Translations under genes and position numbers: made by a program
Shown here: one piece after another, positions 1-64,000 of the stretch
Numbering within the stretch: position 1 is the first letter of the stretch
Layout of the letters: every line of letters begins with the position of its first letter
Source: Mucilaginibacter xinganensis
Lineage (GTDB): Bacteria; Bacteroidota; Bacteroidia; Sphingobacteriales; Sphingobacteriaceae
Reading direction: 5' to 3'
Assembly (NCBI RefSeq): GCF_002257585.1
Contig: NZ_CP022743.1
Span: 2,728,001-2,792,000 of the forward strand
DNA: 64,000 bases
The notes under the pieces: generated by a model
The model's input: only the letters and a program-made list of their open reading frames with translations
Database searches by the model: none
Told to the model about the DNA's origin: nothing

Positions 1-95
1 ATAAAGTGGAGATCTGGCTTTCAACCCATGATGCCGGCGATAAAGTGACCGATAAAGACCGGTTACTGGCAGATGAGATTGATAGTGTTGTTTAA
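1..95 (+). CDS. 3' end of an unidentified gene
   Basis: Reading from base 3 gives thirty codons and a TAA stop at 93-95. The peptide includes EIWLSTHDAGDKVTDKDRLL and ends in SVV. It is hydrophilic, rich in Asp and Lys, and has no membrane segment. The gene begins before the window, so its family cannot be named. It runs in the same direction as mutS, 123 bases upstream of it. That it is coding is inferred from the open frame up to the window edge and the protein-like composition. Confidence 0.5.
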   Translation, partial: KVEIWLSTHDAGDKVTDKDRLLADEIDSVV

Positions 96-183
96 ATCTG
101 CCGTCGTTTTACAACTGATCAGTACTTTGGTTTCCACATTTGCCTAACTTTTCCACAATCCCGCTAAACACCGGGCAATGCAT

Positions 184-210
184 TAACTTTACCGACCTAT
201 TAAAAAGGAG
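184..210 (+). promoter_or_regulatory. possible mutS -7 box and strong ribosome binding site
   Basis: TAACTTTA at 184-191 differs by one base from the Bacteroidota -7 box TAnnTTTG. AAGGAG at 205-210 is an unusually good Shine-Dalgarno sequence for this phylum and sits 8 bases before the TTG at 219. This supports TTG, not a later ATG, as the mutS start. No convincing -33 TTG is visible. Confidence 0.45.
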
Positions 211-218
211 TAAACCGT

Positions 219-2828
219 TTGGCAAAAGACGCAACCAAAGAAACACCGTTAATGCAGCAGTACAACCAGATAAAGGTTAAGTACCCGGGTGCTTTGCTGC
301 TGTTTCGTGTGGGTGATTTTTATGAAACGTTCGGTGAGGATGCAATTAAGGCTGCAGGTATTTTAGGGATTGTACTTACCCGGCGCGCTAATGGCGCTGC
401 CACCCATATCGAGCTGGCTGGTTTCCCGCACCACTCACTGGATACTTACCTGCCAAAACTGGTGCGTGCAGGCCAGCGTGTTGCCATCTGCGATCAGTTG
501 GAAGACCCAAAAACGACAAAGACCATTGTTAAGCGCGGCGTAACGGAACTGGTTACACCGGGTGTGGCAATAAATGACAATATCCTCCATCAAAAAAGTA
601 ATAATTACCTCGCCTCCCTTTATTTTGAAAAGAATAGTATAGGCATTGCTTTAATTGATATTTCAACCGGCGAGTTTTTAACCGCCCAGGGCAGCAGTGA
701 ATATATTGATAAACTGCTGCAAAGTTTTTCACCTTCTGAGATCATTTATCCGAGAAGCCGGCAGCAGGATTTTAAGGAAAATTACGGCGACCGATTTTAT
801 ACCTACACGCTTGATGAATGGCCTTACAGCGGTGATTACGCCAGCGAAGTATTACTCAAGCACTTCGGTGTAAAATCATTAAAAGGTTTCGGGATAGATA
901 AATTGACCCTGGGGATAGTAGCCGCCGGTGTTGCACTGCATTACCTGAACGAAACGGAACACCGGAACCTGCAGCACATTTCGGGCATCAGCAGGATTGA
1001 AGAAGACCGTTACCTGTGGCTTGACCGTTACAGCGTGCGGAACCTGGAACTGGTGGGATCGGCTAATGAAAACGCCTTAACACTTGTTGATGTGCTCGAT
1101 CATACCTGTTCGCCGATGGGGGCAAGGTTATTGCGCCGCTGGATAGTGATGCCGTTAAAAGAGCTGAAGCCTATTAACGATCGCCTGGGTGTGGTGGAAT
1201 ACCTGATAGCCGAAGAAGAACTAAGGGAAACATTAAAACAAAATATTCGCCTTATTGGCGACCTGGAGCGCCTGATTTCAAAAATAGGCCTTCAAAAGGT
1301 AAATCCCCGCGAAGTATGCCAGCTAAAAAAAGCCCTGCTGGCAATTGATACCATTAAAAAAATTGGCGAGACATCGGTAAGCCTGCCCTTACAGGCCATA
1401 GCCGCACAACTTAACCCGTGTACCCTCATCAGTGAAAAGATAGAAAAGGAACTAAGCGCCGAACCCCCGGTAATGCTGGTTAAAGGCGGGGTAATGAGTG
1501 AGGGGATTAACGAGGAGCTTGACCGCCTGCGAAAGATAGCATTTGGTGGTAAAGGGTATTTACTGGAGATCCAAAAACGGGAGGCCGAGTTAACCGGCAT
1601 ACCTTCACTTAAAGTATCCTTTAATAACGTATTTGGTTATTATCTTGAAGTTACGCACAGCCACCGGGATAAGGTACCTTCTGAATGGATCCGCAAGCAA
1701 ACACTGGTAAATGCGGAGCGTTACATTACGCCTGAACTTAAGGAGTATGAAGAGCAGATCCTGGGTGCCGAAGAAAAGATCCTGGCACTTGAAACACGGC
1801 TGTATAACGACCTCGTCTATTCGCTTGCCGAATATATTAAGCCTATCCAGTTGAATGCACAGCTGGTAGCCCGTTTAGATGTACTTCTGAACTTTGCGAC
1901 CATCTCCATAAAAAATTACTACGTTAAGCCCGACATGAACGATAGCCGGGTTATTGACATTAAAGGCGGCCGCCACCCGGTAATTGAAAAGAACCTGCCG
2001 CTGGGCGAGGAGTATATTACGAATGACGTTTTCCTTGATTCGGAAACGCAGCAGATCATTATTATTACAGGGCCCAATATGGCGGGTAAATCCGCATTGT
2101 TAAGACAAACAGGACTGATTGTGCTGATGGCGCAGATGGGGTGTTTTGTGCCGGCTAAGGCAGCCTCAATAGGACTGGTGGATAAGATCTTTACAAGGGT
2201 AGGGGCGTCTGATAACCTTTCTTCGGGCGAATCAACCTTTATGGTGGAAATGAACGAAACAGCCAGTATCCTCAATAACCTCTCGGACAGGAGCCTGATC
2301 CTACTGGATGAGATCGGCCGTGGTACCTCGACATATGATGGGATCTCGATAGCATGGTCAATTGCTGAATTTTTGCATAACCAGCCTGCTGCAAGGGCTA
2401 AAACTTTGTTCGCCACCCATTACCACGAACTAAACGAGCTGAGTAACTCATTCAACAGGATCAAAAATTTCAATGTGTCTGTAAAAGAAGTTGGGCATAC
2501 CATCATCTTTTTAAGGAAACTGGTTCCGGGTGGAAGCGAACACAGTTTCGGGATCCATGTGGCTAAACTGGCCGGTATGCCGCAAAAGGTATTAACCCGC
2601 GCCAACGAAATATTAAAGAAACTTGAAAATGAACGGACCGGCGGCGAGCACATTAAGGAGAGTATCCGCAAGGTGCAGAAACAGGCCGTACAAATGCAAA
2701 TGTTCAGTATTGATGACCCGGTACTGGTAAAAATTCGTGATACGCTGAACAACCTGGATGTAAATACCCTAACGCCGGTAGAGGCCCTGATGAAGCTGGA
2801 TGAAATTCAGCGCGTAATAAAAGGGTAG
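219..2828 (+). CDS. mutS: DNA mismatch repair protein MutS
   Basis: Recognizes mismatches and small loops in DNA and starts methyl-independent or strand-directed repair with MutL. The 869-residue length is typical for bacterial MutS. The mismatch-reading Phe-x-Glu is present as F34-Y35-E36. The C-terminal ATPase has Walker A GPNMAGKS at about 618-625 and Walker [11 protein letters not shown] with D697-E698, followed by the ATHYHEL switch motif. The start codon is TTG at 219, chosen because the protein's conserved N terminus begins there and AAGGAG lies 8 bases upstream. No terminator is evident after the stop. The family call is certain. Confidence 0.98.
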
Positions 2829-2896
2829 TTTTAGTGGCGTCTCGGTTTTTGGATTTTAGCATCAGCTTTGTTTTAGATCAACTTATCTAAAAGATT

Positions 2897-2975
2897 TAAC
2901 TTTGTTTTAACCTGGCAAATGTTAATATGTTAAAAACATCCGCAAATATTTAAACCGTTATATCGCTTACCTTTA
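2897..2975 (+). promoter_or_regulatory. candidate -7 boxes before the NlpC/P60 gene
   Basis: TAACTTTG at 2897-2904 fits the Bacteroidota -7 box exactly, with TTG at 2868-2870 some 26 bases upstream, longer than the usual spacing. A second, weaker box TACCTTTA at 2968-2975 lies only 4 bases before the ATG at 2980. The first would give a leader of about 70 bases, the second a nearly leaderless message. Sequence alone does not decide between them. Confidence 0.4.
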
Positions 2976-2979
2976 TCAC

Positions 2980-3555
2980 ATGAACAAAATACATTACCTG
3001 TATTGTTTATTGGTTTTCACAATTATCTTGTCTTCCTGCCATAGCAGGAAGCTGGCCATGAAGGGGCATCCCGGCGATATAGTGCAACCGGATGGAAGTA
3101 TTGCCGATAAATACGCGACAATACTTGGGGTTGATAAAAGCAATATCCAAAACGGGCGCCTGTATGCTTTTGTTGAGCAATGGATGGGTACCCCTTATAA
3201 ATTCGGTGGCGAAGATAAAGATGGCGTTGATTGTTCAGGTCTGGCGCAGCTGCTTGAGCAGCAGGTGTATGGTATAAATATCCCAAGGTCAACCAGCCAG
3301 CAAATAACGGTGATAAAACGGAAGTATGAGGAAGAACTGCAGGAAGGAGACCTGTTGTTTTTTGATTACGACGGAAAGAAATTCAGCCATGTGGCCGTTT
3401 ACCTGCAAAATGGCTATTATGTGCATGCCAGTTCCTCAAAAGGAGTTATTATAACCAAATTACACGATCCTTACACCTACAAATACTTTTCCAGGTGCGG
3501 ATCAATTGTAATTGATACAACGACGGCCCAGGCAGGTGACTCCGGCAGCAGGTAA
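2980..3555 (+). CDS. NlpC/P60 family lipoprotein (peptidoglycan endopeptidase)
   Basis: A 191-residue exported protein. The N terminus is a lipoprotein signal with lipobox LSSC around residue 20, so it is probably anchored in the outer membrane. The NlpC/P60 (C40 peptidase) domain fills the rest. The catalytic Cys is C85 in VDCSGL, the catalytic His is H137 in FSHVAVYL, and H149 (YVHASS) is a likely third member. Family members cleave gamma-D-Glu-diamino-acid bonds in cell-wall stem peptides. It resembles the small Spr/NlpC-type lipoproteins. No substrate-binding SH3 domain is seen. Confidence 0.9.
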   Translation: MNKIHYLYCLLVFTIILSSCHSRKLAMKGHPGDIVQPDGSIADKYATILGVDKSNIQNGRLYAFVEQWMGTPYKFGGEDKDGVDCSGLAQLLEQQVYGINIPRSTSQQITVIKRKYEEELQEGDLLFFDYDGKKFSHVAVYLQNGYYVHASSSKGVIITKLHDPYTYKYFSRCGSIVIDTTTAQAGDSGSR

Positions 3556-3629
3556 ATCTTTTATTTTTCATAGGCGTGGTGCCTTAAGCTAACGGCCATA
3601 TTTATCCGGCAATATCCATTTAAAATCGA

Positions 3630-3637
3630 TAATTTTG
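3630..3637 (+). promoter_or_regulatory. -7 promoter box for the 40-residue membrane peptide
   Basis: TAATTTTG matches TAnnTTTG and ends 7 bases before the ATG at 3645. The predicted transcript start falls at or next to the start codon. Its position supports the short ORF being expressed on its own. Confidence 0.45.
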
Positions 3638-3644
3638 CTGCACC

Positions 3645-3767
3645 ATGTCTGATCCCAAACAAAACTATTCTTTCTGGACGAAATACAAACGTTACGCCGG
3701 CAACGAGCTGTTGCTTTATATCATTATGATTGTGGGTATTGTACTCGGAATTATAATTTTCAGTTAG
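3645..3767 (+). CDS. small single-pass membrane protein (40 aa)
   Basis: Forty codons from ATG to TAG. The N-terminal half is polar and aromatic-rich (NYSFWTKYKRYAG). The C-terminal half is one hydrophobic helix, about residues 22-39, ending in IIIFS. A Bacteroidota -7 box ends 7 bases upstream. The stop overlaps the end of the convergent gene at 3764 by four bases. No family is recognized. A cytoplasmic N terminus with a C-terminal membrane anchor is an inference from the positive charges before the helix. It is shorter than most gene callers' cut-off. Confidence 0.55.
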   Translation: MSDPKQNYSFWTKYKRYAGNELLLYIIMIVGIVLGIIIFS

Positions 3768-5668
3768 TTTTTTAAAAGCACTACGTTGTAGTCGTCCGCA
3801 TCCACCACCGATTCATAAAAGTCGACCACTTCCTGGTACGTATTTTTATCATAAGTACCGTCGTTTAACTGGAACCTGCGCTTGTAAATCAACTGGTTAC
3901 CGTTTAAAACCATAATTGCTGTAAAAGTTCCAAAGGGCTTATTTAATTTGACATTTAACGCACGTTTTTCAAGGTGATAGCCCTCGGGTATTTTATAAAT
4001 AACTTCATCCTCATCCAAATAGCCACGGGTTATGTAAACGTTGTTGATCCGGTTACGCACCGGGGGCGGCGAATGATTTTCGCGGTTGGCCGGGTTAATT
4101 AAAAAATAAATTTTATTATCGGTTACTGTAGCATAATCCCGCGCGTGCAGTTTTATGCTTTCGGTGGTTGAAGGATCAAAGCTTTTATCCTGCTTAATCT
4201 CCAGCTGGTCTATATCCATATTGTTTATGGGGTAGCGCTTTTGCTCCAGTTTATATTGTTCAGTTTTAGCCTCTTTAATTATTTCGTCGCAGTCCTGGTA
4301 ATTAACACCTTTAAATACGGTGGTCATCATTCCGGATAGCTCACCTGTATTGCTGATTGCAAAGCTGCCTTTACGGCTCTCCAGGTTATCGGCGGCAGTA
4401 TATTTTGGGGTATGCAGTAGCTTACCGCCCGCTGGTGTAAGCGCAAGCACTGTCCTGTTATCCGTAAAATCTCCCAGGTAGCCAAACGGAATTGTCTGGC
4501 TGGTACAATCGGCCCAGGTGGTGTCATTTTTAAAGGGTACACACAAAATAATATGGTCGGCCTGGTTCATGCTGGCGAAGTCGTTTTGTAAACTAACGTT
4601 ATATCGCCCGCCCGACTTAACTATGCAATAATAGGAATCAATATCAACCGCCTTTAGCAAAGCCTGGGTATAGTTCACCAGTGCCTTGCAATCCCCGTAG
4701 TTTTCCTTATCAACCTCCGATGCCAAAAACGGCTGGTAACTGCCAACGCCTACCTGCACACTAATATAATGTGTCCGGTCCTGCATGTATTCATAGATCT
4801 TTTTTGCCTTAAGCTTAGGCGATGCAATATCTTTGGTGAGCTCCTTTACGTGTTGGATGGTTTCATAAGTAAGCGCCTGGCGGTTCGCCATTAGTTTGTC
4901 ACTGATCCATCTGCCAAGTTCATTCCAGTTGGTGTATGACCCTTTTATGCCGTAATAAGTAAATGTTTCTGGTGCAACTTTAACGCTGCTTGCATAAACC
5001 TTATAATAAGGGCTTAAAGGCTCATACTTAATAGCCTTTAAATTGCTAACCTGCCATGAATATGTTTTTAAACCCTGCAGGCTGGTGATTTTTGCCTGTT
5101 GCGCTAAATTGTTCTCGGTATATTTTATGTTAAAATCAGGCTTGCAAATAAAGGTAAATGAGCTTTTTTCAACCGCTACGCCATCACCGGGGTTTGGCAG
5201 CCACTCATCAAAAGTCAGTGTTTGTTTTGACTTCTCTTCATATTCATACGCAATGGTGTAAGGGTAATCGGTAACCGAAGGCAGGTAATGCTTAACCCTC
5301 ACGTTTTCAAACAATGCGCTTCCGCCGGCATTTTCATCCTCAAAATTACTTTCCGAAAACTTTCTTATCTGGTTCCCCTGTTCATCATAAACAACACCCT
5401 TAACGCTTTTAATCACATCGCTTTTATCATGAAATATAGCGATATGGGCATAGTCGTCGCCATTTTTGTTTAAAACCGTGATCACTTTTTTTACATGGTA
5501 CAGGGCGTTGTCAAGGTCTTTAACTTCAATAGTTACCTCTTCATTTCTCACCACTGAACTTGCGTAGGGTAAAAGGTCTTTTGAAATCAGGTTCGCGGCG
5601 TAATTTTGTTGTGCATTTGCCATTGATGAAAGGCTGGCAAAACACCCGATTAGTATAAATAATTTCAT
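3764..5668 (-). CDS. DUF3857 / transglutaminase-like exported protein
   Basis: A 634-residue protein with an N-terminal signal peptide ending near ANAQQ. Residues of about 50-210 fit DUF3857, and the middle is a transglutaminase-like domain. Its probable catalytic Cys is C327 in NYGDCKALVN, followed by an ADHIIL segment that could supply the His and Asp. The C-terminal third is beta-rich. It is the second gene of a pair: its ATG shares one base with the upstream stop (TAATG), so translation is probably coupled. The function of this Bacteroidota family is not established; a periplasmic or surface protein-modifying role is plausible. Confidence 0.8.
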   Translation of the reverse strand: MKLFILIGCFASLSSMANAQQNYAANLISKDLLPYASSVVRNEEVTIEVKDLDNALYHVKKVITVLNKNGDDYAHIAIFHDKSDVIKSVKGVVYDEQGNQIRKFSESNFEDENAGGSALFENVRVKHYLPSVTDYPYTIAYEYEEKSKQTLTFDEWLPNPGDGVAVEKSSFTFICKPDFNIKYTENNLAQQAKITSLQGLKTYSWQVSNLKAIKYEPLSPYYKVYASSVKVAPETFTYYGIKGSYTNWNELGRWISDKLMANRQALTYETIQHVKELTKDIASPKLKAKKIYEYMQDRTHYISVQVGVGSYQPFLASEVDKENYGDCKALVNYTQALLKAVDIDSYYCIVKSGGRYNVSLQNDFASMNQADHIILCVPFKNDTTWADCTSQTIPFGYLGDFTDNRTVLALTPAGGKLLHTPKYTAADNLESRKGSFAISNTGELSGMMTTVFKGVNYQDCDEIIKEAKTEQYKLEQKRYPINNMDIDQLEIKQDKSFDPSTTESIKLHARDYATVTDNKIYFLINPANRENHSPPPVRNRINNVYITRGYLDEDEVIYKIPEGYHLEKRALNVKLNKPFGTFTAIMVLNGNQLIYKRRFQLNDGTYDKNTYQEVVDFYESVVDADDYNVVLLKN

Positions 5669-7650
5669 TATTTCTTTTTGAATACCATTTCGGCTTTCTG
5701 CGACTGGATGATCTTATTAAAGAACTCCTTTAAATAAGGATATTCTTCAGCGCCGTAAACTGATTTACTGTACTGCGTAACATAAACAAAACTGAACGAA
5801 TTGTCACCGGGTTCATAGCTTGATATGTATCTGCCCCCATTGTTTGGAATAGATATAGCCAAAGGCTGCGGCGGTGTTTCAACAGTATAAGTTAAAGGCA
5901 GGTGCAGGGTTATTACATACCGCTCTTCCGATGCCATTCCCATATCAATAGGGTATGAGCGCTCATTTAATTTAAGTGGGTTGGTAGAGATCCTGCCAAA
6001 GTAATAAGGATTGAAAGTTAATTTATTGCTTTCCCCGATGTTTTTATAGAGGTCTATTTCCACATCATATTGTTCGGTAACCGGCATATCCAGGCTATCA
6101 AGATTCCTGATTTCCGCTTTAAGGAGCTTCCATTTAGGCAGTTTTCCGTTCAGGTTTTCGATATACTCATCGTTACTATTGAATTTTTTTATGGCGACGC
6201 GTTTTTTATATGCCTCATAACCTGATGAATAATCAGTCAGGGTTCCCTTTAATTTACCATTATCCTGCAGGGTAACATCGAGAATGTAGCTGCTTTTTTC
6301 GCGCTGGGGCAGGCTCATATCCATAAAGTACGACGGCTTATCCAGGCTGAAAACCCGGCCTTTGTCGTTCAGGCATTTAAATGGCAGCATCCCAAAGGGA
6401 AGCAGCGGGTCGGTGGCATCCAGCAGGTAGCTCTGGCCGCCAATATCAACTTTTGCAATCACATAGTTGAAATCGCCGATAGCTGGATATAAGGTGTTAA
6501 GGGCGCCATTATTCCGGGTTGACAGCAGGACAGCGTCGGCATTTAGCCCGGCCGCGCTTAACGCCGTAACCAATGATAAATTGATATCTGCTACGCTGCC
6601 GCTGTGTGTGTCATAGGCTTTGCTTATATTTTGACTATAGATCCCGATAAAATCGTTCCATTTAAACCATTTTTGCCAATATTTATAAATAGCCTTAGCT
6701 TTTGAAAGATCATCTGTTTTTCCGGCTATAATAGGTGCAATCTTGTCTTTTAACAGCCCTTTTCGTTTAAGCTGGCCGCCGAACTCAGATTCGGTTTTAA
6801 GCGAATAATCTATATCGCGCCACTCTTTGGTTTCCTTGTGTTTTATACCGTCGTAGGGGCTCGTCCAATCTACCAGTTCAAAGTTTACGGTGGATTTAAA
6901 GTTATTTGGCGACGTCATATAATCATCCTCAACAAACGCCGGAACATCGGCCATGCCATAATTAATTAGTGAACAGTCTGCTTTTGCCCCATGCGTTTCA
7001 AAACAGCCCGACTCAATTGACGATTTAGTTGTGGTTAGTTTTAAAGGCCCTTTAAGCGAGGCGTTAAAATTAAAAAAAGCGGGAATGTGCACTTCATATT
7101 CAGAATATAACTTCGGAATATCTTCCTGGAAATGCCATGGGCGCATTTTATACCAATAAGGTGATTCAACCTTGTATTTATATTCAATTACGCAGCCATT
7201 GCGAAGGCCGGGCAGGGCGAACTTATAGTTTGCCCAATATTTATTCTCCTTAACCGGATAGATCTTTTTGTTTTCCAACTCAACCTTTTGGGTCAACCCG
7301 TTATCGTCTTTATAATAGGTAACCCCGGTAATGTCAGATGCTTCTTCATAAGCATCGTTATCACTTCCATTATAAACCGGGATTTGTATAGTACCCTTTT
7401 CAAAAGCTTTGCTGTCGAATATTTTTATTTTAACATGGTACTCATACATTAATTTAATGTGATCGTCACTGCCAATATTTATGCTCGATTTGCCGAACTC
7501 CTGCAATACCACAGCATGGGCCGACGTGTCTTTGGCGTAGTTTTTCATATTCATTTCCTGGATGGAAATGGTACCGTAAGGAAAGTCCTGTGCTGATAAA
7601 ATACAGCACGAAAAGATCAGGATAAGCGTGATAAGCAGAGGTTTTCTCAT
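5668..7650 (-). CDS. DUF3857 protein with Cys-less transglutaminase-like domain
   Basis: A 660-residue exported protein with a signal peptide of about 20 residues. It has the same DUF3857 plus transglutaminase-like architecture as the gene it overlaps. The segment aligned with the catalytic Cys reads HSGSVADINLSLVTAL, with Val in place of Cys. Related Bacteroidota proteins also seem to lack the Cys here, so this member is probably a binding protein or pseudoenzyme. It is first in the pair and ends in TAATG, shared with the start of the next gene. The pairing suggests two subunits or an active/inactive pair; this is inference. Confidence 0.78.
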   Translation of the reverse strand: MRKPLLITLILIFSCCILSAQDFPYGTISIQEMNMKNYAKDTSAHAVVLQEFGKSSINIGSDDHIKLMYEYHVKIKIFDSKAFEKGTIQIPVYNGSDNDAYEEASDITGVTYYKDDNGLTQKVELENKKIYPVKENKYWANYKFALPGLRNGCVIEYKYKVESPYWYKMRPWHFQEDIPKLYSEYEVHIPAFFNFNASLKGPLKLTTTKSSIESGCFETHGAKADCSLINYGMADVPAFVEDDYMTSPNNFKSTVNFELVDWTSPYDGIKHKETKEWRDIDYSLKTESEFGGQLKRKGLLKDKIAPIIAGKTDDLSKAKAIYKYWQKWFKWNDFIGIYSQNISKAYDTHSGSVADINLSLVTALSAAGLNADAVLLSTRNNGALNTLYPAIGDFNYVIAKVDIGGQSYLLDATDPLLPFGMLPFKCLNDKGRVFSLDKPSYFMDMSLPQREKSSYILDVTLQDNGKLKGTLTDYSSGYEAYKKRVAIKKFNSNDEYIENLNGKLPKWKLLKAEIRNLDSLDMPVTEQYDVEIDLYKNIGESNKLTFNPYYFGRISTNPLKLNERSYPIDMGMASEERYVITLHLPLTYTVETPPQPLAISIPNNGGRYISSYEPGDNSFSFVYVTQYSKSVYGAEEYPYLKEFFNKIIQSQKAEMVFKKK

Positions 7651-7804
7651 CTCCAGTGTTTAATATTATTAGGTGGCTCCAAATTAAAACTTTTATCTTT
7701 AAAATTAAATGAATTAAAAAATTTATAGTACTGATTCTTTTTAAGACTTTTGCAACCTTTGCAAACATGCTCGAAATCAAATAAAACTTGAGCTGACTAA
7801 ATAA

Positions 7805-7812
7805 TATCTTTC
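7805..7812 (+). promoter_or_regulatory. possible -7 box next to the exonuclease start
   Basis: TATCTTTC differs by one base from TAnnTTTG and ends 3 bases before the ATG at 7816. This would make the message almost leaderless. Confidence 0.3.
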
Positions 7813-7815
7813 AAA

Positions 7816-8868
7816 ATGAAATTAAACTTAAAACGGCCACTGGCATTTTTCGACATTGAATCAACCGGAACTAATCTTGGGGTTGACCGTATTGTTGAAT
7901 TATCTGTTATCAAATTGCATCCTGATGGCAGCGAAGAGGTTAAAACCTGGCGGGTGAACCCCGGCATGCCTATTCCGTTGGAATCGTCACTGATACATGG
8001 TATCTATGACGAGGATATTAAAGATGAGCCGCTTTTTAAGGATCTTGCATCAATGATTGCAGACTTTATTGACATCAGTGATCTTGCCGGTTATAATTCC
8101 AATAAGTTTGATATTCCAATGCTGATGGAGGAGTTTTTACGGGCCAATGTTTTATTTGACCTGGATAACCGCCATTTTGTGGATGTACAGAATATATTTC
8201 ACCAAATGGAGCAGCGCACACTGAAAGCTGCATATCAGTTTTACTGCAATAAACAAATTATAAACGCCCATTCAGCCGAGGCTGATACCCGTGCTACTAT
8301 GGAGGTTTTGCTCGCCCAAATAGCAAAATACGAAAACATAGAGTGGGAAGATAAAAAAGGAAACCGCTCAACACCTGTTGTAAACGATGTTGAAGCTTTA
8401 CACCATTTTACCAACCTTAATAAACCCGTTGACTTTGCCGGCCGGATGGTTTACAACGAAAACGGTGAAGAGACCTTTAATTTTGGTAAACATAAGGGCA
8501 AAACAGTTGAAGACGTGCTTAAAATTGAACCCAGCTATTATTCATGGATGATGCAGGGTGATTTCCCGCTCTACACCAAACGTAAACTGGAAGAGATTTA
8601 TACCCGCTGGAACGCTAAAAAGAATGCAGAGCGTTACGCCAGGCAGCAACAACAGCAGCAGGCTGCCCCTAGACCCCAGGAAAGCGTTCAGCAGCCTAAA
8701 CCTGCAGCCGTAGAGGTTAAAAGAGAGTTCCACAAGCCTGATCACTTAAAAACCGCCAACCATCCGAAGCCGGAAAATAAGCCCTTTAAAAAGAAGGATG
8801 ATGGCCCGGCACAACCCGTAAATGAAGATATGCTGAAACTGCTTGCCGATAAGTTTAAAAAGGGTTAA
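7816..8868 (+). CDS. DnaQ-like 3'-5' exonuclease with DUF3820-like C-terminal domain
   Basis: A 350-residue DEDD-family exonuclease. Motif ExoI is FFDIESTG with D13 and E15. ExoII lies in DLAGYNSNKFDIPML, and ExoIII in HSAEADTRA with H152 and D157, making it a DEDDh type. Residues of about 220-265 (FNFGKHKGKTVEDVL onward) resemble DUF3820, which also occurs as a stand-alone protein at 51008. The tail is low-complexity, with a Gln run encoded at about 8644-8668 and then many Pro and Lys residues, ending in LLADKFKKG. The role is probably proofreading or repair degradation. It is not fused to a polymerase and may not be the replicative epsilon subunit. Confidence 0.88.
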   Translation: MKLNLKRPLAFFDIESTGTNLGVDRIVELSVIKLHPDGSEEVKTWRVNPGMPIPLESSLIHGIYDEDIKDEPLFKDLASMIADFIDISDLAGYNSNKFDIPMLMEEFLRANVLFDLDNRHFVDVQNIFHQMEQRTLKAAYQFYCNKQIINAHSAEADTRATMEVLLAQIAKYENIEWEDKKGNRSTPVVNDVEALHHFTNLNKPVDFAGRMVYNENGEETFNFGKHKGKTVEDVLKIEPSYYSWMMQGDFPLYTKRKLEEIYTRWNAKKNAERYARQQQQQQAAPRPQESVQQPKPAAVEVKREFHKPDHLKTANHPKPENKPFKKKDDGPAQPVNEDMLKLLADKFKKG

Positions 8869-8910
8869 ACGTAATGACCATAGAATAGGTCGTTTAGTCC
8901 GGTAATTATT

Positions 8911-8947
8911 AAAGTCCGGAAGTCCTGAGGTAGGATTTCCGGACTTT
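8911..8947. terminator. bidirectional terminator between exonuclease gene and queG
   Basis: Arms AAAGTCCGGAA (8911-8921) and TTCCGGACTTT (8937-8947) pair perfectly over 11 bp, with a further CCT/AGG pairing inside the loop. The stem is flanked by A and T bases and lies between convergent genes, so it can end transcripts from both sides. Confidence 0.75.
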
Positions 8948-8974
8948 GACATTTTAATATTGGCAAATTCGTCG

Positions 8975-9907
8975 CTAATCTTTCAGGAAATTTATATTTC
9001 TCTTTAGCCCGCTAAATTTTGTTCTTTTTACGGCTGAGTTTTTAAATACTTTCTGAAATACATCTTCCGTTATTTCTTCCCAGTCTGCTTTATTAAGCCC
9101 GAGTAAATCAGGATGTGGCGTAAATGCAGGTTCATTATGCAGTACAGAAAATTTGTTCCATGGGCACACATCCTGGCACACGTCACAGCCAAACATCCAA
9201 TTGTTCATTTTATTCTTAAATTCAGCAGGGATCTCATTCTTAAGTTCAATGGTTAAGTAGGAGATGCACCGGCTGCCATCAACAATATAAGGTGCCACAA
9301 TTGCCTGGGTGGGGCAGGCATCAATACAACGGGTGCATGTTCCGCAATGGTCAGCAGTGGGTGCAATATCATAATCCAGTTCAAGATCTACAATCAGTTC
9401 AGCCAAAAAAAAGAAGGAACCTGTCTTTTTATTGATAAGGTTTGTGTTTTTTCCCATCCACCCGAGGCCTGCTTTTTTCGCCCAGGCTTTATCAAGAACT
9501 GGGGCGGAGTCAACAAACGCGCGCCCGCCTGTTTCACCTATATTGTTATTTATCAGTTCAAGCAAATGCTTTAATTTTTCTTTAATAACATGATGATAAT
9601 CAGCTCCGTAAGCATATTTTGAAATCTTTGGGCTTAATGAGTCTATCTGCTGCTGGTCAGTATAATAGTTAAGGCCTAATGATATTATCGATTTAGCGCC
9701 GTCAACCAATAAACGGGGATCCAGTCGTTTATCAAAATGGTTTTCCATGTATTGCATTTCGCCATGCATCCCTTTCTTTAGCCATGCCTCAAGCCTGGGG
9801 GCTTCATCTGTTAAAAACTCAGCCTTTGAAATGCCGCAAAAAATGAAACCCAGATTTTTAGCTTCATTTTTTATAAACTGGCTGTATGATGACTTTTTTA
9901 GCTGCAT
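8975..9907 (-). CDS. queG: epoxyqueuosine reductase QueG
   Basis: Reduces epoxyqueuosine to queuosine in the wobble position of tRNAs for Asp, Asn, His and Tyr, using cobalamin and two [4Fe-4S] clusters. Both cluster motifs are present: [12 protein letters not shown] and [11 protein letters not shown]. The N-terminal half is the conserved DUF1730-like cobalamin-binding part. The open frame extends to a TTG at 9916, but that codon lies inside a perfect -7 box (9914-9921), so ATG at 9907 is the better start (310 residues). The transcript would then start at or beside the ATG. No queuosine gene lies next to it. Confidence 0.93.
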
Positions 9908-9913
9908 TAATAG

Positions 9914-9921
9914 CAAAGATA
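9914..9921 (-). promoter_or_regulatory. queG -7 promoter box
   Basis: The minus strand reads TATCTTTG, an exact TAnnTTTG. It ends 6 bases before the ATG at 9907 and overlaps the alternative TTG start, which argues against that start. No clear -33 TTG is seen at the usual distance. Confidence 0.5.
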
Positions 9922-10009
9922 ATACAAATCAAAATTCTGCTTGAGACTATGTCAATATGTGTTTTTTAACCAGAAAGATAGTTTTTTAACCTAATTATGT
10001 TATTTTTTT

Positions 10010-10017
10010 TATTTTTG
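10010..10017 (+). promoter_or_regulatory. candidate -7 box for the STAS/SEC14-like gene
   Basis: TATTTTTG fits TAnnTTTG and lies 37 bases before the ATG at 10055. It sits in a T-rich tract, so a chance match is possible. Confidence 0.3.
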
Positions 10018-10054
10018 GTGTAGTTATTGTTGATACTTAGCAAATATACAACGT

Positions 10055-10426
10055 ATGCTTAAGCCAATTTATGATCTTCCTCCACATGTAGCCGGACTGC
10101 ATGCCTTTGACGAGGTTAGTGAAACGGAATATGAGGATGCACTTATTCAAATAATAGATAATTTACTTATAAAAAACAGCAAGGTGAATTTTGTGCTGGT
10201 GTTGGAAACCGATATAAAAAATTTTGCTTCCGGTGCCTGGTGCGGCAACATAAAAATAGGGTTTAGGTATTTTTTTAAATGGGGTAGGGTTGCGCTCGTA
10301 ACGGATCAAAAAAGTGTACTGGGCTATAGCGACTTGTTTAAATATATAATCCCCGGAAAGTTCAGGTATTTTCCGCTGGCTTGTCTCGATCAAGCTGTTA
10401 GATGGATTTCAATAAAAGAAAGATGA
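10055..10426 (+). CDS. STAS/SEC14 domain (SpoIIAA-like) protein
   Basis: A 123-residue soluble protein with no signal peptide. The order of strands and helices, FVLVLETDI near residue 50, GRVALVTDQ near 85 and a closing DQAVRWI helix, matches the SpoIIAA-like STAS/SEC14 family. Members of that family are small cytoplasmic proteins of unknown role in Bacteroidota, possibly binding hydrophobic ligands. It stands alone and converges on the deacetylase gene across a strong hairpin. The family assignment is from pattern only. Confidence 0.6.
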   Translation: MLKPIYDLPPHVAGLHAFDEVSETEYEDALIQIIDNLLIKNSKVNFVLVLETDIKNFASGAWCGNIKIGFRYFFKWGRVALVTDQKSVLGYSDLFKYIIPGKFRYFPLACLDQAVRWISIKER

Positions 10427-10442
10427 CCAAACCAAAATGTAT

Positions 10443-10487
10443 AAAATCAAAAGTCATTGTTACACTGCAACAGGGACTTTTGATTTT
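10443..10487. terminator. bidirectional terminator
   Basis: A perfect 13-bp stem pairs AAAATCAAAAGTC (10443-10455) with GACTTTTGATTTT (10475-10487). It lies between the convergent STAS-like gene and the end of the polysaccharide locus, and the A/T-rich stem base provides a U-tract in either direction. Confidence 0.8.
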
Positions 10488-10516
10488 AAATAATGTTGAT
10501 TATAGAGTTTTTTTGC

Positions 10517-11299
10517 TTAAAAGCTATGCCTAACATTGGCGCTGAAAGATTTTGTGGTCCAATATCCGCTGTCCAGTATGCGTCTAACTGTAAGTAACGG
10601 ATAGTTTTCATCACGTTTATCAGCCAATTGGAATGCAAGTTTAAAATTGTATTTCTTAAGTTCAGGCAAAACAGGTTTTTTCCAAACACCGAACGGATAA
10701 GCAAAATAGGTTATTTTTTTGCCTGTAATTTCTTCCAGCTTTTTTGTTGGCTTGTCAATTTGTACCGTCCAGTCGTCTTTCTTAGGGTTAGCATCATGCT
10801 TGTATTTATCTACCCTGTGGTGGTCCCAGGTATGGCTGGCAATTACGTTGCCTTCATCAGATAATTGCTTAACCTGTTCTTTGGTCATGTAATGCGGCCG
10901 GCCTAATGAAACGGTCATGATAAAATAAACCCCTTTAAAGCCGTACTTTTTTAATGTTGGCCGTGCTATTTCAAACTGGTCAAGGTCGGTATCGTCAAAA
11001 GTAAGCATAATGGGTTTGCTTGGTAGTGCAGCACCTTTGGTCAGGTAATCATACAGCTGATCGGGTAATATGGTATGATAGCCGCTGTCTGCAAGCATTT
11101 TCATATGATCCTTAAATGATTGCACGGGGATAATATAATCCTTGGCATTCTTTGAATCTTTTGGTCGCCAGTCGCGAATCTGGTGGTAGCAAACTATCGG
11201 AACCTGTTTGCGGGCCATAATGGCCGCATTATTACCTTGCGCAGATACAGCCAGGCCCGAAAAACAAAGGGCAGCTGCAGTAAAAAGTTGTTTTATCAT
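10517..11299 (-). CDS. polysaccharide deacetylase (CE4 / NodB domain)
   Basis: A 260-residue exported protein with a signal peptide ending near AVSAQG. The NodB-type domain has the catalytic TFDDTDLD motif (metal-binding Asp pair) around residue 100. The metal-binding His pair is in SHTWDHHRVD around 153, followed by AYPFG. CE4 enzymes remove N-acetyl or O-acetyl groups from polymers such as poly-GlcNAc, chitin or xylan. The VCYHQI opening is reminiscent of PgaB-type enzymes. It is the last gene of the leftward carbohydrate locus, 116 bases after the oxidoreductase, so it may be co-transcribed. Confidence 0.88.
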   Translation of the reverse strand: MIKQLFTAAALCFSGLAVSAQGNNAAIMARKQVPIVCYHQIRDWRPKDSKNAKDYIIPVQSFKDHMKMLADSGYHTILPDQLYDYLTKGAALPSKPIMLTFDDTDLDQFEIARPTLKKYGFKGVYFIMTVSLGRPHYMTKEQVKQLSDEGNVIASHTWDHHRVDKYKHDANPKKDDWTVQIDKPTKKLEEITGKKITYFAYPFGVWKKPVLPELKKYNFKLAFQLADKRDENYPLLTVRRILDSGYWTTKSFSANVRHSF

Positions 11300-11415
11300 C
11301 TGTAGATTATAGCGGGGATAAAATAATATATCAACGGCAAAAATAATATTTTTTTCTATTAGTTAATTGCAGAACATACAGTTTAGAGGCAAAGGGTATA
11401 AAATAGTTTAGTACT

Positions 11416-12516
11416 TTATAAAACAATTCTTTTACCTTCTTTGATAGATCTTTTAGCGGCATCCAATATCTCCATCACTATCATATTGTATTTTAATGAG
11501 GTGCGATCGTTATCTCCGCTTATCTTTTTTTGAAGAAAGGCATTAAAATAATTAACCGGGTCATTGTTCGGTTCTGTTAAAGGCTTTAAGTCTATCACAC
11601 TTTTTTTGTTTTCCCGCAACCGCATATTCAGTGTTTTCATATCCGAAGCATGTAAATAACCTTTTTCGCCAAATACCTCCAGATCTTTTATGCTGAAAGG
11701 CCATGCCCACGAGCCTTCAATTAAACCGGTAGCGGCAGGGTATTCCACCGTAATGGTGGCATCATCTTCAACTTTTGGGTAAACATTGGGCTTGTAATGC
11801 TTCGCTACTGCCGATACCGCAATTGGCCGTTGTCCGTGCATCAGCCAGGTCATTAAATTAGCTCCGTAACACCCGAAATCGTTAAGCGCGCCGGCGCCGT
11901 TTAATACCGGGTCGGTAAGCCATGCCAAAAATTCTTCGCTGCAGCCAATTTCACGCGGACCCTGGTGCCCGTCATGCGCCACCATTTTGCGGATAGCGCC
12001 AATGCTGTCTTTGTTAACAATGTCATACACCCCCTGGAAGGAAGGATACCAGGTAGTTTCGTAATTGGTTAGTACATGAATATGGTACTTTGCCGCAAGT
12101 GCTTCAATTCTTTTAGCCTGTATCAAAGTTGCTGCAAGGGGCTTTTCAACCATTACAGGGATGCCCAGCGGGGCGCACACTTCCACAACGTCAACATGGT
12201 TGCCAACAGCGTTGTAGCCTAAAACAATAGCAGGCTTGCGTTTGGTAACCATTGCTTTAAGGTCAGTAAAAAACAATGAATCCGGGATATGGAACTGTTT
12301 GCCATATTTCTCCCATAAGTGTTTGTTAGGCTCGGCTATCCCCACAATGTTTACACGGCCCTTACTGTAGTCGTTTAAAATATTGTAGATATGATCATGG
12401 TTAAGGCCGGCAACGCCCACCTTAACCATATTTTGTGCATTTACACCGGGAATAATAACAAGCATTAAAATAATTAATACAATTGCCTCAATGCTGCCTT
12501 TTACCGGGGTTTTCAT
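11416..12516 (-). CDS. exported Gfo/Idh/MocA family oxidoreductase
   Basis: A 366-residue protein. Residues of about 9-28 form a hydrophobic signal ending near NAQ, unusual because most family members are cytoplasmic NAD(P)-dependent sugar dehydrogenases. The Rossmann start is VKVGVAGLNHDH, in which the usual GxGxxG is degraded. The EKPLA motif near residue 120 is conserved. It lies 5 bases after the mannosidase stop and is surely in the same operon, so a role on released or modified mannose is likely. Related Bacteroidota proteins act as glycosidases through an NAD redox mechanism, which would suit an exported member. Confidence 0.85.
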   Translation of the reverse strand: MKTPVKGSIEAIVLIILMLVIIPGVNAQNMVKVGVAGLNHDHIYNILNDYSKGRVNIVGIAEPNKHLWEKYGKQFHIPDSLFFTDLKAMVTKRKPAIVLGYNAVGNHVDVVEVCAPLGIPVMVEKPLAATLIQAKRIEALAAKYHIHVLTNYETTWYPSFQGVYDIVNKDSIGAIRKMVAHDGHQGPREIGCSEEFLAWLTDPVLNGAGALNDFGCYGANLMTWLMHGQRPIAVSAVAKHYKPNVYPKVEDDATITVEYPAATGLIEGSWAWPFSIKDLEVFGEKGYLHASDMKTLNMRLRENKKSVIDLKPLTEPNNDPVNYFNAFLQKKISGDNDRTSLKYNMIVMEILDAAKRSIKEGKRIVL

Positions 12517-12521
12517 ACAGG

Positions 12522-14798
12522 TTATTTTTCGTTAGATAAAGAGTAAGGAACTGCAGAAGCTTTTGTACTGCGCAGTTTATTGGGCGTTGATGACATATTG
12601 TAGTTTATTACCGCGCCATTGTTCAGCATAGTGTGGCTTAACCATGTTAAATCGTAAGGTTTACCATTAACACTCATGGTGTTTACATACAGGTTGCTGT
12701 CACTGTTATTTGGTGCGTTTATAATTACTTTTTTACCGTTCTCAAGGTTAAGGGTGAGCTTTTTAAACAGCGGTGCACCTAACACGTACTGGTCAACTGC
12801 GGGGCAAACCGGGTAAAAGCCCATGGCCGAAAATACGTACCAGGCAGATGTTTGCCCGTTGTCTTCATCACCGCAATAACCATCGGGTGTTGCTTTGTAA
12901 AGTTTGTTCATCACATCGCGGGCATGATACTGGGTTTTCCAGGGCTCGCCGGCGTAGTTATATAAGTAAATCATGTGCTGAATAGGCTGGTTACCATGCG
13001 CATATTGGCCCATATTAACAATCTGCATCTCACGGATCTCGTGGATCACCTCGCCATAATAGCTGTCATCAAAAACAGGAGGCAGGGTAAACACCGAATC
13101 AAGCTTTGCAACAAATTGTTTTTTGCCGCCCATCAGGTTTATCAAACCCTGAATATCGTGGAACACGCCCCAGCTATAGTGCCAGCTGTTACCTTCGGTA
13201 AAGGCATCACCCCATTTAAAAGGATTAAAAGGGGTTTCGAACGATCCATCTTTATTTTTTCCGCGCATTAACCCGGTTGACGGGTCAAACAGGTTTTTAT
13301 AGTTCATACTGCGCTTTTTGAAGATCTCAATTTCTGAAGCAGGTTTATTTAATGCTTTACCCAATTGATAAATGGTAAAATCGTCATAAGCATATTCAAG
13401 CGTACGGGCTGCATTTTCATCTATCTTCACGTCGTAGGGTACGTAGCCAAGCTTGTTGTAATATTCAACACCTGTACGGCCAGTGCCGGCAGGGCCTGCA
13501 TTATTTGCGCCATGTACCAAAGCTTCATATAAGGTATTAATATCATAGCCTTTGCCGCCTTTTAAGTAGGCATCAGCTACTACGGAGGCTGAGTTATTGC
13601 CGATCATTACATTTGAGTAACCAGGGCTTGACCACTCAGGCAACCAGCCGCCTTCCTTATAATCATTTACAAGGCCCATTTGCATCTCTTTATTTATAGA
13701 CGGATACACCAGGTTAAGGAATGGATACAGCGCCCTGAAGGTATCCCAAAATCCGGTACCTGCAAACATATAGCCCGGCATGGTTTTGCCTGTGTATGGG
13801 CTGTAATGTATCACCTGGTTTTTGGCATCAACTTCGTACAGCTTATTGGGGAAGAAAAGCATGCGGTAAAGGCATGAGTAAAAGGTGCGGGTTTGATCAA
13901 CAGTACCGCCTTCAACAGTTAGGCGGTTTAATGTTTTGTTCCAAACATCTTTTGCTTTTTGCTCGGTAACGTTAAAACTGTCGGTGCCTTGTTCTCTTTT
14001 CAGGCTGATCTCGGCCTGCTCAATACTTACGAAAGATGATGATACCCTTAGGTGTACTTTTTCACCATGCGATGTTTTAAAGCCGATAACTGCCATAACG
14101 TGTTTGGCATGCAGCTCAAGCGAATCGGTTTGCGTACTGTCGCTGTAAGTGTGGGCCATTGTTATGGGCTTATCCACATAAATAACAAAATAATTTTTGA
14201 AGTTCTTAAGCGGGCCGCGTGCGTATTTTGTTGAGTAGCCGATGATCTTGTTCTCGCCCGGAATAACTTTGATGTATGAGCCTTTGTCAAACGCATCTAT
14301 AACTACGTATGAGCTATCATTTTTTGGATAAGTGAACTGGAACTGTGCCGTACGTTCTGTAGGCGTAACCTCGGCCAAAATATCATGGTCGGCAAGGTAA
14401 ACGCTGTAATAATAAGGCCTGGCGGTCTCGGCCTTGTGCGAAAACCAGCTGGCGCGGCCATTTTGCGACACTTTTAGGTGGCCGGTTACCGGCATAATAG
14501 CAAATTGACCGTAGTCATTCATCCATGGCGATGGCTGGTGGGTTTGCTTAAAACCGTTTATTTTATGGGCATCGTAGGTGTATTGCCAACCGTCACCCAT
14601 TTTACCTGTTTGCGGTGTCCAAAAGTTCATGCCCCATGGCAAGGCAATGGCAGGGTAGGTATTCCCGTTTGAAAGGTCGTACTTGGAGTCGGTACCCATT
14701 AGCGGGTTTATGTAATCCACAAGTGACGTTTGTTTAACGGGCTGTGCAAGGGTAAATAACGGCGCGAGGAGCGCTAAAGCAACGAATAGTTTTTTCAT
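12522..14798 (-). CDS. GH92 family alpha-mannosidase
   Basis: A 758-residue exported enzyme with signal peptide to about residue 18. The family signatures are clear: YINPLMGTDSKYDLSNG at the start, GTGFWDTFRALYPFLNLVYP in the middle, and CGDEDNGQTSAWYVFSAMGF near the C terminus. GH92 enzymes are calcium-dependent inverting exo-alpha-mannosidases (alpha-1,2, 1,3, 1,4 or 1,6) used by Bacteroidota on yeast mannan and N-glycans. The linkage cannot be read from sequence by eye. It follows susD after a 17-bp hairpin and precedes the oxidoreductase by 5 bases. It points to an alpha-mannoside as the substrate of the locus. Confidence 0.95.
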   Translation of the reverse strand: MKKLFVALALLAPLFTLAQPVKQTSLVDYINPLMGTDSKYDLSNGNTYPAIALPWGMNFWTPQTGKMGDGWQYTYDAHKINGFKQTHQPSPWMNDYGQFAIMPVTGHLKVSQNGRASWFSHKAETARPYYYSVYLADHDILAEVTPTERTAQFQFTYPKNDSSYVVIDAFDKGSYIKVIPGENKIIGYSTKYARGPLKNFKNYFVIYVDKPITMAHTYSDSTQTDSLELHAKHVMAVIGFKTSHGEKVHLRVSSSFVSIEQAEISLKREQGTDSFNVTEQKAKDVWNKTLNRLTVEGGTVDQTRTFYSCLYRMLFFPNKLYEVDAKNQVIHYSPYTGKTMPGYMFAGTGFWDTFRALYPFLNLVYPSINKEMQMGLVNDYKEGGWLPEWSSPGYSNVMIGNNSASVVADAYLKGGKGYDINTLYEALVHGANNAGPAGTGRTGVEYYNKLGYVPYDVKIDENAARTLEYAYDDFTIYQLGKALNKPASEIEIFKKRSMNYKNLFDPSTGLMRGKNKDGSFETPFNPFKWGDAFTEGNSWHYSWGVFHDIQGLINLMGGKKQFVAKLDSVFTLPPVFDDSYYGEVIHEIREMQIVNMGQYAHGNQPIQHMIYLYNYAGEPWKTQYHARDVMNKLYKATPDGYCGDEDNGQTSAWYVFSAMGFYPVCPAVDQYVLGAPLFKKLTLNLENGKKVIINAPNNSDSNLYVNTMSVNGKPYDLTWLSHTMLNNGAVINYNMSSTPNKLRSTKASAVPYSLSNEK

Positions 14799-14823
14799 TA
14801 AGAGTTAATAAGATAATAAGCTG

Positions 14824-14865
14824 TAAATATAAAAGACCGGTTGGATATCCGGTCTTTTATATTTA
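14824..14865 (-). terminator. hairpin between susD and the GH92 gene
   Basis: A perfect 17-bp stem pairs 14824-14840 with 14849-14865 around an 8-base loop; the GC core is GACCGG/CCGGTC. On the minus strand the stem ends in a run of U and A bases. It lies 6 bases after the susD stop, inside the operon, so it probably lowers transcription of downstream genes relative to susCD or protects the susCD message. Confidence 0.7.
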
Positions 14866-14870
14866 TAATT

Positions 14871-16367
14871 TTACCAACCTGTATTCTGGGTGAGCTTTTT
14901 GTTGGTGTTCATTTCCCTTTGCGGAATTGGCCATAACAAATATTGCGCTTTCATTGTAACCCCCTGTTCATTTGCCGTTGTTAACGCATCGCCAAAATTA
15001 TTATGGATCACATCGTAAATCATGTGCGTACGCTGAATGTCAAAGTAAGCTTTGTCTTCGTAAGCAAGTTCATGGTAGCGTTCTTTCCAGATCGCCTGGC
15101 GAAATTGATCTTTTGAAAGGCCACTTAGCGCAGGCAACAGCGCACGGGCCCTGATTTTATTTACCTGGGCATAAGCATCAGCTGTTGGCCCGTTAACTTC
15201 ATTGCTGGCTTCAGCGTAAATCAGCATTGCTTCCGGCAAGCGTAAAAAGGTCCAGTTTTCGTCGCAGATCCCGTTGCCCAAAGCGCTCTCTACATGAAAA
15301 AATTTATAAAGACAATGCTCACCAAAAACTACCGTTTTACTTGCATCGCCATATTGCGGGTAGCTTGAGAAATAAAACTGGCGCTCTTGTGTGCGCAAGT
15401 CACCTGCTTCGTAGCTTGCAAAAAACTCATTGGTAGGTATCATAGCTCCTAAATGGTCGCCATAAGCTCCAACAGGTAAATTAAAGGGAACAGTTAACTG
15501 CGTAATTGCATTTGTAGATACGCCGACTAAATATTGTGCCTGGAAAACTAATTCGCCCTGGTTTTTGTGTGCGTTGTCATGCAGGTAGGCATAGTTATCA
15601 AAAAGGGAGTAGTTAGTAAGTACCTTTTGAGCTTCGGCAGCGGCAAGTGCATAGTTTGCAGTGGCTTGCATAGGATAACCGGCCGTGGTAAGATAAACGC
15701 TCGCCAGCAATGTGCTGACCGCGCCAAGTGATACCCTTCCGGTTTGATCTGTTGCCGGTAAGCCCGACGTTTCGGCCGCTTGCAGATCGCTTATTATTTG
15801 CGCATAAACCTGCTTGTAATCGGTACGGGTAGGATAAAGATCAGGGCTGTCAATAGTTACTGATTTGGTTATCAGCGGTACATCGCCGTAAAGCCTTACC
15901 AAATGGTAGTAAAAGAAAGCCCTTAAAAAGTAAACTTCGCCCAAGAACTTCTTCTTAGCGGCATCGTCCATAGCGACACCCGGAATGCGTTCAAGCGCAA
16001 GGTTTGCGTTGGCAATAGCGTTGTAACTGTTTTGCCAAACATCCTCAAAGCCTGGATTAACTGCATCGGTACGCTGATGGATCACGTTGCTGTTATTAAC
16101 ACTTTGGCCTAGCGATGTTGCGTGGCCGGCAAATAGTTCCAGTGTAATAAAAGGGGCCTCGCCATAAGCATCCCCGTTTTGAAAAAGATGGAGCTGGTTA
16201 TAAAGGCCGTTAACAAAGGTTTGCGCCTGCGACGCCGTTTGAAAATAATTTGTTTTTACAAAGTTGCTGTTATCTTTTTCATCAAGATATTTTTTGCAGC
16301 TGCTTATTGTAAATGTCAGGAGCAGTAGCATTAACCCGATCCTGTATTTTGTTATATTAAATTTCAT
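14871..16367 (-). CDS. SusD/RagB family glycan-binding lipoprotein
   Basis: A 498-residue outer-membrane lipoprotein with lipobox ISSC near residue 24 and the KKYLDEKD start common in SusD proteins. The helical TPR-like scaffold with AFFYYHLVRLYGDVPL around 150 and the C-terminal WPIPQREMNTN are family hallmarks. SusD proteins cap the SusC pore and bind the target oligosaccharide at the cell surface. It starts 22 bases after the susC stop and is co-transcribed with it. The ligand, given the GH92 neighbour, is probably an alpha-mannoside. Confidence 0.96.
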   Translation of the reverse strand: MKFNITKYRIGLMLLLLTFTISSCKKYLDEKDNSNFVKTNYFQTASQAQTFVNGLYNQLHLFQNGDAYGEAPFITLELFAGHATSLGQSVNNSNVIHQRTDAVNPGFEDVWQNSYNAIANANLALERIPGVAMDDAAKKKFLGEVYFLRAFFYYHLVRLYGDVPLITKSVTIDSPDLYPTRTDYKQVYAQIISDLQAAETSGLPATDQTGRVSLGAVSTLLASVYLTTAGYPMQATANYALAAAEAQKVLTNYSLFDNYAYLHDNAHKNQGELVFQAQYLVGVSTNAITQLTVPFNLPVGAYGDHLGAMIPTNEFFASYEAGDLRTQERQFYFSSYPQYGDASKTVVFGEHCLYKFFHVESALGNGICDENWTFLRLPEAMLIYAEASNEVNGPTADAYAQVNKIRARALLPALSGLSKDQFRQAIWKERYHELAYEDKAYFDIQRTHMIYDVIHNNFGDALTTANEQGVTMKAQYLLWPIPQREMNTNKKLTQNTGW

Positions 16368-16389
16368 GATGTTCTACTTTAATATTTAA

Positions 16390-19300
16390 TTAAAAACTGG
16401 CATTTAACCCAAGCAGGAAAGTCCTTGGTTTTGGATAATCATAAAACAGTATTCCCTGGGTAAAGTTGCTTGATGCGTTATAAGTTGATGTTTCAGGGTC
16501 ATAACCGGTGTATTTGGTTATCAGGAACAGGTTTTGGGCCTGGGCATAGATCCGTAAACGGCTCATCTTAATTTTTTGAACAATTGAAGTAGGGAAGTTA
16601 TAGCCAAGTGTTACTGTTTTACCGCGGATAAATGAACCATTTTCAACCTTGGTTGAATAAATTTCGGTTTGGTAACGCACATAAGCAGGCCTGTCTTCAG
16701 CGATGTCTGTATTTTGATTGGTTGGCGTCCATGCATTAAGTACAGTAGCGTAGCTGTTTGCCTGGCCGGTTCTGTCCTGACCGGAGTGCCGGGTCAGGTT
16801 CATTACCTGGTTGCCGTAGTTAAATTGTAACTCAACAGCAAAATCGAAATTTTTATAGCGGAACGAGTTGGTAAATGTGCCGTAACCATCCGGAATTGAT
16901 TTGCCCAGTACCGTTTTGTCATCGGCTGTGATTTTTCCGTCACCGTTTTTATCAAAGATCTTTAAGTCGCCTGGCAGCAGTCCGTACTTGGCAGCTTCTG
17001 TAGCCTCAGCTGTTCCCCAGGTACCCAATACTTTATAACCCCAAAATGTACCTGCAGGTAAACCCACCCGCATCAGGTTAAATTGCGACAAAAATGTTGG
17101 GGCCAGAAAGATATCATCATTACTGTCACCAAGGTTCAATATTTTGTTCTTTAAAAACGAAATATTAAAGCTGGAGTTCCAGGTGAAGTTTTCAGTTTTT
17201 ATGTTAACCGTATTAATCGTTAGCTCAATACCTTTGTTTTCAATGCTGCCTATGTTTTTATAAACGCTGGTAAATCCGCTGGTTTCAGGTAGCGGAGCAT
17301 TCAGCAGGAGTGCTTTGGTCTTCTTTAAATAAGCATCAGCTTCCAGGGTAACCCGGTTGTTAAACAAGCCGAAAGAAACGCCAAAGTCATACTCAGCAGT
17401 TTTTTCCCATTGCAGGTTATCGTTGCCGATGCTGGTTAAGTTGGTGCCGATAGACTGTGCCCCGTTAAACGGATAATTGACGGTATTAATGTTGGCAAGT
17501 GAGTTGTACTGTCCAATTTCAGAGTTCCCGGTTAGCCCATAGCTTAACCTAAATTTTAAGTCAGATATTATTTTATTATCCTTCAGAAAATCTTCCTGTG
17601 AAGCTCTCCATGCCAGCGCTGCCGAAGGGAAAAAACCGTACTTGTTTTTTGAACCAAATCGTGATGATCCGTCTTCACGGCCGGTAACAGTTAACAGGTA
17701 TTCATCTTTATAAGCGTAATTCAACCTGCCGAAAAACGATTGCATTTGCCATGCCGTATAATTTGACGATGGTAAGCCGGGTATGGTACCCGCACCCAGG
17801 TTGTAATAACCGTAATAGTTATCAGACAAGCCCTGGGTTGATCCGTATGAGCTTAATTGTGAGAAGTTTTGACGCTCAGTACCCAACACTACATTTAATG
17901 AGTTGTCTTTACCGAATTTTTTATTGTAGGTTAAATGATTTTCCCACTGCCAAAAGGTGTTATTATATTGGTTTATGGAAGCTGAGCTATAGCTTTGGTT
18001 AATGGTTGATCCGCCAACAAGTCCTGATTGCGAATGCGGCTCGGTGTTGCTGGAGGTGGTAACGCCTATAGTTGTGCGGAAATCAAGACCTGGAAAAAAG
18101 TTAATATTTGCATAGCCATTTCCGCTAAACACCCTGTTAAAATGCAATGAGACAATTTCATTAGCTTGTGCTACCGGGTTGTCACCGCCTTCCATATTAG
18201 GATAGTCGGTTCTTTTTCCGTAGGTACCATCAGGGTATTTTATCGGGATGATTGAAGGCATTTCAACAAGCATGCGCGGGATGTTGTTGCCGCCGGTGCC
18301 ATCATCCTGGGTACGAGTTTCACGATTGCCGTAATTTAATGTCGCACCAACCTTTAACCACGATTTTATCTGGTTATCAAATGTTAAACGGGCATTGTAG
18401 CGTTTTTGATAGCTGTTGATGATAATCCCTTCATCATCAGCATAGTTTAAAAACAAACCATAATTCATTTTATCCGTACCATCAGTAAATGACAGGTTAT
18501 GGTTTTGGCTAAATGCATGCCGGGTAGTAGCATCCTGCCAGTCAACGTTATACAAAGGGTTTAAATTTGAATCGAATAATTTGCCTATTAAATTTGTACG
18601 GATCAGCGTAGGGTTATCATCCGCATATTTACCGGCGGCCCAGCCAACCGGATCGTACTTTTTAATATTTGCGTATGATTGATCTTCAACTGCTAAAAAC
18701 TGCTTTGCATCAAGCACTTTTAGCTTGCGGGCTAAAACACCAACACTTCCGTAAGCATCGTAACTTACCGAGCCGCCCTTTTTATTGGTTCCTCTTTTGG
18801 TGGTAACCAATATTACACCGTTTGCGCCGCGTGTACCATATATTGCGGTTGAGGATGCATCTTTCAGCACGTCTATTGACAACACGTCATTAGGATTAAT
18901 AGATGCGCCGCCTTCAGTCCAAACCACTCCGTCAACAACATACAGCGGATCGGTACTTGAATTTATAGAACTATAACCACGGATCCTTATTTTTGTTGCA
19001 CCGCCCGGCGCGCCTGAATTGGTTGATACGTTAACACCTGCAATTTTACCGGCAAGTTCCTGTTCAAGGTTAATAGCAGGGCGTTCCTGTAATTGTTTTT
19101 CGTTTACGCTGCCTACTGAACCGGTAAGGTCAACTCTTTTTGAGGTTCCGTAACCTACAACCACCACTTCGCTCAGCGAGTTTTGGCTTTCAGCTAGTTT
19201 TACATCAACTGTTTCACGATTTTGAACCGGTACTTCCAGCGTGCTGTAGCCAACAAAGGTAAAAACCAGCGTTGCGCCGCCATCAATATCATTTAAAATA

Positions 19301-19791
19301 TATTTGCCATTGACGTCAGTAACGGTACCTATTGTGGTACCCTTTACCTTAACGTTTACACCTGGGAGGGGGCCTTTTGCATCGGATACCGTTCCCTGTA
19401 CCTTTTGGGCAACATCCGAAACCGGTTTGGTTTCGTCCTTTGCTTTTACTACAATGGTTTGTTGGAAAATACGGTAAGTGAGCGGCTGATTCTTAAAGCA
19501 AAGGTTTAATGCTTCCTCAACAGTTACATTGCTTACATCAATATTTATTTTTGAGGTTTTTGCTATTGCTGCCTCATCGTAAAAATAGTTGTAACCACTC
19601 TGTTTCTTAATCAGTTTCAATATCTTTTCAACAGAGATATTGCTCTGGTGGATATTTATATTCTGACTATAAGTTTTGGCACTTACATTTAAGAGGGCTG
19701 TAAAAATTAAAACAGCGGTTAGCTTCATAGCTAATAAAATTTTGAACAGGTAGCGCCGTTTAACTGGCACCACCATAAAATTAAATTTCAT
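16390..19791 (-). CDS. SusC/RagA family TonB-linked outer membrane transporter with STN domain
   Basis: A 1133-residue outer-membrane transporter. In order: signal peptide to about residue 40, an STN signalling domain (about 50-100), a carboxypeptidase-regulatory-like domain (about 130-205), the plug with VVVGYGTSKRVDLTGSV and DPLYVVDGVV, and a 22-strand barrel ending in a C-terminal Phe. It imports oligosaccharides with TonB energy and SusD. The STN domain and the neighbouring FecR and ECF sigma genes show it also signals: ligand binding would release the sigma factor to raise transcription of the locus. Confidence 0.96.
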   Translation of the reverse strand: MKFNFMVVPVKRRYLFKILLAMKLTAVLIFTALLNVSAKTYSQNINIHQSNISVEKILKLIKKQSGYNYFYDEAAIAKTSKINIDVSNVTVEEALNLCFKNQPLTYRIFQQTIVVKAKDETKPVSDVAQKVQGTVSDAKGPLPGVNVKVKGTTIGTVTDVNGKYILNDIDGGATLVFTFVGYSTLEVPVQNRETVDVKLAESQNSLSEVVVVGYGTSKRVDLTGSVGSVNEKQLQERPAINLEQELAGKIAGVNVSTNSGAPGGATKIRIRGYSSINSSTDPLYVVDGVVWTEGGASINPNDVLSIDVLKDASSTAIYGTRGANGVILVTTKRGTNKKGGSVSYDAYGSVGVLARKLKVLDAKQFLAVEDQSYANIKKYDPVGWAAGKYADDNPTLIRTNLIGKLFDSNLNPLYNVDWQDATTRHAFSQNHNLSFTDGTDKMNYGLFLNYADDEGIIINSYQKRYNARLTFDNQIKSWLKVGATLNYGNRETRTQDDGTGGNNIPRMLVEMPSIIPIKYPDGTYGKRTDYPNMEGGDNPVAQANEIVSLHFNRVFSGNGYANINFFPGLDFRTTIGVTTSSNTEPHSQSGLVGGSTINQSYSSASINQYNNTFWQWENHLTYNKKFGKDNSLNVVLGTERQNFSQLSSYGSTQGLSDNYYGYYNLGAGTIPGLPSSNYTAWQMQSFFGRLNYAYKDEYLLTVTGREDGSSRFGSKNKYGFFPSAALAWRASQEDFLKDNKIISDLKFRLSYGLTGNSEIGQYNSLANINTVNYPFNGAQSIGTNLTSIGNDNLQWEKTAEYDFGVSFGLFNNRVTLEADAYLKKTKALLLNAPLPETSGFTSVYKNIGSIENKGIELTINTVNIKTENFTWNSSFNISFLKNKILNLGDSNDDIFLAPTFLSQFNLMRVGLPAGTFWGYKVLGTWGTAEATEAAKYGLLPGDLKIFDKNGDGKITADDKTVLGKSIPDGYGTFTNSFRYKNFDFAVELQFNYGNQVMNLTRHSGQDRTGQANSYATVLNAWTPTNQNTDIAEDRPAYVRYQTEIYSTKVENGSFIRGKTVTLGYNFPTSIVQKIKMSRLRIYAQAQNLFLITKYTGYDPETSTYNASSNFTQGILFYDYPKPRTFLLGLNASF

Positions 19792-19900
19792 AGTTTTGTT
19801 GTGTTTGGGTTAAAAACTTAATATTTCAATTTCGCGATTGTGGATAGCAGGTAACCCAGATATATAGCCGGGTAAGCGCGCCAACGCTTCCCGGTTTTTT
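19791..19900 (+). ncRNA. candidate cis-antisense RNA over the susC leader
   Basis: A rightward intrinsic terminator at 19868-19900 has no rightward gene to serve. A -7-like box TAGTTTTG lies at 19791-19798 on the same strand, and a transcript from there would be about 100 bases long and complementary to the susC leader and start. Antisense small RNAs at this position, between anti-sigma gene and susC, are known in Bacteroides loci of this type (DonS of B. fragilis). No -33 TTG is visible, so the RNA is an inference. Confidence 0.3.
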
Positions 19901-20072
19901 ATCCGATATTTTTTATTATAAAAAAAACAAGTTACCGCAAAACTTAAGGGGATTCGGGTATGGATTTTCTCATTGATTTTTAATTATATAGGGTTAAACA
20001 ATTGGTTGATTTGCACAACGGTGCATCAATTACCATCGCGGTAACTGTATTGGCTTTGCCGGATAGGTAACC
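19842..20072. repeat. paired GGATAG/GTAACC direct repeat in the susC upstream region
   Basis: GGATAG-CAG-GTAACC at 19842-19856 and GGATAG-GTAACC at 20061-20072 are two copies of the same motif within the 320-base gap between the FecR gene and susC. The rest of the gap is AT-rich without an ORF. The copies could be recognition sites for the locus's own ECF sigma factor or another regulator; nothing in the sequence proves this. Confidence 0.35.
19868..19900 (+). terminator. rightward intrinsic terminator upstream of susC
   Basis: CCGGGTAAGCG (19868-19878) pairs with CGCTTCCCGG (19885-19894) over 10 bp with one bulged T and a 6-base loop, followed by TTTTTT at 19895-19900. The T-run is on the plus strand, opposite to all surrounding genes. 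Confidence 0.65.
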
Positions 20073-20111
20073 AGGCAAATATGTTTTTCAATAGCTTATT
20101 TAAGTCCGGTA

Positions 20112-21269
20112 TTAAGAGGTAACTATTATCGTCTTACCTTCTATTTTAAAGTTTATACCGGTATATTTTAACATCTTCAATAATTCAGACAAGTTCACAT
20201 TGCGCGATATGCTACCGGAAAAATGCCTTTTAGGTAGTTCTCCTTCATATTTTACGTTCACATCATACCACCGGGCAGACTCACGCATTATAAACGGTAT
20301 TTCTGCTTTTTCAAATTGAAAGTTTCCGTTTGTCCAGGCCAGTATATCTTCAGTATCAACTTTGGTTATATTGATCCTGCCGGGGGCATTGTATAAAATA
20401 CTTGATTGTTGTTCGGGCACCAGGAGCGCGGTTTGATTGTATGCCGATATTTTTACGCTCCCCTCAATAAGGGTGGTTTTAATAGCGGTTTCGTCTGTGT
20501 AAGCATTAATGTTAAAGTGGGTTCCCAATACTTCAACCGTTTGCTTACCCGATACAACCCTAAAGGGAAGGTGTTTGTTTTTAGCGATTTCAAAATAGGC
20601 TTCCCCGGTTATTGTAACCCGTCGCTCATTTTTTGCAAATGCTGTTGGGAAAGTTATTGAGGATGCGGAGTTAAGCCACACTTTACTGCCATCGCTCAGT
20701 ACAAGTTGAAACTGGCCTCCTTTGGGCGTAGTCACCATATTATAAATGGTTGCAGAATCTTTAGGGCTAGTACCGGTATGATGATAGCTAAGTTGACCGT
20801 CTTTATCTTTTTTAAGCAAGGTTTGACCCTGGCTGGCCAAAAGTCCATTTTTAACGTCGTTTAAATTTATTTGGCTGCCATTTGCAAGGGTTAAAATAGC
20901 TTTATTACCACCCGGTTTAACATCGTTTTTTAACTGTGGCTTTCGGTTTGTTGCAGCTAAGGGTTTAACCGGCCTTTTTGTATTTGCATAATAGCGCATG
21001 TAAATGACTGACAACAGCAGTATGCTGGCAGCAACTTTTAGCCAGGCAGGGACAAGTGTTAATGCCGGTTCAGGCTTTTTTTTAATGTCACGATTTATTT
21101 TATTTAAGATCCGCTGGCGTAAGGCTTCCTCATTTTCTGCAAAGGCCAAAGGAATGTTAACAGGCCTGTCCTGATCTGAATTGTACCATGCAGCAAACTC
21201 TGCCTGTTCGGCAGGAGTGATGGTATTATCAAGCCATTTTTTTGCTAATTCCTGGTAACGGTTCTCCAT
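20112..21269 (-). CDS. FecR family anti-sigma factor
   Basis: A 385-residue inner-membrane protein. The N-terminal 70 residues form the cytoplasmic sigma-binding part with WLDNTITPAEQAEFAAWY. One membrane helix lies at about 73-90. The periplasmic FecR domain contains TPKGGQFQLVLSDGSKVWLN and GEAYFEI, and a DUF4974 domain ends the protein. It receives the signal from the STN domain of the neighbouring SusC protein and controls the ECF sigma factor encoded 91 bases upstream. The architecture is standard for carbohydrate-responsive Bacteroidota loci. Confidence 0.95.
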   Translation of the reverse strand: MENRYQELAKKWLDNTITPAEQAEFAAWYNSDQDRPVNIPLAFAENEEALRQRILNKINRDIKKKPEPALTLVPAWLKVAASILLLSVIYMRYYANTKRPVKPLAATNRKPQLKNDVKPGGNKAILTLANGSQINLNDVKNGLLASQGQTLLKKDKDGQLSYHHTGTSPKDSATIYNMVTTPKGGQFQLVLSDGSKVWLNSASSITFPTAFAKNERRVTITGEAYFEIAKNKHLPFRVVSGKQTVEVLGTHFNINAYTDETAIKTTLIEGSVKISAYNQTALLVPEQQSSILYNAPGRINITKVDTEDILAWTNGNFQFEKAEIPFIMRESARWYDVNVKYEGELPKRHFSGSISRNVNLSELLKMLKYTGINFKIEGKTIIVTS

Positions 21270-21360
21270 TCAGCGGTAGTTGTTTACTAGTAAGTCCGCC
21301 AGGCGCAATAAATCCCTTAGTGTAACGTAAAATATTTTTTTTCTTTTTTTTCGATGAACG

Positions 21361-21924
21361 CTAAAGCAGGAACTGGCTTAGCCGGGTGCGTAAAGTTTTT
21401 ATTGCTTTACCCAAATGAGCTTCAACTGTTTTTTCGGAAATCCCCAGTTCTGCAGCAATTTTTTTCTGGGAGTAGCCGGCTTCGCGGCTTAACTGGAACA
21501 CAAGGCGGCATTTTTCCGGTAAATCAGCCACAAAAACGGCAAGCCTGCTTTTTAATTCTTCAAATTCAAGCCATTGTTGGGTTGAGTCATCAGTGATAGT
21601 TGCTGTGTATTGGCTATATTCAGCGTATTTCTGCTGACTGTTTCTTTTATCTAAAGTTTTAATTACCCTGTACTTTACGGATACAGCCAGGTAAGAGCTT
21701 AGTGTATCGATTACACTGAGTTCGTCCCGCCGTTTCCACAGGGAAATAAATATATCCTGCACAATTTCTTCGGCCTCGTCAAGTTCCCTTAATTTATTGG
21801 TGGCAATAGCAAAAAGCTTTGACCAGTAACGGTTATAAATTTCGGTAAAAGCATGCTCATCGCCCTCACCAAGTAAGCCGGATAGTTCTTTATCATTAAG
21901 AATAGTATAATTGCACATATTCAA
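21361..21924 (-). CDS. ECF RNA polymerase sigma factor (Bacteroidota SusC-linked type)
   Basis: A 187-residue sigma-70 family protein. Region 2 is in the N-terminal half (AFTEIYNRYWSKLFAIA and EEIVQDIFISLWKRR). Region 4 is at the C terminus, with helix-turn-helix GYSQKKIAAELGISEKTVEAHLGKAI. It would direct RNA polymerase to the susC promoter when released by FecR. It is the first gene of the locus, read leftward, with the -7 box TAATTTTG 8 bases before its ATG, indicating constitutive low-level expression from a housekeeping promoter. Confidence 0.95.
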   Translation of the reverse strand: MNMCNYTILNDKELSGLLGEGDEHAFTEIYNRYWSKLFAIATNKLRELDEAEEIVQDIFISLWKRRDELSVIDTLSSYLAVSVKYRVIKTLDKRNSQQKYAEYSQYTATITDDSTQQWLEFEELKSRLAVFVADLPEKCRLVFQLSREAGYSQKKIAAELGISEKTVEAHLGKAIKTLRTRLSQFLL

Positions 21925-21932
21925 AATAAGAG

Positions 21933-21940
21933 CAAAATTA
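21933..21940 (-). promoter_or_regulatory. -7 box for the ECF sigma gene
   Basis: The minus strand reads TAATTTTG, an exact TAnnTTTG, ending 8 bases before the ATG at 21924. The implied leader is very short. A -33 TTG at normal spacing is not obvious. Confidence 0.4.
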
Positions 21941-22062
21941 TATCTGCAAATAATTACCGCCGGTAAGAAAAGAGAATCCCAAAAGATAAGGTTTACTTAT
22001 TCGTCAGGCTAAAATTCTCACCAGGCAAATCGGTTTATAATTCCAAATGTAGTAACTATTGG

Positions 22063-23085
22063 TTAAAACAGCGAAGGATTTCCTCCTGTTTTTATTTTGC
22101 CCAGGTGTTTATAGGCATGTTCTGTTGCTTCGCGTCCACGTGCAGTACGCATTAAAAAGCCCTCCTGTATCAAAAAAGGCTCATAAACCTCTTCAATAGT
22201 GCCTTCGTCTTCGCCTACCGCAGTAGCTATTGTTTTCAGGCCAACGGGGCCGCCTTTAAACTTATCAATAATGGTGGTTAATATTTTATTGTCCATTTCA
22301 TCCAAACCATGCTCATCAACATTTAAAGCGTTAAGGGCATATTTTGCAATCCCGGTATCAATATTGCCATCCCCTTTAATTTGAGCAAAATCACGTGTGC
22401 GGCGTAGCAGCGCATTGGCAATACGGGGTGTGCCACGGCTTCGGCGGGCAATTTCATAAGCCCCTTCGTCGCTGATAGGGGTTTTTAAGATAGACGAAGA
22501 ACGCAGCAGGATGGTAGTTAATAACTTGGCATCGTAATACTCCAGGCGTGAATTTATCCCAAACCTGGCACGCAGCGGTGCGGTAAGCAAGCCGGAGCGC
22601 GTAGTTGCGCCTACCAGCGTGAACGGGTTTAAGGAGATTTGCACCGAGCGGGCATTAGGGCCGCTTTCCAGCATAATATCAATCTTAAAATCCTCCATCG
22701 CCGAATAAAGGTATTCCTCTACCAGCGGGCTTAACCGGTGGATCTCGTCAATAAATAAAATATCACCTGTTTCCAGGTTGGTCAGTAATCCTGCCAGGTC
22801 ACCGGGTTTATCCAACACCGGACCTGATGTGATCTTAATGCCAACGCCCATTTCATTTGCAATAATGTGCGAAAGCGTGGTTTTACCCAGGCCGGGGGGG
22901 CCATGCAGCAGCACATGGTCAAGCGCTTCGCCGCGCTGGCGGGCAGCCTGTACAAATATTTTTAAATTAGCTAATAATTTATCCTGGCCGGTAAAGTCCT
23001 CAAATACCTGCGGGCGCAAAACTTTTTCAATATCGCGTTCGGTAGAGGAGAGGCGCTCACGGTCGGGATCTAAATTCTCATTCAT
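22063..23085 (-). CDS. ruvB: Holliday junction branch migration ATPase RuvB
   Basis: The hexameric motor that drives branch migration of Holliday junctions with RuvA. The 340-residue length is normal. Walker A is GPPGLGKTT at 62-70 and Walker B is FIDEIHRL with D113. The AAA+ sensor GATTRSG and arginine-finger region [11 protein letters not shown] are present, followed by the winged-helix domain with [10 protein letters not shown] variant -7 box TAATTTCG lies on the minus strand at 23092-23099, 6 bases before the ATG. No ruvA or ruvC is adjacent. Identification is certain. Confidence 0.98.
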
Positions 23086-23108
23086 CGAAGACGAAATTAA
23101 TTTTTTAA

Positions 23109-23190
23109 TTCGGAATTCGGAATGCCGAATGCGGAATTACTACGTATTAAAGATGGTTTTCATTCCGCAATTGAAATTTCGCAATTCGCA
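23109..23190. repeat. TTCGGAAT-type interspersed intergenic repeat
   Basis: The gap between ruvB and the GT2 gene is built of degenerate repeats of CGGAATTCGGAATGC, followed by partly complementary CATTCCGCAATT and ATTTCGCAATTCGC. It is non-coding in all frames and resembles the element at 53433-53465. Confidence 0.4.
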
Positions 23191-23196
23191 TTTAAA

Positions 23197-23928
23197 TCAA
23201 CCCTCAGGATATTTCCTGAATATGGAATTGATCTTCATCTGGATTACCCCAAAAAAAGCTTCCCTGAAGATGCTGGTCGACATTTTTGAAGTGCCGGCAG
23301 TGCGGTCTGTAAATATAATAGGAACCTCCACCAATTTAAAGCCATGCTTTATGGTAGTGTATTTCATTTCTATCTGGAATGCGTAGCCAACAAATTTTAT
23401 TTTATTTAACTCGATGGTCTCCAAAACTTTGCGCTTGTAACACATAAAGCCTGCCGTAGCATCCTGTATATTAATGCCGGTTATAAACCGTACATAAACC
23501 GATGCAAAATAACTCATCAGTACGCGGCTCATAGGCCAGTTAACCACGTTTACGCCATTGATATAACGTGAGCCTATTACCGCGTCGGCGCCGTTTATGC
23601 AGGCATCACGCAATTTTAGCAAATCGTCCGGGTTGTGCGAAAAATCCGCATCCATCTCAAAAATGTAATCGTACTGGTGCCCTATTGCCCATTTAAAGCC
23701 GTGGATATAAGCCGTTCCCAGGCCTTGTTTACCGGCGCGCTCTTCTATAAAAAGCTTTCCGCTATATTCAAGCTGCAGCTGCTTTACAATGTTTTGTGTA
23801 CCATCGGGCGATCCATCGTCAATAACAAGGATATGAAAATCATGAGGCAGGGAAAATACCTTACGGATCATCCGTTCGATGTTTTCCTTTTCATTATAGG
23901 TGGGAATAATTACTATGCTATCAGGCAC
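23197..23928 (-). CDS. polyprenol-phosphate mannosyltransferase-like GT2 glycosyltransferase
   Basis: A 243-residue GT2 (GT-A fold) enzyme, close in length and motifs to dolichol-phosphate mannose synthase without a membrane domain. The N terminus IIPTYNEKENI, the first acidic site VIDDGSPDGT and the metal-binding MDADFSHNPDDL near residue 95 are all present, as is GSRYINGVNVVNWP. It would transfer mannose from GDP-mannose to a polyprenyl phosphate at the cytoplasmic face. The start codon is GTG at 23928; the conserved N terminus begins there. It follows the POT gene across a terminator, so it probably has its own promoter. Confidence 0.9.
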   Translation of the reverse strand: MPDSIVIIPTYNEKENIERMIRKVFSLPHDFHILVIDDGSPDGTQNIVKQLQLEYSGKLFIEERAGKQGLGTAYIHGFKWAIGHQYDYIFEMDADFSHNPDDLLKLRDACINGADAVIGSRYINGVNVVNWPMSRVLMSYFASVYVRFITGINIQDATAGFMCYKRKVLETIELNKIKFVGYAFQIEMKYTTIKHGFKLVEVPIIFTDRTAGTSKMSTSIFREAFFGVIQMKINSIFRKYPEG

Positions 23929-23987
23929 CGGGGAACAATTAGATAAATAATTGGCGAAATTACTTGATTTTGGCTTTCATTTAAAAT

Positions 23988-24026
23988 AAAAAAGCAGTAA
24001 AGCAACAATTACTTTACTGCTTTTTT
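23988..24026. terminator. terminator after the POT transporter gene
   Basis: A 15-bp perfect stem pairs 23988-24002 with 24012-24026. GCAGTAAAG/CTTTACTGC is the core and A and T runs flank it, so it works on both strands. It ends the leftward transporter transcript. Confidence 0.85.
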
Positions 24027-24040
24027 ATAATTATATTGAT

Positions 24041-25528
24041 TTACAGGTTGTTTATATCTGCTAACCCCTGGTTATCTAAGTACGGATCAGTAATATAATT
24101 GCGTTCTTTAAGTCTTGGTGAAACAATCAAAAATGCTACTAAGAATACGCAAATAAATGCAACAAAAAACCATTCGTAGTTGGCGCCCTTAAGGTTGCGC
24201 GCCCACCAGCCGCCATCTTCAATAAGGCCGTTAACCAGGGCAGTAATTAAATTGCCAAAAGATACCACGAGGAACCAAATACCGGTCATGGTACTTTTCA
24301 TTGATTTCGGCGAATGGGTATAGGCATATTCCAAACCGGTGATAGATACCAATACCTCTGCCGCCGAGAGTATCATAAATGCCAGCACCTGCCACCAAAT
24401 AGAGGGGGTGCCGCCGTGCATAATGTCATTGTGTATAACGCCTATAACTACAAATGATAAAGCTGTTAAAACCAGGCCGGTACCAATCCTGCGCAATGGT
24501 GTGGTTTTTAGCCCGCGCTTATCAAGCCACGGGTATATTAAATAGTTAAACAGCGGAATGAACGCGAGCAGGAATACAGTATTAACTGTTGACAACTGAC
24601 CGGGTTCTACAGTAAATGAAGTAAAGCCCAGGCTGATCACCCGATTCATTTTCTCAGCATATAATGTCCATTCTGATAAGCATTGATCCCAAACGGCCCA
24701 AAATGCCAGCGCAAAAAAGAATACCGACATAACCCGGTAAACAGCTTTCACGCCTTCAACGCGTTCCGGGTTATAGGAGTCTTTGGCAACATCAAGAAAC
24801 GATTGTCCAGGTTTTCGCTGGCCCTGGTGTGTTAGTGAATACCAGGTTATAAACACAAGGTTATTGCGGTTAACGCCCTGCGGGGGAACTTTTACATATC
24901 TTTTCCGGCCTGAAAAAAATATGATGGTAGCCAGCGCCATCAGGAAACCCGGAACACCAAAAGCCCATTTTGGGCCAAAGTATTTGTAAACCTCAGGAAT
25001 GGCAACGGTTGAAATCATAGAGCCGGCATTGATACTAAAATAAAACCAGCCGTAAACTTTTGAAAGCAAATCCTGGTTGGTGGCGTCGAACTGGTCGCCA
25101 ACGTTAGCCGACACGCACGATTTAATACCACCGGCACCAATAGCAACCACAAGCAAACCTAATTCAAAACCACTAAGGCCGCCATCAAACAAAGCCAGCA
25201 TTAAATGCCCAACGCAGTAAACCATGGATACATATAATATAAGCTTATATTTACCTGTAAACCAGTCGGCTATCATGCCGCCTACAAAGGGTAAGGCGTA
25301 GGCCACCATTACAAATAAGTGATGTAATTTATTGGCATGCGCATTGGCCTGTTCTGTTAAGGCGGCATCACCCGTAGGGTTAAAAAATTGCTTTACTAAA
25401 AAAAGCGTTAGTATGGAACGCATGCCGTAAAAGCTAAAGCGTTCCGCAGCTTCATTCCCTATAATAAAGGGAACGCTTCGTGGAAACCTGGATTTTGTTG
25501 GTTTTGTTATCGTTGAACTATCCTGCAT
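24041..25528 (-). CDS. proton-dependent oligopeptide transporter (POT/PTR2 family)
   Basis: A 495-residue inner-membrane MFS protein with 12-14 hydrophobic segments. The PTR2 signature NEAAERFSFYGMRSIL, including the ExxERF-type motif that couples protons to uptake, is at about residues 23-38. A second family motif is FYFSINAGSMIS near 160. It imports di- and tripeptides driven by the proton gradient. It stands alone, read leftward, and ends at a strong terminator. A dipeptidase lies 2.5 kb away (27988) but in another direction, so a joint role is only possible. Confidence 0.94.
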   Translation of the reverse strand: MQDSSTITKPTKSRFPRSVPFIIGNEAAERFSFYGMRSILTLFLVKQFFNPTGDAALTEQANAHANKLHHLFVMVAYALPFVGGMIADWFTGKYKLILYVSMVYCVGHLMLALFDGGLSGFELGLLVVAIGAGGIKSCVSANVGDQFDATNQDLLSKVYGWFYFSINAGSMISTVAIPEVYKYFGPKWAFGVPGFLMALATIIFFSGRKRYVKVPPQGVNRNNLVFITWYSLTHQGQRKPGQSFLDVAKDSYNPERVEGVKAVYRVMSVFFFALAFWAVWDQCLSEWTLYAEKMNRVISLGFTSFTVEPGQLSTVNTVFLLAFIPLFNYLIYPWLDKRGLKTTPLRRIGTGLVLTALSFVVIGVIHNDIMHGGTPSIWWQVLAFMILSAAEVLVSITGLEYAYTHSPKSMKSTMTGIWFLVVSFGNLITALVNGLIEDGGWWARNLKGANYEWFFVAFICVFLVAFLIVSPRLKERNYITDPYLDNQGLADINNL

Positions 25529-25702
25529 TAATTTTTTTGCTTAAAAACTGCGCTAAAGTAATATAAATCCTTTAAAACAAAATTTAATACCGAAAGTGTT
25601 ACAAATTATACAGGTATTATTTTGTTTGGGAGGCTATTTAAAAGATTATACAACTTAGTATATGCTTAAGCTTAAATGTGCCTGAAATTTAGTTTTTACA
25701 GT

Positions 25703-25742
25703 TTGGATAAATTATTAGTACCATTTAAACTTCGTAAGTTTA
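25703..25742 (+). promoter_or_regulatory. palindrome and candidate promoter before the acyl-CoA carboxylase gene
   Basis: TAAACTT-CGT-AAGTTTA at 25726-25742 is a perfect inverted repeat with 7-bp arms. TTG at 25703-25705 lies exactly 20 bases before it, the spacing expected between -33 and -7 elements, although TAAACTTC fits TAnnTTTG poorly. The palindrome would overlap the -7 region and could be an operator. Confidence 0.35.
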
Positions 25743-25790
25743 CCTCGGATAGCGAACTAATCCCTGTCACCAATTATATAACTGCACCAA

Positions 25791-27419
25791 ATGGATCTGG
25801 ATTTTAATAAAAATGAGGATATAAATAAGCAGCTGGTATATGAAGTAAATACGCGGCTTAAAAAAATTTACAAGGGTGGCGGTGAAAAGGCCGCTGCCAA
25901 ACAAAAGGAGAAAGGGAAGATGCTGGCGCGCGAGCGGGTGGCTTACCTGCGTGATAAGGACAAGCCATGGCTGGAAATTGGCGCTTTTGCAGGCGAAGAG
26001 ATGTATGCCGAACATGGCGGCTGCCCGTCGGGCGGGGTGGTGTGCGGAATTGGCTATATCTCGGGTCGTCAATGTGTAATTGTGGCAAATGATGCTACAG
26101 TTAAAGCCGGTGCCTGGTTCCCTATCACGGCCAAAAAGAACCTTCGCGCGCAGGAAATTGCCATGGAAAACCGGCTGCCTATTATTTACCTTGTTGATTC
26201 GGCAGGCGTGTTTTTACCCCTTCAGGATGAGATCTTTCCTGATAAAGAGCACTTCGGGCGCATTTTTCGCAACAATGCCATGATGAGCAGTATGGGGATT
26301 ATCCAGATTTCAGCTATTATGGGTTCATGTGTGGCCGGCGGGGCATACCTGCCGATAATGAGCGATGAAGCGATGATCGTAGAAGGCACCGGGTCGGTTT
26401 TTTTAGCAGGATCATACCTGGTTAAATCGGCCATTGGCGAAGATGTTGACAATGAAACGCTGGGCGGCGCAACAACGCAATGTGAAATTTCGGGGGTTAC
26501 CGATTACAAACAGCCTAACGACCAGGCAGCGCTTGATGCTATCCGCAACATTATGAGCATGACTGGTGATTTTACGAAAGCAGGTTTTGACCGGATAAAA
26601 CCCGCTGCTCCAAGGTTGAAAGAGGAAGATATTTACGGTATTTTGCCTATAAGCCGCGAAGCTGCCTATGATATGAACGAGATCATTCTGCGTTTACTGG
26701 ATAACTCCGAATTTGAAGAATACAAGGCCGGTTTCGGGCAATCGATTATTTGCGGGCTTGGCCGGGTTGACGGCTGGGCGGTGGGTATTGTAGCTAACCA
26801 GCGTAAGGTTGTCAAGTCGAAAAAAGGCGAAATGCAGTTTGGCGGCGTCATCTATTCTGATTCAGCCGATAAAGCTACCCGGTTTATTATGAACTGCAAC
26901 CAAAAGAAGATCCCGCTGGTGTTTTTACAGGACGTTACCGGTTTTATGGTCGGCAGCCGCTCGGAGCAAGGGGGGATAATTAAAGATGGCGCTAAAATGG
27001 TGAATGCGGTGGCTAACTCGGTAGTACCTAAATTTACCATAGTTATCGGTAATTCATACGGCGCAGGAAATTACGCCATGTGTGGCAAGGCCTATGATCC
27101 GCGGCTTATTTATGCCTGGCCATCTGCTAAAATTGCCGTAATGGGTGGCAGCCAGGCTGCAAAGGTATTGGTGCAAATGCAGGCTGCCGGCTTAAAGGCC
27201 AAAGGTGAAGAAGTTGATCAGAAAAAAGAAGACCAGCTGTTAAAAGAGACAACCGACCGCTATAACGCACAAACAACGCCATATTATGCTGCTGCCAGGC
27301 TTTGGGTTGATGGGATCATTGATCCGCTGGATACCCGTAAAGTGATCTCCATGGGGATTGAAGCCGCTAACCATGCACCAATTGAAAGGGCGTTTAATGT
27401 GGGAATAATACAGACGTAG
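25791..27419 (+). CDS. acyl-CoA carboxylase, carboxyltransferase (beta) subunit
   Basis: A 542-residue carboxyltransferase with two crotonase-like halves. The N half contains GGVVCGIGYISGRQC and SCVAGGAYLP. GGATTQCEISGVTDY, near residue 224, resembles the methylcrotonyl-CoA/geranyl-CoA type more than the propionyl-CoA type. The C half contains FLQDVTGFMVGS and GNSYGAGNYAMCG, the oxyanion-hole regions. It transfers a carboxyl group from carboxybiotin to an acyl-CoA, probably 3-methylcrotonyl-CoA in leucine breakdown. The biotin-carrying alpha subunit is not adjacent, so the substrate remains open. The gene is monocistronic or followed only by the DUF3592 gene. Confidence 0.92.
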   Translation: MDLDFNKNEDINKQLVYEVNTRLKKIYKGGGEKAAAKQKEKGKMLARERVAYLRDKDKPWLEIGAFAGEEMYAEHGGCPSGGVVCGIGYISGRQCVIVANDATVKAGAWFPITAKKNLRAQEIAMENRLPIIYLVDSAGVFLPLQDEIFPDKEHFGRIFRNNAMMSSMGIIQISAIMGSCVAGGAYLPIMSDEAMIVEGTGSVFLAGSYLVKSAIGEDVDNETLGGATTQCEISGVTDYKQPNDQAALDAIRNIMSMTGDFTKAGFDRIKPAAPRLKEEDIYGILPISREAAYDMNEIILRLLDNSEFEEYKAGFGQSIICGLGRVDGWAVGIVANQRKVVKSKKGEMQFGGVIYSDSADKATRFIMNCNQKKIPLVFLQDVTGFMVGSRSEQGGIIKDGAKMVNAVANSVVPKFTIVIGNSYGAGNYAMCGKAYDPRLIYAWPSAKIAVMGGSQAAKVLVQMQAAGLKAKGEEVDQKKEDQLLKETTDRYNAQTTPYYAAARLWVDGIIDPLDTRKVISMGIEAANHAPIERAFNVGIIQT

Positions 27420-27423
27420 GTGC

Positions 27424-27470
27424 TGTGCAGATGAATTTGAAGATGAGTTGATTTGAAAATTTGAAGATTA
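27424..27470. repeat. TTTGAAGATTTGAAAAT-type intergenic repeat
   Basis: After the carboxylase stop the sequence is a degenerate tandem of GTGCAGATG, ATTTGAAGATG and ATTTGAAAATTTGAAGATT. The same 8-9-base unit recurs at 46311-46335 and, inverted, at 46379-46412. It is non-coding. Confidence 0.45.
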
Positions 27471-27506
27471 AAACAGAGATGAATTTTTCAATAAACTATC
27501 CATGGT

Positions 27507-27938
27507 ATGAATGTTAATTATGATGAATTAATAATGCTTGCAGGCGGGGCTTTTCTAACGGTGTTTGGCTTTGGAAAGATTAACGAACGCGGGAAGCTAA
27601 TTAAATCGGGTGTTAAGGTTGAAGGTATTGTATTTGATATAGAAACAAGCTTGGGGACGGGACCGGATACGCAATCTACCACGTATTATCCTGTAATTAG
27701 GTTTGTAACCGCTGATAAAGAATGGATAACAGAAAAATATAATATTGGCAGTAATCCTTCAGTTTACAGTGTTGGTGAAAAAGTGACAGTAATTTATGAT
27801 ATAACTGATTATAAACATTTCCTGATAGATAATACCCAAACTAAATTGTTTGGCGCTGTGCTGATAGCTGTTGGAACGCTGTTAATTTTAGGAGTAATTA
27901 TGTATTTCTTTATAAATCAATATCCGTCTTTATCATAG
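27507..27938 (+). CDS. DUF3592 domain membrane protein
   Basis: A 143-residue protein with two hydrophobic helices, about residues 8-22 and 112-135, enclosing a soluble beta-rich domain. GVKVEGIVFDIE, STTYYPVIRFVT and YSVGEKVTVIYD follow the pattern of DUF3592, whose function is unknown. The soluble part is probably periplasmic. It sits between the carboxylase and the dipeptidase genes, both rightward, with no clear promoter or operon link. Confidence 0.7.
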   Translation: MNVNYDELIMLAGGAFLTVFGFGKINERGKLIKSGVKVEGIVFDIETSLGTGPDTQSTTYYPVIRFVTADKEWITEKYNIGSNPSVYSVGEKVTVIYDITDYKHFLIDNTQTKLFGAVLIAVGTLLILGVIMYFFINQYPSLS

Positions 27939-27976
27939 CTCCTCACTGTCAATTTTATCAAAGAAGAATAATTTCC

Positions 27977-27984
27977 TATCTTTC
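27977..27984 (+). promoter_or_regulatory. possible -7 box next to the dipeptidase start
   Basis: TATCTTTC, one base off TAnnTTTG, ends 3 bases before the ATG at 27988. It suggests a nearly leaderless transcript. Confidence 0.3.
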
Positions 27985-27987
27985 CTC

Positions 27988-29163
27988 ATGAAAAAACTGC
28001 TCCTGCTTTTTGCGTTAATCGGTATAACCGGCGCCTACGCCCAAACACCGCTTCAAATCCATCAAAAAGCCATTTTAATTGATACGCATAACGATATTCT
28101 TTCAAATATCCTGATCACCAAACAGGATGTTGGCCAGCTGCAAAGCACCGGTAATTTTGATTTGGTACGGGCAAAGCAGGGCGGTTTGGACGGGCAGATC
28201 TTCTCCATTTGGTGTGGTGAGGAGTATGGTAAAGGTACCGCCTTTGCCTTAGCTAACCGCGAGATAGATTCGTTATATGCCTTAATTGCGCGCAACCCGG
28301 GTAAAATAATACTGGTCCACAACGCAAAGGAACTTGTTACAGCAGTAAAACAACAAAAAATGGCTGCAATGATAGGCGTGGAGGGCGGTCACATGATTGA
28401 GGACAGGCTGGACTACATAGATAGCCTTGCCAAACGGGGAATGAACTATTTAACCCTTACCTGGAACAACAGCACAGCATGGGCAACATCAGCCCGTGAC
28501 GAGGTTACCAAGAAAGACTCTTTAAAGCACCCCGGCTTAAGCGAATACGGCAAAAAGATAGTTAAACACCTGAACGAGCTGGGAGTAATGGTTGATGTTT
28601 CGCATGTTGGGGAGCGTACGTTTTATGATGTAATGGCAACCAGCAGCAAGCCTGTGATCGCCTCGCACAGCTGCGCTTATAGTTTGAATCCTAATCGCCG
28701 CAATATGAAGGACGCGCAGCTGAAAGCGCTGGCGAAAAACGGGGGAGTGGTTTTTGTGAATTTTTACAGTGGCTTTGTGGATAGTACCTACACCCCCAAA
28801 GTATCCGCCTTTTTACACCGGCACAAAGCAGAGCTGGATTCGCTTACCAAAGTTTACCATGACGGCGACCTGGCCAATATCAGGCTGAACGCTATTTATA
28901 AAAGCGAGTCGGACAAGATCCGCCCGCCCCTTAGTTTGCTCATTAAGCATATTGATTACATAGCTAAACTGATTGGTGTTGACCATGTTGGCATAGGCTC
29001 AGACTTTGACGGCGCAGAATCGTATCCGCTGGGTATGGACAGTGTTAGCGATTACCCAAAAATCACAGAAGAATTGCTGAAGCTGGGTTATACCGAAAAG
29101 GATGTGAACAAAATATTAGGCGGTAATTTTATCAGGGTGTTTAAGGCGAATGTTGGAAAATAG
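27988..29163 (+). CDS. membrane dipeptidase, peptidase family M19
   Basis: A 391-residue exported zinc dipeptidase with a signal peptide ending near GAYAQT. The amidohydrolase fold is marked by the zinc-binding DTHNDIL near residue 33, EGGHMIED with the bridging Glu near 132, and the later ligands in DVSHVGERTF and IASHSCAYSL. GIGSDFDG near residue 335 is also typical. M19 enzymes cleave dipeptides, including D-amino-acid and dehydropeptides, and act here in the periplasm or on the surface. The MORN-like gene follows 27 bases later and may be co-transcribed. Confidence 0.94.
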   Translation: MKKLLLLFALIGITGAYAQTPLQIHQKAILIDTHNDILSNILITKQDVGQLQSTGNFDLVRAKQGGLDGQIFSIWCGEEYGKGTAFALANREIDSLYALIARNPGKIILVHNAKELVTAVKQQKMAAMIGVEGGHMIEDRLDYIDSLAKRGMNYLTLTWNNSTAWATSARDEVTKKDSLKHPGLSEYGKKIVKHLNELGVMVDVSHVGERTFYDVMATSSKPVIASHSCAYSLNPNRRNMKDAQLKALAKNGGVVFVNFYSGFVDSTYTPKVSAFLHRHKAELDSLTKVYHDGDLANIRLNAIYKSESDKIRPPLSLLIKHIDYIAKLIGVDHVGIGSDFDGAESYPLGMDSVSDYPKITEELLKLGYTEKDVNKILGGNFIRVFKANVGK

Positions 29164-29190
29164 CTATATTAGCGCGCCAAATTATCTCAA

Positions 29191-30189
29191 TTGAAGTTAT
29201 TAATATTTGCTACGCTTTGCTTGTCGGTTGTTTTTCCTTCATTTTCACAATCGGCACATGTTATCTATCTCAAACCGGATGGATCCAAGACCACCAACGC
29301 CGATAGTGCGAACACCTACATCATGTATGAACCAACCGCAAATGATTCATTGTGGTTTATGCAGCAATTCAGTATGGATCATATAATCATGACTTCGGGA
29401 TATTATGCCGACAAAGCGATGACTATCCCTCATGGTAAGTTCACCTATTATCGGTACTCAAACGGGTTTAAACATGTTAAATATGACTTTGAAAAGCGTA
29501 AGTACGATACAACTACTTTTGATGCCGGTAATTACGTGAGTAAAACAGGCTATTTTGTAAATGGAAAACGAACAGGCAAGTGGCTGGTTTACAACGGTTA
29601 TGGCAAGCTTGATGAAGTTTGTTTTTACCGCGACGACGAGTTGTCGGGGCCTGCCCGATACTATTCAGACGATGGGAAGCAGATTTTAGAGGAAGGGTTT
29701 TTAAAGGGTAACTTAAGGGATGGAGATTGGAATTATTATTCGCCTAAGGGAGCCTTGATAGGGACTATTAGGTATTATAAGGGAGACAGGCAGGGTATAA
29801 AGTCAAGATTAAACTCGAAAACATTATCTGTAAGAAATGGTATGCCCGATTATGATTTGCCCGCTTACCTCGCAGGTGCTTTAAGAGGTAGAAAATTAAC
29901 TTATTTTAGAGACTGTTCGCCCATTTATTTAATTCGTTTAAACAAAGATGGAAAACTTACCCGGCCCGAAACCCTTCGATCAGGTTGTAACATAGAACTG
30001 GATGTTGCTATTGGCGAAATATTAATGAATGCGCCTGCGTGGGATGCTGCAACCAGGGATAGACAAGCTGTAGAGGCAACAGCTGTTATTTTTTTAAAAG
30101 TTTACTTTGATGCTGATAAAAAACCTCATGTATCGTTTCATACCAACAGTCCGGATGATAATATAATTCTGCTATCGAAAGAATTTTAA
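29191..30189 (+). CDS. exported protein with MORN-variant repeats and a TonB-C-like domain
   Basis: A 332-residue protein starting with TTG; a signal peptide (MKLLIFATLCLSVVFPSFSQ) begins there, which fixes the start. The middle has several MORN-variant repeats, for example GYFVNGKRTGKWLVYNGYG and EGFLKGNLRDGDWNYYSPKG at about 115-195. The end (LNKDGKLTRPETLRSG, then VFLKVYFD-like strands) resembles TonB C-terminal domains, as in the TonB-like proteins fused to MORN repeats in this phylum. It lacks the N-terminal membrane anchor and Pro-rich linker of true TonB, so energy transduction is doubtful. Role unknown. Confidence 0.65.
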   Translation: MKLLIFATLCLSVVFPSFSQSAHVIYLKPDGSKTTNADSANTYIMYEPTANDSLWFMQQFSMDHIIMTSGYYADKAMTIPHGKFTYYRYSNGFKHVKYDFEKRKYDTTTFDAGNYVSKTGYFVNGKRTGKWLVYNGYGKLDEVCFYRDDELSGPARYYSDDGKQILEEGFLKGNLRDGDWNYYSPKGALIGTIRYYKGDRQGIKSRLNSKTLSVRNGMPDYDLPAYLAGALRGRKLTYFRDCSPIYLIRLNKDGKLTRPETLRSGCNIELDVAIGEILMNAPAWDAATRDRQAVEATAVIFLKVYFDADKKPHVSFHTNSPDDNIILLSKEF

Positions 30190-30251
30190 ATTAGCCAAAA
30201 ACCGGCAGCTATGTTTTACCGCAGCCTGACTATTAAAGCTGCAATTTTTCT

Positions 30252-30259
30252 TAACTTTG
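30252..30259 (+). promoter_or_regulatory. trxB -7 promoter box
   Basis: TAACTTTG, an exact TAnnTTTG, lies 22 bases before the ATG at 30282. No TTG is seen at the -33 position. Confidence 0.45.
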
Positions 30260-30281
30260 AAAATCAATTTTAAAAACAAAA

Positions 30282-31238
30282 ATGTCTCAAGATATTGAAC
30301 ACGTAAAATGCCTGATCATAGGTTCAGGTCCTGCAGGTTACACTGCTGCTATTTATGCTTCACGTGCCGACTTAAAACCGGTAATGTACACCGGGTTGCT
30401 TGCCGGCGGGCAGCTTACCCAAACTACCGATGTTGAGAATTACCCCGGTTACCCTGAGGGGATTATGGGCCCCGAAATGATGGAGAACTTCCGCAAACAG
30501 GCTGAACGTCTGGGGACTGACATTCGTTTCGGATACGTAAGCTCGGTTGATTTTTCAGTATTGCCGCATAAAGTTGTGGTTGATGAGCATAAAACCATTA
30601 CTGCCGATACCGTTATTATTTCAACCGGTGCATCTGCGAAATGGCTTGGGCTTGAGTCTGAACAAAAATACAGCGGCTTCGGTGTTTCGGCATGTGCTAC
30701 CTGTGATGGTTTCTTTTTTAAAGGCGAAGATGTGGCGATTGTTGGCGCAGGCGATACCGCTGCCGAAGAAGCAACTTATTTGGCTAAATTATGCCGCAAG
30801 GTAACTATGATTGTCCGCAGGGATGAGTTCAGGGCATCAAAGGCAATGATGCACCGCGTTTTAAATACGCCTAACATCGAGATCCTTTACAATACCGAAA
30901 CAAAAGAGATAGTTGGCGACGGACAGAGTGTTACCGGCGTTACAGTGATTAATAATGTTACCAACGAGGAAACTACCTTAAAGGTATCGGGCTTTTTTGT
31001 GGCTATAGGCCATCATCCTAATACCGAAATTTTTAAAGGGTGGATTCACATGGACGAAACCGGTTACATTAAAACCACACCGGGTTCAACAACTACCAAT
31101 ATTGAAGGTGTATTTTGCTGCGGCGATGCACAGGATCATATCTACCGCCAGGCGGTAACAGCAGCTGGAAGCGGTTGTATGGCTGCTATTGATGCTGAAA
31201 GGTACCTGGCGGCTAAAGAGCACGTGGTAACGGCTTAA
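30282..31238 (+). CDS. trxB: thioredoxin-disulfide reductase TrxB
   Basis: Passes electrons from NADPH through FAD to thioredoxin. At 318 residues it has the expected bacterial low-molecular-weight form. The FAD-binding GSGPAGYTAA is at about 14-23, the redox-active CATC is at C138-C141, the NADPH site GAGDTAAEEA is near 155, and the second FAD motif VFCCGDA lies near 285. The gene has its own promoter and is followed by a repeat element and the bTHX gene. It supports cytoplasmic thiol balance and, through thioredoxin, APS and methionine-sulfoxide reduction encoded elsewhere in the window. Confidence 0.97.
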   Translation: MSQDIEHVKCLIIGSGPAGYTAAIYASRADLKPVMYTGLLAGGQLTQTTDVENYPGYPEGIMGPEMMENFRKQAERLGTDIRFGYVSSVDFSVLPHKVVVDEHKTITADTVIISTGASAKWLGLESEQKYSGFGVSACATCDGFFFKGEDVAIVGAGDTAAEEATYLAKLCRKVTMIVRRDEFRASKAMMHRVLNTPNIEILYNTETKEIVGDGQSVTGVTVINNVTNEETTLKVSGFFVAIGHHPNTEIFKGWIHMDETGYIKTTPGSTTTNIEGVFCCGDAQDHIYRQAVTAAGSGCMAAIDAERYLAAKEHVVTA

Positions 31239-31297
31239 ATTAGTGTTTAGTGGCTGGAGGTTAGAGATTAGTTGAGGGGTAGCGATTATAGGTTAAG
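31239..31297. repeat. GAGATTAGTTGA-type intergenic repeat
   Basis: The trxB-bTHX gap starts with TTAGTGGCTGGAGGTTAG and AGAGATTAGTTGA (31263-31275). The latter 13 bases recur exactly at 52113-52125 with the neighbouring GAGGTTAG. The rest of the gap is AT-rich, with no further feature seen. Confidence 0.4.
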
Positions 31298-31431
31298 TCA
31301 AAACAACGCGGCATTCATAGTTTCAGGCGCATTGAATTAAATAAAACAACTTTATCCGTTATAAAGTTATACATTGCGAAGAGCTGAAAATAAGCTTCAT
31401 AAATTAACTAACTATAATCAACAATACTATC

Positions 31432-31557
31432 ATGGGAAAAGGCGATAAAAAAACACGAAAAGGAAAAATTGCAATGGGGTCATACGGTAAAACCAGGCCA
31501 CATAACTTCAAGAAAACTACAACCGCCCCGGTTGCCGTAGCCGAAGAAAAGAAATAA
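31432..31557 (+). CDS. small ribosomal protein bTHX
   Basis: A 41-residue basic protein that is too short for most gene finders. MGKGDKKTRKGKIAMGSYGK followed by TRPH is the signature of the bTHX (Thx) family found in Bacteroidota and Thermus, where it stabilizes the head of the 30S subunit. The C terminus is Ala/Val/Glu-rich and ends in EEKK. A strong terminator follows the stop at once, so the gene is an independent unit. Confidence 0.9.
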   Translation: MGKGDKKTRKGKIAMGSYGKTRPHNFKKTTTAPVAVAEEKK

Positions 31558-31562
31558 CATCA

Positions 31563-31594
31563 AGCCATCCTGCACAAAACAGGGTGGCTTTTTC
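31563..31594 (+). terminator. terminator after bTHX
   Basis: AGCCATCCTG (31563-31572) pairs with CAGGGTGGCT (31580-31589) over 10 bp with one wobble pair, and a T-run follows to about 31594. Confidence 0.8.
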
Positions 31595-31689
31595 TTTTAA
31601 AAGCAGATTTTTTACAACCGCAAATGGATGTTTTTTTCCAAAATCTGTTATCTTCACCACCTCGTTACTAAACCAATAACTTTTGCTGT

Positions 31690-34014
31690 ATGTATAAAAA
31701 GATTTTTATATCGCTTTGTGTTTTTATGGCCTTTTTTGCCGCGTTTGCGGATGCGCAGGATACCGATCCTAACATGGGTATTATACCCGCGCCGGTGTCC
31801 CTTAAAAAATCGCCCGGTGAATTTGTGCTGAGCCAGGAAACTACTCTGCTTGCTGATAGTATAGATAACAAGGCCGTTGTTTTTTTACATGATTACCTCA
31901 AAAACAATGCAAACCTTAAAGTAAAACTTCAAGCTAATACTGGTTCAGTTACCGCAAATAGCATTGTACTTACCTCAAAAGGTGCAGATAACCTGCCTGC
32001 AGGCGGTTATACATTTACCATAACGCCGCAGCAAATAACCATAACAGGTAAAGGGGCCGGTCTTTTTTATGGCGTGCAATCATTAATTCAGCTGGTGCCT
32101 GCTGATAAGGGTGCCGTAGCCAAACTGCCATGCGTGCAGATCAATGATTATCCCCGCTTTGGTTACCGTGGTTTGATGCTGGACGTAAGCCGCCACTTTT
32201 TTTCGGTTGAGTTTGTTAAAAAATATATCGACCTGATGGCAGCCTACAAGCTGAACAACTTTCACTGGCATTTAACTGACGACCAGGGCTGGCGCATAGA
32301 AATTAAAAAATATCCGAAACTTACGCAGATCAGCAGCAGGCGGGCGCAAACAGTGATCGGTAATTATCACGACCGCACCCCGCAGCAGTTTGACAATACA
32401 CCGTATGGCGGGTATTACACCCAGGACCAGATCCGCGATGTGGTAAAATACGCATCAGACCGTTATATCAACATCGTTCCCGAAATTGAAATGCCCGGCC
32501 ACTCGGAAGCTGTTTTAGCCGCGTATCCTGAGTTAAGCTGCGATCCGTCATTAACAACCTATAAAGTAGCTGAAACCTGGGGTGTATTCCATAATATCTA
32601 TAGCCCCTCTGACAAAACTTTTAGCTTTTTGCAGGATGTTTTAACCGAAGTAATGGACCTTTTCCCCAGCAAGTTTATTCACGTAGGCGGGGATGAAGTG
32701 CCCAAGGATGCCTGGAAGAAATCGGAATTTTGCCAGAAGCTGATCAAAAAACTTGGCTTAAAAGATGATAAATCATCATCAAAAGAAGACAAACTGCAAA
32801 GCTATTTTATCCAGCGGATGGAGAAGTTTGTGAACTCAAAAGGGCGCAGTATTATTGGCTGGGACGAGATCCTGGAAGGTGGCCTTTCACCAAATGCTAC
32901 AGTAATGAGCTGGCGTGGCGAAGCGGGCGGGATAGCCGCTGCAAAGCAAAATCATAATGTAATAATGACACCCGGCAGCGCCGGCCTGTACATTGACCAT
33001 GCGCAGGGAAAAGAGAACGAACCGTTAAGCATAGGCGGGAATGAACCACTAACAAAAATATACAGTTACAACCCAACCCCGGCTGAGTTAAGCCCCGATC
33101 AGCAAAAATACATTTTAGGGGTGCAGGCCAACTTATGGACAGAGTACATCCCAACCGAAAATAAGGTTGAATATATGATATTACCAAGGATTCTGGCACT
33201 ATCAGAAGTGGCGTGGACACCTGTTGCCGGTAAAAACTATACAGATTTCGCCGATGTGCGCCTGCCCGGGCATTTGGCCTGGTTTGACAAAAATAACTTT
33301 GATTACCGTGTGCCCGCTGCTATAGGGGGTAAGGACACCATAATGTTTGGTACCCAGCTAAATGTTAATTTGAAAAGTTCTGTACAGGGCGCTAAGGTTT
33401 ACTACACCATTGATGGCTATAACCCGCGCGAAACAGACATAGAGTACACCATACCGATGAGCTATAATGTTCCGGCTGATCAGTACCGCGAATTAAAAAC
33501 CATTGTTATTACCCCATCGGGCAAACGCAGCCAAATAACCCGCGCCATAATGTATAACAAAGCGCCGCTGCCGGCAATTAACGGAAACAACACCAATAAG
33601 GGTTTGAAATACAAATTATATACCGGCGAATTTAATAGTGTAAACGATTTAAATACTGCTGCGGTTATTGATAGCGGCGTAACGGTAACGTTCAGTACAG
33701 CGGCTTTTAAGAAAAATATTAAAGGCTACGGTGTAATATATACCGGGATATTTCGTATTGATAGTGATGGCGTTTACGGCTTTTCAACGGCTTCATCAAA
33801 TGGGTCGGTGTTACTGGTTGACGACCAGCCCGTTGTTGGTAACGACGGCAAGCACGGTGTTTATGACCAGGGCGGCGCTGTGCCGTTGCTTAAAGGCTAC
33901 CATAAAATAACTATCAAATATTTTGATGCCACCGGCAACGGAAATTTAAAAGTATTTATGACCACACCGGGTAAACTGAAGGCAGAAGTAACGCCTGATA
34001 CCATGTTTAATTAA
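31690..34014 (+). CDS. beta-N-acetylhexosaminidase, GH20
   Basis: A 774-residue exported enzyme with a signal peptide ending near ADAQD. An N-terminal GH20b domain (about 30-150) precedes the catalytic barrel, which contains WHLTDDQGWRIEIKKYP and the catalytic pair D335-E336 in HVGGDEV. A chitobiase-type C-terminal domain (VQGAKVYYTIDGYNPRET, about 570-590) follows, and the last 150 residues look like a PA14-type carbohydrate-binding domain. It releases terminal GlcNAc or GalNAc from glycans by substrate-assisted catalysis. The PA14-like tail and the lipoprotein encoded 7 bases downstream suggest action on complex glycans or cell-wall material. Confidence 0.95.
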   Translation: MYKKIFISLCVFMAFFAAFADAQDTDPNMGIIPAPVSLKKSPGEFVLSQETTLLADSIDNKAVVFLHDYLKNNANLKVKLQANTGSVTANSIVLTSKGADNLPAGGYTFTITPQQITITGKGAGLFYGVQSLIQLVPADKGAVAKLPCVQINDYPRFGYRGLMLDVSRHFFSVEFVKKYIDLMAAYKLNNFHWHLTDDQGWRIEIKKYPKLTQISSRRAQTVIGNYHDRTPQQFDNTPYGGYYTQDQIRDVVKYASDRYINIVPEIEMPGHSEAVLAAYPELSCDPSLTTYKVAETWGVFHNIYSPSDKTFSFLQDVLTEVMDLFPSKFIHVGGDEVPKDAWKKSEFCQKLIKKLGLKDDKSSSKEDKLQSYFIQRMEKFVNSKGRSIIGWDEILEGGLSPNATVMSWRGEAGGIAAAKQNHNVIMTPGSAGLYIDHAQGKENEPLSIGGNEPLTKIYSYNPTPAELSPDQQKYILGVQANLWTEYIPTENKVEYMILPRILALSEVAWTPVAGKNYTDFADVRLPGHLAWFDKNNFDYRVPAAIGGKDTIMFGTQLNVNLKSSVQGAKVYYTIDGYNPRETDIEYTIPMSYNVPADQYRELKTIVITPSGKRSQITRAIMYNKAPLPAINGNNTNKGLKYKLYTGEFNSVNDLNTAAVIDSGVTVTFSTAAFKKNIKGYGVIYTGIFRIDSDGVYGFSTASSNGSVLLVDDQPVVGNDGKHGVYDQGGAVPLLKGYHKITIKYFDATGNGNLKVFMTTPGKLKAEVTPDTMFN

Positions 34015-34021
34015 TTTTGCT

Positions 34022-34780
34022 ATGATTTACAAATGCCGTTACTGCTTTTTAATGCTGCTGGTGGGCAGTATTTTAATGGTAAGTTGTTCTGAAGATAAAA
34101 AACCGGTAACTACCGCTGTGGTGCCGGTAAAACCGGTGGTGATGGCTCCGTTCAGGTTTCACAAACTGATAGAGGTTTCGCCCGGGGAAGACTATGATGT
34201 GTTAAGCTGGGGCCGCGGTTCAACTAAAACCGGTGCATTTGAGATCCTGCATTCCGACTCGTCGGCAGCAAAGTTCACGACTACTACCGGCGACCTCGAC
34301 GGCGACATTGTTGATGCCTATAACTCAGATATGGACCTCGACGGGAACCCCGAGATTCTGATCAGGGCCAAAGGGAAGGACACCATCAATTACACTAATA
34401 TTTATGCTTTTGAATTTAACAACAGCGGGGCACATAAACTTGATTTTCCGAAACTAACCCGGTCGCAAAGAGCAGGTTACCGGGGTGACGATAACTTTTA
34501 TATTAAAGACGGCAAGCTGATCCGCGAGTTCCCGATCTACGACGGTAATACCAAAGCTGCCAAAGCTACAGGCGCAAAACGGCAGTTTGAATATGGACTG
34601 CGCAATAATGAGTTCACCATAAAGCAGTTAAGTAAAGATTCGACTGATGTTAAGACGGTTCAAAAAGAACAGGCAAAAGTTTCAACATCCGGGAATAAAG
34701 AAACTACGTCTAAAAAATCTAAAAAGCATAAAGAAGAAACACATAAAAAGAAGCGCAGGCGGCACAGAAGTAATGATTAA
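34022..34780 (+). CDS. lipoprotein with PliI-like domain and strongly basic C-terminal tail
   Basis: A 252-residue lipoprotein with lipobox MVSC near residue 21. The core (about 40-210) contains DMDLDGNPEILIRAKG and RQFEYGLRNNEF. These recall the PliI family of periplasmic lysozyme inhibitors, in which a DGDGxPE segment is typical; the match is remote. The last 40 residues are almost all Lys, Arg, His, Ser and Thr (KKSKKHKEETHKKKRRRH), which suggests binding to an anionic surface such as LPS or nucleic acid. It follows the GH20 gene by 7 bases and is co-transcribed with it. Confidence 0.5.
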   Translation: MIYKCRYCFLMLLVGSILMVSCSEDKKPVTTAVVPVKPVVMAPFRFHKLIEVSPGEDYDVLSWGRGSTKTGAFEILHSDSSAAKFTTTTGDLDGDIVDAYNSDMDLDGNPEILIRAKGKDTINYTNIYAFEFNNSGAHKLDFPKLTRSQRAGYRGDDNFYIKDGKLIREFPIYDGNTKAAKATGAKRQFEYGLRNNEFTIKQLSKDSTDVKTVQKEQAKVSTSGNKETTSKKSKKHKEETHKKKRRRHRSND

Positions 34781-35113
34781 AATTGGCGATTGAGCGAAGT
34801 GATGATTGATGTGTTTTTAAGATTGATTTCTAAGGGATTTAAATGCTTTAAATCAATATCTTCTGTAGGTTGGTGATCGGGGTGGTGAAACAGGTATTGA
34901 CAAGGGTAGTGACACACTAAATAAAAACAGTAAACAAAAACTAAATAAGTAGTAGTATCAGTCGAATCCACTAAAAATTTTAGTTAAGTTATAATGGTTT
35001 GCAATCTTTGCTCAACTTGTCTGTTCATCAAAAAAAGAAAAAAGTTGCGCTTAAAAAGAAAGTATTTATTCACATTAGCCATATCAAATGGCAAATATTT
35101 TTTATATTTTTCG
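34781..35113. other. non-coding gap before the BatA-like gene
   Basis: A 333-base AT-rich stretch. Small open frames on either strand have no start signals and unconvincing composition. A weak hairpin (GATTTAAA 34836-34843 with TTTAAATC 34847-34854) may help end the upstream transcript. Nothing else was recognized. Confidence 0.5.
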
Positions 35114-35121
35114 TAAATTTG
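35114..35121 (+). promoter_or_regulatory. -7 promoter box for the BatA-like gene
   Basis: TAAATTTG is an exact TAnnTTTG, 25 bases before the ATG at 35147. A GTG at 35126 lies too close to the predicted transcript start, so the ATG is preferred. Confidence 0.45.
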
Positions 35122-35146
35122 TATAGTGCCAATCCCGCACCAGAAT

Positions 35147-37201
35147 ATGCATTTTCTATATCCTGTCTTCTTATTTGCATTGCTTACACTGGCCATACCG
35201 ATACTTGTGCACCTGTTTAATTTTCGCAGGTATCAGAAGGTGTATTTCAGTAATGTACAGTTTTTGAAAGACGTGCAGGAGCAGCAATCGCACCGCCGCA
35301 ACTTAAAGGAGCGGCTGATCCTTGCTTCACGATTGCTTGCCCTGGCATTTTTGGTTTTTGCCTTTGCAAGGCCATACGTTCCCGGTAAAAATTCTGTAAA
35401 CGCAGGTAAGTTACAGGCGGTAAGCATCTTTGTTGATAACTCTTATTCTATGCAGGCCCTTAATCGAGAGGGGACGTTGCTTGATGAGGCTAAGCGCCGC
35501 GCAAAGGAAATAGCATCAGCCTATAATATAAATGACAGCTTCCAATTGCTTACGCAGGATTTTGAAGGAAAACACCAGCGTCTCCTGAGCCGTGACGAAT
35601 TTAATGACGCGGTTGACGCGGTAAAGATCAGCCCGCAGAGCCGTACTTTGCAGCAGATTATCAGCCGGCAGCAAAGCCTGCTGGATATGCACCGCAGCAG
35701 CATGAGATCAGTTTACCTGTTATCCGACTTCCAAAAAAATATGGACGCGGCACAGGCGGTAAAGGCTGATGCAGGTTTGCACATTAGCCTGGTACAGTTA
35801 AAAGCTAACAGTCTGCCTAATGTGGCTGTTGACTCGGTCATGCTATTGAACGCTATCCACAGGCCGGGCGAAAGCGAAAAACTGGTAGTACGATTACATA
35901 ACTATGCTGACAAACGGGCCGAAAAGATACCGATGAAGCTGGTTATAAACGGTGAGCAAAAGGCCCTGGGCAGTTACACCGTAAACGCACGCTCGGTGCA
36001 ATATGATACGCTGGCATTTGCGGGCCTTAAAGCCGGCTGGCAGCGGGCCGAACTAAGCCTGCAGGATAACCCCGTTACTTTTGACAACCAGTTTTACTTT
36101 TCATTTAACGTAAGGCAGCAAATGCCTGTTTTACTGGTTGATGGCGGCGCGCCCAATCTCTATTTAAAAGCAGTATTTGCCGCGGATCCTTTTTTTGCCG
36201 CGCAACGGGTACCCGATGGCAATGTGGATTACGCGGCTTTAAGCACCTACTCTCTAATTATTTTAAATGATATAAAAGCGATATCAACAGGCCTGTCCCA
36301 GCAATTAAAGGGCTACGTTGCTAAAGGCGGAACGCTTATGGTTTTTCCTTCGGCTGAAGCGGATTTAGCCAGCTACCGGTCGTTATTGCAGCCCATGAAC
36401 GTAGCGTACCCGGAAAAGCTGCTGACTGCCGACACTAAAGTTACAGCGCTAAACCTGCAGAGCCAGGTGTTTAAAAATATATTCGAGAATTTTCCTCAAA
36501 ATCCCGACCTGCCGGTTGTGAAAAAATATTACCAGCTTAGCACATCAACAACTAACCGCGCCGAAAATTTAATGACGTTGCCGGGCAGCAAGCCCTTTTG
36601 GGCAGGATACACCAGCGGCAGGGGGAAAGTTTATGTTTCGGCAGTGGCACTTAATGAAGATTTTAGCAATCTGCCGCGGCATGCGCTGTTTGTACCCGTA
36701 ATGTTCCGGATAGCGCTGCTGGGCGGCTATGATTCGCCGCTATTCTACACACTTGGCCGCGATGAAACAATTGAAACGCTGCCCGTGAAAACCGATGAAA
36801 AGCAAATTCTTAAACTGGTTAACGGCACACAAAGCATCATCCCGGATACCAGGCAGCAGGAGGGAGCAACCCTGGTTTATTTGGCAGACCAGCTGCAAGA
36901 AACCGGGATCTATGATCTGAAAAAGGCCGACAGCACTTTATCAATACTGGCCTTTAATGATAACAGGAGCGAGTCGGACTTAAGTTACTTAAACACCACC
37001 CAACTAGCCAAACTGGTGCCGCAGGCCACTGAAATAATGGAAGGTGGGAAGGGCTCATTAAAAGGTAATGTAACTGAAACAAATTTCGGCTTACAATTAT
37101 GGAAACTTTGTATAATTTTGGCATTGATTTTTCTGGGGGCCGAAATACTGCTGGTAAGGTTTTATAAAACAGATCACCGTAGTATTAAGCAGCCCGTTTA
37201 A
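35147..37201 (+). CDS. BatA-like membrane protein with von Willebrand A-type domain
   Basis: A protein of 684 residues from ATG 35147; a GTG at 35126 would add seven. It begins with the BatA N-terminal domain MHFLYPVFLFALLTLAIPIL, followed by VHLFNFRRYQKVYFSNV, and has a second helix near residue 60. The vWA-type domain starts VSIFVDNSYSMQAL, retaining the MIDAS DxSxS. The last helix, CIILALIFLGAEILLV, is near the C terminus. Family members are inner-membrane proteins with a large periplasmic part and are linked with aerotolerance operons, but this protein is not among batABCDE. It heads the operon with the dihydroorotase-like gene 32 bases downstream. Confidence 0.88.
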   Translation: MHFLYPVFLFALLTLAIPILVHLFNFRRYQKVYFSNVQFLKDVQEQQSHRRNLKERLILASRLLALAFLVFAFARPYVPGKNSVNAGKLQAVSIFVDNSYSMQALNREGTLLDEAKRRAKEIASAYNINDSFQLLTQDFEGKHQRLLSRDEFNDAVDAVKISPQSRTLQQIISRQQSLLDMHRSSMRSVYLLSDFQKNMDAAQAVKADAGLHISLVQLKANSLPNVAVDSVMLLNAIHRPGESEKLVVRLHNYADKRAEKIPMKLVINGEQKALGSYTVNARSVQYDTLAFAGLKAGWQRAELSLQDNPVTFDNQFYFSFNVRQQMPVLLVDGGAPNLYLKAVFAADPFFAAQRVPDGNVDYAALSTYSLIILNDIKAISTGLSQQLKGYVAKGGTLMVFPSAEADLASYRSLLQPMNVAYPEKLLTADTKVTALNLQSQVFKNIFENFPQNPDLPVVKKYYQLSTSTTNRAENLMTLPGSKPFWAGYTSGRGKVYVSAVALNEDFSNLPRHALFVPVMFRIALLGGYDSPLFYTLGRDETIETLPVKTDEKQILKLVNGTQSIIPDTRQQEGATLVYLADQLQETGIYDLKKADSTLSILAFNDNRSESDLSYLNTTQLAKLVPQATEIMEGGKGSLKGNVTETNFGLQLWKLCIILALIFLGAEILLVRFYKTDHRSIKQPV

Positions 37202-37233
37202 ATGGATAAAAACCCACCTCTAAAGCATAGTAG

Positions 37234-38487
37234 ATGAATTTGCTTATCAAGTCCGCAACAATTATTGATCCTCACTCGCCCTATAATCAACAGGTTGTTG
37301 ATATTTTAATTGAAAAAGGGATTATTACTAAAATAGCCCCCGAACTGGAAGCCGATGCTGAATTGGTTGAAGCCGAAGGGAAATTTGTATCCCCGGGTTT
37401 TTTTGACCTGAACTGCAATATCGGCGAGCTTGGCCTCGAAACAAAAGAAGACCTGCATACCGGTACGGCTGCAGCGGCTGCGGGTGGCTTTACAGGTATT
37501 GCTTTAATGCCCAACACCATACCTCCCGTACACTCAAAGGCTGAAATAGAATACCTGGTGAATCGCGCTAAAAGGAACCTGGTAGATGTTTACCCTTTAG
37601 GAGCCATATCGCACAAACGGGAGGGTAAAGACCTGGCCGAAATGTATGATATGTTTTTAAGCGGTGCAAAAGCGTTTACAGATGGTAACAGGCCCGTACA
37701 GGATGCCGGACTAATGGAAAGAGCGTTACTTTATGCGCAGGGTTTTGATGCCCTGATATTGTCTTACCCGGAAGATACTGCCATTGCCGGCAAAGCAAAG
37801 GTTAACGAAGGGGAGATCAGCACTATTTTAGGGATGAAAGGAATTCCGCCGCTTGCTGAGGAGCTGATGATAGCGCGCGACCTGTACCTTGCTGAATATA
37901 CGGGTTCACGCATCCACTTCAGCACTATATCTACCACCCGCTCTGTTGAACTGATAAGGGAAGCCAAACGCAAAGGCCTTGAGGTAAGCTGCGACGTCGC
38001 CGCCCATCACCTGGTGTTAACGGACGAGGCGCTTTTAGGCTTTGAAAGCCTGTATAAAGTAAAGCCACCGCTAAGAACCCGCGATGATGTTAATGCTTTG
38101 CTGAAGGGCTTAAAAGACGGCACCATTGATGCAATAGTATCCCAGCATACCCCGCACGAGGTGGAATTTAAAGATGTGGAGTTTGAAGTAGCAGAGTTTG
38201 GAATTACAGGTTTACAAACGGCATTCTCCTTAGCCTTACTGGCAGGACTCGATCCCGAACTTATAATTGAGAAGCTGGCAATAAACCCGCGCCGCATATT
38301 AAATCTTGAAATACCGTCGGTTACCGAAGGAAGGGAAGCCAACCTGGTTTTATTTGACCTGGAAGCTGAGTGGGAATTCACCAGGAACAACAATAAATCA
38401 AAATCATATAATTCGCCTTTTATTGGGCAAAGCTTAAAGGGAAGCATATTACTGACCCTAAATAACAATCACCTGTATAAACAATAA
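37234..38487 (+). CDS. dihydroorotase-like protein, probably inactive
   Basis: A 417-residue class I dihydroorotase homologue: the fold and motifs ALMPNTIPPV, GAKAFTDGNRPVQ, NPRRIL and EGREANLVLFD are all present. The metal-binding site is not. The usual DxHxHxRxPG reads D58-L-N60-C-N62-I-G64-E-L-G, the later metal His (HxED in active enzymes) is Y178, and the catalytic Asp of IATDHAPH is Gln in VSQHTPHE. It therefore probably cannot cyclize carbamoyl-aspartate. Comparable inactive forms serve as partners of aspartate carbamoyltransferase. The BatA-like gene lies upstream and the acidic-protein gene follows by 4 bases, so the genes are coupled. Confidence 0.85.
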   Translation: MNLLIKSATIIDPHSPYNQQVVDILIEKGIITKIAPELEADAELVEAEGKFVSPGFFDLNCNIGELGLETKEDLHTGTAAAAAGGFTGIALMPNTIPPVHSKAEIEYLVNRAKRNLVDVYPLGAISHKREGKDLAEMYDMFLSGAKAFTDGNRPVQDAGLMERALLYAQGFDALILSYPEDTAIAGKAKVNEGEISTILGMKGIPPLAEELMIARDLYLAEYTGSRIHFSTISTTRSVELIREAKRKGLEVSCDVAAHHLVLTDEALLGFESLYKVKPPLRTRDDVNALLKGLKDGTIDAIVSQHTPHEVEFKDVEFEVAEFGITGLQTAFSLALLAGLDPELIIEKLAINPRRILNLEIPSVTEGREANLVLFDLEAEWEFTRNNNKSKSYNSPFIGQSLKGSILLTLNNNHLYKQ

Positions 38488-38491
38488 AAAC

Positions 38492-39160
38492 ATGATCGAT
38501 CCGAAAGTAGAAACAGCCATTGAAGCCGCATTAACGGCTTTTTCAAAATATAGCAGCTTTGATGCCACACCGTTTGCCGACGTAATGGAAGACGTATTTG
38601 ATTCTGAGGAAGACTTTATAAGTAAAGTTGCCCAAATGGATGAGGTATTCGATGATTATCCCCAACTGGAATCACTTCGCGAAGTGTTTTTTGATTTGCT
38701 GATGATCAATTTCTTTAGCGCCGACGTTAAGAAACTGGAAGAAGATTACCTGGATACGCCGGAGTGGGAGGCCATTGAAGAAGATACGCTTGACAGGGGC
38801 ACCGAATTGTTAAACCTGCTGCTATACCTGAATGAGTGTGAAGATGAAGAGATTGAACCCGGGCTGGAGGACTATCTGAAAGAGTTTTTACTGGTTGACG
38901 AAGATGAGTTTCAGGATGAATACCGCATTTACGAACCCGTAATAGCTCACCAGGTTTTAATGGAAAGCCCGGTTAATGAAATTCATAAGGTAGCTGTAAA
39001 CCTTCCGGAAGACTCTGAATTAAAAGAGTTGTTTTATCCAATCATGTGCTTTTTCCAAAATACAGACCCTGCCGATGAAGTTAAAGCCAGCATAGCTGAT
39101 AATGCAATAGATAAGGAATTTGATATGGCGGTGTTAGAAATATTGATCAGCTTCAGGTAA
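38492..39160 (+). CDS. acidic cytoplasmic protein of unknown function
   Basis: A 222-residue soluble protein without signal peptide or membrane segment. It is highly acidic, with clusters such as VFDSEEDFISK, DTPEWEAIEEDTLDRG and NECEDEEIEPGLEDYL, and is predicted mostly helical. It begins 4 bases after the dihydroorotase-like gene and is followed 8 bases later by a DUF4199 gene, so it belongs to the same operon. I recognize no family. A scaffold or adaptor role for the membrane partners is possible but unsupported. Confidence 0.7.
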   Translation: MIDPKVETAIEAALTAFSKYSSFDATPFADVMEDVFDSEEDFISKVAQMDEVFDDYPQLESLREVFFDLLMINFFSADVKKLEEDYLDTPEWEAIEEDTLDRGTELLNLLLYLNECEDEEIEPGLEDYLKEFLLVDEDEFQDEYRIYEPVIAHQVLMESPVNEIHKVAVNLPEDSELKELFYPIMCFFQNTDPADEVKASIADNAIDKEFDMAVLEILISFR

Positions 39161-39168
39161 CACAGGTA

Positions 39169-39750
39169 ATGGAAGATCTGCAACAAAGATTAAAAATAAA
39201 CGGGGTTAAAAGCGGAGCAATGCTTGGGCTTATCATAACAGCGCTGGGGATATTTTCTTATTACCTCATTACATCTATTACAACCTCTACAATAATATTT
39301 GTAGGCGCACCCATATTTTTAGGCGTTTTTATCCCAATATTTTGTGTGGTGATGTTTTGCTTTAATGCGCGCAAAAAAATAGGGGGATACTGGACATTCA
39401 GACAGGCAGTTACCGGCATTTTTACCATGTTTATTGTGGCGTATCTTGTGCAATTTATAGCAAAAGATATTGTTTTTAACAGGTTTATTGAACCCAACAG
39501 CATTCAAAAGACGCAAACGGCGGCGATAAATGCCAAAACGCTGCTGATGCAGCAGCGGCATGCGTCCCCCAAGGATATCACCAAAGATATAGATGATATG
39601 AAAAAGGAATTTGTACAGCAGCAGGCACTTAGCATCGGGGGCATCCTCCAGTCTATGGTGTTTTCCGTACTGTTTATCTTCCTGTTCTCGCTCATTTTTG
39701 CTTCGCTGTTTAAAAAAGATTCGCCGGGAGGGTTACCCAGGCCTGAATAA
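39169..39750 (+). CDS. DUF4199 membrane protein (first copy)
   Basis: A 193-residue inner-membrane protein with four hydrophobic helices, at about 18-36, 42-62, 77-97 and 160-180. A charged helix (KDITKDIDDMKKEFVQQ) lies between the third and fourth. KSGAMLGLIITAL near the start and GYWTFRQAVTGIF in the loop match DUF4199, a Bacteroidota family of unknown function often found beside glycosyltransferase and dihydroorotase-like genes. It is the last gene of the BatA-like operon, before a terminator. Confidence 0.8.
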   Translation: MEDLQQRLKINGVKSGAMLGLIITALGIFSYYLITSITTSTIIFVGAPIFLGVFIPIFCVVMFCFNARKKIGGYWTFRQAVTGIFTMFIVAYLVQFIAKDIVFNRFIEPNSIQKTQTAAINAKTLLMQQRHASPKDITKDIDDMKKEFVQQQALSIGGILQSMVFSVLFIFLFSLIFASLFKKDSPGGLPRPE

Positions 39751-39776
39751 TCATTTTATTAATTAAAATATTGAGA

Positions 39777-39809
39777 AGTAGTTGTTTGTAATAAAACAAC
39801 TGCTTTTTT
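39777..39809 (+). terminator. terminator after the first DUF4199 gene
   Basis: AGTAGTTGTTT (39777-39787) pairs with AAACAACTGCT (39794-39804) over 11 bp with one wobble, followed by TTTTTT. It ends the operon that starts at 35147. Confidence 0.75.
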
Positions 39810-39873
39810 ATTCCTTTACCTTTTAATTTGATACATTTATTTAAATTTAAACAAAACTTTAAACCAATTATCA

Positions 39874-40434
39874 ATGGAAAGTATCACTACTCCAACCCCA
39901 AGTAAGGTGGCCTTAAAATGGGCGCTTATCGGTGTCCTCGCTTCAATTGTGCTAACTTATGTTTACCAGTTTTTAAACATTGATGCGAACTCGCCCGTCA
40001 AGTATGTTAATTATCTGTTTTTTATCCTCTTTTTAATCCTGTCACAAAAGGAATTCAGGGACCAGTTGGGCGGCTTCGTTACATTTGGCCAGGCCTTTGT
40101 TGAGGGACTTTTATTCTCGGTATTTTATGGTATAATGGTTGCTATTTTTACTTACATCTATTTTTCTTTTTTAAGCCCTTCGGTTTGGGAGCAGGCATTG
40201 GCAGCTTCCCAGCAAAAATTGGAAGCGGGTGGGAATTTATCGGCGGAACAAATTGAATCAGCTATGAACATTACCCGGAAATACGGCGTAATTATAGCTA
40301 CAGTTGGAATAATTATTGGTACCCCGATAATGGGTGCCATTGTTGCCCTGATAGGTGCTGCTATCTTTAAAAAAGAACGCTCTTTATTTGATATGGAGCA
40401 AAGTGACAATAACTATACAGATCCAGCTGTTTAA
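39874..40434 (+). CDS. DUF4199 membrane protein (second copy)
   Basis: A 186-residue inner-membrane protein of the same family and topology as the one encoded at 39169. Four helices lie at about 12-30, 44-58, 78-100 and 143-165, and GGFVTFGQAFVEGLL matches the conserved loop. The charged helix (LAASQQKLEAGGNLSAEQIE) precedes the last segment. The two copies are only moderately similar, so the duplication is not recent. A terminator lies between them, so this gene has its own promoter. Function unknown. Confidence 0.8.
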   Translation: MESITTPTPSKVALKWALIGVLASIVLTYVYQFLNIDANSPVKYVNYLFFILFLILSQKEFRDQLGGFVTFGQAFVEGLLFSVFYGIMVAIFTYIYFSFLSPSVWEQALAASQQKLEAGGNLSAEQIESAMNITRKYGVIIATVGIIIGTPIMGAIVALIGAAIFKKERSLFDMEQSDNNYTDPAV

Positions 40435-40453
40435 CAACATCATAAAGCTTGGT

Positions 40454-40495
40454 AACCAAAACAGGCCGCTTCATTTGAAGCGGCCTGTTTTGGTT
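40454..40495. terminator. strong bidirectional terminator
   Basis: A perfect 20-bp palindromic stem pairs 40454-40473 with 40476-40495; the GC core is AGGCCGCTTC. A/T flanks give U-tracts on both strands. It separates the convergent DUF4199 gene and rseP operon. Confidence 0.9.
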
Positions 40496-40532
40496 TAAGG
40501 GTAATCCTCCCGGGTGGGGAAGTGCTTTATTT

Positions 40533-41885
40533 TTAATGTTTTACAATCTGCTTTACAATATCGTTGCCAAATACAAATACCATTAAGGTCACCAGTATTA
40601 CAAAACCAACTATTTGTGCACGTTCTAAAAACTTATCGCTTAGTGGTTTGCCTTTTATCATCTCAATGATCAGGAATAGCGCGTGGCCGCCGTCAAGTGC
40701 CGGTATGGGCAATAAGTTGGTGAGCGCAAGTACCATAGAAAGAAAACCAACCAGGCTCCAGAAACGGATCCAGTCGATATGCGAGCCAAACATGGTTGCA
40801 ATAGCAACCGGGCCGCTAACAGCTTTGTTAAACTTAACTTCACCTTTAAATACTTTTCCAAGTCCTTTTGCATTATCAGTAAATGTTCCCCAAGCTTTTG
40901 TTGCACCTATTGGCAATGAGCCAAAAAAGCCGAAGGTTAATTTCTTGTCTTTAGGCAGATCAAATTTAGCACCTATGCCTGTACGTCCGTCGTTAAAGCC
41001 CAATGCCCCATCTTTATTAACATAAGTTGTATGTTGGGAAACTACGTTGTTCCTTTTTACATCCAATACGGCTTGTTTGCCTGCATATTTTTTTAATTCA
41101 GATTGCAGCTGGTCAAAAAATTTAACAGGAACACTATTTACGGCTAAAATGCTATCGCCCTTAACTAATCCGGCCGCGGCTGCATAACTTTTTGGCACTA
41201 CGGTGTCAATAGCAAATGTTGAACGCGGAACCCTGCTGATAAACTGATCAATGCCCATGTCAGACAGATCGTTTATTAAATTGCCGGGAACTTTTACGTG
41301 CAGCGTCTGGCTTCCGCGCTCTACCGTCAAATCGGTGTTACCCAATATAACCTCGGTGCTGGTAAGCTCTTCAAAACGTACAATGGTTCGTCCGTTAACC
41401 GCAGTAATTTTATCGCCGGGTAATAAGCCAATGCGCAGGCCAATTTTACCGGGTACTATCCCATATTTTATTTCGGAATTCGGCATATAGGTTTCGCCAT
41501 ATTTAATGGTTAATACCCAAAAAATAAGGATGCCTAAAATGATGTTGACAAAAATACCGCCAAGCATTACGATTAAACGCTGCCAGGCTGGTTTTGAGCG
41601 AAACTCCCAGGGTTGTGGCGGGCCTGCAAGCTGATCGGTGTCCATTGATTCATCAATCATACCGGCAATTTTCACATAACCGCCAAGGGGCAGCCAGCCA
41701 ATCCCGTATTCAACACCTTTATAGTTAAACTTAAACAGGCTAAAGTTCCATGCATCAAAAAATAGGTAAAACTTTTCTACCTTAATGCCAAATGCACGGG
41801 CAGCCAGGAAGTGGCCAAGTTCATGAAGGATTACTAAAATAGACAGGCCCAGGATTAACTGACCTACCATGATCACTATACTCAT
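40533..41885 (-). CDS. rseP: RIP metalloprotease RseP (site-2 protease)
   Basis: An intramembrane zinc protease of 450 residues. The zinc motif is HELGH at 21-25 in the first helix, and the third ligand is the Asp of NLLPIPALDGGH near residue 400. Two PDZ domains lie between, marked by LRIGLLPGDKITAVNGR and AAAGLVKGDSILAVNSV. Site-2 proteases cut membrane-bound anti-sigma factors and leftover signal peptides. It ends a five-gene leftward operon, 12 bases after dxr; the dxr-rseP neighbourhood is widespread in bacteria. Confidence 0.96.
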   Translation of the reverse strand: MSIVIMVGQLILGLSILVILHELGHFLAARAFGIKVEKFYLFFDAWNFSLFKFNYKGVEYGIGWLPLGGYVKIAGMIDESMDTDQLAGPPQPWEFRSKPAWQRLIVMLGGIFVNIILGILIFWVLTIKYGETYMPNSEIKYGIVPGKIGLRIGLLPGDKITAVNGRTIVRFEELTSTEVILGNTDLTVERGSQTLHVKVPGNLINDLSDMGIDQFISRVPRSTFAIDTVVPKSYAAAAGLVKGDSILAVNSVPVKFFDQLQSELKKYAGKQAVLDVKRNNVVSQHTTYVNKDGALGFNDGRTGIGAKFDLPKDKKLTFGFFGSLPIGATKAWGTFTDNAKGLGKVFKGEVKFNKAVSGPVAIATMFGSHIDWIRFWSLVGFLSMVLALTNLLPIPALDGGHALFLIIEMIKGKPLSDKFLERAQIVGFVILVTLMVFVFGNDIVKQIVKH

Positions 41886-41897
41886 TTATATATTATA

Positions 41898-43106
41898 TTA
41901 AAATTGTAATGCTTTTAACGGCATTTGATGTATTAAATTTTGCGCAAAGATGCGTGTTTCTTTGTCAGTATTCAAATAGTCTTCTAAATCAGGACTGTTC
42001 TTAAAGGCAATGTGTTGCATGCATTCTTCAATTACTTTGCTCATGGCTAAAAAGCCTATGCTGTTGCTCAAAAAACCAGCCACGGCTACCTCATTTGCGG
42101 CATTAATAATACAAGGCATATTGCCACCTTTTTTTAAGGCCTGGAAAGCTAAATCTAAATTACGGAAGGTAACAAGATCCGGTTTTTCGAACGTTAGGTT
42201 AGGGTAGTTGGTAAAGTCAAAGCGTTTAAAATTATTCTGCACGCGGTTGGGGTAAGTAAGTGCGTACTGAATAGGCAACTTCATATCGGGCAAGCCCATT
42301 TGCGCTTTTATTGATCCATCGCGAAACTGCACCATTGAGTGAATAATAGATTGCGGATGAACGATCACATCAATTTGGCCGGCCTCTAAATCAAACAGCC
42401 ACTTTGCTTCAATAACCTCGAGCCCTTTATTCATTAACGATGCGGAGTCGATAGTTATTTTGGCGCCCATAACCCAGTTTGGGTGTTTAAGGGCATCCTC
42501 ACGCGTAACATGCTCTAAAAATGACAATGACCTGTTTCTGAAGGGCCCTCCTGAAGCTGTTAAAATGATTTTTTCAATCTTATTATCCTGTTCGCCGGCA
42601 AGGCATTGAAAAATCGCCGAGTGTTCGGAATCTACCGGCAAGATTTTAATGCCATGTTTTTTGGCGAGCCCGGTAACCAGTTCCCCGGCAACAACAAGGG
42701 TTTCTTTATTTGCCAGCGCGATGTCTTTGCCGGCTTTAATGCCTGCAATAGTTGGTTCTAAACCGGCAAAGCCCACCATTGCCGTTATCACGGTATTTAT
42801 TTCAGGATCGGTTACGGTATCAATAATTGCTTCAATACCGGCCAAAACTTTTACCGAAGTAGCAGCAAGTGCATCCTTTACATATTGGTATTTGCTTTTA
42901 TCGCAGATTACCACATACGCCGGGTTAAACTGTAATGCCTGTGCAATTAGCAGGTCGGCATTGCTCTGAGCAGTTAGCAGATAAGCCCTGAAGAGTTCGG
43001 GATTATTGCCAATTACCTCGAGCGACTGTGTGCCAATGCTGCCTGTTGAGCCAAGGATTGCTATATTTTTATAGTTAGATTGCCCTATTGTTGTATTGCT
43101 ATTCAA
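41898..43106 (-). CDS. dxr: 1-deoxy-D-xylulose 5-phosphate reductoisomerase
   Basis: Second step of the MEP isoprenoid pathway: rearranges and reduces DXP to 2-C-methyl-D-erythritol 4-phosphate with NADPH and a divalent metal. The NADPH-binding GSTGSIG is at 19-25, the metal-binding PVDSEHSAIFQ is near residue 155, and the flexible loop contains ASGGPFRN and ATTTE-like IDSASLMNKGLE. At 402 residues the length is normal. It lies between the GH3-family gene (24 bases upstream) and rseP, all leftward. Confidence 0.97.
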   Translation of the reverse strand: MNSNTTIGQSNYKNIAILGSTGSIGTQSLEVIGNNPELFRAYLLTAQSNADLLIAQALQFNPAYVVICDKSKYQYVKDALAATSVKVLAGIEAIIDTVTDPEINTVITAMVGFAGLEPTIAGIKAGKDIALANKETLVVAGELVTGLAKKHGIKILPVDSEHSAIFQCLAGEQDNKIEKIILTASGGPFRNRSLSFLEHVTREDALKHPNWVMGAKITIDSASLMNKGLEVIEAKWLFDLEAGQIDVIVHPQSIIHSMVQFRDGSIKAQMGLPDMKLPIQYALTYPNRVQNNFKRFDFTNYPNLTFEKPDLVTFRNLDLAFQALKKGGNMPCIINAANEVAVAGFLSNSIGFLAMSKVIEECMQHIAFKNSPDLEDYLNTDKETRIFAQNLIHQMPLKALQF

Positions 43107-43130
43107 AATATTGTTTTTAATGTTCTCTAT

Positions 43131-44630
43131 TTAAACAATATACCCTATCAATTCATCCGCGATTTTCCGATCATTTGCTAACCTCGGTACTTTATTTTGA
43201 CCGCCAAGTTTTCCCTGCGACCGCATATATTTTATAAAGGTATCTTTTTTTAAGCTCTGGATTACCAGGGGCCGTAAAATGTTGCCTTCAATCAGGTCAA
43301 AATAATAAATATTTTTCTTTTGCAATGCTTCGTCAACCGCTAACGCAAAGGCTTCCGGGTCTTTCGGTGGCGTCCCAAACTCAATAAACCATTCATGATA
43401 AGGTAGTTGGCCTTGCGGCGGATTAACTTGCGGTGCCACAGTAAATTCAATCACATCTACTCCCTGCTGATTGGCTACACTCATTAATGCCTGCTCAACT
43501 TCCTCGCCAATTACATGCTCGCCAAAGGCCGAGATATAATGTTTTATGCGCCCGGTAACCACAATTTTATATGGATCTTTTGATACAAACTTAATGGTAT
43601 CACCCAGGCTATATCCCCATAAGCCGGCGCTGGTATTTAGTATTAGCGCATAGTTTTTATCAAGCTCAATATCTTTTAAACTGATGCGGGTTGGGTTTTC
43701 ATTAAAATATTCGTCGGTTGGAATAAACTCATAAAAGATCCCTGAATCTACCATCAGTAATAAGCCTTTTTCCTTTTGCGAATCCTGGAAAGCAATGAAA
43801 CCTTCGGATGCCGGGTAAGTTTCAATAGAATCTATTTTAAAGCCTATACTCTCTTCCATACGGGCGCGGTAGGGCTCATAGTTAACGCCACCGTGCACAA
43901 ACAGCTTAAAGTTCGGGAAAATGTCCTTGATCTTTTTACCGCTTGTTACTGTTGAAAGCCTGTCAAAATACATCTGGCACCACGGGGGAATACCCGAAAT
44001 GAGGCGCATGTCCTGGTTTTTTGTTTCTTCAACTATCGCATCCACTTTTTGCTCCCAGTCATCAATACAATTTACGTTGTAACTGGGCATCCGGTTCTTT
44101 TGCAAATAGGCAGGTACGTGATGGGCAACAATACCTGATAACCTGCCAGTGGAAATGCCGGCTTTAGTATCCAAAACGGGGCTGCCCTGCAAAAATATAA
44201 GCTTGCCATCAACAAAATCAGCATTACCTGTTTCGTGGATGTAACTCAATAAGGCATTTCGCGCTGCTTTAATATGCTCGGGCATGCTCTCTTTCGAGAT
44301 AGGAATATATTTAACCCCGGAAGTGGTTCCTGATGTTTTGGAAAGGTAAGCAGGTTTACCGGGCCATAATACGTTTTCTTCACCTTTGGTAACCCTGTCA
44401 ATATAAGGCCTTAATTGTTCGTAGTCACGCACCGGAACAGTCCTTTTGAAATCATCATAAGTACTGATCTGCCCAAAATGATGATCGGCACCAAAAGCGG
44501 TATCTTTTGCTTTATGAATAAGCTGCTGAAATGTTTTTTGCTGCAAAGCCACTGCGTTTTTGCGCAGTTTGTTTAAACGGCCATTAACTATGGCTGCAAA
44601 AGGTTTGCTTAATGCGGCCTTAAATCCCAT
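43131..44630 (-). CDS. GH3 auxin-responsive promoter family protein (acyl-adenylate amido synthetase-like)
   Basis: A 499-residue protein of the GH3 fold, related to plant enzymes that adenylate carboxylic acids and join them to amino acids. The nucleotide-binding region has LSKTSGTTSGVKYIPIS near residue 95, the second site YPASEGFIAFQ near 270, and the third site VVTGRIKHYISAFGEHV near 355. Bacterial substrates are unknown. It starts 2 bases after the membrane-protein gene and precedes dxr by 24 bases, so it is within the operon. A role in lipid or envelope acyl modification is inferred from the neighbours. Confidence 0.88.
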   Translation of the reverse strand: MGFKAALSKPFAAIVNGRLNKLRKNAVALQQKTFQQLIHKAKDTAFGADHHFGQISTYDDFKRTVPVRDYEQLRPYIDRVTKGEENVLWPGKPAYLSKTSGTTSGVKYIPISKESMPEHIKAARNALLSYIHETGNADFVDGKLIFLQGSPVLDTKAGISTGRLSGIVAHHVPAYLQKNRMPSYNVNCIDDWEQKVDAIVEETKNQDMRLISGIPPWCQMYFDRLSTVTSGKKIKDIFPNFKLFVHGGVNYEPYRARMEESIGFKIDSIETYPASEGFIAFQDSQKEKGLLLMVDSGIFYEFIPTDEYFNENPTRISLKDIELDKNYALILNTSAGLWGYSLGDTIKFVSKDPYKIVVTGRIKHYISAFGEHVIGEEVEQALMSVANQQGVDVIEFTVAPQVNPPQGQLPYHEWFIEFGTPPKDPEAFALAVDEALQKKNIYYFDLIEGNILRPLVIQSLKKDTFIKYMRSQGKLGGQNKVPRLANDRKIADELIGYIV

Positions 44631-44632
44631 AG

Positions 44633-45334
44633 TTAAACAGTTTCGGTAATATCATCGTCTACGTCAAGGTGACTGTAAACCAGTTTACGGTAAGCCACTA
44701 CCAGCAGGATGTTTACAAACGGGATAACAAATATCATCCCAATGCGGGTGAGCGATCCAATGAGCACCATTACCTCAATAAGCAGGAACAATAAAAAATA
44801 TTTAACGAAATTTCCTTTTATCAGGTTAAAGCTTTGCGCAACTGATTCAAAAGGGCCCGACTGATCATCAACTATAAAACAGGCACAAATAGGGAAGTAG
44901 AAAAGAAAGAAAAACTGGATAATAAAAAATATTCCGATACCTAAAATGCTTGGCACTATGCCATCGCCAAGATATTTAATCCCATTTGTCATAAATACCG
45001 CAATGGTACTCACAATTACCAGCAGGACAATGTAACTTAGCAGCATTTTTAGTTTTGGCATAACATCACCAAACCCGAAATCATAAAATTCTTTATCAAT
45101 CAACTGGAAGATGAGCTTTATAAAACCAAGGAAAAAAAAGCTTATACAAATTAACAAAAGTACTACACCTATTGATGTTAAAACTTCATCATTCAGCAGG
45201 TTGTAAATAACAAAACCAAAGCCACCAACCACAACAAACACAATAAGCGTGTACACAGCAATGGTGGCAAAGTTCTTTTTTAAAATGTGCCAGGCAATAC
45301 TAAGTGTTTCTGTTACCGAAAATGGATGATACAT
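44633..45334 (-). CDS. multi-pass membrane protein of unknown function
   Basis: A 233-residue inner-membrane protein with about six hydrophobic helices. The start FSVTETLSIAWHILKKNFAT and the late QSFNLIKGNFVKYFLL segments are amphipathic repeats resembling DUF975/YciC-like proteins, and the two halves look like an internal duplication. The C terminus is acidic (DVDDDITE). It lies 6 bases after a GT2 gene and 2 before the GH3-family gene, so it is translated with them. No enzymatic motif is seen. Confidence 0.7.
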   Translation of the reverse strand: MYHPFSVTETLSIAWHILKKNFATIAVYTLIVFVVVGGFGFVIYNLLNDEVLTSIGVVLLLICISFFFLGFIKLIFQLIDKEFYDFGFGDVMPKLKMLLSYIVLLVIVSTIAVFMTNGIKYLGDGIVPSILGIGIFFIIQFFFLFYFPICACFIVDDQSGPFESVAQSFNLIKGNFVKYFLLFLLIEVMVLIGSLTRIGMIFVIPFVNILLVVAYRKLVYSHLDVDDDITETV

Positions 45335-45340
45335 AGATAA

Positions 45341-46309
45341 TTATGATAATTTTAATATTACCCGTTTCCAAAAATCCTGCATAAAACCTAACCCGTAGGC
45401 AGTTAGCTGGATGAAGGAAGCTATTAAACTCAAAAATGCGATTTTTGCCGAGTTGTTTTTAATCCACGAGTGAAAAAATATCAACAAAATGAACAGCAAC
45501 AGTACAAAATTACATAACACTGCAATTCGCCAGGTAAATATGTTAGCAACTAGGGTAAATAGTAATGAAAGTGTAAATACTGCCGGAAAAAAATGTACTG
45601 CTTTCAGCTCGCCGGGAAAGAATTTGTAAACGTTGATGCGTGCCCTGCCAAAAAAATGGATCTGCTTATAAAACTGTAAAAAATTGGTGCGGCGCTTGTG
45701 ATAAACTTTTGCCTCGGGGATAAGCCCTATTTTAAAGCCCAGGGAATGGATGCGGATGCTATACTCAATGTCCTCGCCCGAACGTGTGATGATAAAGCCG
45801 CCCGCTTTTTCCCAAACCTGCCGCGAAATGCCCATGTTAAAGCTGCGGGGATGAAACTGCCCTATTCCTTTTTTGTTGCCACGGATCCCGCCGGTGGTAA
45901 AAGGAGAGGTCATGGAATAGCTTATGGCCTTTTGAATAGGAGTAAACGAAGGATGTGAAGCGTCGGGGCCGCCATAAGCATCCAAAGGGTTCGCTTTTAG
46001 TGAGGCGTCAACCACTTGTAAATAATTTTCTGGAATCAGGCAGTCAGAATCAAAAATTATAAAATAATCGCCTTTGGCACGTTCAAAACCATAGTTGCGG
46101 GTAAAGCCTTGTCCCTCGTTAGGTTTTACAAAGTACTTAATATCAAGTTTACCGGCAAAGCTTTTTACAATTTCGGCCGCATCATCTTTAGACCCATCTT
46201 CAATCACCAAAACCTCAAACTGCTTATAGGTTTGCAGGGTAAGGGTTTGCAGCAGTTCTTTAATTTCCTGCGGGCGATTGTATAATGGTATAATGATAGA
46301 AAAAAACAT
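45341..46309 (-). CDS. GT2 family glycosyltransferase with C-terminal membrane helices
   Basis: A 322-residue processive-type GT2 enzyme. The GT-A domain starts IIIPLYNRPQEIKELL and has VIEDGSKDD (UDP-sugar site), FIIFDSDCLIP (metal-binding DxD at about 92-94) and the acceptor-side GEDIEYSIR near 180. The last 90 residues form two to three membrane helices. It would make a surface or envelope glycan from a nucleotide-sugar. First gene of the five-gene operon ending in rseP; its upstream gap holds inverted copies of an intergenic repeat. Confidence 0.9.
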   Translation of the reverse strand: MFFSIIIPLYNRPQEIKELLQTLTLQTYKQFEVLVIEDGSKDDAAEIVKSFAGKLDIKYFVKPNEGQGFTRNYGFERAKGDYFIIFDSDCLIPENYLQVVDASLKANPLDAYGGPDASHPSFTPIQKAISYSMTSPFTTGGIRGNKKGIGQFHPRSFNMGISRQVWEKAGGFIITRSGEDIEYSIRIHSLGFKIGLIPEAKVYHKRRTNFLQFYKQIHFFGRARINVYKFFPGELKAVHFFPAVFTLSLLFTLVANIFTWRIAVLCNFVLLLFILLIFFHSWIKNNSAKIAFLSLIASFIQLTAYGLGFMQDFWKRVILKLS

Positions 46310-46310
46310 G

Positions 46311-46412
46311 TTTGATTTGAAGATTTGAAAATAATTTAAAGAGTTAATTAAATAATTACGCTGGCTGAATTTTTAATCATTTTCAAATTAACACAGCTTC
46401 AAATTATCAAAT
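46311..46412. repeat. inverted pair of TTTGAAGATTTGAAAAT-type repeats
   Basis: TTTGATTTGAAGATTTGAAA at 46311-46330 faces a reverse-oriented copy at 46379-46412, which reads on the minus strand as AATTTGAAGCTGTG then AATTTGAAAATGA. The gap between two GT2 genes is occupied entirely by the two copies and an AT-rich spacer. It is related to 27424-27470. Confidence 0.45.
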
Positions 46413-47362
46413 TAAATAACTTCCTCAACCTGGTATTTATTCCGCTCGGGGGCACTGCGGGCTACAAGTTCGGCTACAAAGCCGGTTAAAAACAGCTGTG
46501 AACCCAATATTACAGCTACCAGCGCTATGTAAAACAACGGCTGATCGGTTATATTCCGGTAATGTTCGCCGTTAGATATCGCACGGAGCTTGTCAATAAT
46601 CATCCAGATGGTAATTATTGTCCCGGCAAGAAAGCTCAGTGTTCCCATGGCGCCAAAAAAATGCATGGGGCGCTTGCCAAATTTACCGACAAAAAATATC
46701 GACATCAGATCTAGCAACCCATTTATAAAACGGCTCATCCCGAATTTGGTTGTACCATATTTACGCGGCCTGTGCTCAACAATCTGTTCGCCAATTTTGC
46801 TGAAACCCGCCCATTTGGCTATCACCGGGATATAGCGGTGCATTTCGCCATATACCTCAATGTTTTTTACTACAGCCCTGCGATAAGCTTTTAAACCGCA
46901 GTTAAAGTCGTGCAGGTTATTAATGCCCGACATTTTGCGTGTGGCAGCATTAAATAGTTTTGTGGGTATAGTTTTGCTTAAGGGATCATGCCGCTTGGCT
47001 TTCCAGCCCGATATCAGGTCGTATTTCTCTTCGGTAATGCGGCGGTATAGTTCAGGAATTTCGTCCGGGCTGTCCTGCAGGTCAGCATCCATAGTAATAA
47101 TAACATTGCCTTCTGCAGCATCAAAGCCGGTATTCAACGCGGCCGATTTGCCATAATTGCGCCTGAATTTGATTCCCTTTATAAAAGGATTGCCTTTATT
47201 AAGTGTCCGGATCATTTCCCATGAACCGTCGTTACTGCCATCGTCAACAAGGATCACCTCGTAAGTAAAACGGTTGTTATCCATTACCTGGCTTATCCAA
47301 GAGGTAAGTTCCGGCAATGATTCTATTTCGTTATAAAGTGGTACTACTACTGATATATCCAT
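46412..47362 (-). CDS. polyprenyl-phosphate glycosyltransferase (DPM/ArnC-like GT2)
   Basis: A 316-residue GT2 enzyme with two C-terminal membrane helices (about 230-255 and 270-295), the arrangement of ArnC, GtrB and DPM1-type proteins. Motifs are VVPLYNEIESLPEL, ILVDDGSNDGSW, the metal-binding MDADLQDSPDEI near residue 95 and HDFNCGLKAYRR near 155. It transfers a sugar from a nucleotide-sugar to undecaprenyl phosphate, supplying periplasmic glycosylation. It lies upstream of a second GT2 gene, separated by a repeat-filled gap. A -7-like TATTTTTG (minus, 47413-47420) may be its promoter. Confidence 0.92.
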   Translation of the reverse strand: MDISVVVPLYNEIESLPELTSWISQVMDNNRFTYEVILVDDGSNDGSWEMIRTLNKGNPFIKGIKFRRNYGKSAALNTGFDAAEGNVIITMDADLQDSPDEIPELYRRITEEKYDLISGWKAKRHDPLSKTIPTKLFNAATRKMSGINNLHDFNCGLKAYRRAVVKNIEVYGEMHRYIPVIAKWAGFSKIGEQIVEHRPRKYGTTKFGMSRFINGLLDLMSIFFVGKFGKRPMHFFGAMGTLSFLAGTIITIWMIIDKLRAISNGEHYRNITDQPLFYIALVAVILGSQLFLTGFVAELVARSAPERNKYQVEEVI

Positions 47363-47494
47363 TTATTAGGAATGCAGACCGGAACCACGTATAATGTATT
47401 CCGTATCATCTGCAAAAATATAAAAAAGAGTTTAGTTTGATTATACTGATTTGATTTAAGATTGCGCCGGTTATTTTAATGCTTAACGGATGTT

Positions 47495-47525
47495 TTGCAA
47501 GTTTTACAAAATGTGAGTATCTTTG
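47495..47525 (+). promoter_or_regulatory. near-consensus Bacteroidota promoter
   Basis: TTG (47495-47497), 20 bases, TATCTTTG (47518-47525): both elements and spacing fit the TTG-N17-23-TAnnTTTG consensus. It is the best promoter match in the window and lies 15 bases before the small ORF at 47541. Confidence 0.65.
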
Positions 47526-47540
47526 CAAAAAAATAAAAAG

Positions 47541-47630
47541 ATGCAACGCCTTAATTATTTCTGCAATAAAAACCTGATGTGCCAAATAGATGCACAGCAG
47601 AAGGGGTATGCGTTAAATTCACCTTTCTAG
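47541..47630 (+). CDS. 29-codon small ORF behind a strong promoter
   Basis: ATG to TAG, 29 residues, beginning MQRLNYFCNKNLMCQIDAQQ. It has two Cys and two Met residues (counting the initiator), no membrane segment, and no family I recognize. Its promoter is near-consensus and the ATG follows an A-rich stretch, as expected for Bacteroidota translation starts. It could be a leader peptide for the TPR gene 94 bases downstream, or a small protein. The NYF...MC pattern loosely resembles the cysteine leader at 59649. No terminator hairpin follows it. Confidence 0.4.
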   Translation: MQRLNYFCNKNLMCQIDAQQKGYALNSPF

Positions 47631-47724
47631 CGGCTGGTTTATTACTCCGCATTCCAAACACAATTATTATAAAACATTAAGGTTTTACTTACCGTGAACC
47701 TGATTGTATAAATGAAGATTTTTT

Positions 47725-48246
47725 ATGAGCACCTATTATACAATTGAAGAAAAGTACTTGCAGGCAACTGATAAGCTAACCTATGGGAAAACCCCCAAAG
47801 CTTTACAGCTGCTTAATGAAATTGTAAGTAACGACCCTTTATATGCCCGGGCGCATCACCAGCTGGGTAAAATATATTATTACGATATTGAGGATTATCA
47901 GACGGCTGGTTACCACTTTAAAACCTGTATGGAACTTGAGCCTGCATTTCCGGGTAACTATTTTCACTACCTGACGCTTGTTGTGTTTTTAAACATGGAG
48001 AAGCAGGTAACACTTATTGCCGAAAAGGCGTTAGCCACTCCCGGTGTTGATGTTGCCGAGATATATGACCTGCTGGGTTTATCTGCCGAAAAGAACAGGC
48101 ATTTTGAAAAGGCATTAAAAGCCTACAATGACGCTTTTGAAATGGTAACCGACACAGTTGAAAGGGCGAGGGTAGAGGAAAGTATTAAGCGGGTAACCGC
48201 TAAAATGCAAAAAAGCAATGCAGTCAGCTATCATTTAACGGATTGA
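47725..48246 (+). CDS. tetratricopeptide repeat protein
   Basis: A 173-residue soluble protein made of about four TPR units. AYHQLGKIYY-like helices (RAHHQLGKIYYYDIEDYQTA) near residue 50 and AEIYDLLGLSAEKNRHFEKA near 115 are recognizable. There is no signal peptide, so it probably acts in the cytoplasm as a protein-binding scaffold. It is followed by a strong terminator and preceded by a small ORF with a strong promoter. The partner is unknown. Confidence 0.85.
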   Translation: MSTYYTIEEKYLQATDKLTYGKTPKALQLLNEIVSNDPLYARAHHQLGKIYYYDIEDYQTAGYHFKTCMELEPAFPGNYFHYLTLVVFLNMEKQVTLIAEKALATPGVDVAEIYDLLGLSAEKNRHFEKALKAYNDAFEMVTDTVERARVEESIKRVTAKMQKSNAVSYHLTD

Positions 48247-48266
48247 TTACGCTGGTTATTTAATGT

Positions 48267-48306
48267 AAAAAGACCTGCAAACTTTAAATATTTGCAGGTC
48301 TTTTTT
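48267..48306 (+). terminator. terminator after the TPR gene
   Basis: A perfect 15-bp stem pairs 48267-48281 with 48291-48305 (core GACCTGCAAA), with a T-run to 48306. A/T arms allow function on both strands. Confidence 0.85.
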
Positions 48307-48794
48307 GTTTATAAATTGCTACTGTCAATTCAAAAAATCAGGAAAATTACTTCATCACCCTAACCTTATTGGGGAAATATCATGCAGGGTGTCCCTGCCA
48401 TGTCGCATTACAAAAGCTGGTTACCTTGCTGGCTCCAGTTCCGTTACTTCATTTTTGTCGTTCAGCTTATAGGGTATATGTTGCCAAATGTTAATTATTA
48501 AATAAAATCGCTTTTTAATTGACGAAATATCTGATAATATTTAAGAGAATAAAATATGCTTTTAATAATATGGCATTTATTTTTTAAGAATTTTATTCTG
48601 TAAATTAATTTTATTTAAGAATATAGTTCTTTAATGCTATGTAAGTGTAAAATTATTGCTTACTACGATTAAACCGTTGGCGATTTATATGGTCATAGAT
48701 ACATGAAATTTGATACAGTGATCGTATCGTTTGCAACTAAAAATAATAACAGGCAAATGATCACATCATTCTAAAACTAAAACAAATTAACACC
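48307..48794. other. long non-coding gap before the secreted Asn/Gly-rich protein
   Basis: Bases 48349-48500 are of mixed composition and contain the short hairpin GCAGGG-TGT-CCCTGC (48393-48407) and the possible coding remnant. From 48500 to 48794 the sequence is very AT-rich, as in long leaders or promoter regions. No clear TAnnTTTG with a TTG upstream was found. Confidence 0.4.
48424..48500 (-). pseudogene. possible remnant of a coding region
   Basis: Read leftward, the frame ending in TAA near 48421 gives NIWQHIPYKLNDKNEV and then TELEPAR. It is hydrophilic, protein-like and GC-richer than its AT-rich surroundings. The frame opens only some 37 codons upstream with no ATG, GTG or TTG in a plausible place. 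It may be the tail of a decayed gene, part of an interspersed element, or chance. Confidence 0.2.
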
Positions 48795-49544
48795 ATGAAA
48801 AAGATAGCAATAATATCAGCAATAGCATTAAGTGGTTTATTCTATAATACTGCAAATGCGCAATTAAGGGTACACGTAGGGTTTAATTTTGGCGGCAGCC
48901 CAGTGGTTTACAGGCACGAACCTGTTGTGGTTGAGCAACCGGTTTATCAGCCAACACAGGATGTTTACGATGACAGTAATGACGATGACTATTATTATCT
49001 GCCTGATGTTGATGCTTATTATAACGTAAACGCTGGCTGTTATTATTATAATGATGGAAATAACTGGATTTCGGCGGCTTATTTGCCAGGTGCTTACCGT
49101 AATTATGATTGGAGAAGTGTCCGCAGGTTTGAGATCCATGAGAACCGTCCGTTTATGAGGGGCGACTTTTACCGGTCAAGGTTTAATGGCCGCGAGGTAG
49201 CTGCGTTCAGGCATTATGACAGAGATAACAGGTTTGGTGGCGGTTACGGACGCGATGAGCATTTTAATCGTGATGCGTACCGCGGGTATGATCGCAGGGT
49301 TAACAATTGGGGAAGGGATGAGCATCGCCAGGATAATTACAGAAGGAACGACGATCATAACTGGAACAGGGGCCAGGGCGGTTATAGCCAGCCATCAAAC
49401 CAAAATGATAACCGCGGCCGTGGTGGATTTGGCCAGCCGGCCAACCAGGACAATGGAGGCCGCGACCGTGGCAACCGGGGTGGAGGCGATGATCACTTTG
49501 CCCGTAATAACATGGGCATGTCGCACCGCATGGCAAGATTTTAA
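48795..49544 (+). CDS. secreted low-complexity Asn/Gly/Arg/Asp-rich protein
   Basis: A 249-residue exported protein with a clean signal peptide ending near NANAQL. Residues of about 20-115 form a folded part rich in Tyr and Asp (DDSNDDDYYYLPDVDAYY, then CYYYNDGNNWISAAYLPG), with one Cys. The remaining 130 residues are disordered, with repeated short units such as GRDEHFNRD, NRGQGGYSQP and RGRGGFGQPANQ. I know no function; surface adhesion, metal binding or matrix formation would fit. It is a single gene with a long upstream region and a strong terminator. Confidence 0.75.
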   Translation: MKKIAIISAIALSGLFYNTANAQLRVHVGFNFGGSPVVYRHEPVVVEQPVYQPTQDVYDDSNDDDYYYLPDVDAYYNVNAGCYYYNDGNNWISAAYLPGAYRNYDWRSVRRFEIHENRPFMRGDFYRSRFNGREVAAFRHYDRDNRFGGGYGRDEHFNRDAYRGYDRRVNNWGRDEHRQDNYRRNDDHNWNRGQGGYSQPSNQNDNRGRGGFGQPANQDNGGRDRGNRGGGDDHFARNNMGMSHRMARF

Positions 49545-49574
49545 ATAGTGTTTGTCAATATTATATACATGAAC

Positions 49575-49600
49575 AAGGCCTCCGCGAGGGAGGCCTTTTC
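49575..49600. terminator. terminator between the secreted protein gene and the aldo/keto reductase operon
   Basis: AAGGCCTCC (49575-49583) pairs with GGAGGCCTT (49589-49597), 9 GC-rich bp with a 5-base loop, and TTTTC follows on the plus strand. The genes on both sides converge on it. Confidence 0.8.
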
Positions 49601-49648
49601 TATTAGCCCGGATTTTAAATCGGTAAACTGTTATAGCTCATTACAGGT

Positions 49649-50605
49649 TTAACTGTAACTGCTCGCACTGTTTAAAAGGTCAATAGCATCACTATTTAAA
49701 TTTAGCTGTATTGATCTTATCAATTCATCTAATTGATTTACTGTGGTGGCACTGGCTATTGGTGCGGTAATACCGGGGCGGGCAATTATCCAAGCCAGGG
49801 CGACACTCGCGGGAGTCGTACCATATTCCGCAGCCACTTTATCAAGGGCCGCCAAAATCTTATACCCGCGCGGATTAAGAAAATTTTTAACACCCTGCCC
49901 GCGGCTGCTTTGCCCAAGATCGTTTTCAGACCTGTACTTGCCGGTTAAAAAACCGCTGGCCAGCGAGTAATAGGATATTACGCCAATGTTTCTTTCGCGG
50001 CAAACGGGCTCCAGCTCTTTTTCGTAATATTCCCTGCTGTACAGGTTGTATTCAGGTTGTAAGCATTGATAAGCGGCGAGGTTATGGTCTTTACTAACCT
50101 GTAATGCTTCTTTAAGCCTGGTTCCATCAAAATTAGATGCGCCAATTATCCTTACTTTGCCCTGTTTTACCAGGTCGGTGTAGGTTTCAAGCGTTTCTAA
50201 AAGCGGCGTTTCTTTATCATCGTCGTGCGATTGGTACAGGTCGATATGATCTGTTTGCAGGCGTTTCAACGAATCTTCTACTGCAGCTGTAATGTATTTT
50301 CGGGATAGCCCTTTTTTATTGTCGCCCATTGGCTTGCCAACTTTTGTGGCAATAACCACTTTGTTCCGTTTGCCCGATCTTTTTAGCCACTTGCCAATGA
50401 TGATCTCAGACTCGCCGCCTTTATTTTCCGGTACCCAGTACGAATAAACATCCGCGGTGTCAATAAGATCAAGTCCCGCATCAACAAAGGCATCCAGAAT
50501 TTTAAAAGCATCATTTTCATTTACCGTCCACCCGAAAACATTCCCTCCAAATGCAAATGGAGAAACCATTAACCCCGAACTGCCTATTTCGCGTTTTTCT
50601 GTCAT
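49649..50605 (-). CDS. aldo/keto reductase
   Basis: A 318-residue NADPH-dependent oxidoreductase of the AKR superfamily (TIM barrel). The catalytic tetrad can be seen: Asp and Tyr in DLIDTADVYSYW (about 45-56), Lys in VVIATKVGKP near 80 and His in DLYQSHDDD near 125. The NADP-binding end has IASATTVNQLDELI. The group with KGGESEIIIGKWL is the YghZ/AKR11-like type, reducing small aldehydes or ketones. It follows a 75-residue ORF by 15 bases, read leftward, so the two are co-transcribed. Confidence 0.93.
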   Translation of the reverse strand: MTEKREIGSSGLMVSPFAFGGNVFGWTVNENDAFKILDAFVDAGLDLIDTADVYSYWVPENKGGESEIIIGKWLKRSGKRNKVVIATKVGKPMGDNKKGLSRKYITAAVEDSLKRLQTDHIDLYQSHDDDKETPLLETLETYTDLVKQGKVRIIGASNFDGTRLKEALQVSKDHNLAAYQCLQPEYNLYSREYYEKELEPVCRERNIGVISYYSLASGFLTGKYRSENDLGQSSRGQGVKNFLNPRGYKILAALDKVAAEYGTTPASVALAWIIARPGITAPIASATTVNQLDELIRSIQLNLNSDAIDLLNSASSYS

Positions 50606-50620
50606 GTCTAAATAGATCTA

Positions 50621-50848
50621 TTATACGATTTGTTGTGACAATTCATCAACCCAGCTGCTTAAGTAAGGCTCGGTGCCGGCAAGACGAACCCATTTACCGT
50701 CTTCATCTTTTGCTATAATCAGGTGCAGGCTGTTGTCTATAGATTCAAATTCATAGGCATTCGGGTAGCCATCAAAAGTTATTTGTTTTACTATTCCGTC
50801 CACAGCGGAATCAGACCCGGTTAGTATTGCTTCAAATTGTTGTTTCAT
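50621..50848 (-). CDS. small hypothetical protein (75 aa)
   Basis: A 75-residue soluble protein beginning MKQQFEAILTG, with no signal peptide. The alternating hydrophobic pattern (IVKQITFDGYPNAYEFESI, HLIIAKDEDGKWVRLAG) suggests a small alpha/beta fold, ending in a helix with SSWVDELSQQIV. It is first in a two-gene leftward operon with the aldo/keto reductase. I recognize no family. Length, spacing and composition support that it is real. Confidence 0.7.
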   Translation of the reverse strand: MKQQFEAILTGSDSAVDGIVKQITFDGYPNAYEFESIDNSLHLIIAKDEDGKWVRLAGTEPYLSSWVDELSQQIV

Positions 50849-50995
50849 AAATTAGTGTATATAACTATTATAACTCTTATTAATCAAAATTGTGTTTGGA
50901 TAATGTTGTCAATGTGCTTTTTTTTCGGGATATTTTTAAAAACTGTTTCATTTGCGATAACCTGTACCACGCGTAAATAGCGGGCGGCTATTTCT

Positions 50996-51003
50996 TATAT
51001 TTA
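50996..51003 (+). promoter_or_regulatory. possible -7 box for the DUF3820 gene
   Basis: TATATTTA differs by one base from TAnnTTTG and ends 4 bases before GTG 51008 and 13 before ATG 51017. Confidence 0.3.
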
Positions 51004-51007
51004 CCCC

Positions 51008-51247
51008 GTGGAAAACATGGGCCCCGATCCGAAAATACTGCTAGATGTTGTGCAAACCAAAATGCCATTTGGCAAATATAAAGATACGCTGATAAGCGAT
51101 ATCCCCATCTCGTACCTGGAGTGGATGCACAACAAAGGTTTTCCGCCTGGTAAGCTGGGAATGATGCTAGCCACTGTTTATGAGATTAAAATTAACGGAC
51201 TTACCGATATCCTGTTTAAAGTAAAACGATCATTAAGGCGGCAATAA
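51008..51247 (+). CDS. DUF3820 family protein
   Basis: A 79-residue soluble protein from GTG 51008; an in-frame ATG at 51017 would shorten it by three residues and is about as likely. The DUF3820 core reads MPFGKYKDTLISDIPISYLEWM, a fold also present at the C terminus of the exonuclease at 7816. The rest is a helix with KLGMMLATVYEIK and a basic tail. The function is unknown; association with nuclease domains suggests nucleic-acid work. It stands alone. Confidence 0.8.
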   Translation: MENMGPDPKILLDVVQTKMPFGKYKDTLISDIPISYLEWMHNKGFPPGKLGMMLATVYEIKINGLTDILFKVKRSLRRQ

Positions 51248-51435
51248 CTACATATCCGGGTTTGTTTATTTAAAGGGGTTTAAATTATAGAATTACTTAA
51301 ATTTATAAATTGTTGTAAGGTGTACCGGTATTTTGCGACTAAGTGTTAAATAATTAGCAGGCCGGTTAACATTACTCAATAATGACCATCCGGTGAACAT
51401 TCACTAACGTATATTTATTTAGAAATTAAAAGACT

Positions 51436-52092
51436 ATGAAAAGAATTATTTTATATGCTGCCGCGGTACTATTATTTGCAGGTTGCGTTAACGGTCAGCC
51501 GGGTGGCAGCCGCAGCGATTTTGCTGTTTTGCCAAAATCGGCCGCAGGAGAAGAAGTTGCGACGTTTGGCGGCGGCTGTTTCTGGAGTATGAGCGAGGCT
51601 ATGTCTGAACTAAAAGGAGTTAATAAAGTGATCTCCGGTTACGCAGGTGGTAATACTAAAAATCCGAGCTACGAGGATGTAAGCTCGCGTACTACTGGCC
51701 ACGCCGAAACTGTGCAGGTTTATTACGATCCTAAAGTAATCAGTTATGCAACTTTAGCGAATGCGTTCTTTTTTGCGCACGACCCAACTGAACTTAACCG
51801 CCAGGGGCCCGATGAAGGTACCGATTACCGTTCAATAGCTTTTTACCGTACCCCCGAGGAAAAAAATACTTTGCAGGCGACCATAAAAAAGATAAACGAA
51901 AGTAAGCATTATCCTGCTGCTATTGTTACCCAGGTAGTGCCGTTTAAAGCATTTTATCCTGCCGAAAAATACCACCAGGGATATTACAGGCTTAATCAGG
52001 ACAATCCCTATATCACAGGCGTTTCCGTACCAAAAGTTTTGAAGTTCAGAAAAGCTGAGAAGGCTGAATTGAAACCGGAATTTCAGAAATAG
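51436..52092 (+). CDS. msrA: peptide methionine sulfoxide reductase MsrA, lipoprotein form
   Basis: Reduces methionine-S-sulfoxide in damaged proteins. It is 218 residues, with a lipoprotein signal whose lipobox is FAGC (Cys near 17), so it acts outside the cytoplasm. The catalytic C48 lies in GGGCFWSMSEAM. The substrate-binding GYAGGNTKNPSYEDV, TGHAETVQVYYDP and GTDYRSIAFY are present. Apart from the lipobox Cys, C48 is the only cysteine, so it is a 1-Cys enzyme without the resolving Cys of most MsrA proteins. It converges on cysN across a hairpin. Confidence 0.95.
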   Translation: MKRIILYAAAVLLFAGCVNGQPGGSRSDFAVLPKSAAGEEVATFGGGCFWSMSEAMSELKGVNKVISGYAGGNTKNPSYEDVSSRTTGHAETVQVYYDPKVISYATLANAFFFAHDPTELNRQGPDEGTDYRSIAFYRTPEEKNTLQATIKKINESKHYPAAIVTQVVPFKAFYPAEKYHQGYYRLNQDNPYITGVSVPKVLKFRKAEKAELKPEFQK

Positions 52093-52170
52093 AGATTAGA
52101 GGTTAGTTAAATAGAGATTAGTTGAATATCAAAAGCGATTTTTAACTAATCTCTAATTAACCAATCCGCT
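52091..52170. repeat. GAGATTAGTTGA-type repeat forming a hairpin
   Basis: AGAGATTAGTT (52113-52123) pairs perfectly with AACTAATCTCT (52144-52154). The 13 bases AGAGATTAGTTGA recur at 31263-31275. The hairpin lies between the convergent msrA and cysN genes, so it probably acts as a terminator for both, though the stem is AT-rich and lacks a long T-run. Confidence 0.5.
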
Positions 52171-52173
52171 TAA

Positions 52174-53427
52174 CTAGTCCTCAGCAACCGCCCGCAGCAT
52201 TAAAGCCCCTACGGTTACATTGGTTCGGCTGTCAATAATTATGGCGCCGCCGTTTGCTTTATTGTTCTGGTAAAGGTCAAATGCCAGGGGCTCGGCCGTT
52301 TTTATAATAATGCGGCCAATATCATTCAGTTTAAAATCCTCGTTAAATTCTTTTTCAAGCGTATTGATGTTTACTTTGTAAAGGATCTCCCGGATTTTGC
52401 AGCGGGTTACCTTGCTGTTGTGCTGTATGAAATAAGTTAGTGAAGGGTCGAGGGCACGGGTATCCATCCAGCATAGGTCGGCCTCTATTAATTGCGATAC
52501 TTCAGGCAAATAGCCGGTGTTTACCAAAACGTCTCCACGGCTAATATCTATTTCATCTTTTAAATGAATAGTCACCGACATACCTGCAAATGCTTCTACT
52601 GGTTCAGCATCCAACACTTCAATCTTTTCTATAGTTGAGTGAAACCCCGAAGGGAGAACGGTTACTTTATCATTTACCTTGAACGATCCGCTCGAAACCC
52701 GACCGGCATAGCCACGGTAATCATGCAGTTCTTCTGTTTGCGGCCTAACCACCCATTGGACCGGGAAACGCGCATGTGCGGTACTATCGTCAACGGTAAG
52801 CTCAACAGACTCTAAAAATGGCAGGAGGCTTATGCCATCATACCATTTCATGTTGATAGAGGGATGAACAATGTTATCACCTTTTAAAGCACTTACAGGA
52901 ATATACTTCACATTTTTTAGTCCAACTTTATAGGCAAGCGCCTTGTAGTCATTTACAATGGTTTCGTAAATGGCTTCGCTGTAGTCAACCATATCCATTT
53001 TGTTGATACAAACTACCACCTGCTGAATTCCTAAAAGCGAAACCAGGTACGAGTGACGGATAGTTTGCTCAATAACTCCTTTGCGGGCATCAACCAATAT
53101 AATAGCCAGGTTGGCATTTGAAGCACCTGTAACCATATTACGGGTATATTGAATATGGCCGGGGGTATCAGCAATAATAAACTTGCGTTTGTCTGTCTGG
53201 AAGTACTTATAAGCTACGTCAATAGTAATACCCTGTTCGCGCTCGGCTTTAAGCCCATCGGTTAAAATGGCAAGGTCAATGCTGCCATCATCATTTTTTC
53301 TGTTCGATGTGTGTAAAGCTTCCAACTGGTCAGCAAGAATAGAATCACTGTCATAAAGTAACCTGCCAATCAGGGTACTTTTACCATCATCAACACTGCC
53401 TGCTGTTATAAATTTTAATATATCCAT
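52174..53427 (-). CDS. cysN: sulfate adenylyltransferase subunit 1 (GTPase)
   Basis: The regulatory GTPase of ATP sulfurylase, forming APS with CysD. It is a 417-residue elongation-factor-like protein: G1 loop AGSVDDGKST at 9-18, DTPGHIQYTRNM (G3) near 92 and NKMDMV (G4) near 147, followed by beta-barrel domains. It is not fused to an APS kinase (CysC) domain, which agrees with an APS-reducing pathway. Last gene of the operon, separated from cysD by a 144-base gap that holds a TTCG repeat and a long inverted repeat, so its level may be set separately. Confidence 0.97.
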   Translation of the reverse strand: MDILKFITAGSVDDGKSTLIGRLLYDSDSILADQLEALHTSNRKNDDGSIDLAILTDGLKAEREQGITIDVAYKYFQTDKRKFIIADTPGHIQYTRNMVTGASNANLAIILVDARKGVIEQTIRHSYLVSLLGIQQVVVCINKMDMVDYSEAIYETIVNDYKALAYKVGLKNVKYIPVSALKGDNIVHPSINMKWYDGISLLPFLESVELTVDDSTAHARFPVQWVVRPQTEELHDYRGYAGRVSSGSFKVNDKVTVLPSGFHSTIEKIEVLDAEPVEAFAGMSVTIHLKDEIDISRGDVLVNTGYLPEVSQLIEADLCWMDTRALDPSLTYFIQHNSKVTRCKIREILYKVNINTLEKEFNEDFKLNDIGRIIIKTAEPLAFDLYQNNKANGGAIIIDSRTNVTVGALMLRAVAED

Positions 53428-53432
53428 TTTGT

Positions 53433-53465
53433 TATTTCGGATTTCGAATGTTCGATTTCGGATTT
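53433..53465. repeat. TTTCGGATTTCGAATGTTCG-type interspersed repeat
   Basis: The stretch next to the cysN start is a degenerate tandem of ATTTCGGATTTCGAATG and TTCGATTTCGGATTT. It resembles 23109-23190 and is non-coding. Confidence 0.4.
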
Positions 53466-53482
53466 ATTTTTTTTTGCTTTTA

Positions 53483-53553
53483 TTGGTGTTGTCACCAACA
53501 AAAGTAGATACCTTTCAAATGGCATCAACCATGCCCGTTGGTGACAACACCAA
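53483..53553. repeat. long inverted repeat in the cysD-cysN gap
   Basis: TTGGTGTTGTCACCAAC (53483-53499) is perfectly complementary to 53537-53553 over 17 bases, with a 37-base spacer. Each arm is itself palindromic (TTGGTG-TTGT-CACCAA), so either two small hairpins or one long one can form. No T-run follows, so it is not a plain terminator. It could be a REP-like element, an RNA processing or stabilizing site, or a protein-binding site. Confidence 0.7.
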
Positions 53554-53571
53554 CAAGGGCGCCGTCAGACA

Positions 53572-54477
53572 TTAAAAATATCCTCCCTTTTTACGGTCTT
53601 CCATAGCGGCCTCGCTTACTTTGTCGTCCATGCGGGCACCGCGCTCACTGATTTTTGATTCACTTATTTCGTCAATGATGTCATCAATCCGGTAAGCATA
53701 TGATTCAACAGCCGCAGTACAGGTCATATCCCCAACCGTACGGAAGCGAACATTGCGTTTTTCAATAATGTCTTCAGCATCCATATTTAAAAATGGAGAA
53801 GCCGCCATTAACTGTCCATTGCGGGTAATTACTTCCCGCTCATGTGCAAAGTATATTGAAGGCAGTTCTATTTTTTCCCTGCGGATGTAATTCCATACAT
53901 CAAGTTCGGTCCAGTTGCTGATCGGGAATACCCTTACATTTTCGCCCTTATGGATCTTACCGTTAAAAATGTTCCAAAGCTCAGGGCGCTGGCGTTTTGG
54001 GTCCCATTGGCCAAACTCGTCCCTTACCGAAAAAATGCGCTCTTTGGCCCTGGCCTTTTCTTCATCCCGGCGGGCACCACCAATACAGGCATCAAAGCCA
54101 TGTTTGGCAATGGTATCAAGCAGGGTAACCGTTTGCAGTGCATTGCGGCTTGCATTTTTTCCTTTTTGCTCCACTACTTTACCTTCGTCAATTGAATCCT
54201 GCACGTGCCCTATGATCAGTTTTTCGCCAATCCGGTTGATCATTTTGTCGCGGTACTCAATGGTTTCTATAAAATTGTGCCCTGTATCAATATGTACCAG
54301 CGGGAAGGGAAACTTACCCGGCCTGAAAGCTTTTTCGGCAAGGCGCACCAGGGTAATGGAATCTTTACCACCCGAAAACAACAGGGCAGGTTTTTCAAAC
54401 TGACCGGCTACCTCACGCAGAATATAAATAGCTTCTGCTTCTAATTCGTCTAAATAATCTAACTGATGTTTGCTCAT
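53572..54477 (-). CDS. cysD: sulfate adenylyltransferase subunit 2
   Basis: The catalytic subunit of ATP sulfurylase: ATP plus sulfate gives APS. At 301 residues the PP-loop motif SGGKDS is at 35-40 and the family motif RRDEEKARAKERIFS is near 140. The sulfate-binding region SNWTELDVWNYIRREKIELP lies near 195. Its ATG overlaps the cysH stop by four bases (ATGA), so translation is coupled. Downstream the gap with inverted repeat leads to cysN. Confidence 0.97.
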   Translation of the reverse strand: MSKHQLDYLDELEAEAIYILREVAGQFEKPALLFSGGKDSITLVRLAEKAFRPGKFPFPLVHIDTGHNFIETIEYRDKMINRIGEKLIIGHVQDSIDEGKVVEQKGKNASRNALQTVTLLDTIAKHGFDACIGGARRDEEKARAKERIFSVRDEFGQWDPKRQRPELWNIFNGKIHKGENVRVFPISNWTELDVWNYIRREKIELPSIYFAHEREVITRNGQLMAASPFLNMDAEDIIEKRNVRFRTVGDMTCTAAVESYAYRIDDIIDEISESKISERGARMDDKVSEAAMEDRKKGGYF

Positions 54478-55193
54478 TTTTCAATAACTTCATTAACCCC
54501 ATGCAATCCACACTCTTTTTTACTTTGGTCTTCCCACCACCAGCGGCCGGCCCTGAAATCTTCGCCGGGTTGTACCGCCCTGGTACAGGGCGCGCAGCCT
54601 ATGCTTGGGAAACCCCTGTCGTGCAGGGTATTATAAGGTATGTTGTATTTTTTGATATACTCTTTTACTTCTTCAAGGCTCCAACTGTAAATAGGATGGA
54701 ACTTTACCAGTTGGTTGCCTTCATCCCATTCCACGTTATCCATAACTTGGCGGTTTGCTGACTGTTCGGCGCGGATGCCGGTTATCCAACATTTGTTACC
54801 GGCCAGCGCACGCTTTAACGGCTCAATCTTACGGATTCCGCAGCACTCTTTCCGGTTTTCAACCGTCTCATAAAAGCTGCTCGGGCCTTTTGTGCTTACC
54901 ATTTGTTCAACCAGGCTTGTTTGCGGGTAATAAGCATGTACGGGTTTTCCGTAAATCTCCATGGTTCGGTTCCAAACGTAATAAGTTTCAGGGAACAGCC
55001 TCCCGGTCTCTAATGTAAATACTTTAATTGGCAGGTTGTTTGAAAATATCATGTGGATAATTACCTGGTCTTCCCAGCCAAAACTGGTTGAAAAGACTAT
55101 CTCATCATGAAAAATATCCGACAGCAGCGTTAATGCTTCTACCGGGTTAAGCCCTGTGGTTTCCTGCTTTATATGTTCTGCCAGCTCACTCAT
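54474..55193 (-). CDS. cysH: APS reductase (CysH family, [4Fe-4S] type)
   Basis: Reduces adenylyl sulfate to sulfite, taking electrons from thioredoxin. It is 239 residues. The iron-sulfur cluster motifs of bacterial APS reductases are present: CC in ENRKECCGIRK near 115 and CxxC in SIGCAPCTRAV near 203. The catalytic Cys is in KKECGLHG near the C terminus. The CC...CxxC signature separates it from the cluster-free PAPS reductases and fits the absence of an APS kinase gene in this operon. It starts 1 base after the upstream fusion gene stops and overlaps cysD by four bases. Confidence 0.95.
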   Translation of the reverse strand: MSELAEHIKQETTGLNPVEALTLLSDIFHDEIVFSTSFGWEDQVIIHMIFSNNLPIKVFTLETGRLFPETYYVWNRTMEIYGKPVHAYYPQTSLVEQMVSTKGPSSFYETVENRKECCGIRKIEPLKRALAGNKCWITGIRAEQSANRQVMDNVEWDEGNQLVKFHPIYSWSLEEVKEYIKKYNIPYNTLHDRGFPSIGCAPCTRAVQPGEDFRAGRWWWEDQSKKECGLHGVNEVIEK

Positions 55194-55194
55194 C

Positions 55195-56700
55195 TTATAA
55201 AATCTTTGTTGTAAAGGCTATAATACTTTTTACACTTATTAATATCACTATAACGCCTACCGCCATCATGATAGCTTTAGCCGAAATCCGGTTGGAGATC
55301 TTAGCCGCTATAGGCGAGGCTATTGCGCTGCCAATAACTAAACCGGCAACCGCCTCCCAATGCTTGCTGTTTAGCATGGTGATAAACGTTATTGAGCTCA
55401 TTAGCGCTATAAAGAAACGGGAGAGCTTTACAGTGCCTAGTGAAAAGCGTGGGTGGCGACCTCCCGCAATTAACGTTGACAGCACGATTGATCCCCAGCC
55501 GCCACCGCCAACTGCGTCAATAAAACCACCGCCCAAACCTAGCAGGGGAATTTTTTTTATTTTTTCGGATGATTTTTTTACGCCCGTTTTAAATGCTTTT
55601 GAAAGGATCACAATACCTAATATTAAGGTATAAACCGATACAAAAGGTTTGGTGTACTGGCTGTAATGCTCTAATGACGATAGCAGGTAAGCCCCGGTTA
55701 CGGCACCAATAATCCCCGGGATCAGCAACATTTTGAACAGTTTCCAGTTAATGTTACCCATCCGGTAATGCATCCATCCGGCTATTCCGTTGCTCATGAT
55801 CTCGGATAAGTGTACCCCCATGCTTGCGGAAGCCGGTGGCACGCCCATTGACAATGAAAACGAAGTAGAGGTAACACCGTATGACATGCCGATGGCGCCG
55901 TCTATCATAGCAAATACAAAACCCGCCGCTAAAAAGTAATAAAACTCATTAGTGATAGTTTGCGCATAAGCTCTAAATGCGGGCTCATTATACCATAATG
56001 CTGTAACCGCAATTAAAATAGACAGGATGATGGCACCCCATAGCAGCCAGATGAAATTTCTTTTCTCCGCCACTTTGGGTTCAACCAATACCGAAGTTAC
56101 CTCATTTAGCTTACGTACTTTATAAGCGAAGTCGCCGTTGAGTGAATTCCGCAGATCGCTCATTTGCTGTAAGGTAATATCAATTTCATCAGGCAGCCCA
56201 TCATATAAAACTTCTTTCAGTCGTTTGGCAATAGTTGGCGATTTACCGTTGGTTGATATGGCTATTTTAAGGTTCCCTTTTTGAACAATGGATCCCAGGT
56301 AAAAATCGCACAGATCGGGTTTGTCTGCAACGTTGATCAGCAGTTTACGGTCATGTGCCGATTGCCGGATAAAATGGTTTAATTCACTATCGTTGGTTGC
56401 GGCAATCACCAGGTCGGCATTGTCCAGATCATTGTCTGCAAATGATTTTTGAATAATTGTAAGGCCCGGATGTTCAGCAGCCAGTTCATTTACCTGCGGT
56501 AAAATTTCAAGGGCAATAACAGTCACGGTTGCAGCAGGGCTATTGTTTAAAATGGCAGTAAGTTTCTCCAAACCCACGTTGCCGCCACCGATGACTACCG
56601 TATGCAAATCATTCAGCTTTAAAAATACGGGGAACAACGGGTTATCCTTGGTATTTTCATCACTGATGGTTAAACTGCTATCCTTCGGCAACAATGTCAT
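55195..56700 (-). CDS. siroheme synthase domain fused to TSUP (TauE/SafE) permease
   Basis: A 501-residue fusion. The first 220 residues are a precorrin-2 dehydrogenase/ferrochelatase domain (MET8/CysG N-terminal type) with NAD-binding VVIGGGNVGLEKL and NVADKPDLCDFYLGS, which carries the catalytic Asp. The rest is a TSUP (TauE/SafE) permease with about eight helices, including TSTSFSLSMGVPPASASMG and LGGGFIDAVGGGGWGS, typical of the two TSUP repeats. The enzyme half finishes siroheme for the sulfite reductase; the permease half may move sulfate or sulfite. It overlaps the SUMT gene by 23 bases and precedes cysH by 1 base. Confidence 0.9.
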   Translation of the reverse strand: MTLLPKDSSLTISDENTKDNPLFPVFLKLNDLHTVVIGGGNVGLEKLTAILNNSPAATVTVIALEILPQVNELAAEHPGLTIIQKSFADNDLDNADLVIAATNDSELNHFIRQSAHDRKLLINVADKPDLCDFYLGSIVQKGNLKIAISTNGKSPTIAKRLKEVLYDGLPDEIDITLQQMSDLRNSLNGDFAYKVRKLNEVTSVLVEPKVAEKRNFIWLLWGAIILSILIAVTALWYNEPAFRAYAQTITNEFYYFLAAGFVFAMIDGAIGMSYGVTSTSFSLSMGVPPASASMGVHLSEIMSNGIAGWMHYRMGNINWKLFKMLLIPGIIGAVTGAYLLSSLEHYSQYTKPFVSVYTLILGIVILSKAFKTGVKKSSEKIKKIPLLGLGGGFIDAVGGGGWGSIVLSTLIAGGRHPRFSLGTVKLSRFFIALMSSITFITMLNSKHWEAVAGLVIGSAIASPIAAKISNRISAKAIMMAVGVIVILISVKSIIAFTTKIL

Positions 56701-57469
56701 AAAATTCTTTTATAGGTTGAAACGCAGGATGTAAAGATACCACTTCGCCAAAAATAATTAACGCAGGTGAAGTGATCTTCTTTTCTTCCACAACTTCTAC
56801 AATCGTATCTACAATACCAATGGCAACTTTCTCATCCCTGGTAGTACCGCTTTGAATTACTGCGACGGGTAATTTATTTTTTCCTTCAGCTTTAAATATA
56901 GCGGTAATTTCTTGCAGTTTATGAATGCCCATTAACACAACCACGGTAGCATTGGTACGTGCAGCCTGGTAAACATCATCTGATACTTTCCCGCTGGCAG
57001 TGGTGCCGGTAACTACCCAAAAACTTTCGCTTAAACCACGGTGCGTTACCGGGATCTGCTGCATTCCGGGCACTCCAATTGAGCTGGAGATACCGGGGAT
57101 AACCTGCGCCGGGATACTGTAAGAGGCTGCATAATCCAGTTCTTCAAATCCACGCCCAAAAACAAATGGGTCGCCGCCTTTAAGGCGTACTACGTGGCCA
57201 TAATTAATAGCATAGTCAATCATTAGCTTATTAACGGCACTCTGCGAATAGGAATGATCGCCCGAGCGTTTGCCTACGTACACGCGGGTGGCATGTGCAG
57301 GTGCAAAATCAAGCAATTCTTCATTTACCAGGGCATCGTATAAAACAACATCGGCAGTTTGCAGTGCTTTAACACCTTTAAGCGTTATCAGGTCGGCATC
57401 GCCAGGGCCTGCACCTACTAGGGTAATGCGTGGTTCTTTTATGTTTTTTTCTGTGGATGTTGTGATCAT
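56678..57469 (-). CDS. cobA: uroporphyrinogen-III C-methyltransferase (SUMT)
   Basis: First step of siroheme synthesis: uses two S-adenosylmethionine to methylate uroporphyrinogen III to precorrin-2. A 263-residue protein with VGAGPGDADLITLKG at the N terminus, VVLYDALVNEELL and the SUMT signature RLKGGDPFVFGRG near residue 95, and GISSSIGVPG near 130. It covers the CysG C-terminal function; the dehydrogenase part is on the next gene. It overlaps the sulfite reductase gene by four bases and the fusion gene by 23, so it is tightly coupled. Since it consumes methionine-derived SAM, its place in a sulfur operon is sensible. Confidence 0.96.
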   Translation of the reverse strand: MITTSTEKNIKEPRITLVGAGPGDADLITLKGVKALQTADVVLYDALVNEELLDFAPAHATRVYVGKRSGDHSYSQSAVNKLMIDYAINYGHVVRLKGGDPFVFGRGFEELDYAASYSIPAQVIPGISSSIGVPGMQQIPVTHRGLSESFWVVTGTTASGKVSDDVYQAARTNATVVVLMGIHKLQEITAIFKAEGKNKLPVAVIQSGTTRDEKVAIGIVDTIVEVVEEKKITSPALIIFGEVVSLHPAFQPIKEFYDIVAEG

Positions 57470-59559
57470 GATTGTACCAATTCCTCTCTTTTTATTTTAA
57501 CGGTATTTAAAAATTCGCCGGCGGCCTGTACGTAAACTGTTGCAAAGCTTTCAGAAGGTTCGTTTTTATTGATCTGTAAAACCAGCTCATTAAACGTTCC
57601 AGCCAGTTTTATATCACCTGTGCTTACGTAGTTGTTATCAAATTCTTTTATAACGCCTGTTTGTGTACTGGTGTTAATGTTTTTGTCGAGTAATAAAGCT
57701 TTAGCGGAGCTTACAAAGGTATTGTAAGCATGATAGATAGCATCAGCCCAGCGGCCATCGGCAAATGCATCTTTTGCCCATCCAAATTTCTCTTCAGACT
57801 CGTAAAGCAATGTGGCTACCAGGTCAATAACAACACCTGCGCATTCGCCCACACCAATTGCGGTAGCAAAGGTTTCCTGATGCCCCCAGTCAACAAACTC
57901 GTCATCGGTAAGGGTGGCAAGGTCGGCCAGTGGTTTTAGCATCTGGTAAAAATAATCCTTCCCGTTCCGGTCATAATAAGCATGGAAAGTTTCATCCGGT
58001 AAAGCTTTCGCCTGATAATCATTAAGTACGGCCCTTAAAACATGGGTGGCGCGTTTGGCAGGCACCTTAATTACTTTTTCGGCAGCCCGGCCAACGCCAT
58101 CGCCAACGGTACCTCCGCCTAAAAGTACCTGTACCGACGGTAATACCTTTACGCCTGCTTTAAGTGAACTGCCATGAAAGCCAATGTGTGCCAAACCATG
58201 CTGCCCGCATGAATTCATGCAGCCGCTTATTTTAATTTTTATTTCTTTATTATAGATCAGGTCTTCATACTCATTATAGATCACATCTTCCAGCACACGC
58301 GAAAGCGTCATACTGTTAGAAATGCCCAGGTTACAGGTATCGGTACCAGGGCAGGTGGTAACATCAGCAAGGCTATCAAAGCCAGGTGCGGACAGGTCCA
58401 GTTCAGTTAGCCCTTTATATAATAATGGCAATGCTTCTTTACGAACGTATTTAAGCAATAGACCCTGATTTTGCGTTATGCGGATCTCGTTAGCTACCAG
58501 TGGCTCAAGCACGGCTACCAGCTTGCGGGCCTTGTCTGACGGAATATCGCCGACAGGCACCTTTATATAAACACCGTAAAAACCGTTTTGCTTTTGCTCA
58601 AATACATTGGTGGCCAGCCACTGCTCATATCTAAATGGGTTATCAATCACAATGTCCCCGAAAGTTGTTTCGGCCGGGATGAAAGGCAGCGTTAAAGCTT
58701 CCCTGTTTACTGTGTATTTTTTTACTTTAAGCGCCGTTCTTTCTGCGTCGGCTAGTAACAATACCTCAGTTAATCCAATTTTTTGGATCAGGTATTTCAG
58801 GCGGGCCTTATTGCGGTTGTTGCGCTCGCCGTAGCGGTCAAAAACGCGGATGATGGCCTCAATATAGGGGATCAGCTCATCTTCGGGTAAAAAATCCTCA
58901 ACAATGTTTGCCAGTAAGGGCTGTGCACCTAAACCACCGCCAAGCAAAACTTTAAACCCTCTTTCACCTGCGTCATTTATCTTAGGTATCACACCTATAT
59001 CATGTATATAAGAGAAGGCAGTATCAGCATCGCTTGATGAAAACGAAATTTTGAACTTACGACCCATTTCCTGGCAAACCGGGTTGCGTAAAAAATACTC
59101 AAAAGTGGCGTGGGCGTAAGGCGATACGTCAAAAGGCTCAAGTGGGTCAATACCAGCGGTAGGAGATGCGGTAACATTTCGTACCGTGTTTCCGCAGGCT
59201 TCGCGCAGGGTGATATCGTCCTGCTCCAGCTCGGCCCATAATTGCGGGGTACGGTCCAGGCTTACGTAGTGTACCTGGATATCCTGGCGTGTAGTCAAAT
59301 GCAGGTTGCTGCTTGCGTATTTATCAGAAATATCGGCAATGCGCAGCAGTTGTTTAAAGGTTACCTTACCAAAAGGAAGTTTAATTCTAATCATTTGAAC
59401 GCCCGGCTGCCGCTGTCCATAAATACCCCTTGCCAAACGCAAGCTCCTGAATTTTTCGTCGTGGATCTTGCCCTCACGAAAAGCCCTGATCTTTTTTTCA
59501 AGATCAATGATATCCTGTTCAACTATCGGGTTTTCCAGTTCGGTACGAAAGCTTTGCAT
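57466..59559 (-). CDS. siroheme sulfite (nitrite/sulfite) reductase with HEPN-like C-terminal region
   Basis: Six-electron reduction of sulfite to sulfide. A 697-residue protein: the first ~560 residues carry two ferredoxin-type sulfite/nitrite-reductase repeats. The siroheme/[4Fe-4S] ligands are C-x5-C in TCPGTDTCNLGISNS and C-x3-C in GCMNSCGQHG. The substrate is taken as sulfite from context, since the fold also serves nitrite. The last ~130 residues are helical and HEPN-like (DGRWADAIYHAYNTFVSSAK). Electron donor is probably ferredoxin, since no flavoprotein CysJ is here. First structural gene of the operon, 24 bases after the attenuator terminator. Confidence 0.92.
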   Translation of the reverse strand: MQSFRTELENPIVEQDIIDLEKKIRAFREGKIHDEKFRSLRLARGIYGQRQPGVQMIRIKLPFGKVTFKQLLRIADISDKYASSNLHLTTRQDIQVHYVSLDRTPQLWAELEQDDITLREACGNTVRNVTASPTAGIDPLEPFDVSPYAHATFEYFLRNPVCQEMGRKFKISFSSSDADTAFSYIHDIGVIPKINDAGERGFKVLLGGGLGAQPLLANIVEDFLPEDELIPYIEAIIRVFDRYGERNNRNKARLKYLIQKIGLTEVLLLADAERTALKVKKYTVNREALTLPFIPAETTFGDIVIDNPFRYEQWLATNVFEQKQNGFYGVYIKVPVGDIPSDKARKLVAVLEPLVANEIRITQNQGLLLKYVRKEALPLLYKGLTELDLSAPGFDSLADVTTCPGTDTCNLGISNSMTLSRVLEDVIYNEYEDLIYNKEIKIKISGCMNSCGQHGLAHIGFHGSSLKAGVKVLPSVQVLLGGGTVGDGVGRAAEKVIKVPAKRATHVLRAVLNDYQAKALPDETFHAYYDRNGKDYFYQMLKPLADLATLTDDEFVDWGHQETFATAIGVGECAGVVIDLVATLLYESEEKFGWAKDAFADGRWADAIYHAYNTFVSSAKALLLDKNINTSTQTGVIKEFDNNYVSTGDIKLAGTFNELVLQINKNEPSESFATVYVQAAGEFLNTVKIKREELVQS

Positions 59560-59582
59560 ATGCGTTGTTGGTTTTTTAATAT

Positions 59583-59614
59583 AAAAAGGCCTCTTTGGCT
59601 TTGGCTAAAGAGGC
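59583..59614 (-). terminator. attenuator terminator upstream of the sulfite reductase gene
   Basis: On the minus strand GCCTCTTT (59614-59607) pairs with AAAGAGGC (59596-59589), extended by two more pairs beyond one A-C mismatch. The loop is short and CTTTTTAT follows. It lies between the leader ORF and the first structural gene, so transcription must read through it to express the operon. Confidence 0.8.
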
Positions 59615-59646
59615 TTGTATTTTAAATATAAATAGCGAAAAGCCTC
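59610..59646 (-). promoter_or_regulatory. antiterminator stem of the cys operon leader
   Basis: On the minus strand GAGGCTT (59646-59640) can pair with AAGCCTC (59616-59610), a 7-bp stem. AAGCCTC includes the first five bases of the terminator's 5' arm, so the two structures exclude each other. The upstream arm starts 2 bases after the leader stop codon, where a terminating ribosome would cover it. Confidence 0.65.
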
Positions 59647-59648
59647 AA

Positions 59649-59711
59649 TTAATTGCCGTACATATGGCAGTGCATTATGGCTTCAAAGTAATTGTAAATT
59701 GTTGTTTTCAT
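59649..59711 (-). CDS. leader peptide of the sulfate-assimilation operon
   Basis: Twenty codons from ATG to TAA, starting 12 bases after a -7 box. The peptide begins MKTTIYNYFEA and ends in IMHCHMYGN, with Cys15 flanked by Met13, His14, His16 and Met17. The stop codon abuts the antiterminator arm. Cysteine and methionine are the end products of the pathway, so ribosome stalling at codons 13-17 when charged tRNA is short would leave the antiterminator arm free. That is the geometry of Trp-type attenuators. The peptide itself may have no role. It is too short for the usual gene callers. Confidence 0.7.
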   Translation of the reverse strand: MKTTIYNYFEAIMHCHMYGN

Positions 59712-59723
59712 TTTTCGTAGTGA

Positions 59724-59731
59724 CAAATATA
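59724..59731 (-). promoter_or_regulatory. -7 promoter box of the cys operon
   Basis: The minus strand reads TATATTTG, an exact TAnnTTTG, 12 bases upstream of the leader ATG. No TTG lies at -33, which fits a promoter that needs help or is under negative control. Confidence 0.55.
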
Positions 59732-59739
59732 TACATACT

Positions 59740-59757
59740 ATACGGAAGTTGTCGTAT
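59740..59757. promoter_or_regulatory. inverted repeat overlapping the cys promoter
   Basis: ATACG-GAAGTTGT-CGTAT, an inverted repeat with 5-bp arms and an 8-base spacer, lies just upstream of the -7 box. Its place in the -15 to -33 region makes it a candidate operator, perhaps for the Rrf2 regulator encoded at 63229. It is not repeated near the other genes. Confidence 0.35.
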
Positions 59758-60197
59758 TTATTTAAAAAAAGAATATTTTGACGATGAAATTACATTGCCG
59801 GCATGGCCCATATTGATACAAATTGTGTCCAGCGTTCTCATCTAAATATTAAAAAAAAGTGCCCTCAAAATTAAAAAATACTGGAATTTTAAGCGATTGA
59901 TATTTTAAAATTGATTTTTATCCATAAAATATTAGATGTTAGAATGTATTTTTTGCTTTTTAGCAAGAATTGTATAAAAAAAGTATATGAGTGAAATAAA
60001 ATATTGTTGAATTTTTAATATTTTATGAAAAATATTTTTATTTTAAATTAAATAATATGCAATTCTTTTATTTTTATTCTAATTCGATTGATAAAGTGCT
60101 ATAAAAACCAATAATTATTTGATTTTATGATAAAATTCCAAAGATTATTTTTAATTTCAAAATAATTAACGCAAAATTAACACTAATCAAAAAAACT
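59758..60197. other. very AT-rich gap before the TonB-dependent receptor gene
   Basis: About 440 bases of strongly AT-rich sequence between the divergent cys operon and the receptor gene. No ORF, stable hairpin or exact promoter match is seen. A/T tracts could give intrinsic curvature. A long regulatory leader for the receptor gene is possible. Confidence 0.5.
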
Positions 60198-63122
60198 ATG
60201 AGTCAAAAAGTACCCCTATTTCTCATGGGAGCATTTATTTTGTTCTGTTCCCCAATTTTTGCCCAAAAAATAACCGGGACTGTTACTGGCGCAGGCAAAC
60301 CTGTCGCCGGATCTAGTGTACAGGCCACACCTTCCGGAACAGGTACCGCCACCGATGGTGATGGGAAATATAGCCTTGCGCTAAAAGCCGGTATCTACAA
60401 GGTAACGGTTTCAGCCATTGGCTTTGAAAAGAAAACCGTGAACGTGCAGCTTGCGGATGGCGAAAGCAAAGTATTAGATGTTGAACTTAATCCGTCTTCT
60501 GAATCATTGAAAGAAGTAATTGTAGTAGGTAGTCGTGGCGGCGGGCGAACCAAAATGGATTCGCCGGTGCCTGTAGATGTGATAAGTGTAAATTCAGTCA
60601 GCGCAAGTACTGCAAAGCCCGATTTGATGAGCCAGTTAAACCAGGCTGTCCCATCATTCAATTATAATAAACAAAGCGGGGGCGACGGTTCTGACGCTAT
60701 TGATTTTGCCAGTTTGCGTGGTCTGGGCTTCGACCAAACACTGGTGTTGGTTAACGGTAAACGGCGTCACTTATCTGCCTTTGTGAATCAGGTAGGTACC
60801 CGTGGCAGGGGAAATAGTGGTACCGACTTAAATGCCATACCAGAAGCTGCTATTGATCATGTTGAGATTTTACGTGATGGTGCGTCAGCACAATATGGTT
60901 CTGATGCTATCGCAGGTGTTATTAATCTTGTGTTGAAAAAAGATGTTAACCACTTGAATGTTAATATCGGTGGTAGTGGCTATTATGACCATAAGTATAA
61001 TACATTGAACAATGTTGACCCAAGCCAATATTACACAGGTTCGCAGCTTGATGGTAAAACTTTTACTTTAGGGTTGGACTATGGAGTGCTAATAGGCAAA
61101 AATGGCGGGTTTATTAATTTTGGCGGCAACTTTATGAGCCAGGGTAAAACTTTTAGAGCCGTACCGCAAACAAATTGGGACACAAACCCTAATGCTCTAA
61201 GTGTTGATGCCTGGAGAAGGGCTTTTGGCGATGGATCTGTTACCTCAGGCGGAGGAATGTATAATATGGAAATTCCCCTTGCCGGTACCAAAACTACTTT
61301 TTATTCATTTGGCGGCTACAACTATAAACACTCAAATGTATATGCATGGACACGCAGATGGAGCAGTACCAGCAACCACATAAAATTCCCTACCGATGCA
61401 AATGGTAACTTAATATTTGTACCCGGTATTATGCGTGTATTTGATCCTTCACCAGGCGGATTAGATACCGCTAATGTATATTACAATCCGCAGGAAGATG
61501 TTTACATAAAAGACATGTCTAACGCATTGGGTTTAAAAGGAACTATCGGCGACGGCTGGGATTGGGACCTGAGCAACAATATAGGATATAATGATTTTCA
61601 TTATTGGGGTAATGACACCTTTAATGCTTCCCTGCCTTTACCAGAACAATCAACCAAAACAAGGTTTGATGACGGAGGATTCAGTTTTTTACAAAATACG
61701 GCCAATTTAGATGTAACTAAGCGTTTTGCACATGTGGCTCAAGGGTTAACGCTATCATTTGGTGCGGAATTTAGATATGAAAGGTATAAATTATATGCAG
61801 GTGAACCGGATTCGTACAGAAACGGCGGGGCACTTTACACCGGACCGACAATATATAATGACGATGGTAGCGTTGCCTTAGCTAATGGCGATGCCAAAGC
61901 ATCTGGCTCTGAAGGATACCCTGGTTATCAACCTACTGATGCAAGTACATCTCATAGAACAAATGAGGCAGCTTATATAGAGGGCTCTTTAGATGTAACT
62001 AAAGCATGGCTGGTTGATGGTGCTGCCCGATTTGAACACTATTCTGATTTTGGAGGTGTAAGTACAGTGAAATTAGCAACGCGTTACAAAGTAACTGACA
62101 ATTTTAATTTAAGAGGCTCATTTAGCACAGGTTTTAGGGCACCCTCCTTACAGCAAATGAATTTCAGTAATACCAATACTAATATCATAGCCGGTCAATT
62201 GGTCTACGCAAAATTGGTTCCAAATTATTCGGAAGCCGCCCGTCAGGTGGGAATCCCTAAACTTACACAGGAAACTTCAATTAATGAGAGTTTAGGGTTT
62301 ACATGGAAACCGGCCCCTGGTTTTAACTTTACTGTTGATGGTTACATTATTAAAATTAAGAACAGGATAGTGATTACAGGTAGTTTTGATACCACAGTAA
62401 CAGCAATAAAAAATTATTTGATAGACAATAACGTAAAAAGCGCCAACTTCTTTACCAATGCTGTTAATACAACCAATACAGGCCTTGATATGGTATTGGA
62501 TTACCACAAGTCCTGGGGGAAAAATAGGTTCACAGGGTTACTTGCCGGGAATATACAGAATATAACTATCGACAAAATTAATATCCCTGCCGCGTTGAAC
62601 GATACTTATGCCCATCAACAAGCTTACTTCAGCACAAGAGAAGCTGCTTTCTTAACAGCATCAGCTCCTCACGCGAAATTTTCGTTAGGTCTTGAATATG
62701 GATACGATAAATTCGCGGTTGGTACACATATTACATATTTTGGTAAATTGACTACCCAGGGCTTTGGATATAACAGTGTGCCCGGAGCAAATCCGGACGG
62801 ACCCGGAGGCGCTAATACCTCCGCCTCCGGCAATGGATGGGATCCTTATGTGGAATTAGATAACGGAAAAGGAGTTGTTCCCGAAAATTTTGTTTTCCAC
62901 GGAAAAGCTACCACCGATTTATATGTATCATATAAAATAACTAAGCAAATATCATGGACTGCCGGCGTAGATAATATATTTAATGTACATCCGGACTTAG
63001 CTGTCACTGAAGGCGCTCATCAAGCGTCATGGGGCGATAGCGAATCTGGAGGTCCATTCGATGCTGTTCAAATGGGCTTCAATGGAACGAGAATATTTAC
63101 TAAGCTGGCATTCCATTTTTAG
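60198..63122 (+). CDS. TonB-dependent outer-membrane receptor
   Basis: A 974-residue outer-membrane transporter with a signal peptide ending near IFAQK. A carboxypeptidase-regulatory-like domain (about 23-105) precedes the plug, which has VVVGSRGGGRTKMDSPVPVD and RDGASAQYGSDAIAGVINLV (about 110-255). The barrel ends with KLAFHF, the C-terminal Phe expected. It has no STN domain and no SusD partner, so it is not a glycan SusC pair. It lies head-to-head with the sulfate operon and near an Rrf2 regulator, which suggests a sulfur compound, siderophore or cobalamin as cargo; the substrate cannot be read from sequence. Confidence 0.94.
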   Translation: MSQKVPLFLMGAFILFCSPIFAQKITGTVTGAGKPVAGSSVQATPSGTGTATDGDGKYSLALKAGIYKVTVSAIGFEKKTVNVQLADGESKVLDVELNPSSESLKEVIVVGSRGGGRTKMDSPVPVDVISVNSVSASTAKPDLMSQLNQAVPSFNYNKQSGGDGSDAIDFASLRGLGFDQTLVLVNGKRRHLSAFVNQVGTRGRGNSGTDLNAIPEAAIDHVEILRDGASAQYGSDAIAGVINLVLKKDVNHLNVNIGGSGYYDHKYNTLNNVDPSQYYTGSQLDGKTFTLGLDYGVLIGKNGGFINFGGNFMSQGKTFRAVPQTNWDTNPNALSVDAWRRAFGDGSVTSGGGMYNMEIPLAGTKTTFYSFGGYNYKHSNVYAWTRRWSSTSNHIKFPTDANGNLIFVPGIMRVFDPSPGGLDTANVYYNPQEDVYIKDMSNALGLKGTIGDGWDWDLSNNIGYNDFHYWGNDTFNASLPLPEQSTKTRFDDGGFSFLQNTANLDVTKRFAHVAQGLTLSFGAEFRYERYKLYAGEPDSYRNGGALYTGPTIYNDDGSVALANGDAKASGSEGYPGYQPTDASTSHRTNEAAYIEGSLDVTKAWLVDGAARFEHYSDFGGVSTVKLATRYKVTDNFNLRGSFSTGFRAPSLQQMNFSNTNTNIIAGQLVYAKLVPNYSEAARQVGIPKLTQETSINESLGFTWKPAPGFNFTVDGYIIKIKNRIVITGSFDTTVTAIKNYLIDNNVKSANFFTNAVNTTNTGLDMVLDYHKSWGKNRFTGLLAGNIQNITIDKINIPAALNDTYAHQQAYFSTREAAFLTASAPHAKFSLGLEYGYDKFAVGTHITYFGKLTTQGFGYNSVPGANPDGPGGANTSASGNGWDPYVELDNGKGVVPENFVFHGKATTDLYVSYKITKQISWTAGVDNIFNVHPDLAVTEGAHQASWGDSESGGPFDAVQMGFNGTRIFTKLAFHF

Positions 63123-63142
63123 GAGAATACAGGTTACCGTAA

Positions 63143-63183
63143 TTAAAAAGCCGATTCAGCTATTAACTGAATCGGCTTTTTAA
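63143..63183. terminator. bidirectional terminator after the TonB-dependent receptor gene
   Basis: A perfect 17-bp stem pairs 63143-63159 with 63167-63183 (core AGCCGATTCAG), loop CTATTAA, flanked by A and T. It separates the receptor gene from the convergent Rrf2 gene. Confidence 0.9.
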
Positions 63184-63228
63184 TGTTTCGTAATTTTATT
63201 GACGGACGATGTTATTTGCTTGTTACGC

Positions 63229-63666
63229 TTATTCGTTTAATAACAGCGTGCTTTCCCTACTGATCACATCCGCAATACTTGTTTCTGATAATATTTTTAC
63301 GGTTGCATCCCTAACTTCTATAAACACGTCGCGAATGCCGCAGGTGGTTTCCTGGTGACACTCATCGCATTTGTGGTAAAAGTTGAGGCTGGCGCATGGT
63401 ACCATGGCTATAGGGCCATCAGTAATCCTCATTATTTGTACCAGGTAAATATCCTTAGCGTCTTTATTCAGACTGTAACCGCCTCCCGCACCCTTTTTAC
63501 TGTAAAGAAAGCCTGCGTTGCGCAAGTCTAAAAGAATCTGTTCCAGGAATTTTTTAGGAATTTTTTCTTCCTCAGCAATTTTTGAGATTTGCATTGGAGG
63601 TTTATCGGCATTTTTCCCCAGCACTACCAGGGCCTTAATTGCATACTTTGTTTTTTTCGATAGCAT
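63229..63666 (-). CDS. Rrf2 family transcriptional regulator
   Basis: A 145-residue winged-helix repressor-type protein starting MLSKKTKYAIKALVVLGKN, the canonical Rrf2 N terminus. The frame is open to 63735, but the -7 box at 63685-63692 lies downstream of that start, so ATG at 63666 is right. The HTH includes PMQISKIAEEEKIPKKFLEQIL. Its sensor segment contains Cys in VPCASLNFYHKCDECHQETTCGIRD, four cysteines that may bind an iron-sulfur cluster. Rrf2 proteins such as CymR and IscR control cysteine or Fe-S metabolism. Lying next to the sulfate operon and receptor, it is a candidate regulator of both. Confidence 0.9.
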   Translation of the reverse strand: MLSKKTKYAIKALVVLGKNADKPPMQISKIAEEEKIPKKFLEQILLDLRNAGFLYSKKGAGGGYSLNKDAKDIYLVQIMRITDGPIAMVPCASLNFYHKCDECHQETTCGIRDVFIEVRDATVKILSETSIADVISRESTLLLNE

Positions 63667-63684
63667 ATTTAAAAATAGCGCTTG

Positions 63685-63692
63685 CAAAGATA
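63685..63692 (-). promoter_or_regulatory. -7 promoter box of the Rrf2 gene
   Basis: The minus strand reads TATCTTTG, an exact TAnnTTTG, 18 bases before the ATG at 63666. It excludes the upstream in-frame start at 63735. Confidence 0.5.
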
Positions 63693-63792
63693 AGTAAAAG
63701 AATTTGTGTTGTTTTATCTGTTGATAAGGCATCAACCAATTGTAAAGATAATGTTTTATTTAATGTGCAAATATTTCTGTACAAAACTGATT

Positions 63793-64000
63793 TTAGGTAT
63801 TAGGTTGTATTAAATCCCAAAAGTTTCCGTAAAGGTCTGCAAATACAGCAACAATGCCATATGGTTCCGCCTGAGGCTCACGAATGAATTTAATGTTTTC
63901 AGCCAGCATTTGGGCATGATCTCGCCAAAAATCATCAGTATATAAAAACAATGCAACACGTCCCCCGGTTTGATTGCCGATATGATTCCGTTGTTTGTCA
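63793..64000 (-). CDS. 3' part of a VOC (glyoxalase/bleomycin-resistance) family protein
   Basis: Leftward frame open to the window edge, 68 complete codons plus a stop. The peptide includes GGRVALFLYTDDFWRDHAQM and ends with VFADLYGNFWDLIQPNT. The DLYGNFWDLIQ ending is the last beta-strand signature of VOC metalloenzymes, where the metal-binding Glu or Asp is often found. It could be a glyoxalase-like enzyme or a resistance protein; the first half is outside the window. Confidence 0.75.
   Translation of the reverse strand, partial: DKQRNHIGNQTGGRVALFLYTDDFWRDHAQMLAENIKFIREPQAEPYGIVAVFADLYGNFWDLIQPNT

Follow-up and report, generated by a model that had tools for sequence, protein, structure and literature searches.

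What decides whether transcription continues into the sulfate-assimilation operon of Mucilaginibacter xinganensis, and which amino acids would be read in the decision? The locus lies on the minus strand of a 64,000-nucleotide stretch of DNA (the window), where a leader stands about 150 bases ahead of six genes. A preliminary description of this leader had listed a -7 box, a 20-codon ORF with a Met/Cys run, the repeats GAGGCTT and AAGCCTC and a terminator, placed ahead of a sulfate operon. All of these are present on the minus strand at the positions below, and the six-gene sulfate-assimilation operon downstream is confirmed.

The leader and its operon

The leader consists of the following elements, with the evidence on which each rests.

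59739 to 59754, minus strand: upstream of the -7 box, a conserved block resembling CTACnATTTCCnTATA, which reads CGACAACTTCCGTATA in the window
59724 to 59731, minus strand: -7 promoter box TATATTTG (consensus TAnnTTTG); sequence
59649 to 59711, minus strand: leader ORF of 20 codons, MKTTIYNYFEAIMHCHMYGN, with ATG at 59711 and stop codon TAA at 59651-59649; sequence and recurrence in relatives
59679 to 59684, minus strand: strand 1 (GAAGCC, codons 10-11), the anti-antiterminator, which pairs with strand 2; fold and covariation
59661 to 59675, minus strand: putative regulatory codons Met13-His-Cys15-His-Met17 (Met13 59675-59673, Cys15 59669-59667, Met17 59663-59661); sequence, frame enrichment in relatives (Cys and Met) and modelled pairing
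59639 to 59646, minus strand: strand 2 (GAGGCTTT), directly past the stop codon; sequence, fold and pairing test
59610 to 59616, minus strand: strand 3 (AAGCCTC), whose partner is strand 2 as antiterminator or strand 4 as terminator
59583 to 59614, minus strand: intrinsic terminator GCCTCTTT...AAAGAGGC plus U-run (arms GCCTCTTT at 59614-59607 and AAAGAGGC, which is strand 4, at 59596-59589; U-run at 59587-59583); sequence and fold

GAGGCTT occupies 59646-59640, two bases past the stop codon, with AAGCCTC 23 bases downstream of it. The antiterminator and the terminator share strand 3 and are mutually exclusive. The fold of 59711-59583 that the preliminary description had proposed as a check was run with RNAfold and gave -29.2 kcal/mol (z -3.24), with none of 200 shuffles as low, and the 43-nt terminator stretch gave -13.7 kcal/mol (z -4.10, 0/200 shuffles as low). 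Inclusion of promoter-side bases gave z -2.65 (2/200 shuffles as low), and the fold from the stop codon onward gave z -2.07 (7/200). The fold also contains a stem that had gone unmentioned, in which GAAGCC (59684-59679) pairs with GGCTTT past the stop. This 1:2 stem completes the Trp-type set of 1:2, 2:3 and 3:4 in the window. Thus the Trp-type layout stands with its elements as originally named, the 1:2 stem having been overlooked. A search of both strands of the 64-kb window against 4227 Rfam families, a library that includes T-boxes and SAM riboswitches, gave no matches at gathering score, and a riboswitch or T-box was rejected on this basis.

The operon and its neighbours are as follows.

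57466 to 59559, minus strand: first operon gene, sulfite reductase-like, 697 aa (NirA/nitrite/sulfite reductase models, all under curated cut-offs)
56678 to 57469, minus strand: uroporphyrinogen-III C-methyltransferase (siroheme), by profile match
55195 to 56700, minus strand: siroheme synthase N-terminal domain with a long C-terminal extension
54474 to 55193, minus strand: CysH, (phospho)adenylyl-sulfate reductase
53572 to 54477, minus strand: CysD, sulfate adenylyltransferase small subunit
52174 to 53427, minus strand: CysN, sulfate adenylyltransferase large subunit
60198 to 63122, plus strand: TonB-dependent receptor gene, between the Rrf2 gene and the operon
63229 to 63735, minus strand: Rrf2 gene, CymR/IscR-like (NCBIfam superfamily model over cut-off, CymR and IscR models below)

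The gene next upstream of the leader, the TonB-type receptor, is divergent, and the leader terminator therefore does not close that gene. The siroheme synthase extension is hydrophobic and matches NF007909 (PRK10621, hypothetical protein) weakly, at 7.6e-5, and we take it to be possibly a fused carrier.

Leaders and promoters in related genomes

The comparison covered 80 loci, made up of the window and 79 of its 80 best sulfite-reductase matches (L026 was dropped, its upstream end being absent); by title, the best-match loci are mostly Mucilaginibacter and Pedobacter, with some Cytophagales and Chitinophagales. Leaders were called by a rule blind to Cys, as the first ATG or GTG 3-20 nt past a [TG]AnnTTTG box that opens an ORF of 10-45 codons. 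By this rule a leader ORF is found in 41/80 loci, and 39 of the 41 hold Cys (the exceptions are L009 and L034), 36 of them within the last ten codons. The small ORF and its Cys codons, whose conservation the preliminary description had proposed to check, recur in these relatives. The same rule applied elsewhere in the loci yielded 204 background ORFs, 89 with Cys, and CC or CxC is present in 27/41 leaders versus 14/204 background ORFs. Cys codons number 93 in the leaders compared with 44.5 +- 5.5, and at most 62, in 300 dinucleotide shuffles, with one to six per Cys leader and runs of up to three.

Counts in frames 0/1/2 of the 39 Cys leaders are 93/54/10 for TGY, 66/11/2 for ATG and 28/15/36 for CAY. 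Cys and Met codons therefore look selected in frame and His codons do not, which fits the original suggestion of Cys- or Met-tRNA as the signal. His was rejected as a signal (29 codons, against 34.9 +- 5.4 in shuffles). Met codons number 68 versus 31.1 +- 4.6 in shuffles that carry the leader's own composition. Leaders and shuffles hold about equally many ATGs in total, and part of the Met signal could come from a shortage of ATGs out of frame. Internal Met makes up 8.0% of leader residues versus 2.1% in background ORFs, and 52/66 internal Met codons are three codons or fewer from a Cys (35.1 +- 3.8 when permuted, highest 47 in 1000), both before and after the Cys run. As in-frame ATG is enriched and clustered around the Cys codons, Met may be sensed too. 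Met in place of Cys is not preferred (Met is in the last ten codons of 27/41 leaders, Cys in 36/41), and Met is kept as a likely second signal.

Some of the 39/80 loci with no leader by rule have Cys leaders by eye, and on the protein tree leader presence takes at the fewest 13 changes, counted from hand labels. In the nested group of L017 and L028-L030 the promoter block is present and the leader absent, and their sister L016 has a CCC leader without a terminator; side by side, these loci plausibly form a series of stepwise attenuator loss. L009 has kept leader and terminator, with no Cys codon in the leader. Four Pontibacter loci (L056, L057, L060, L061) have short ORFs rich in Cys but no convincing pair of terminator and antiterminator, and these ORFs may be a sensing part acting through another mechanism. 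In a phylum sample of 158 genomes, 20 near-full-length sulfite-reductase homologues were found, the window's own included. By eye, five of the other 19 have a Cys leader (L120-L123 and L138, the last with a run of five Cys codons) and 14 do not, several of the latter because the gene follows other sulfur genes, also by eye.

Elsewhere in the M. xinganensis genome, no leader was seen upstream of cysE-cysK or ilvD (one locus each), the former thus having no Cys leader. Upstream of hisG in the his operon (L139, G000:C1:2830900-2832400) seven His codons stand in a leader ORF, MNGYTLYHLHLHHHHHVVIR; no clear intrinsic terminator follows it.

The TAnnTTTG box is placed at -12 to -5 in the promoter description of PMC9723704, so that a start codon four bases past the box coincides with +1. 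A start codon at this predicted +1 is found in 16/41 leaders versus 14/204 background ORFs, and predicted leaderless members occur in 8/18 hand-drawn clades; the rule limits offsets to 3-20, so short UTRs are built in, and the peak at offset four is not. In the window the ATG lies 12 bases past the -7 box, and transcription is predicted to start at about 59719, with a 5' UTR of about 8 nt. Leaderless mRNAs are put at 5.5% in F. psychrophilum (PMC9723704) and UTRs shorter than 10 nt at about 3.7% in B. thetaiotaomicron (PMC7366714), and Bacteroidota are described as having no Shine-Dalgarno sequences (PMC9723704).

The CTACnATTTCCnTATA-like block is kept in the 41 rule-leader loci and recognisable in most of ten inspected loci that have no rule leader. 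An Rrf2 gene falls within the upstream flank (up to 4 kb) in 36/79 best-match loci, at 144-446 bases from the sulfite reductase in 30 of the 36. Judged from this arrangement, promoter control by Rrf2 probably operates in addition to attenuation. In L002-L004 the gap from Rrf2 to the operon is 3.3-3.4 kb, similar in size to the TonB-containing gap of the window.

Alternative stems and the proposed switch

A hairpin with a T-run follows 39/41 rule leaders (exceptions L016 and L034). The 2:3 pairing could be scored in 38 of these (37 with Cys, plus L009; L036 has a hairpin with no spacer to score), by comparing the best pairing of the segment past the Cys run with the terminator 5' half against shuffled spacers. 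It reaches p<0.05 in 12/38 loci and is singly non-significant in 26/38 (median 0.12); the pooled value (Fisher 3.6e-11) takes loci as independent and is too small, since related genomes are counted as separate loci. The 1:2 pairing reaches p<0.05 in 11/38, and this stem is shared by the window and seven near relatives. Each group has its own strand 2 core, GAGGCTT in the window group, GGCTG or GGCTA in a second Mucilaginibacter group, GGACTG in Pedobacter and GGAGGCTG in Parapedobacter, and in all four it sits around or just past the stop codon. Thus the layout is kept between genera while the letters change. Seventeen further leaders were picked by hand from loci missed by the rule or from the phylum sample, of which 13 were scorable (L060 and L061 have no terminator and L056 no spacer; L080 was also left unscored). 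Here strand 2 lies inside the ORF, past the Cys run, and 2:3 pairing has p<0.05 in 7/13, including Adhaeribacter, Rhodocytophaga, Chryseolinea, a Fulvivirgaceae genome and L138 from another family; the Chitinophaga leader has p = 0.083.

One strand 3 base is C or U in 14 aligned loci, and its partners in both strand 2 and strand 4 covary with it (strand 2-strand 3: GC 8, AU 5, GU 1; strand 3-strand 4: CG 6, UA 6, other 2), with two changes on the protein tree. Covariation of the whole 2:3 helix in A1 is modest (37/500 shuffles reach the score), that of the terminator is reached by 2/500 shuffles, and that of the 1:2 stem in the window and seven near relatives by 3/500. The 2:3 helix of the window group (A2) hardly varies and has no covariation; when slid by +1 to +3 columns it gives a higher covariation score with fewer cells paired.

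The effect of ribosome position was modelled by hiding 30 nt (18 upstream of the A-site codon and 12 starting with its first base) in a transcript cut before strand 4. In this folding model, moving the ribosome from the stop back to the Cys run raises the upstream pairing of strand 3 in 30/37 leaders and lowers it in two. Mean paired bases over the 37 leaders are 9.8 at Cys codons and 9.5 at internal Met codons (32 leaders), compared with 2.6 at the stop. In 31/37 leaders no Cys codon lies past the last permissive codon, in 6/37 the last Cys does, and in 3/37 the stop is as permissive as the Cys codons. In the window, antiterminator pairing peaks at codons 12-15 and declines from Met17 to the stop (12, 8, 4 bases). 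The modelled ribosome thus frees the antiterminator when at the Cys codons and hides it when at the stop. With strand 4 present and the ribosome at Cys, the terminator is still favoured at equilibrium (0.79 in the window; below 0.5 in 7/37), so read-through must rest on co-transcriptional timing, with the antiterminator formed first, as in textbook attenuation.

The sulfate-assimilation operon is very probably controlled by a Trp-type (ribosome-mediated) transcription attenuator, as the preliminary description proposed; the recurring ORF, frame-specific codons, terminator, covarying antiterminator and modelled codon fit all argue for it. We infer the following course of events. RNA polymerase would transcribe a leader whose short ORF starts almost at the 5' end. 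With ample Cys-tRNA, and probably Met-tRNA, the ribosome would reach the stop at 59651-59649 and cover strand 2; strand 3 would then pair with strand 4, forming the terminator, and transcription would end near 59583. If charged Cys-tRNA (or Met-tRNA) were short, the ribosome would halt at about codons 13-15 and cover strand 1. Strand 2, left exposed, would form its helix with strand 3 ahead of the synthesis of strand 4, and polymerase would go on to transcribe the sulfite reductase gene, the siroheme genes and cysHDN. In an untranslated leader, termination would be favoured by the 1:2 stem.

Three other accounts of the leader can be set against this attenuator. The ribosome might be arrested by its nascent peptide through a ligand (cysteine, S-adenosylmethionine, or a metal on His-Cys-His) instead of reading tRNA charging through codons; ligand-dependent stalling peptides such as TnaC are on record, and the window peptide has an HCH core. 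This is very improbable, as the letters outside the Cys/Met run are unconserved between groups, Cys leaders hold anywhere from 1 to 6 Cys codons and His is unenriched, so that conservation is codon-like and not peptide-like. Still less probable is a protein or small-molecule riboswitch acting on the terminator after initiation, the small ORF then being a bystander. Alternative pairings around a terminator would also fit a riboswitch, and the CymR/IscR-like Rrf2 gene is nearby; however, Rfam is empty in the window, the Cys/Met codons are frame-specific, no aptamer-like conserved stretch was seen by eye between leader and terminator, and the promoter element is the likelier site of action for Rrf2. 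A constitutive terminator or pure chance, with fortuitous repeats and a meaningless ORF, is the least probable of all. Short two-copy repeats can arise fortuitously, and among 399 family genomes the literal codon pattern is matched perfectly in the window only (with one or two mismatches in 46 genomes, its own included), but the layout recurs with other letters in Mucilaginibacter, Pedobacter, Parapedobacter, Adhaeribacter, Chryseolinea and others, and one base covaries in both alternative stems.

Within Trp-type attenuation, the signal itself may be read in two ways. The leader may sense Cys alone, as uncharged Cys-tRNA, with the Met codons a by-product, being tolerated in-frame ATGs or restart codons; this is a serious prospect, falling only somewhat short of an even chance. 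The near-universal presence of Cys in the rule leaders, its runs (at most three codons there, five in L138), and the shuffle-like total of ATGs all agree with it, and the depletion of out-of-frame ATGs (11 and 2 versus about 25 each) would push ATGs into frame. Against it stand the excess of internal Met over background and its clustering on both sides of the Cys run. The fuller reading is a dual attenuator, in which the mixed Met/Cys run would integrate Cys-tRNA and Met-tRNA charging on an mRNA with little or no 5' UTR, in a phylum that does not use Shine-Dalgarno initiation, and beneath an Rrf2-type promoter layer, the scheme being old in Bacteroidota (Sphingobacteriales, Cytophagales, Chitinophagales), with its layout kept and its letters turning over. 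This whole is put forward tentatively, as a possibility a little below evens.

Comparison with known attenuators

The leaders of E. coli trp, his, pheA and thr are Trp-type leader-peptide attenuators. The leader described here resembles them in its short ORF with codons for the pathway product, its strands 1-4, its terminator and a stop codon adjoining strand 2, and differs in its Cys and Met codons, the sulfate operon it precedes, the Bacteroidota promoter and a very short or absent predicted 5' UTR.

Leaders with Cys codons are described from other phyla. In the Rhodobacterales cysS leader uORFC-8-2, tandem Cys codons, usually at 14-15, are accompanied by two stems and a terminator with a U-run, and stalling on uncharged Cys-tRNA is predicted (PMC8632094). 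Compared by description, the two share a leader uORF with Cys codons, stems and a terminator with a U-run; however, uORFC-8-2 stands ahead of cysteinyl-tRNA synthetase in Alphaproteobacteria, and its description mentions no Met codons. Cys leader peptides are reported from Mycobacterium, P. acnes and B. longum, where, according to the account of them, a conserved terminator hairpin was not found (PMC1262725), and mycobacterial "polycysteine-encoding leaderless short ORFs" are described by Canestrari 2020, as cited in PMC13236596. As described in these sources, the actinobacterial leaders are alike in that a short ORF ahead of cys operons holds Cys codons in runs, and may be alike in a leaderless start, which is predicted for part of the leaders here, whereas the terminator/antiterminator pair is a difference, being present here.

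Within the phylum, the section of PMC9723704 on attenuation gives "strong clues" for leader-peptide attenuation upstream of amino-acid biosynthesis operons in F. psychrophilum, likewise deduced from structured 5' regions, and names no Cys or sulfate operon among them; such attenuation is also hinted at for B. thetaiotaomicron (PMC7366714). The earlier remark that no system of this kind was known in Bacteroidota was therefore too broad as to leader-peptide attenuation, and holds, among the matches listed, for a Cys/Met or sulfate-operon case. The literature matches listed contain no Cys or Cys/Met attenuator in Bacteroidota, although older surveys (Lopatovskaya 2010) may predict some, and no attenuator at a Bacteroidota sulfate operon.

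The locus offers a concrete, testable switch for sulfate assimilation in a phylum with few attenuators described among those matches. Joint reading of Cys and Met, if true, would be a new signal combination among the matches listed. A leaderless start, if true, would provide a natural assay of how early ribosomes load on Bacteroidota transcripts, because Trp-type control needs translation that keeps pace with polymerase. The Cys/Met combination and the leaderless start are the possible novelties of the mechanism. Attenuation as a principle is known from other bacteria; new here are the set of genes it would control, the group of bacteria that carries it and, possibly, its double signal.
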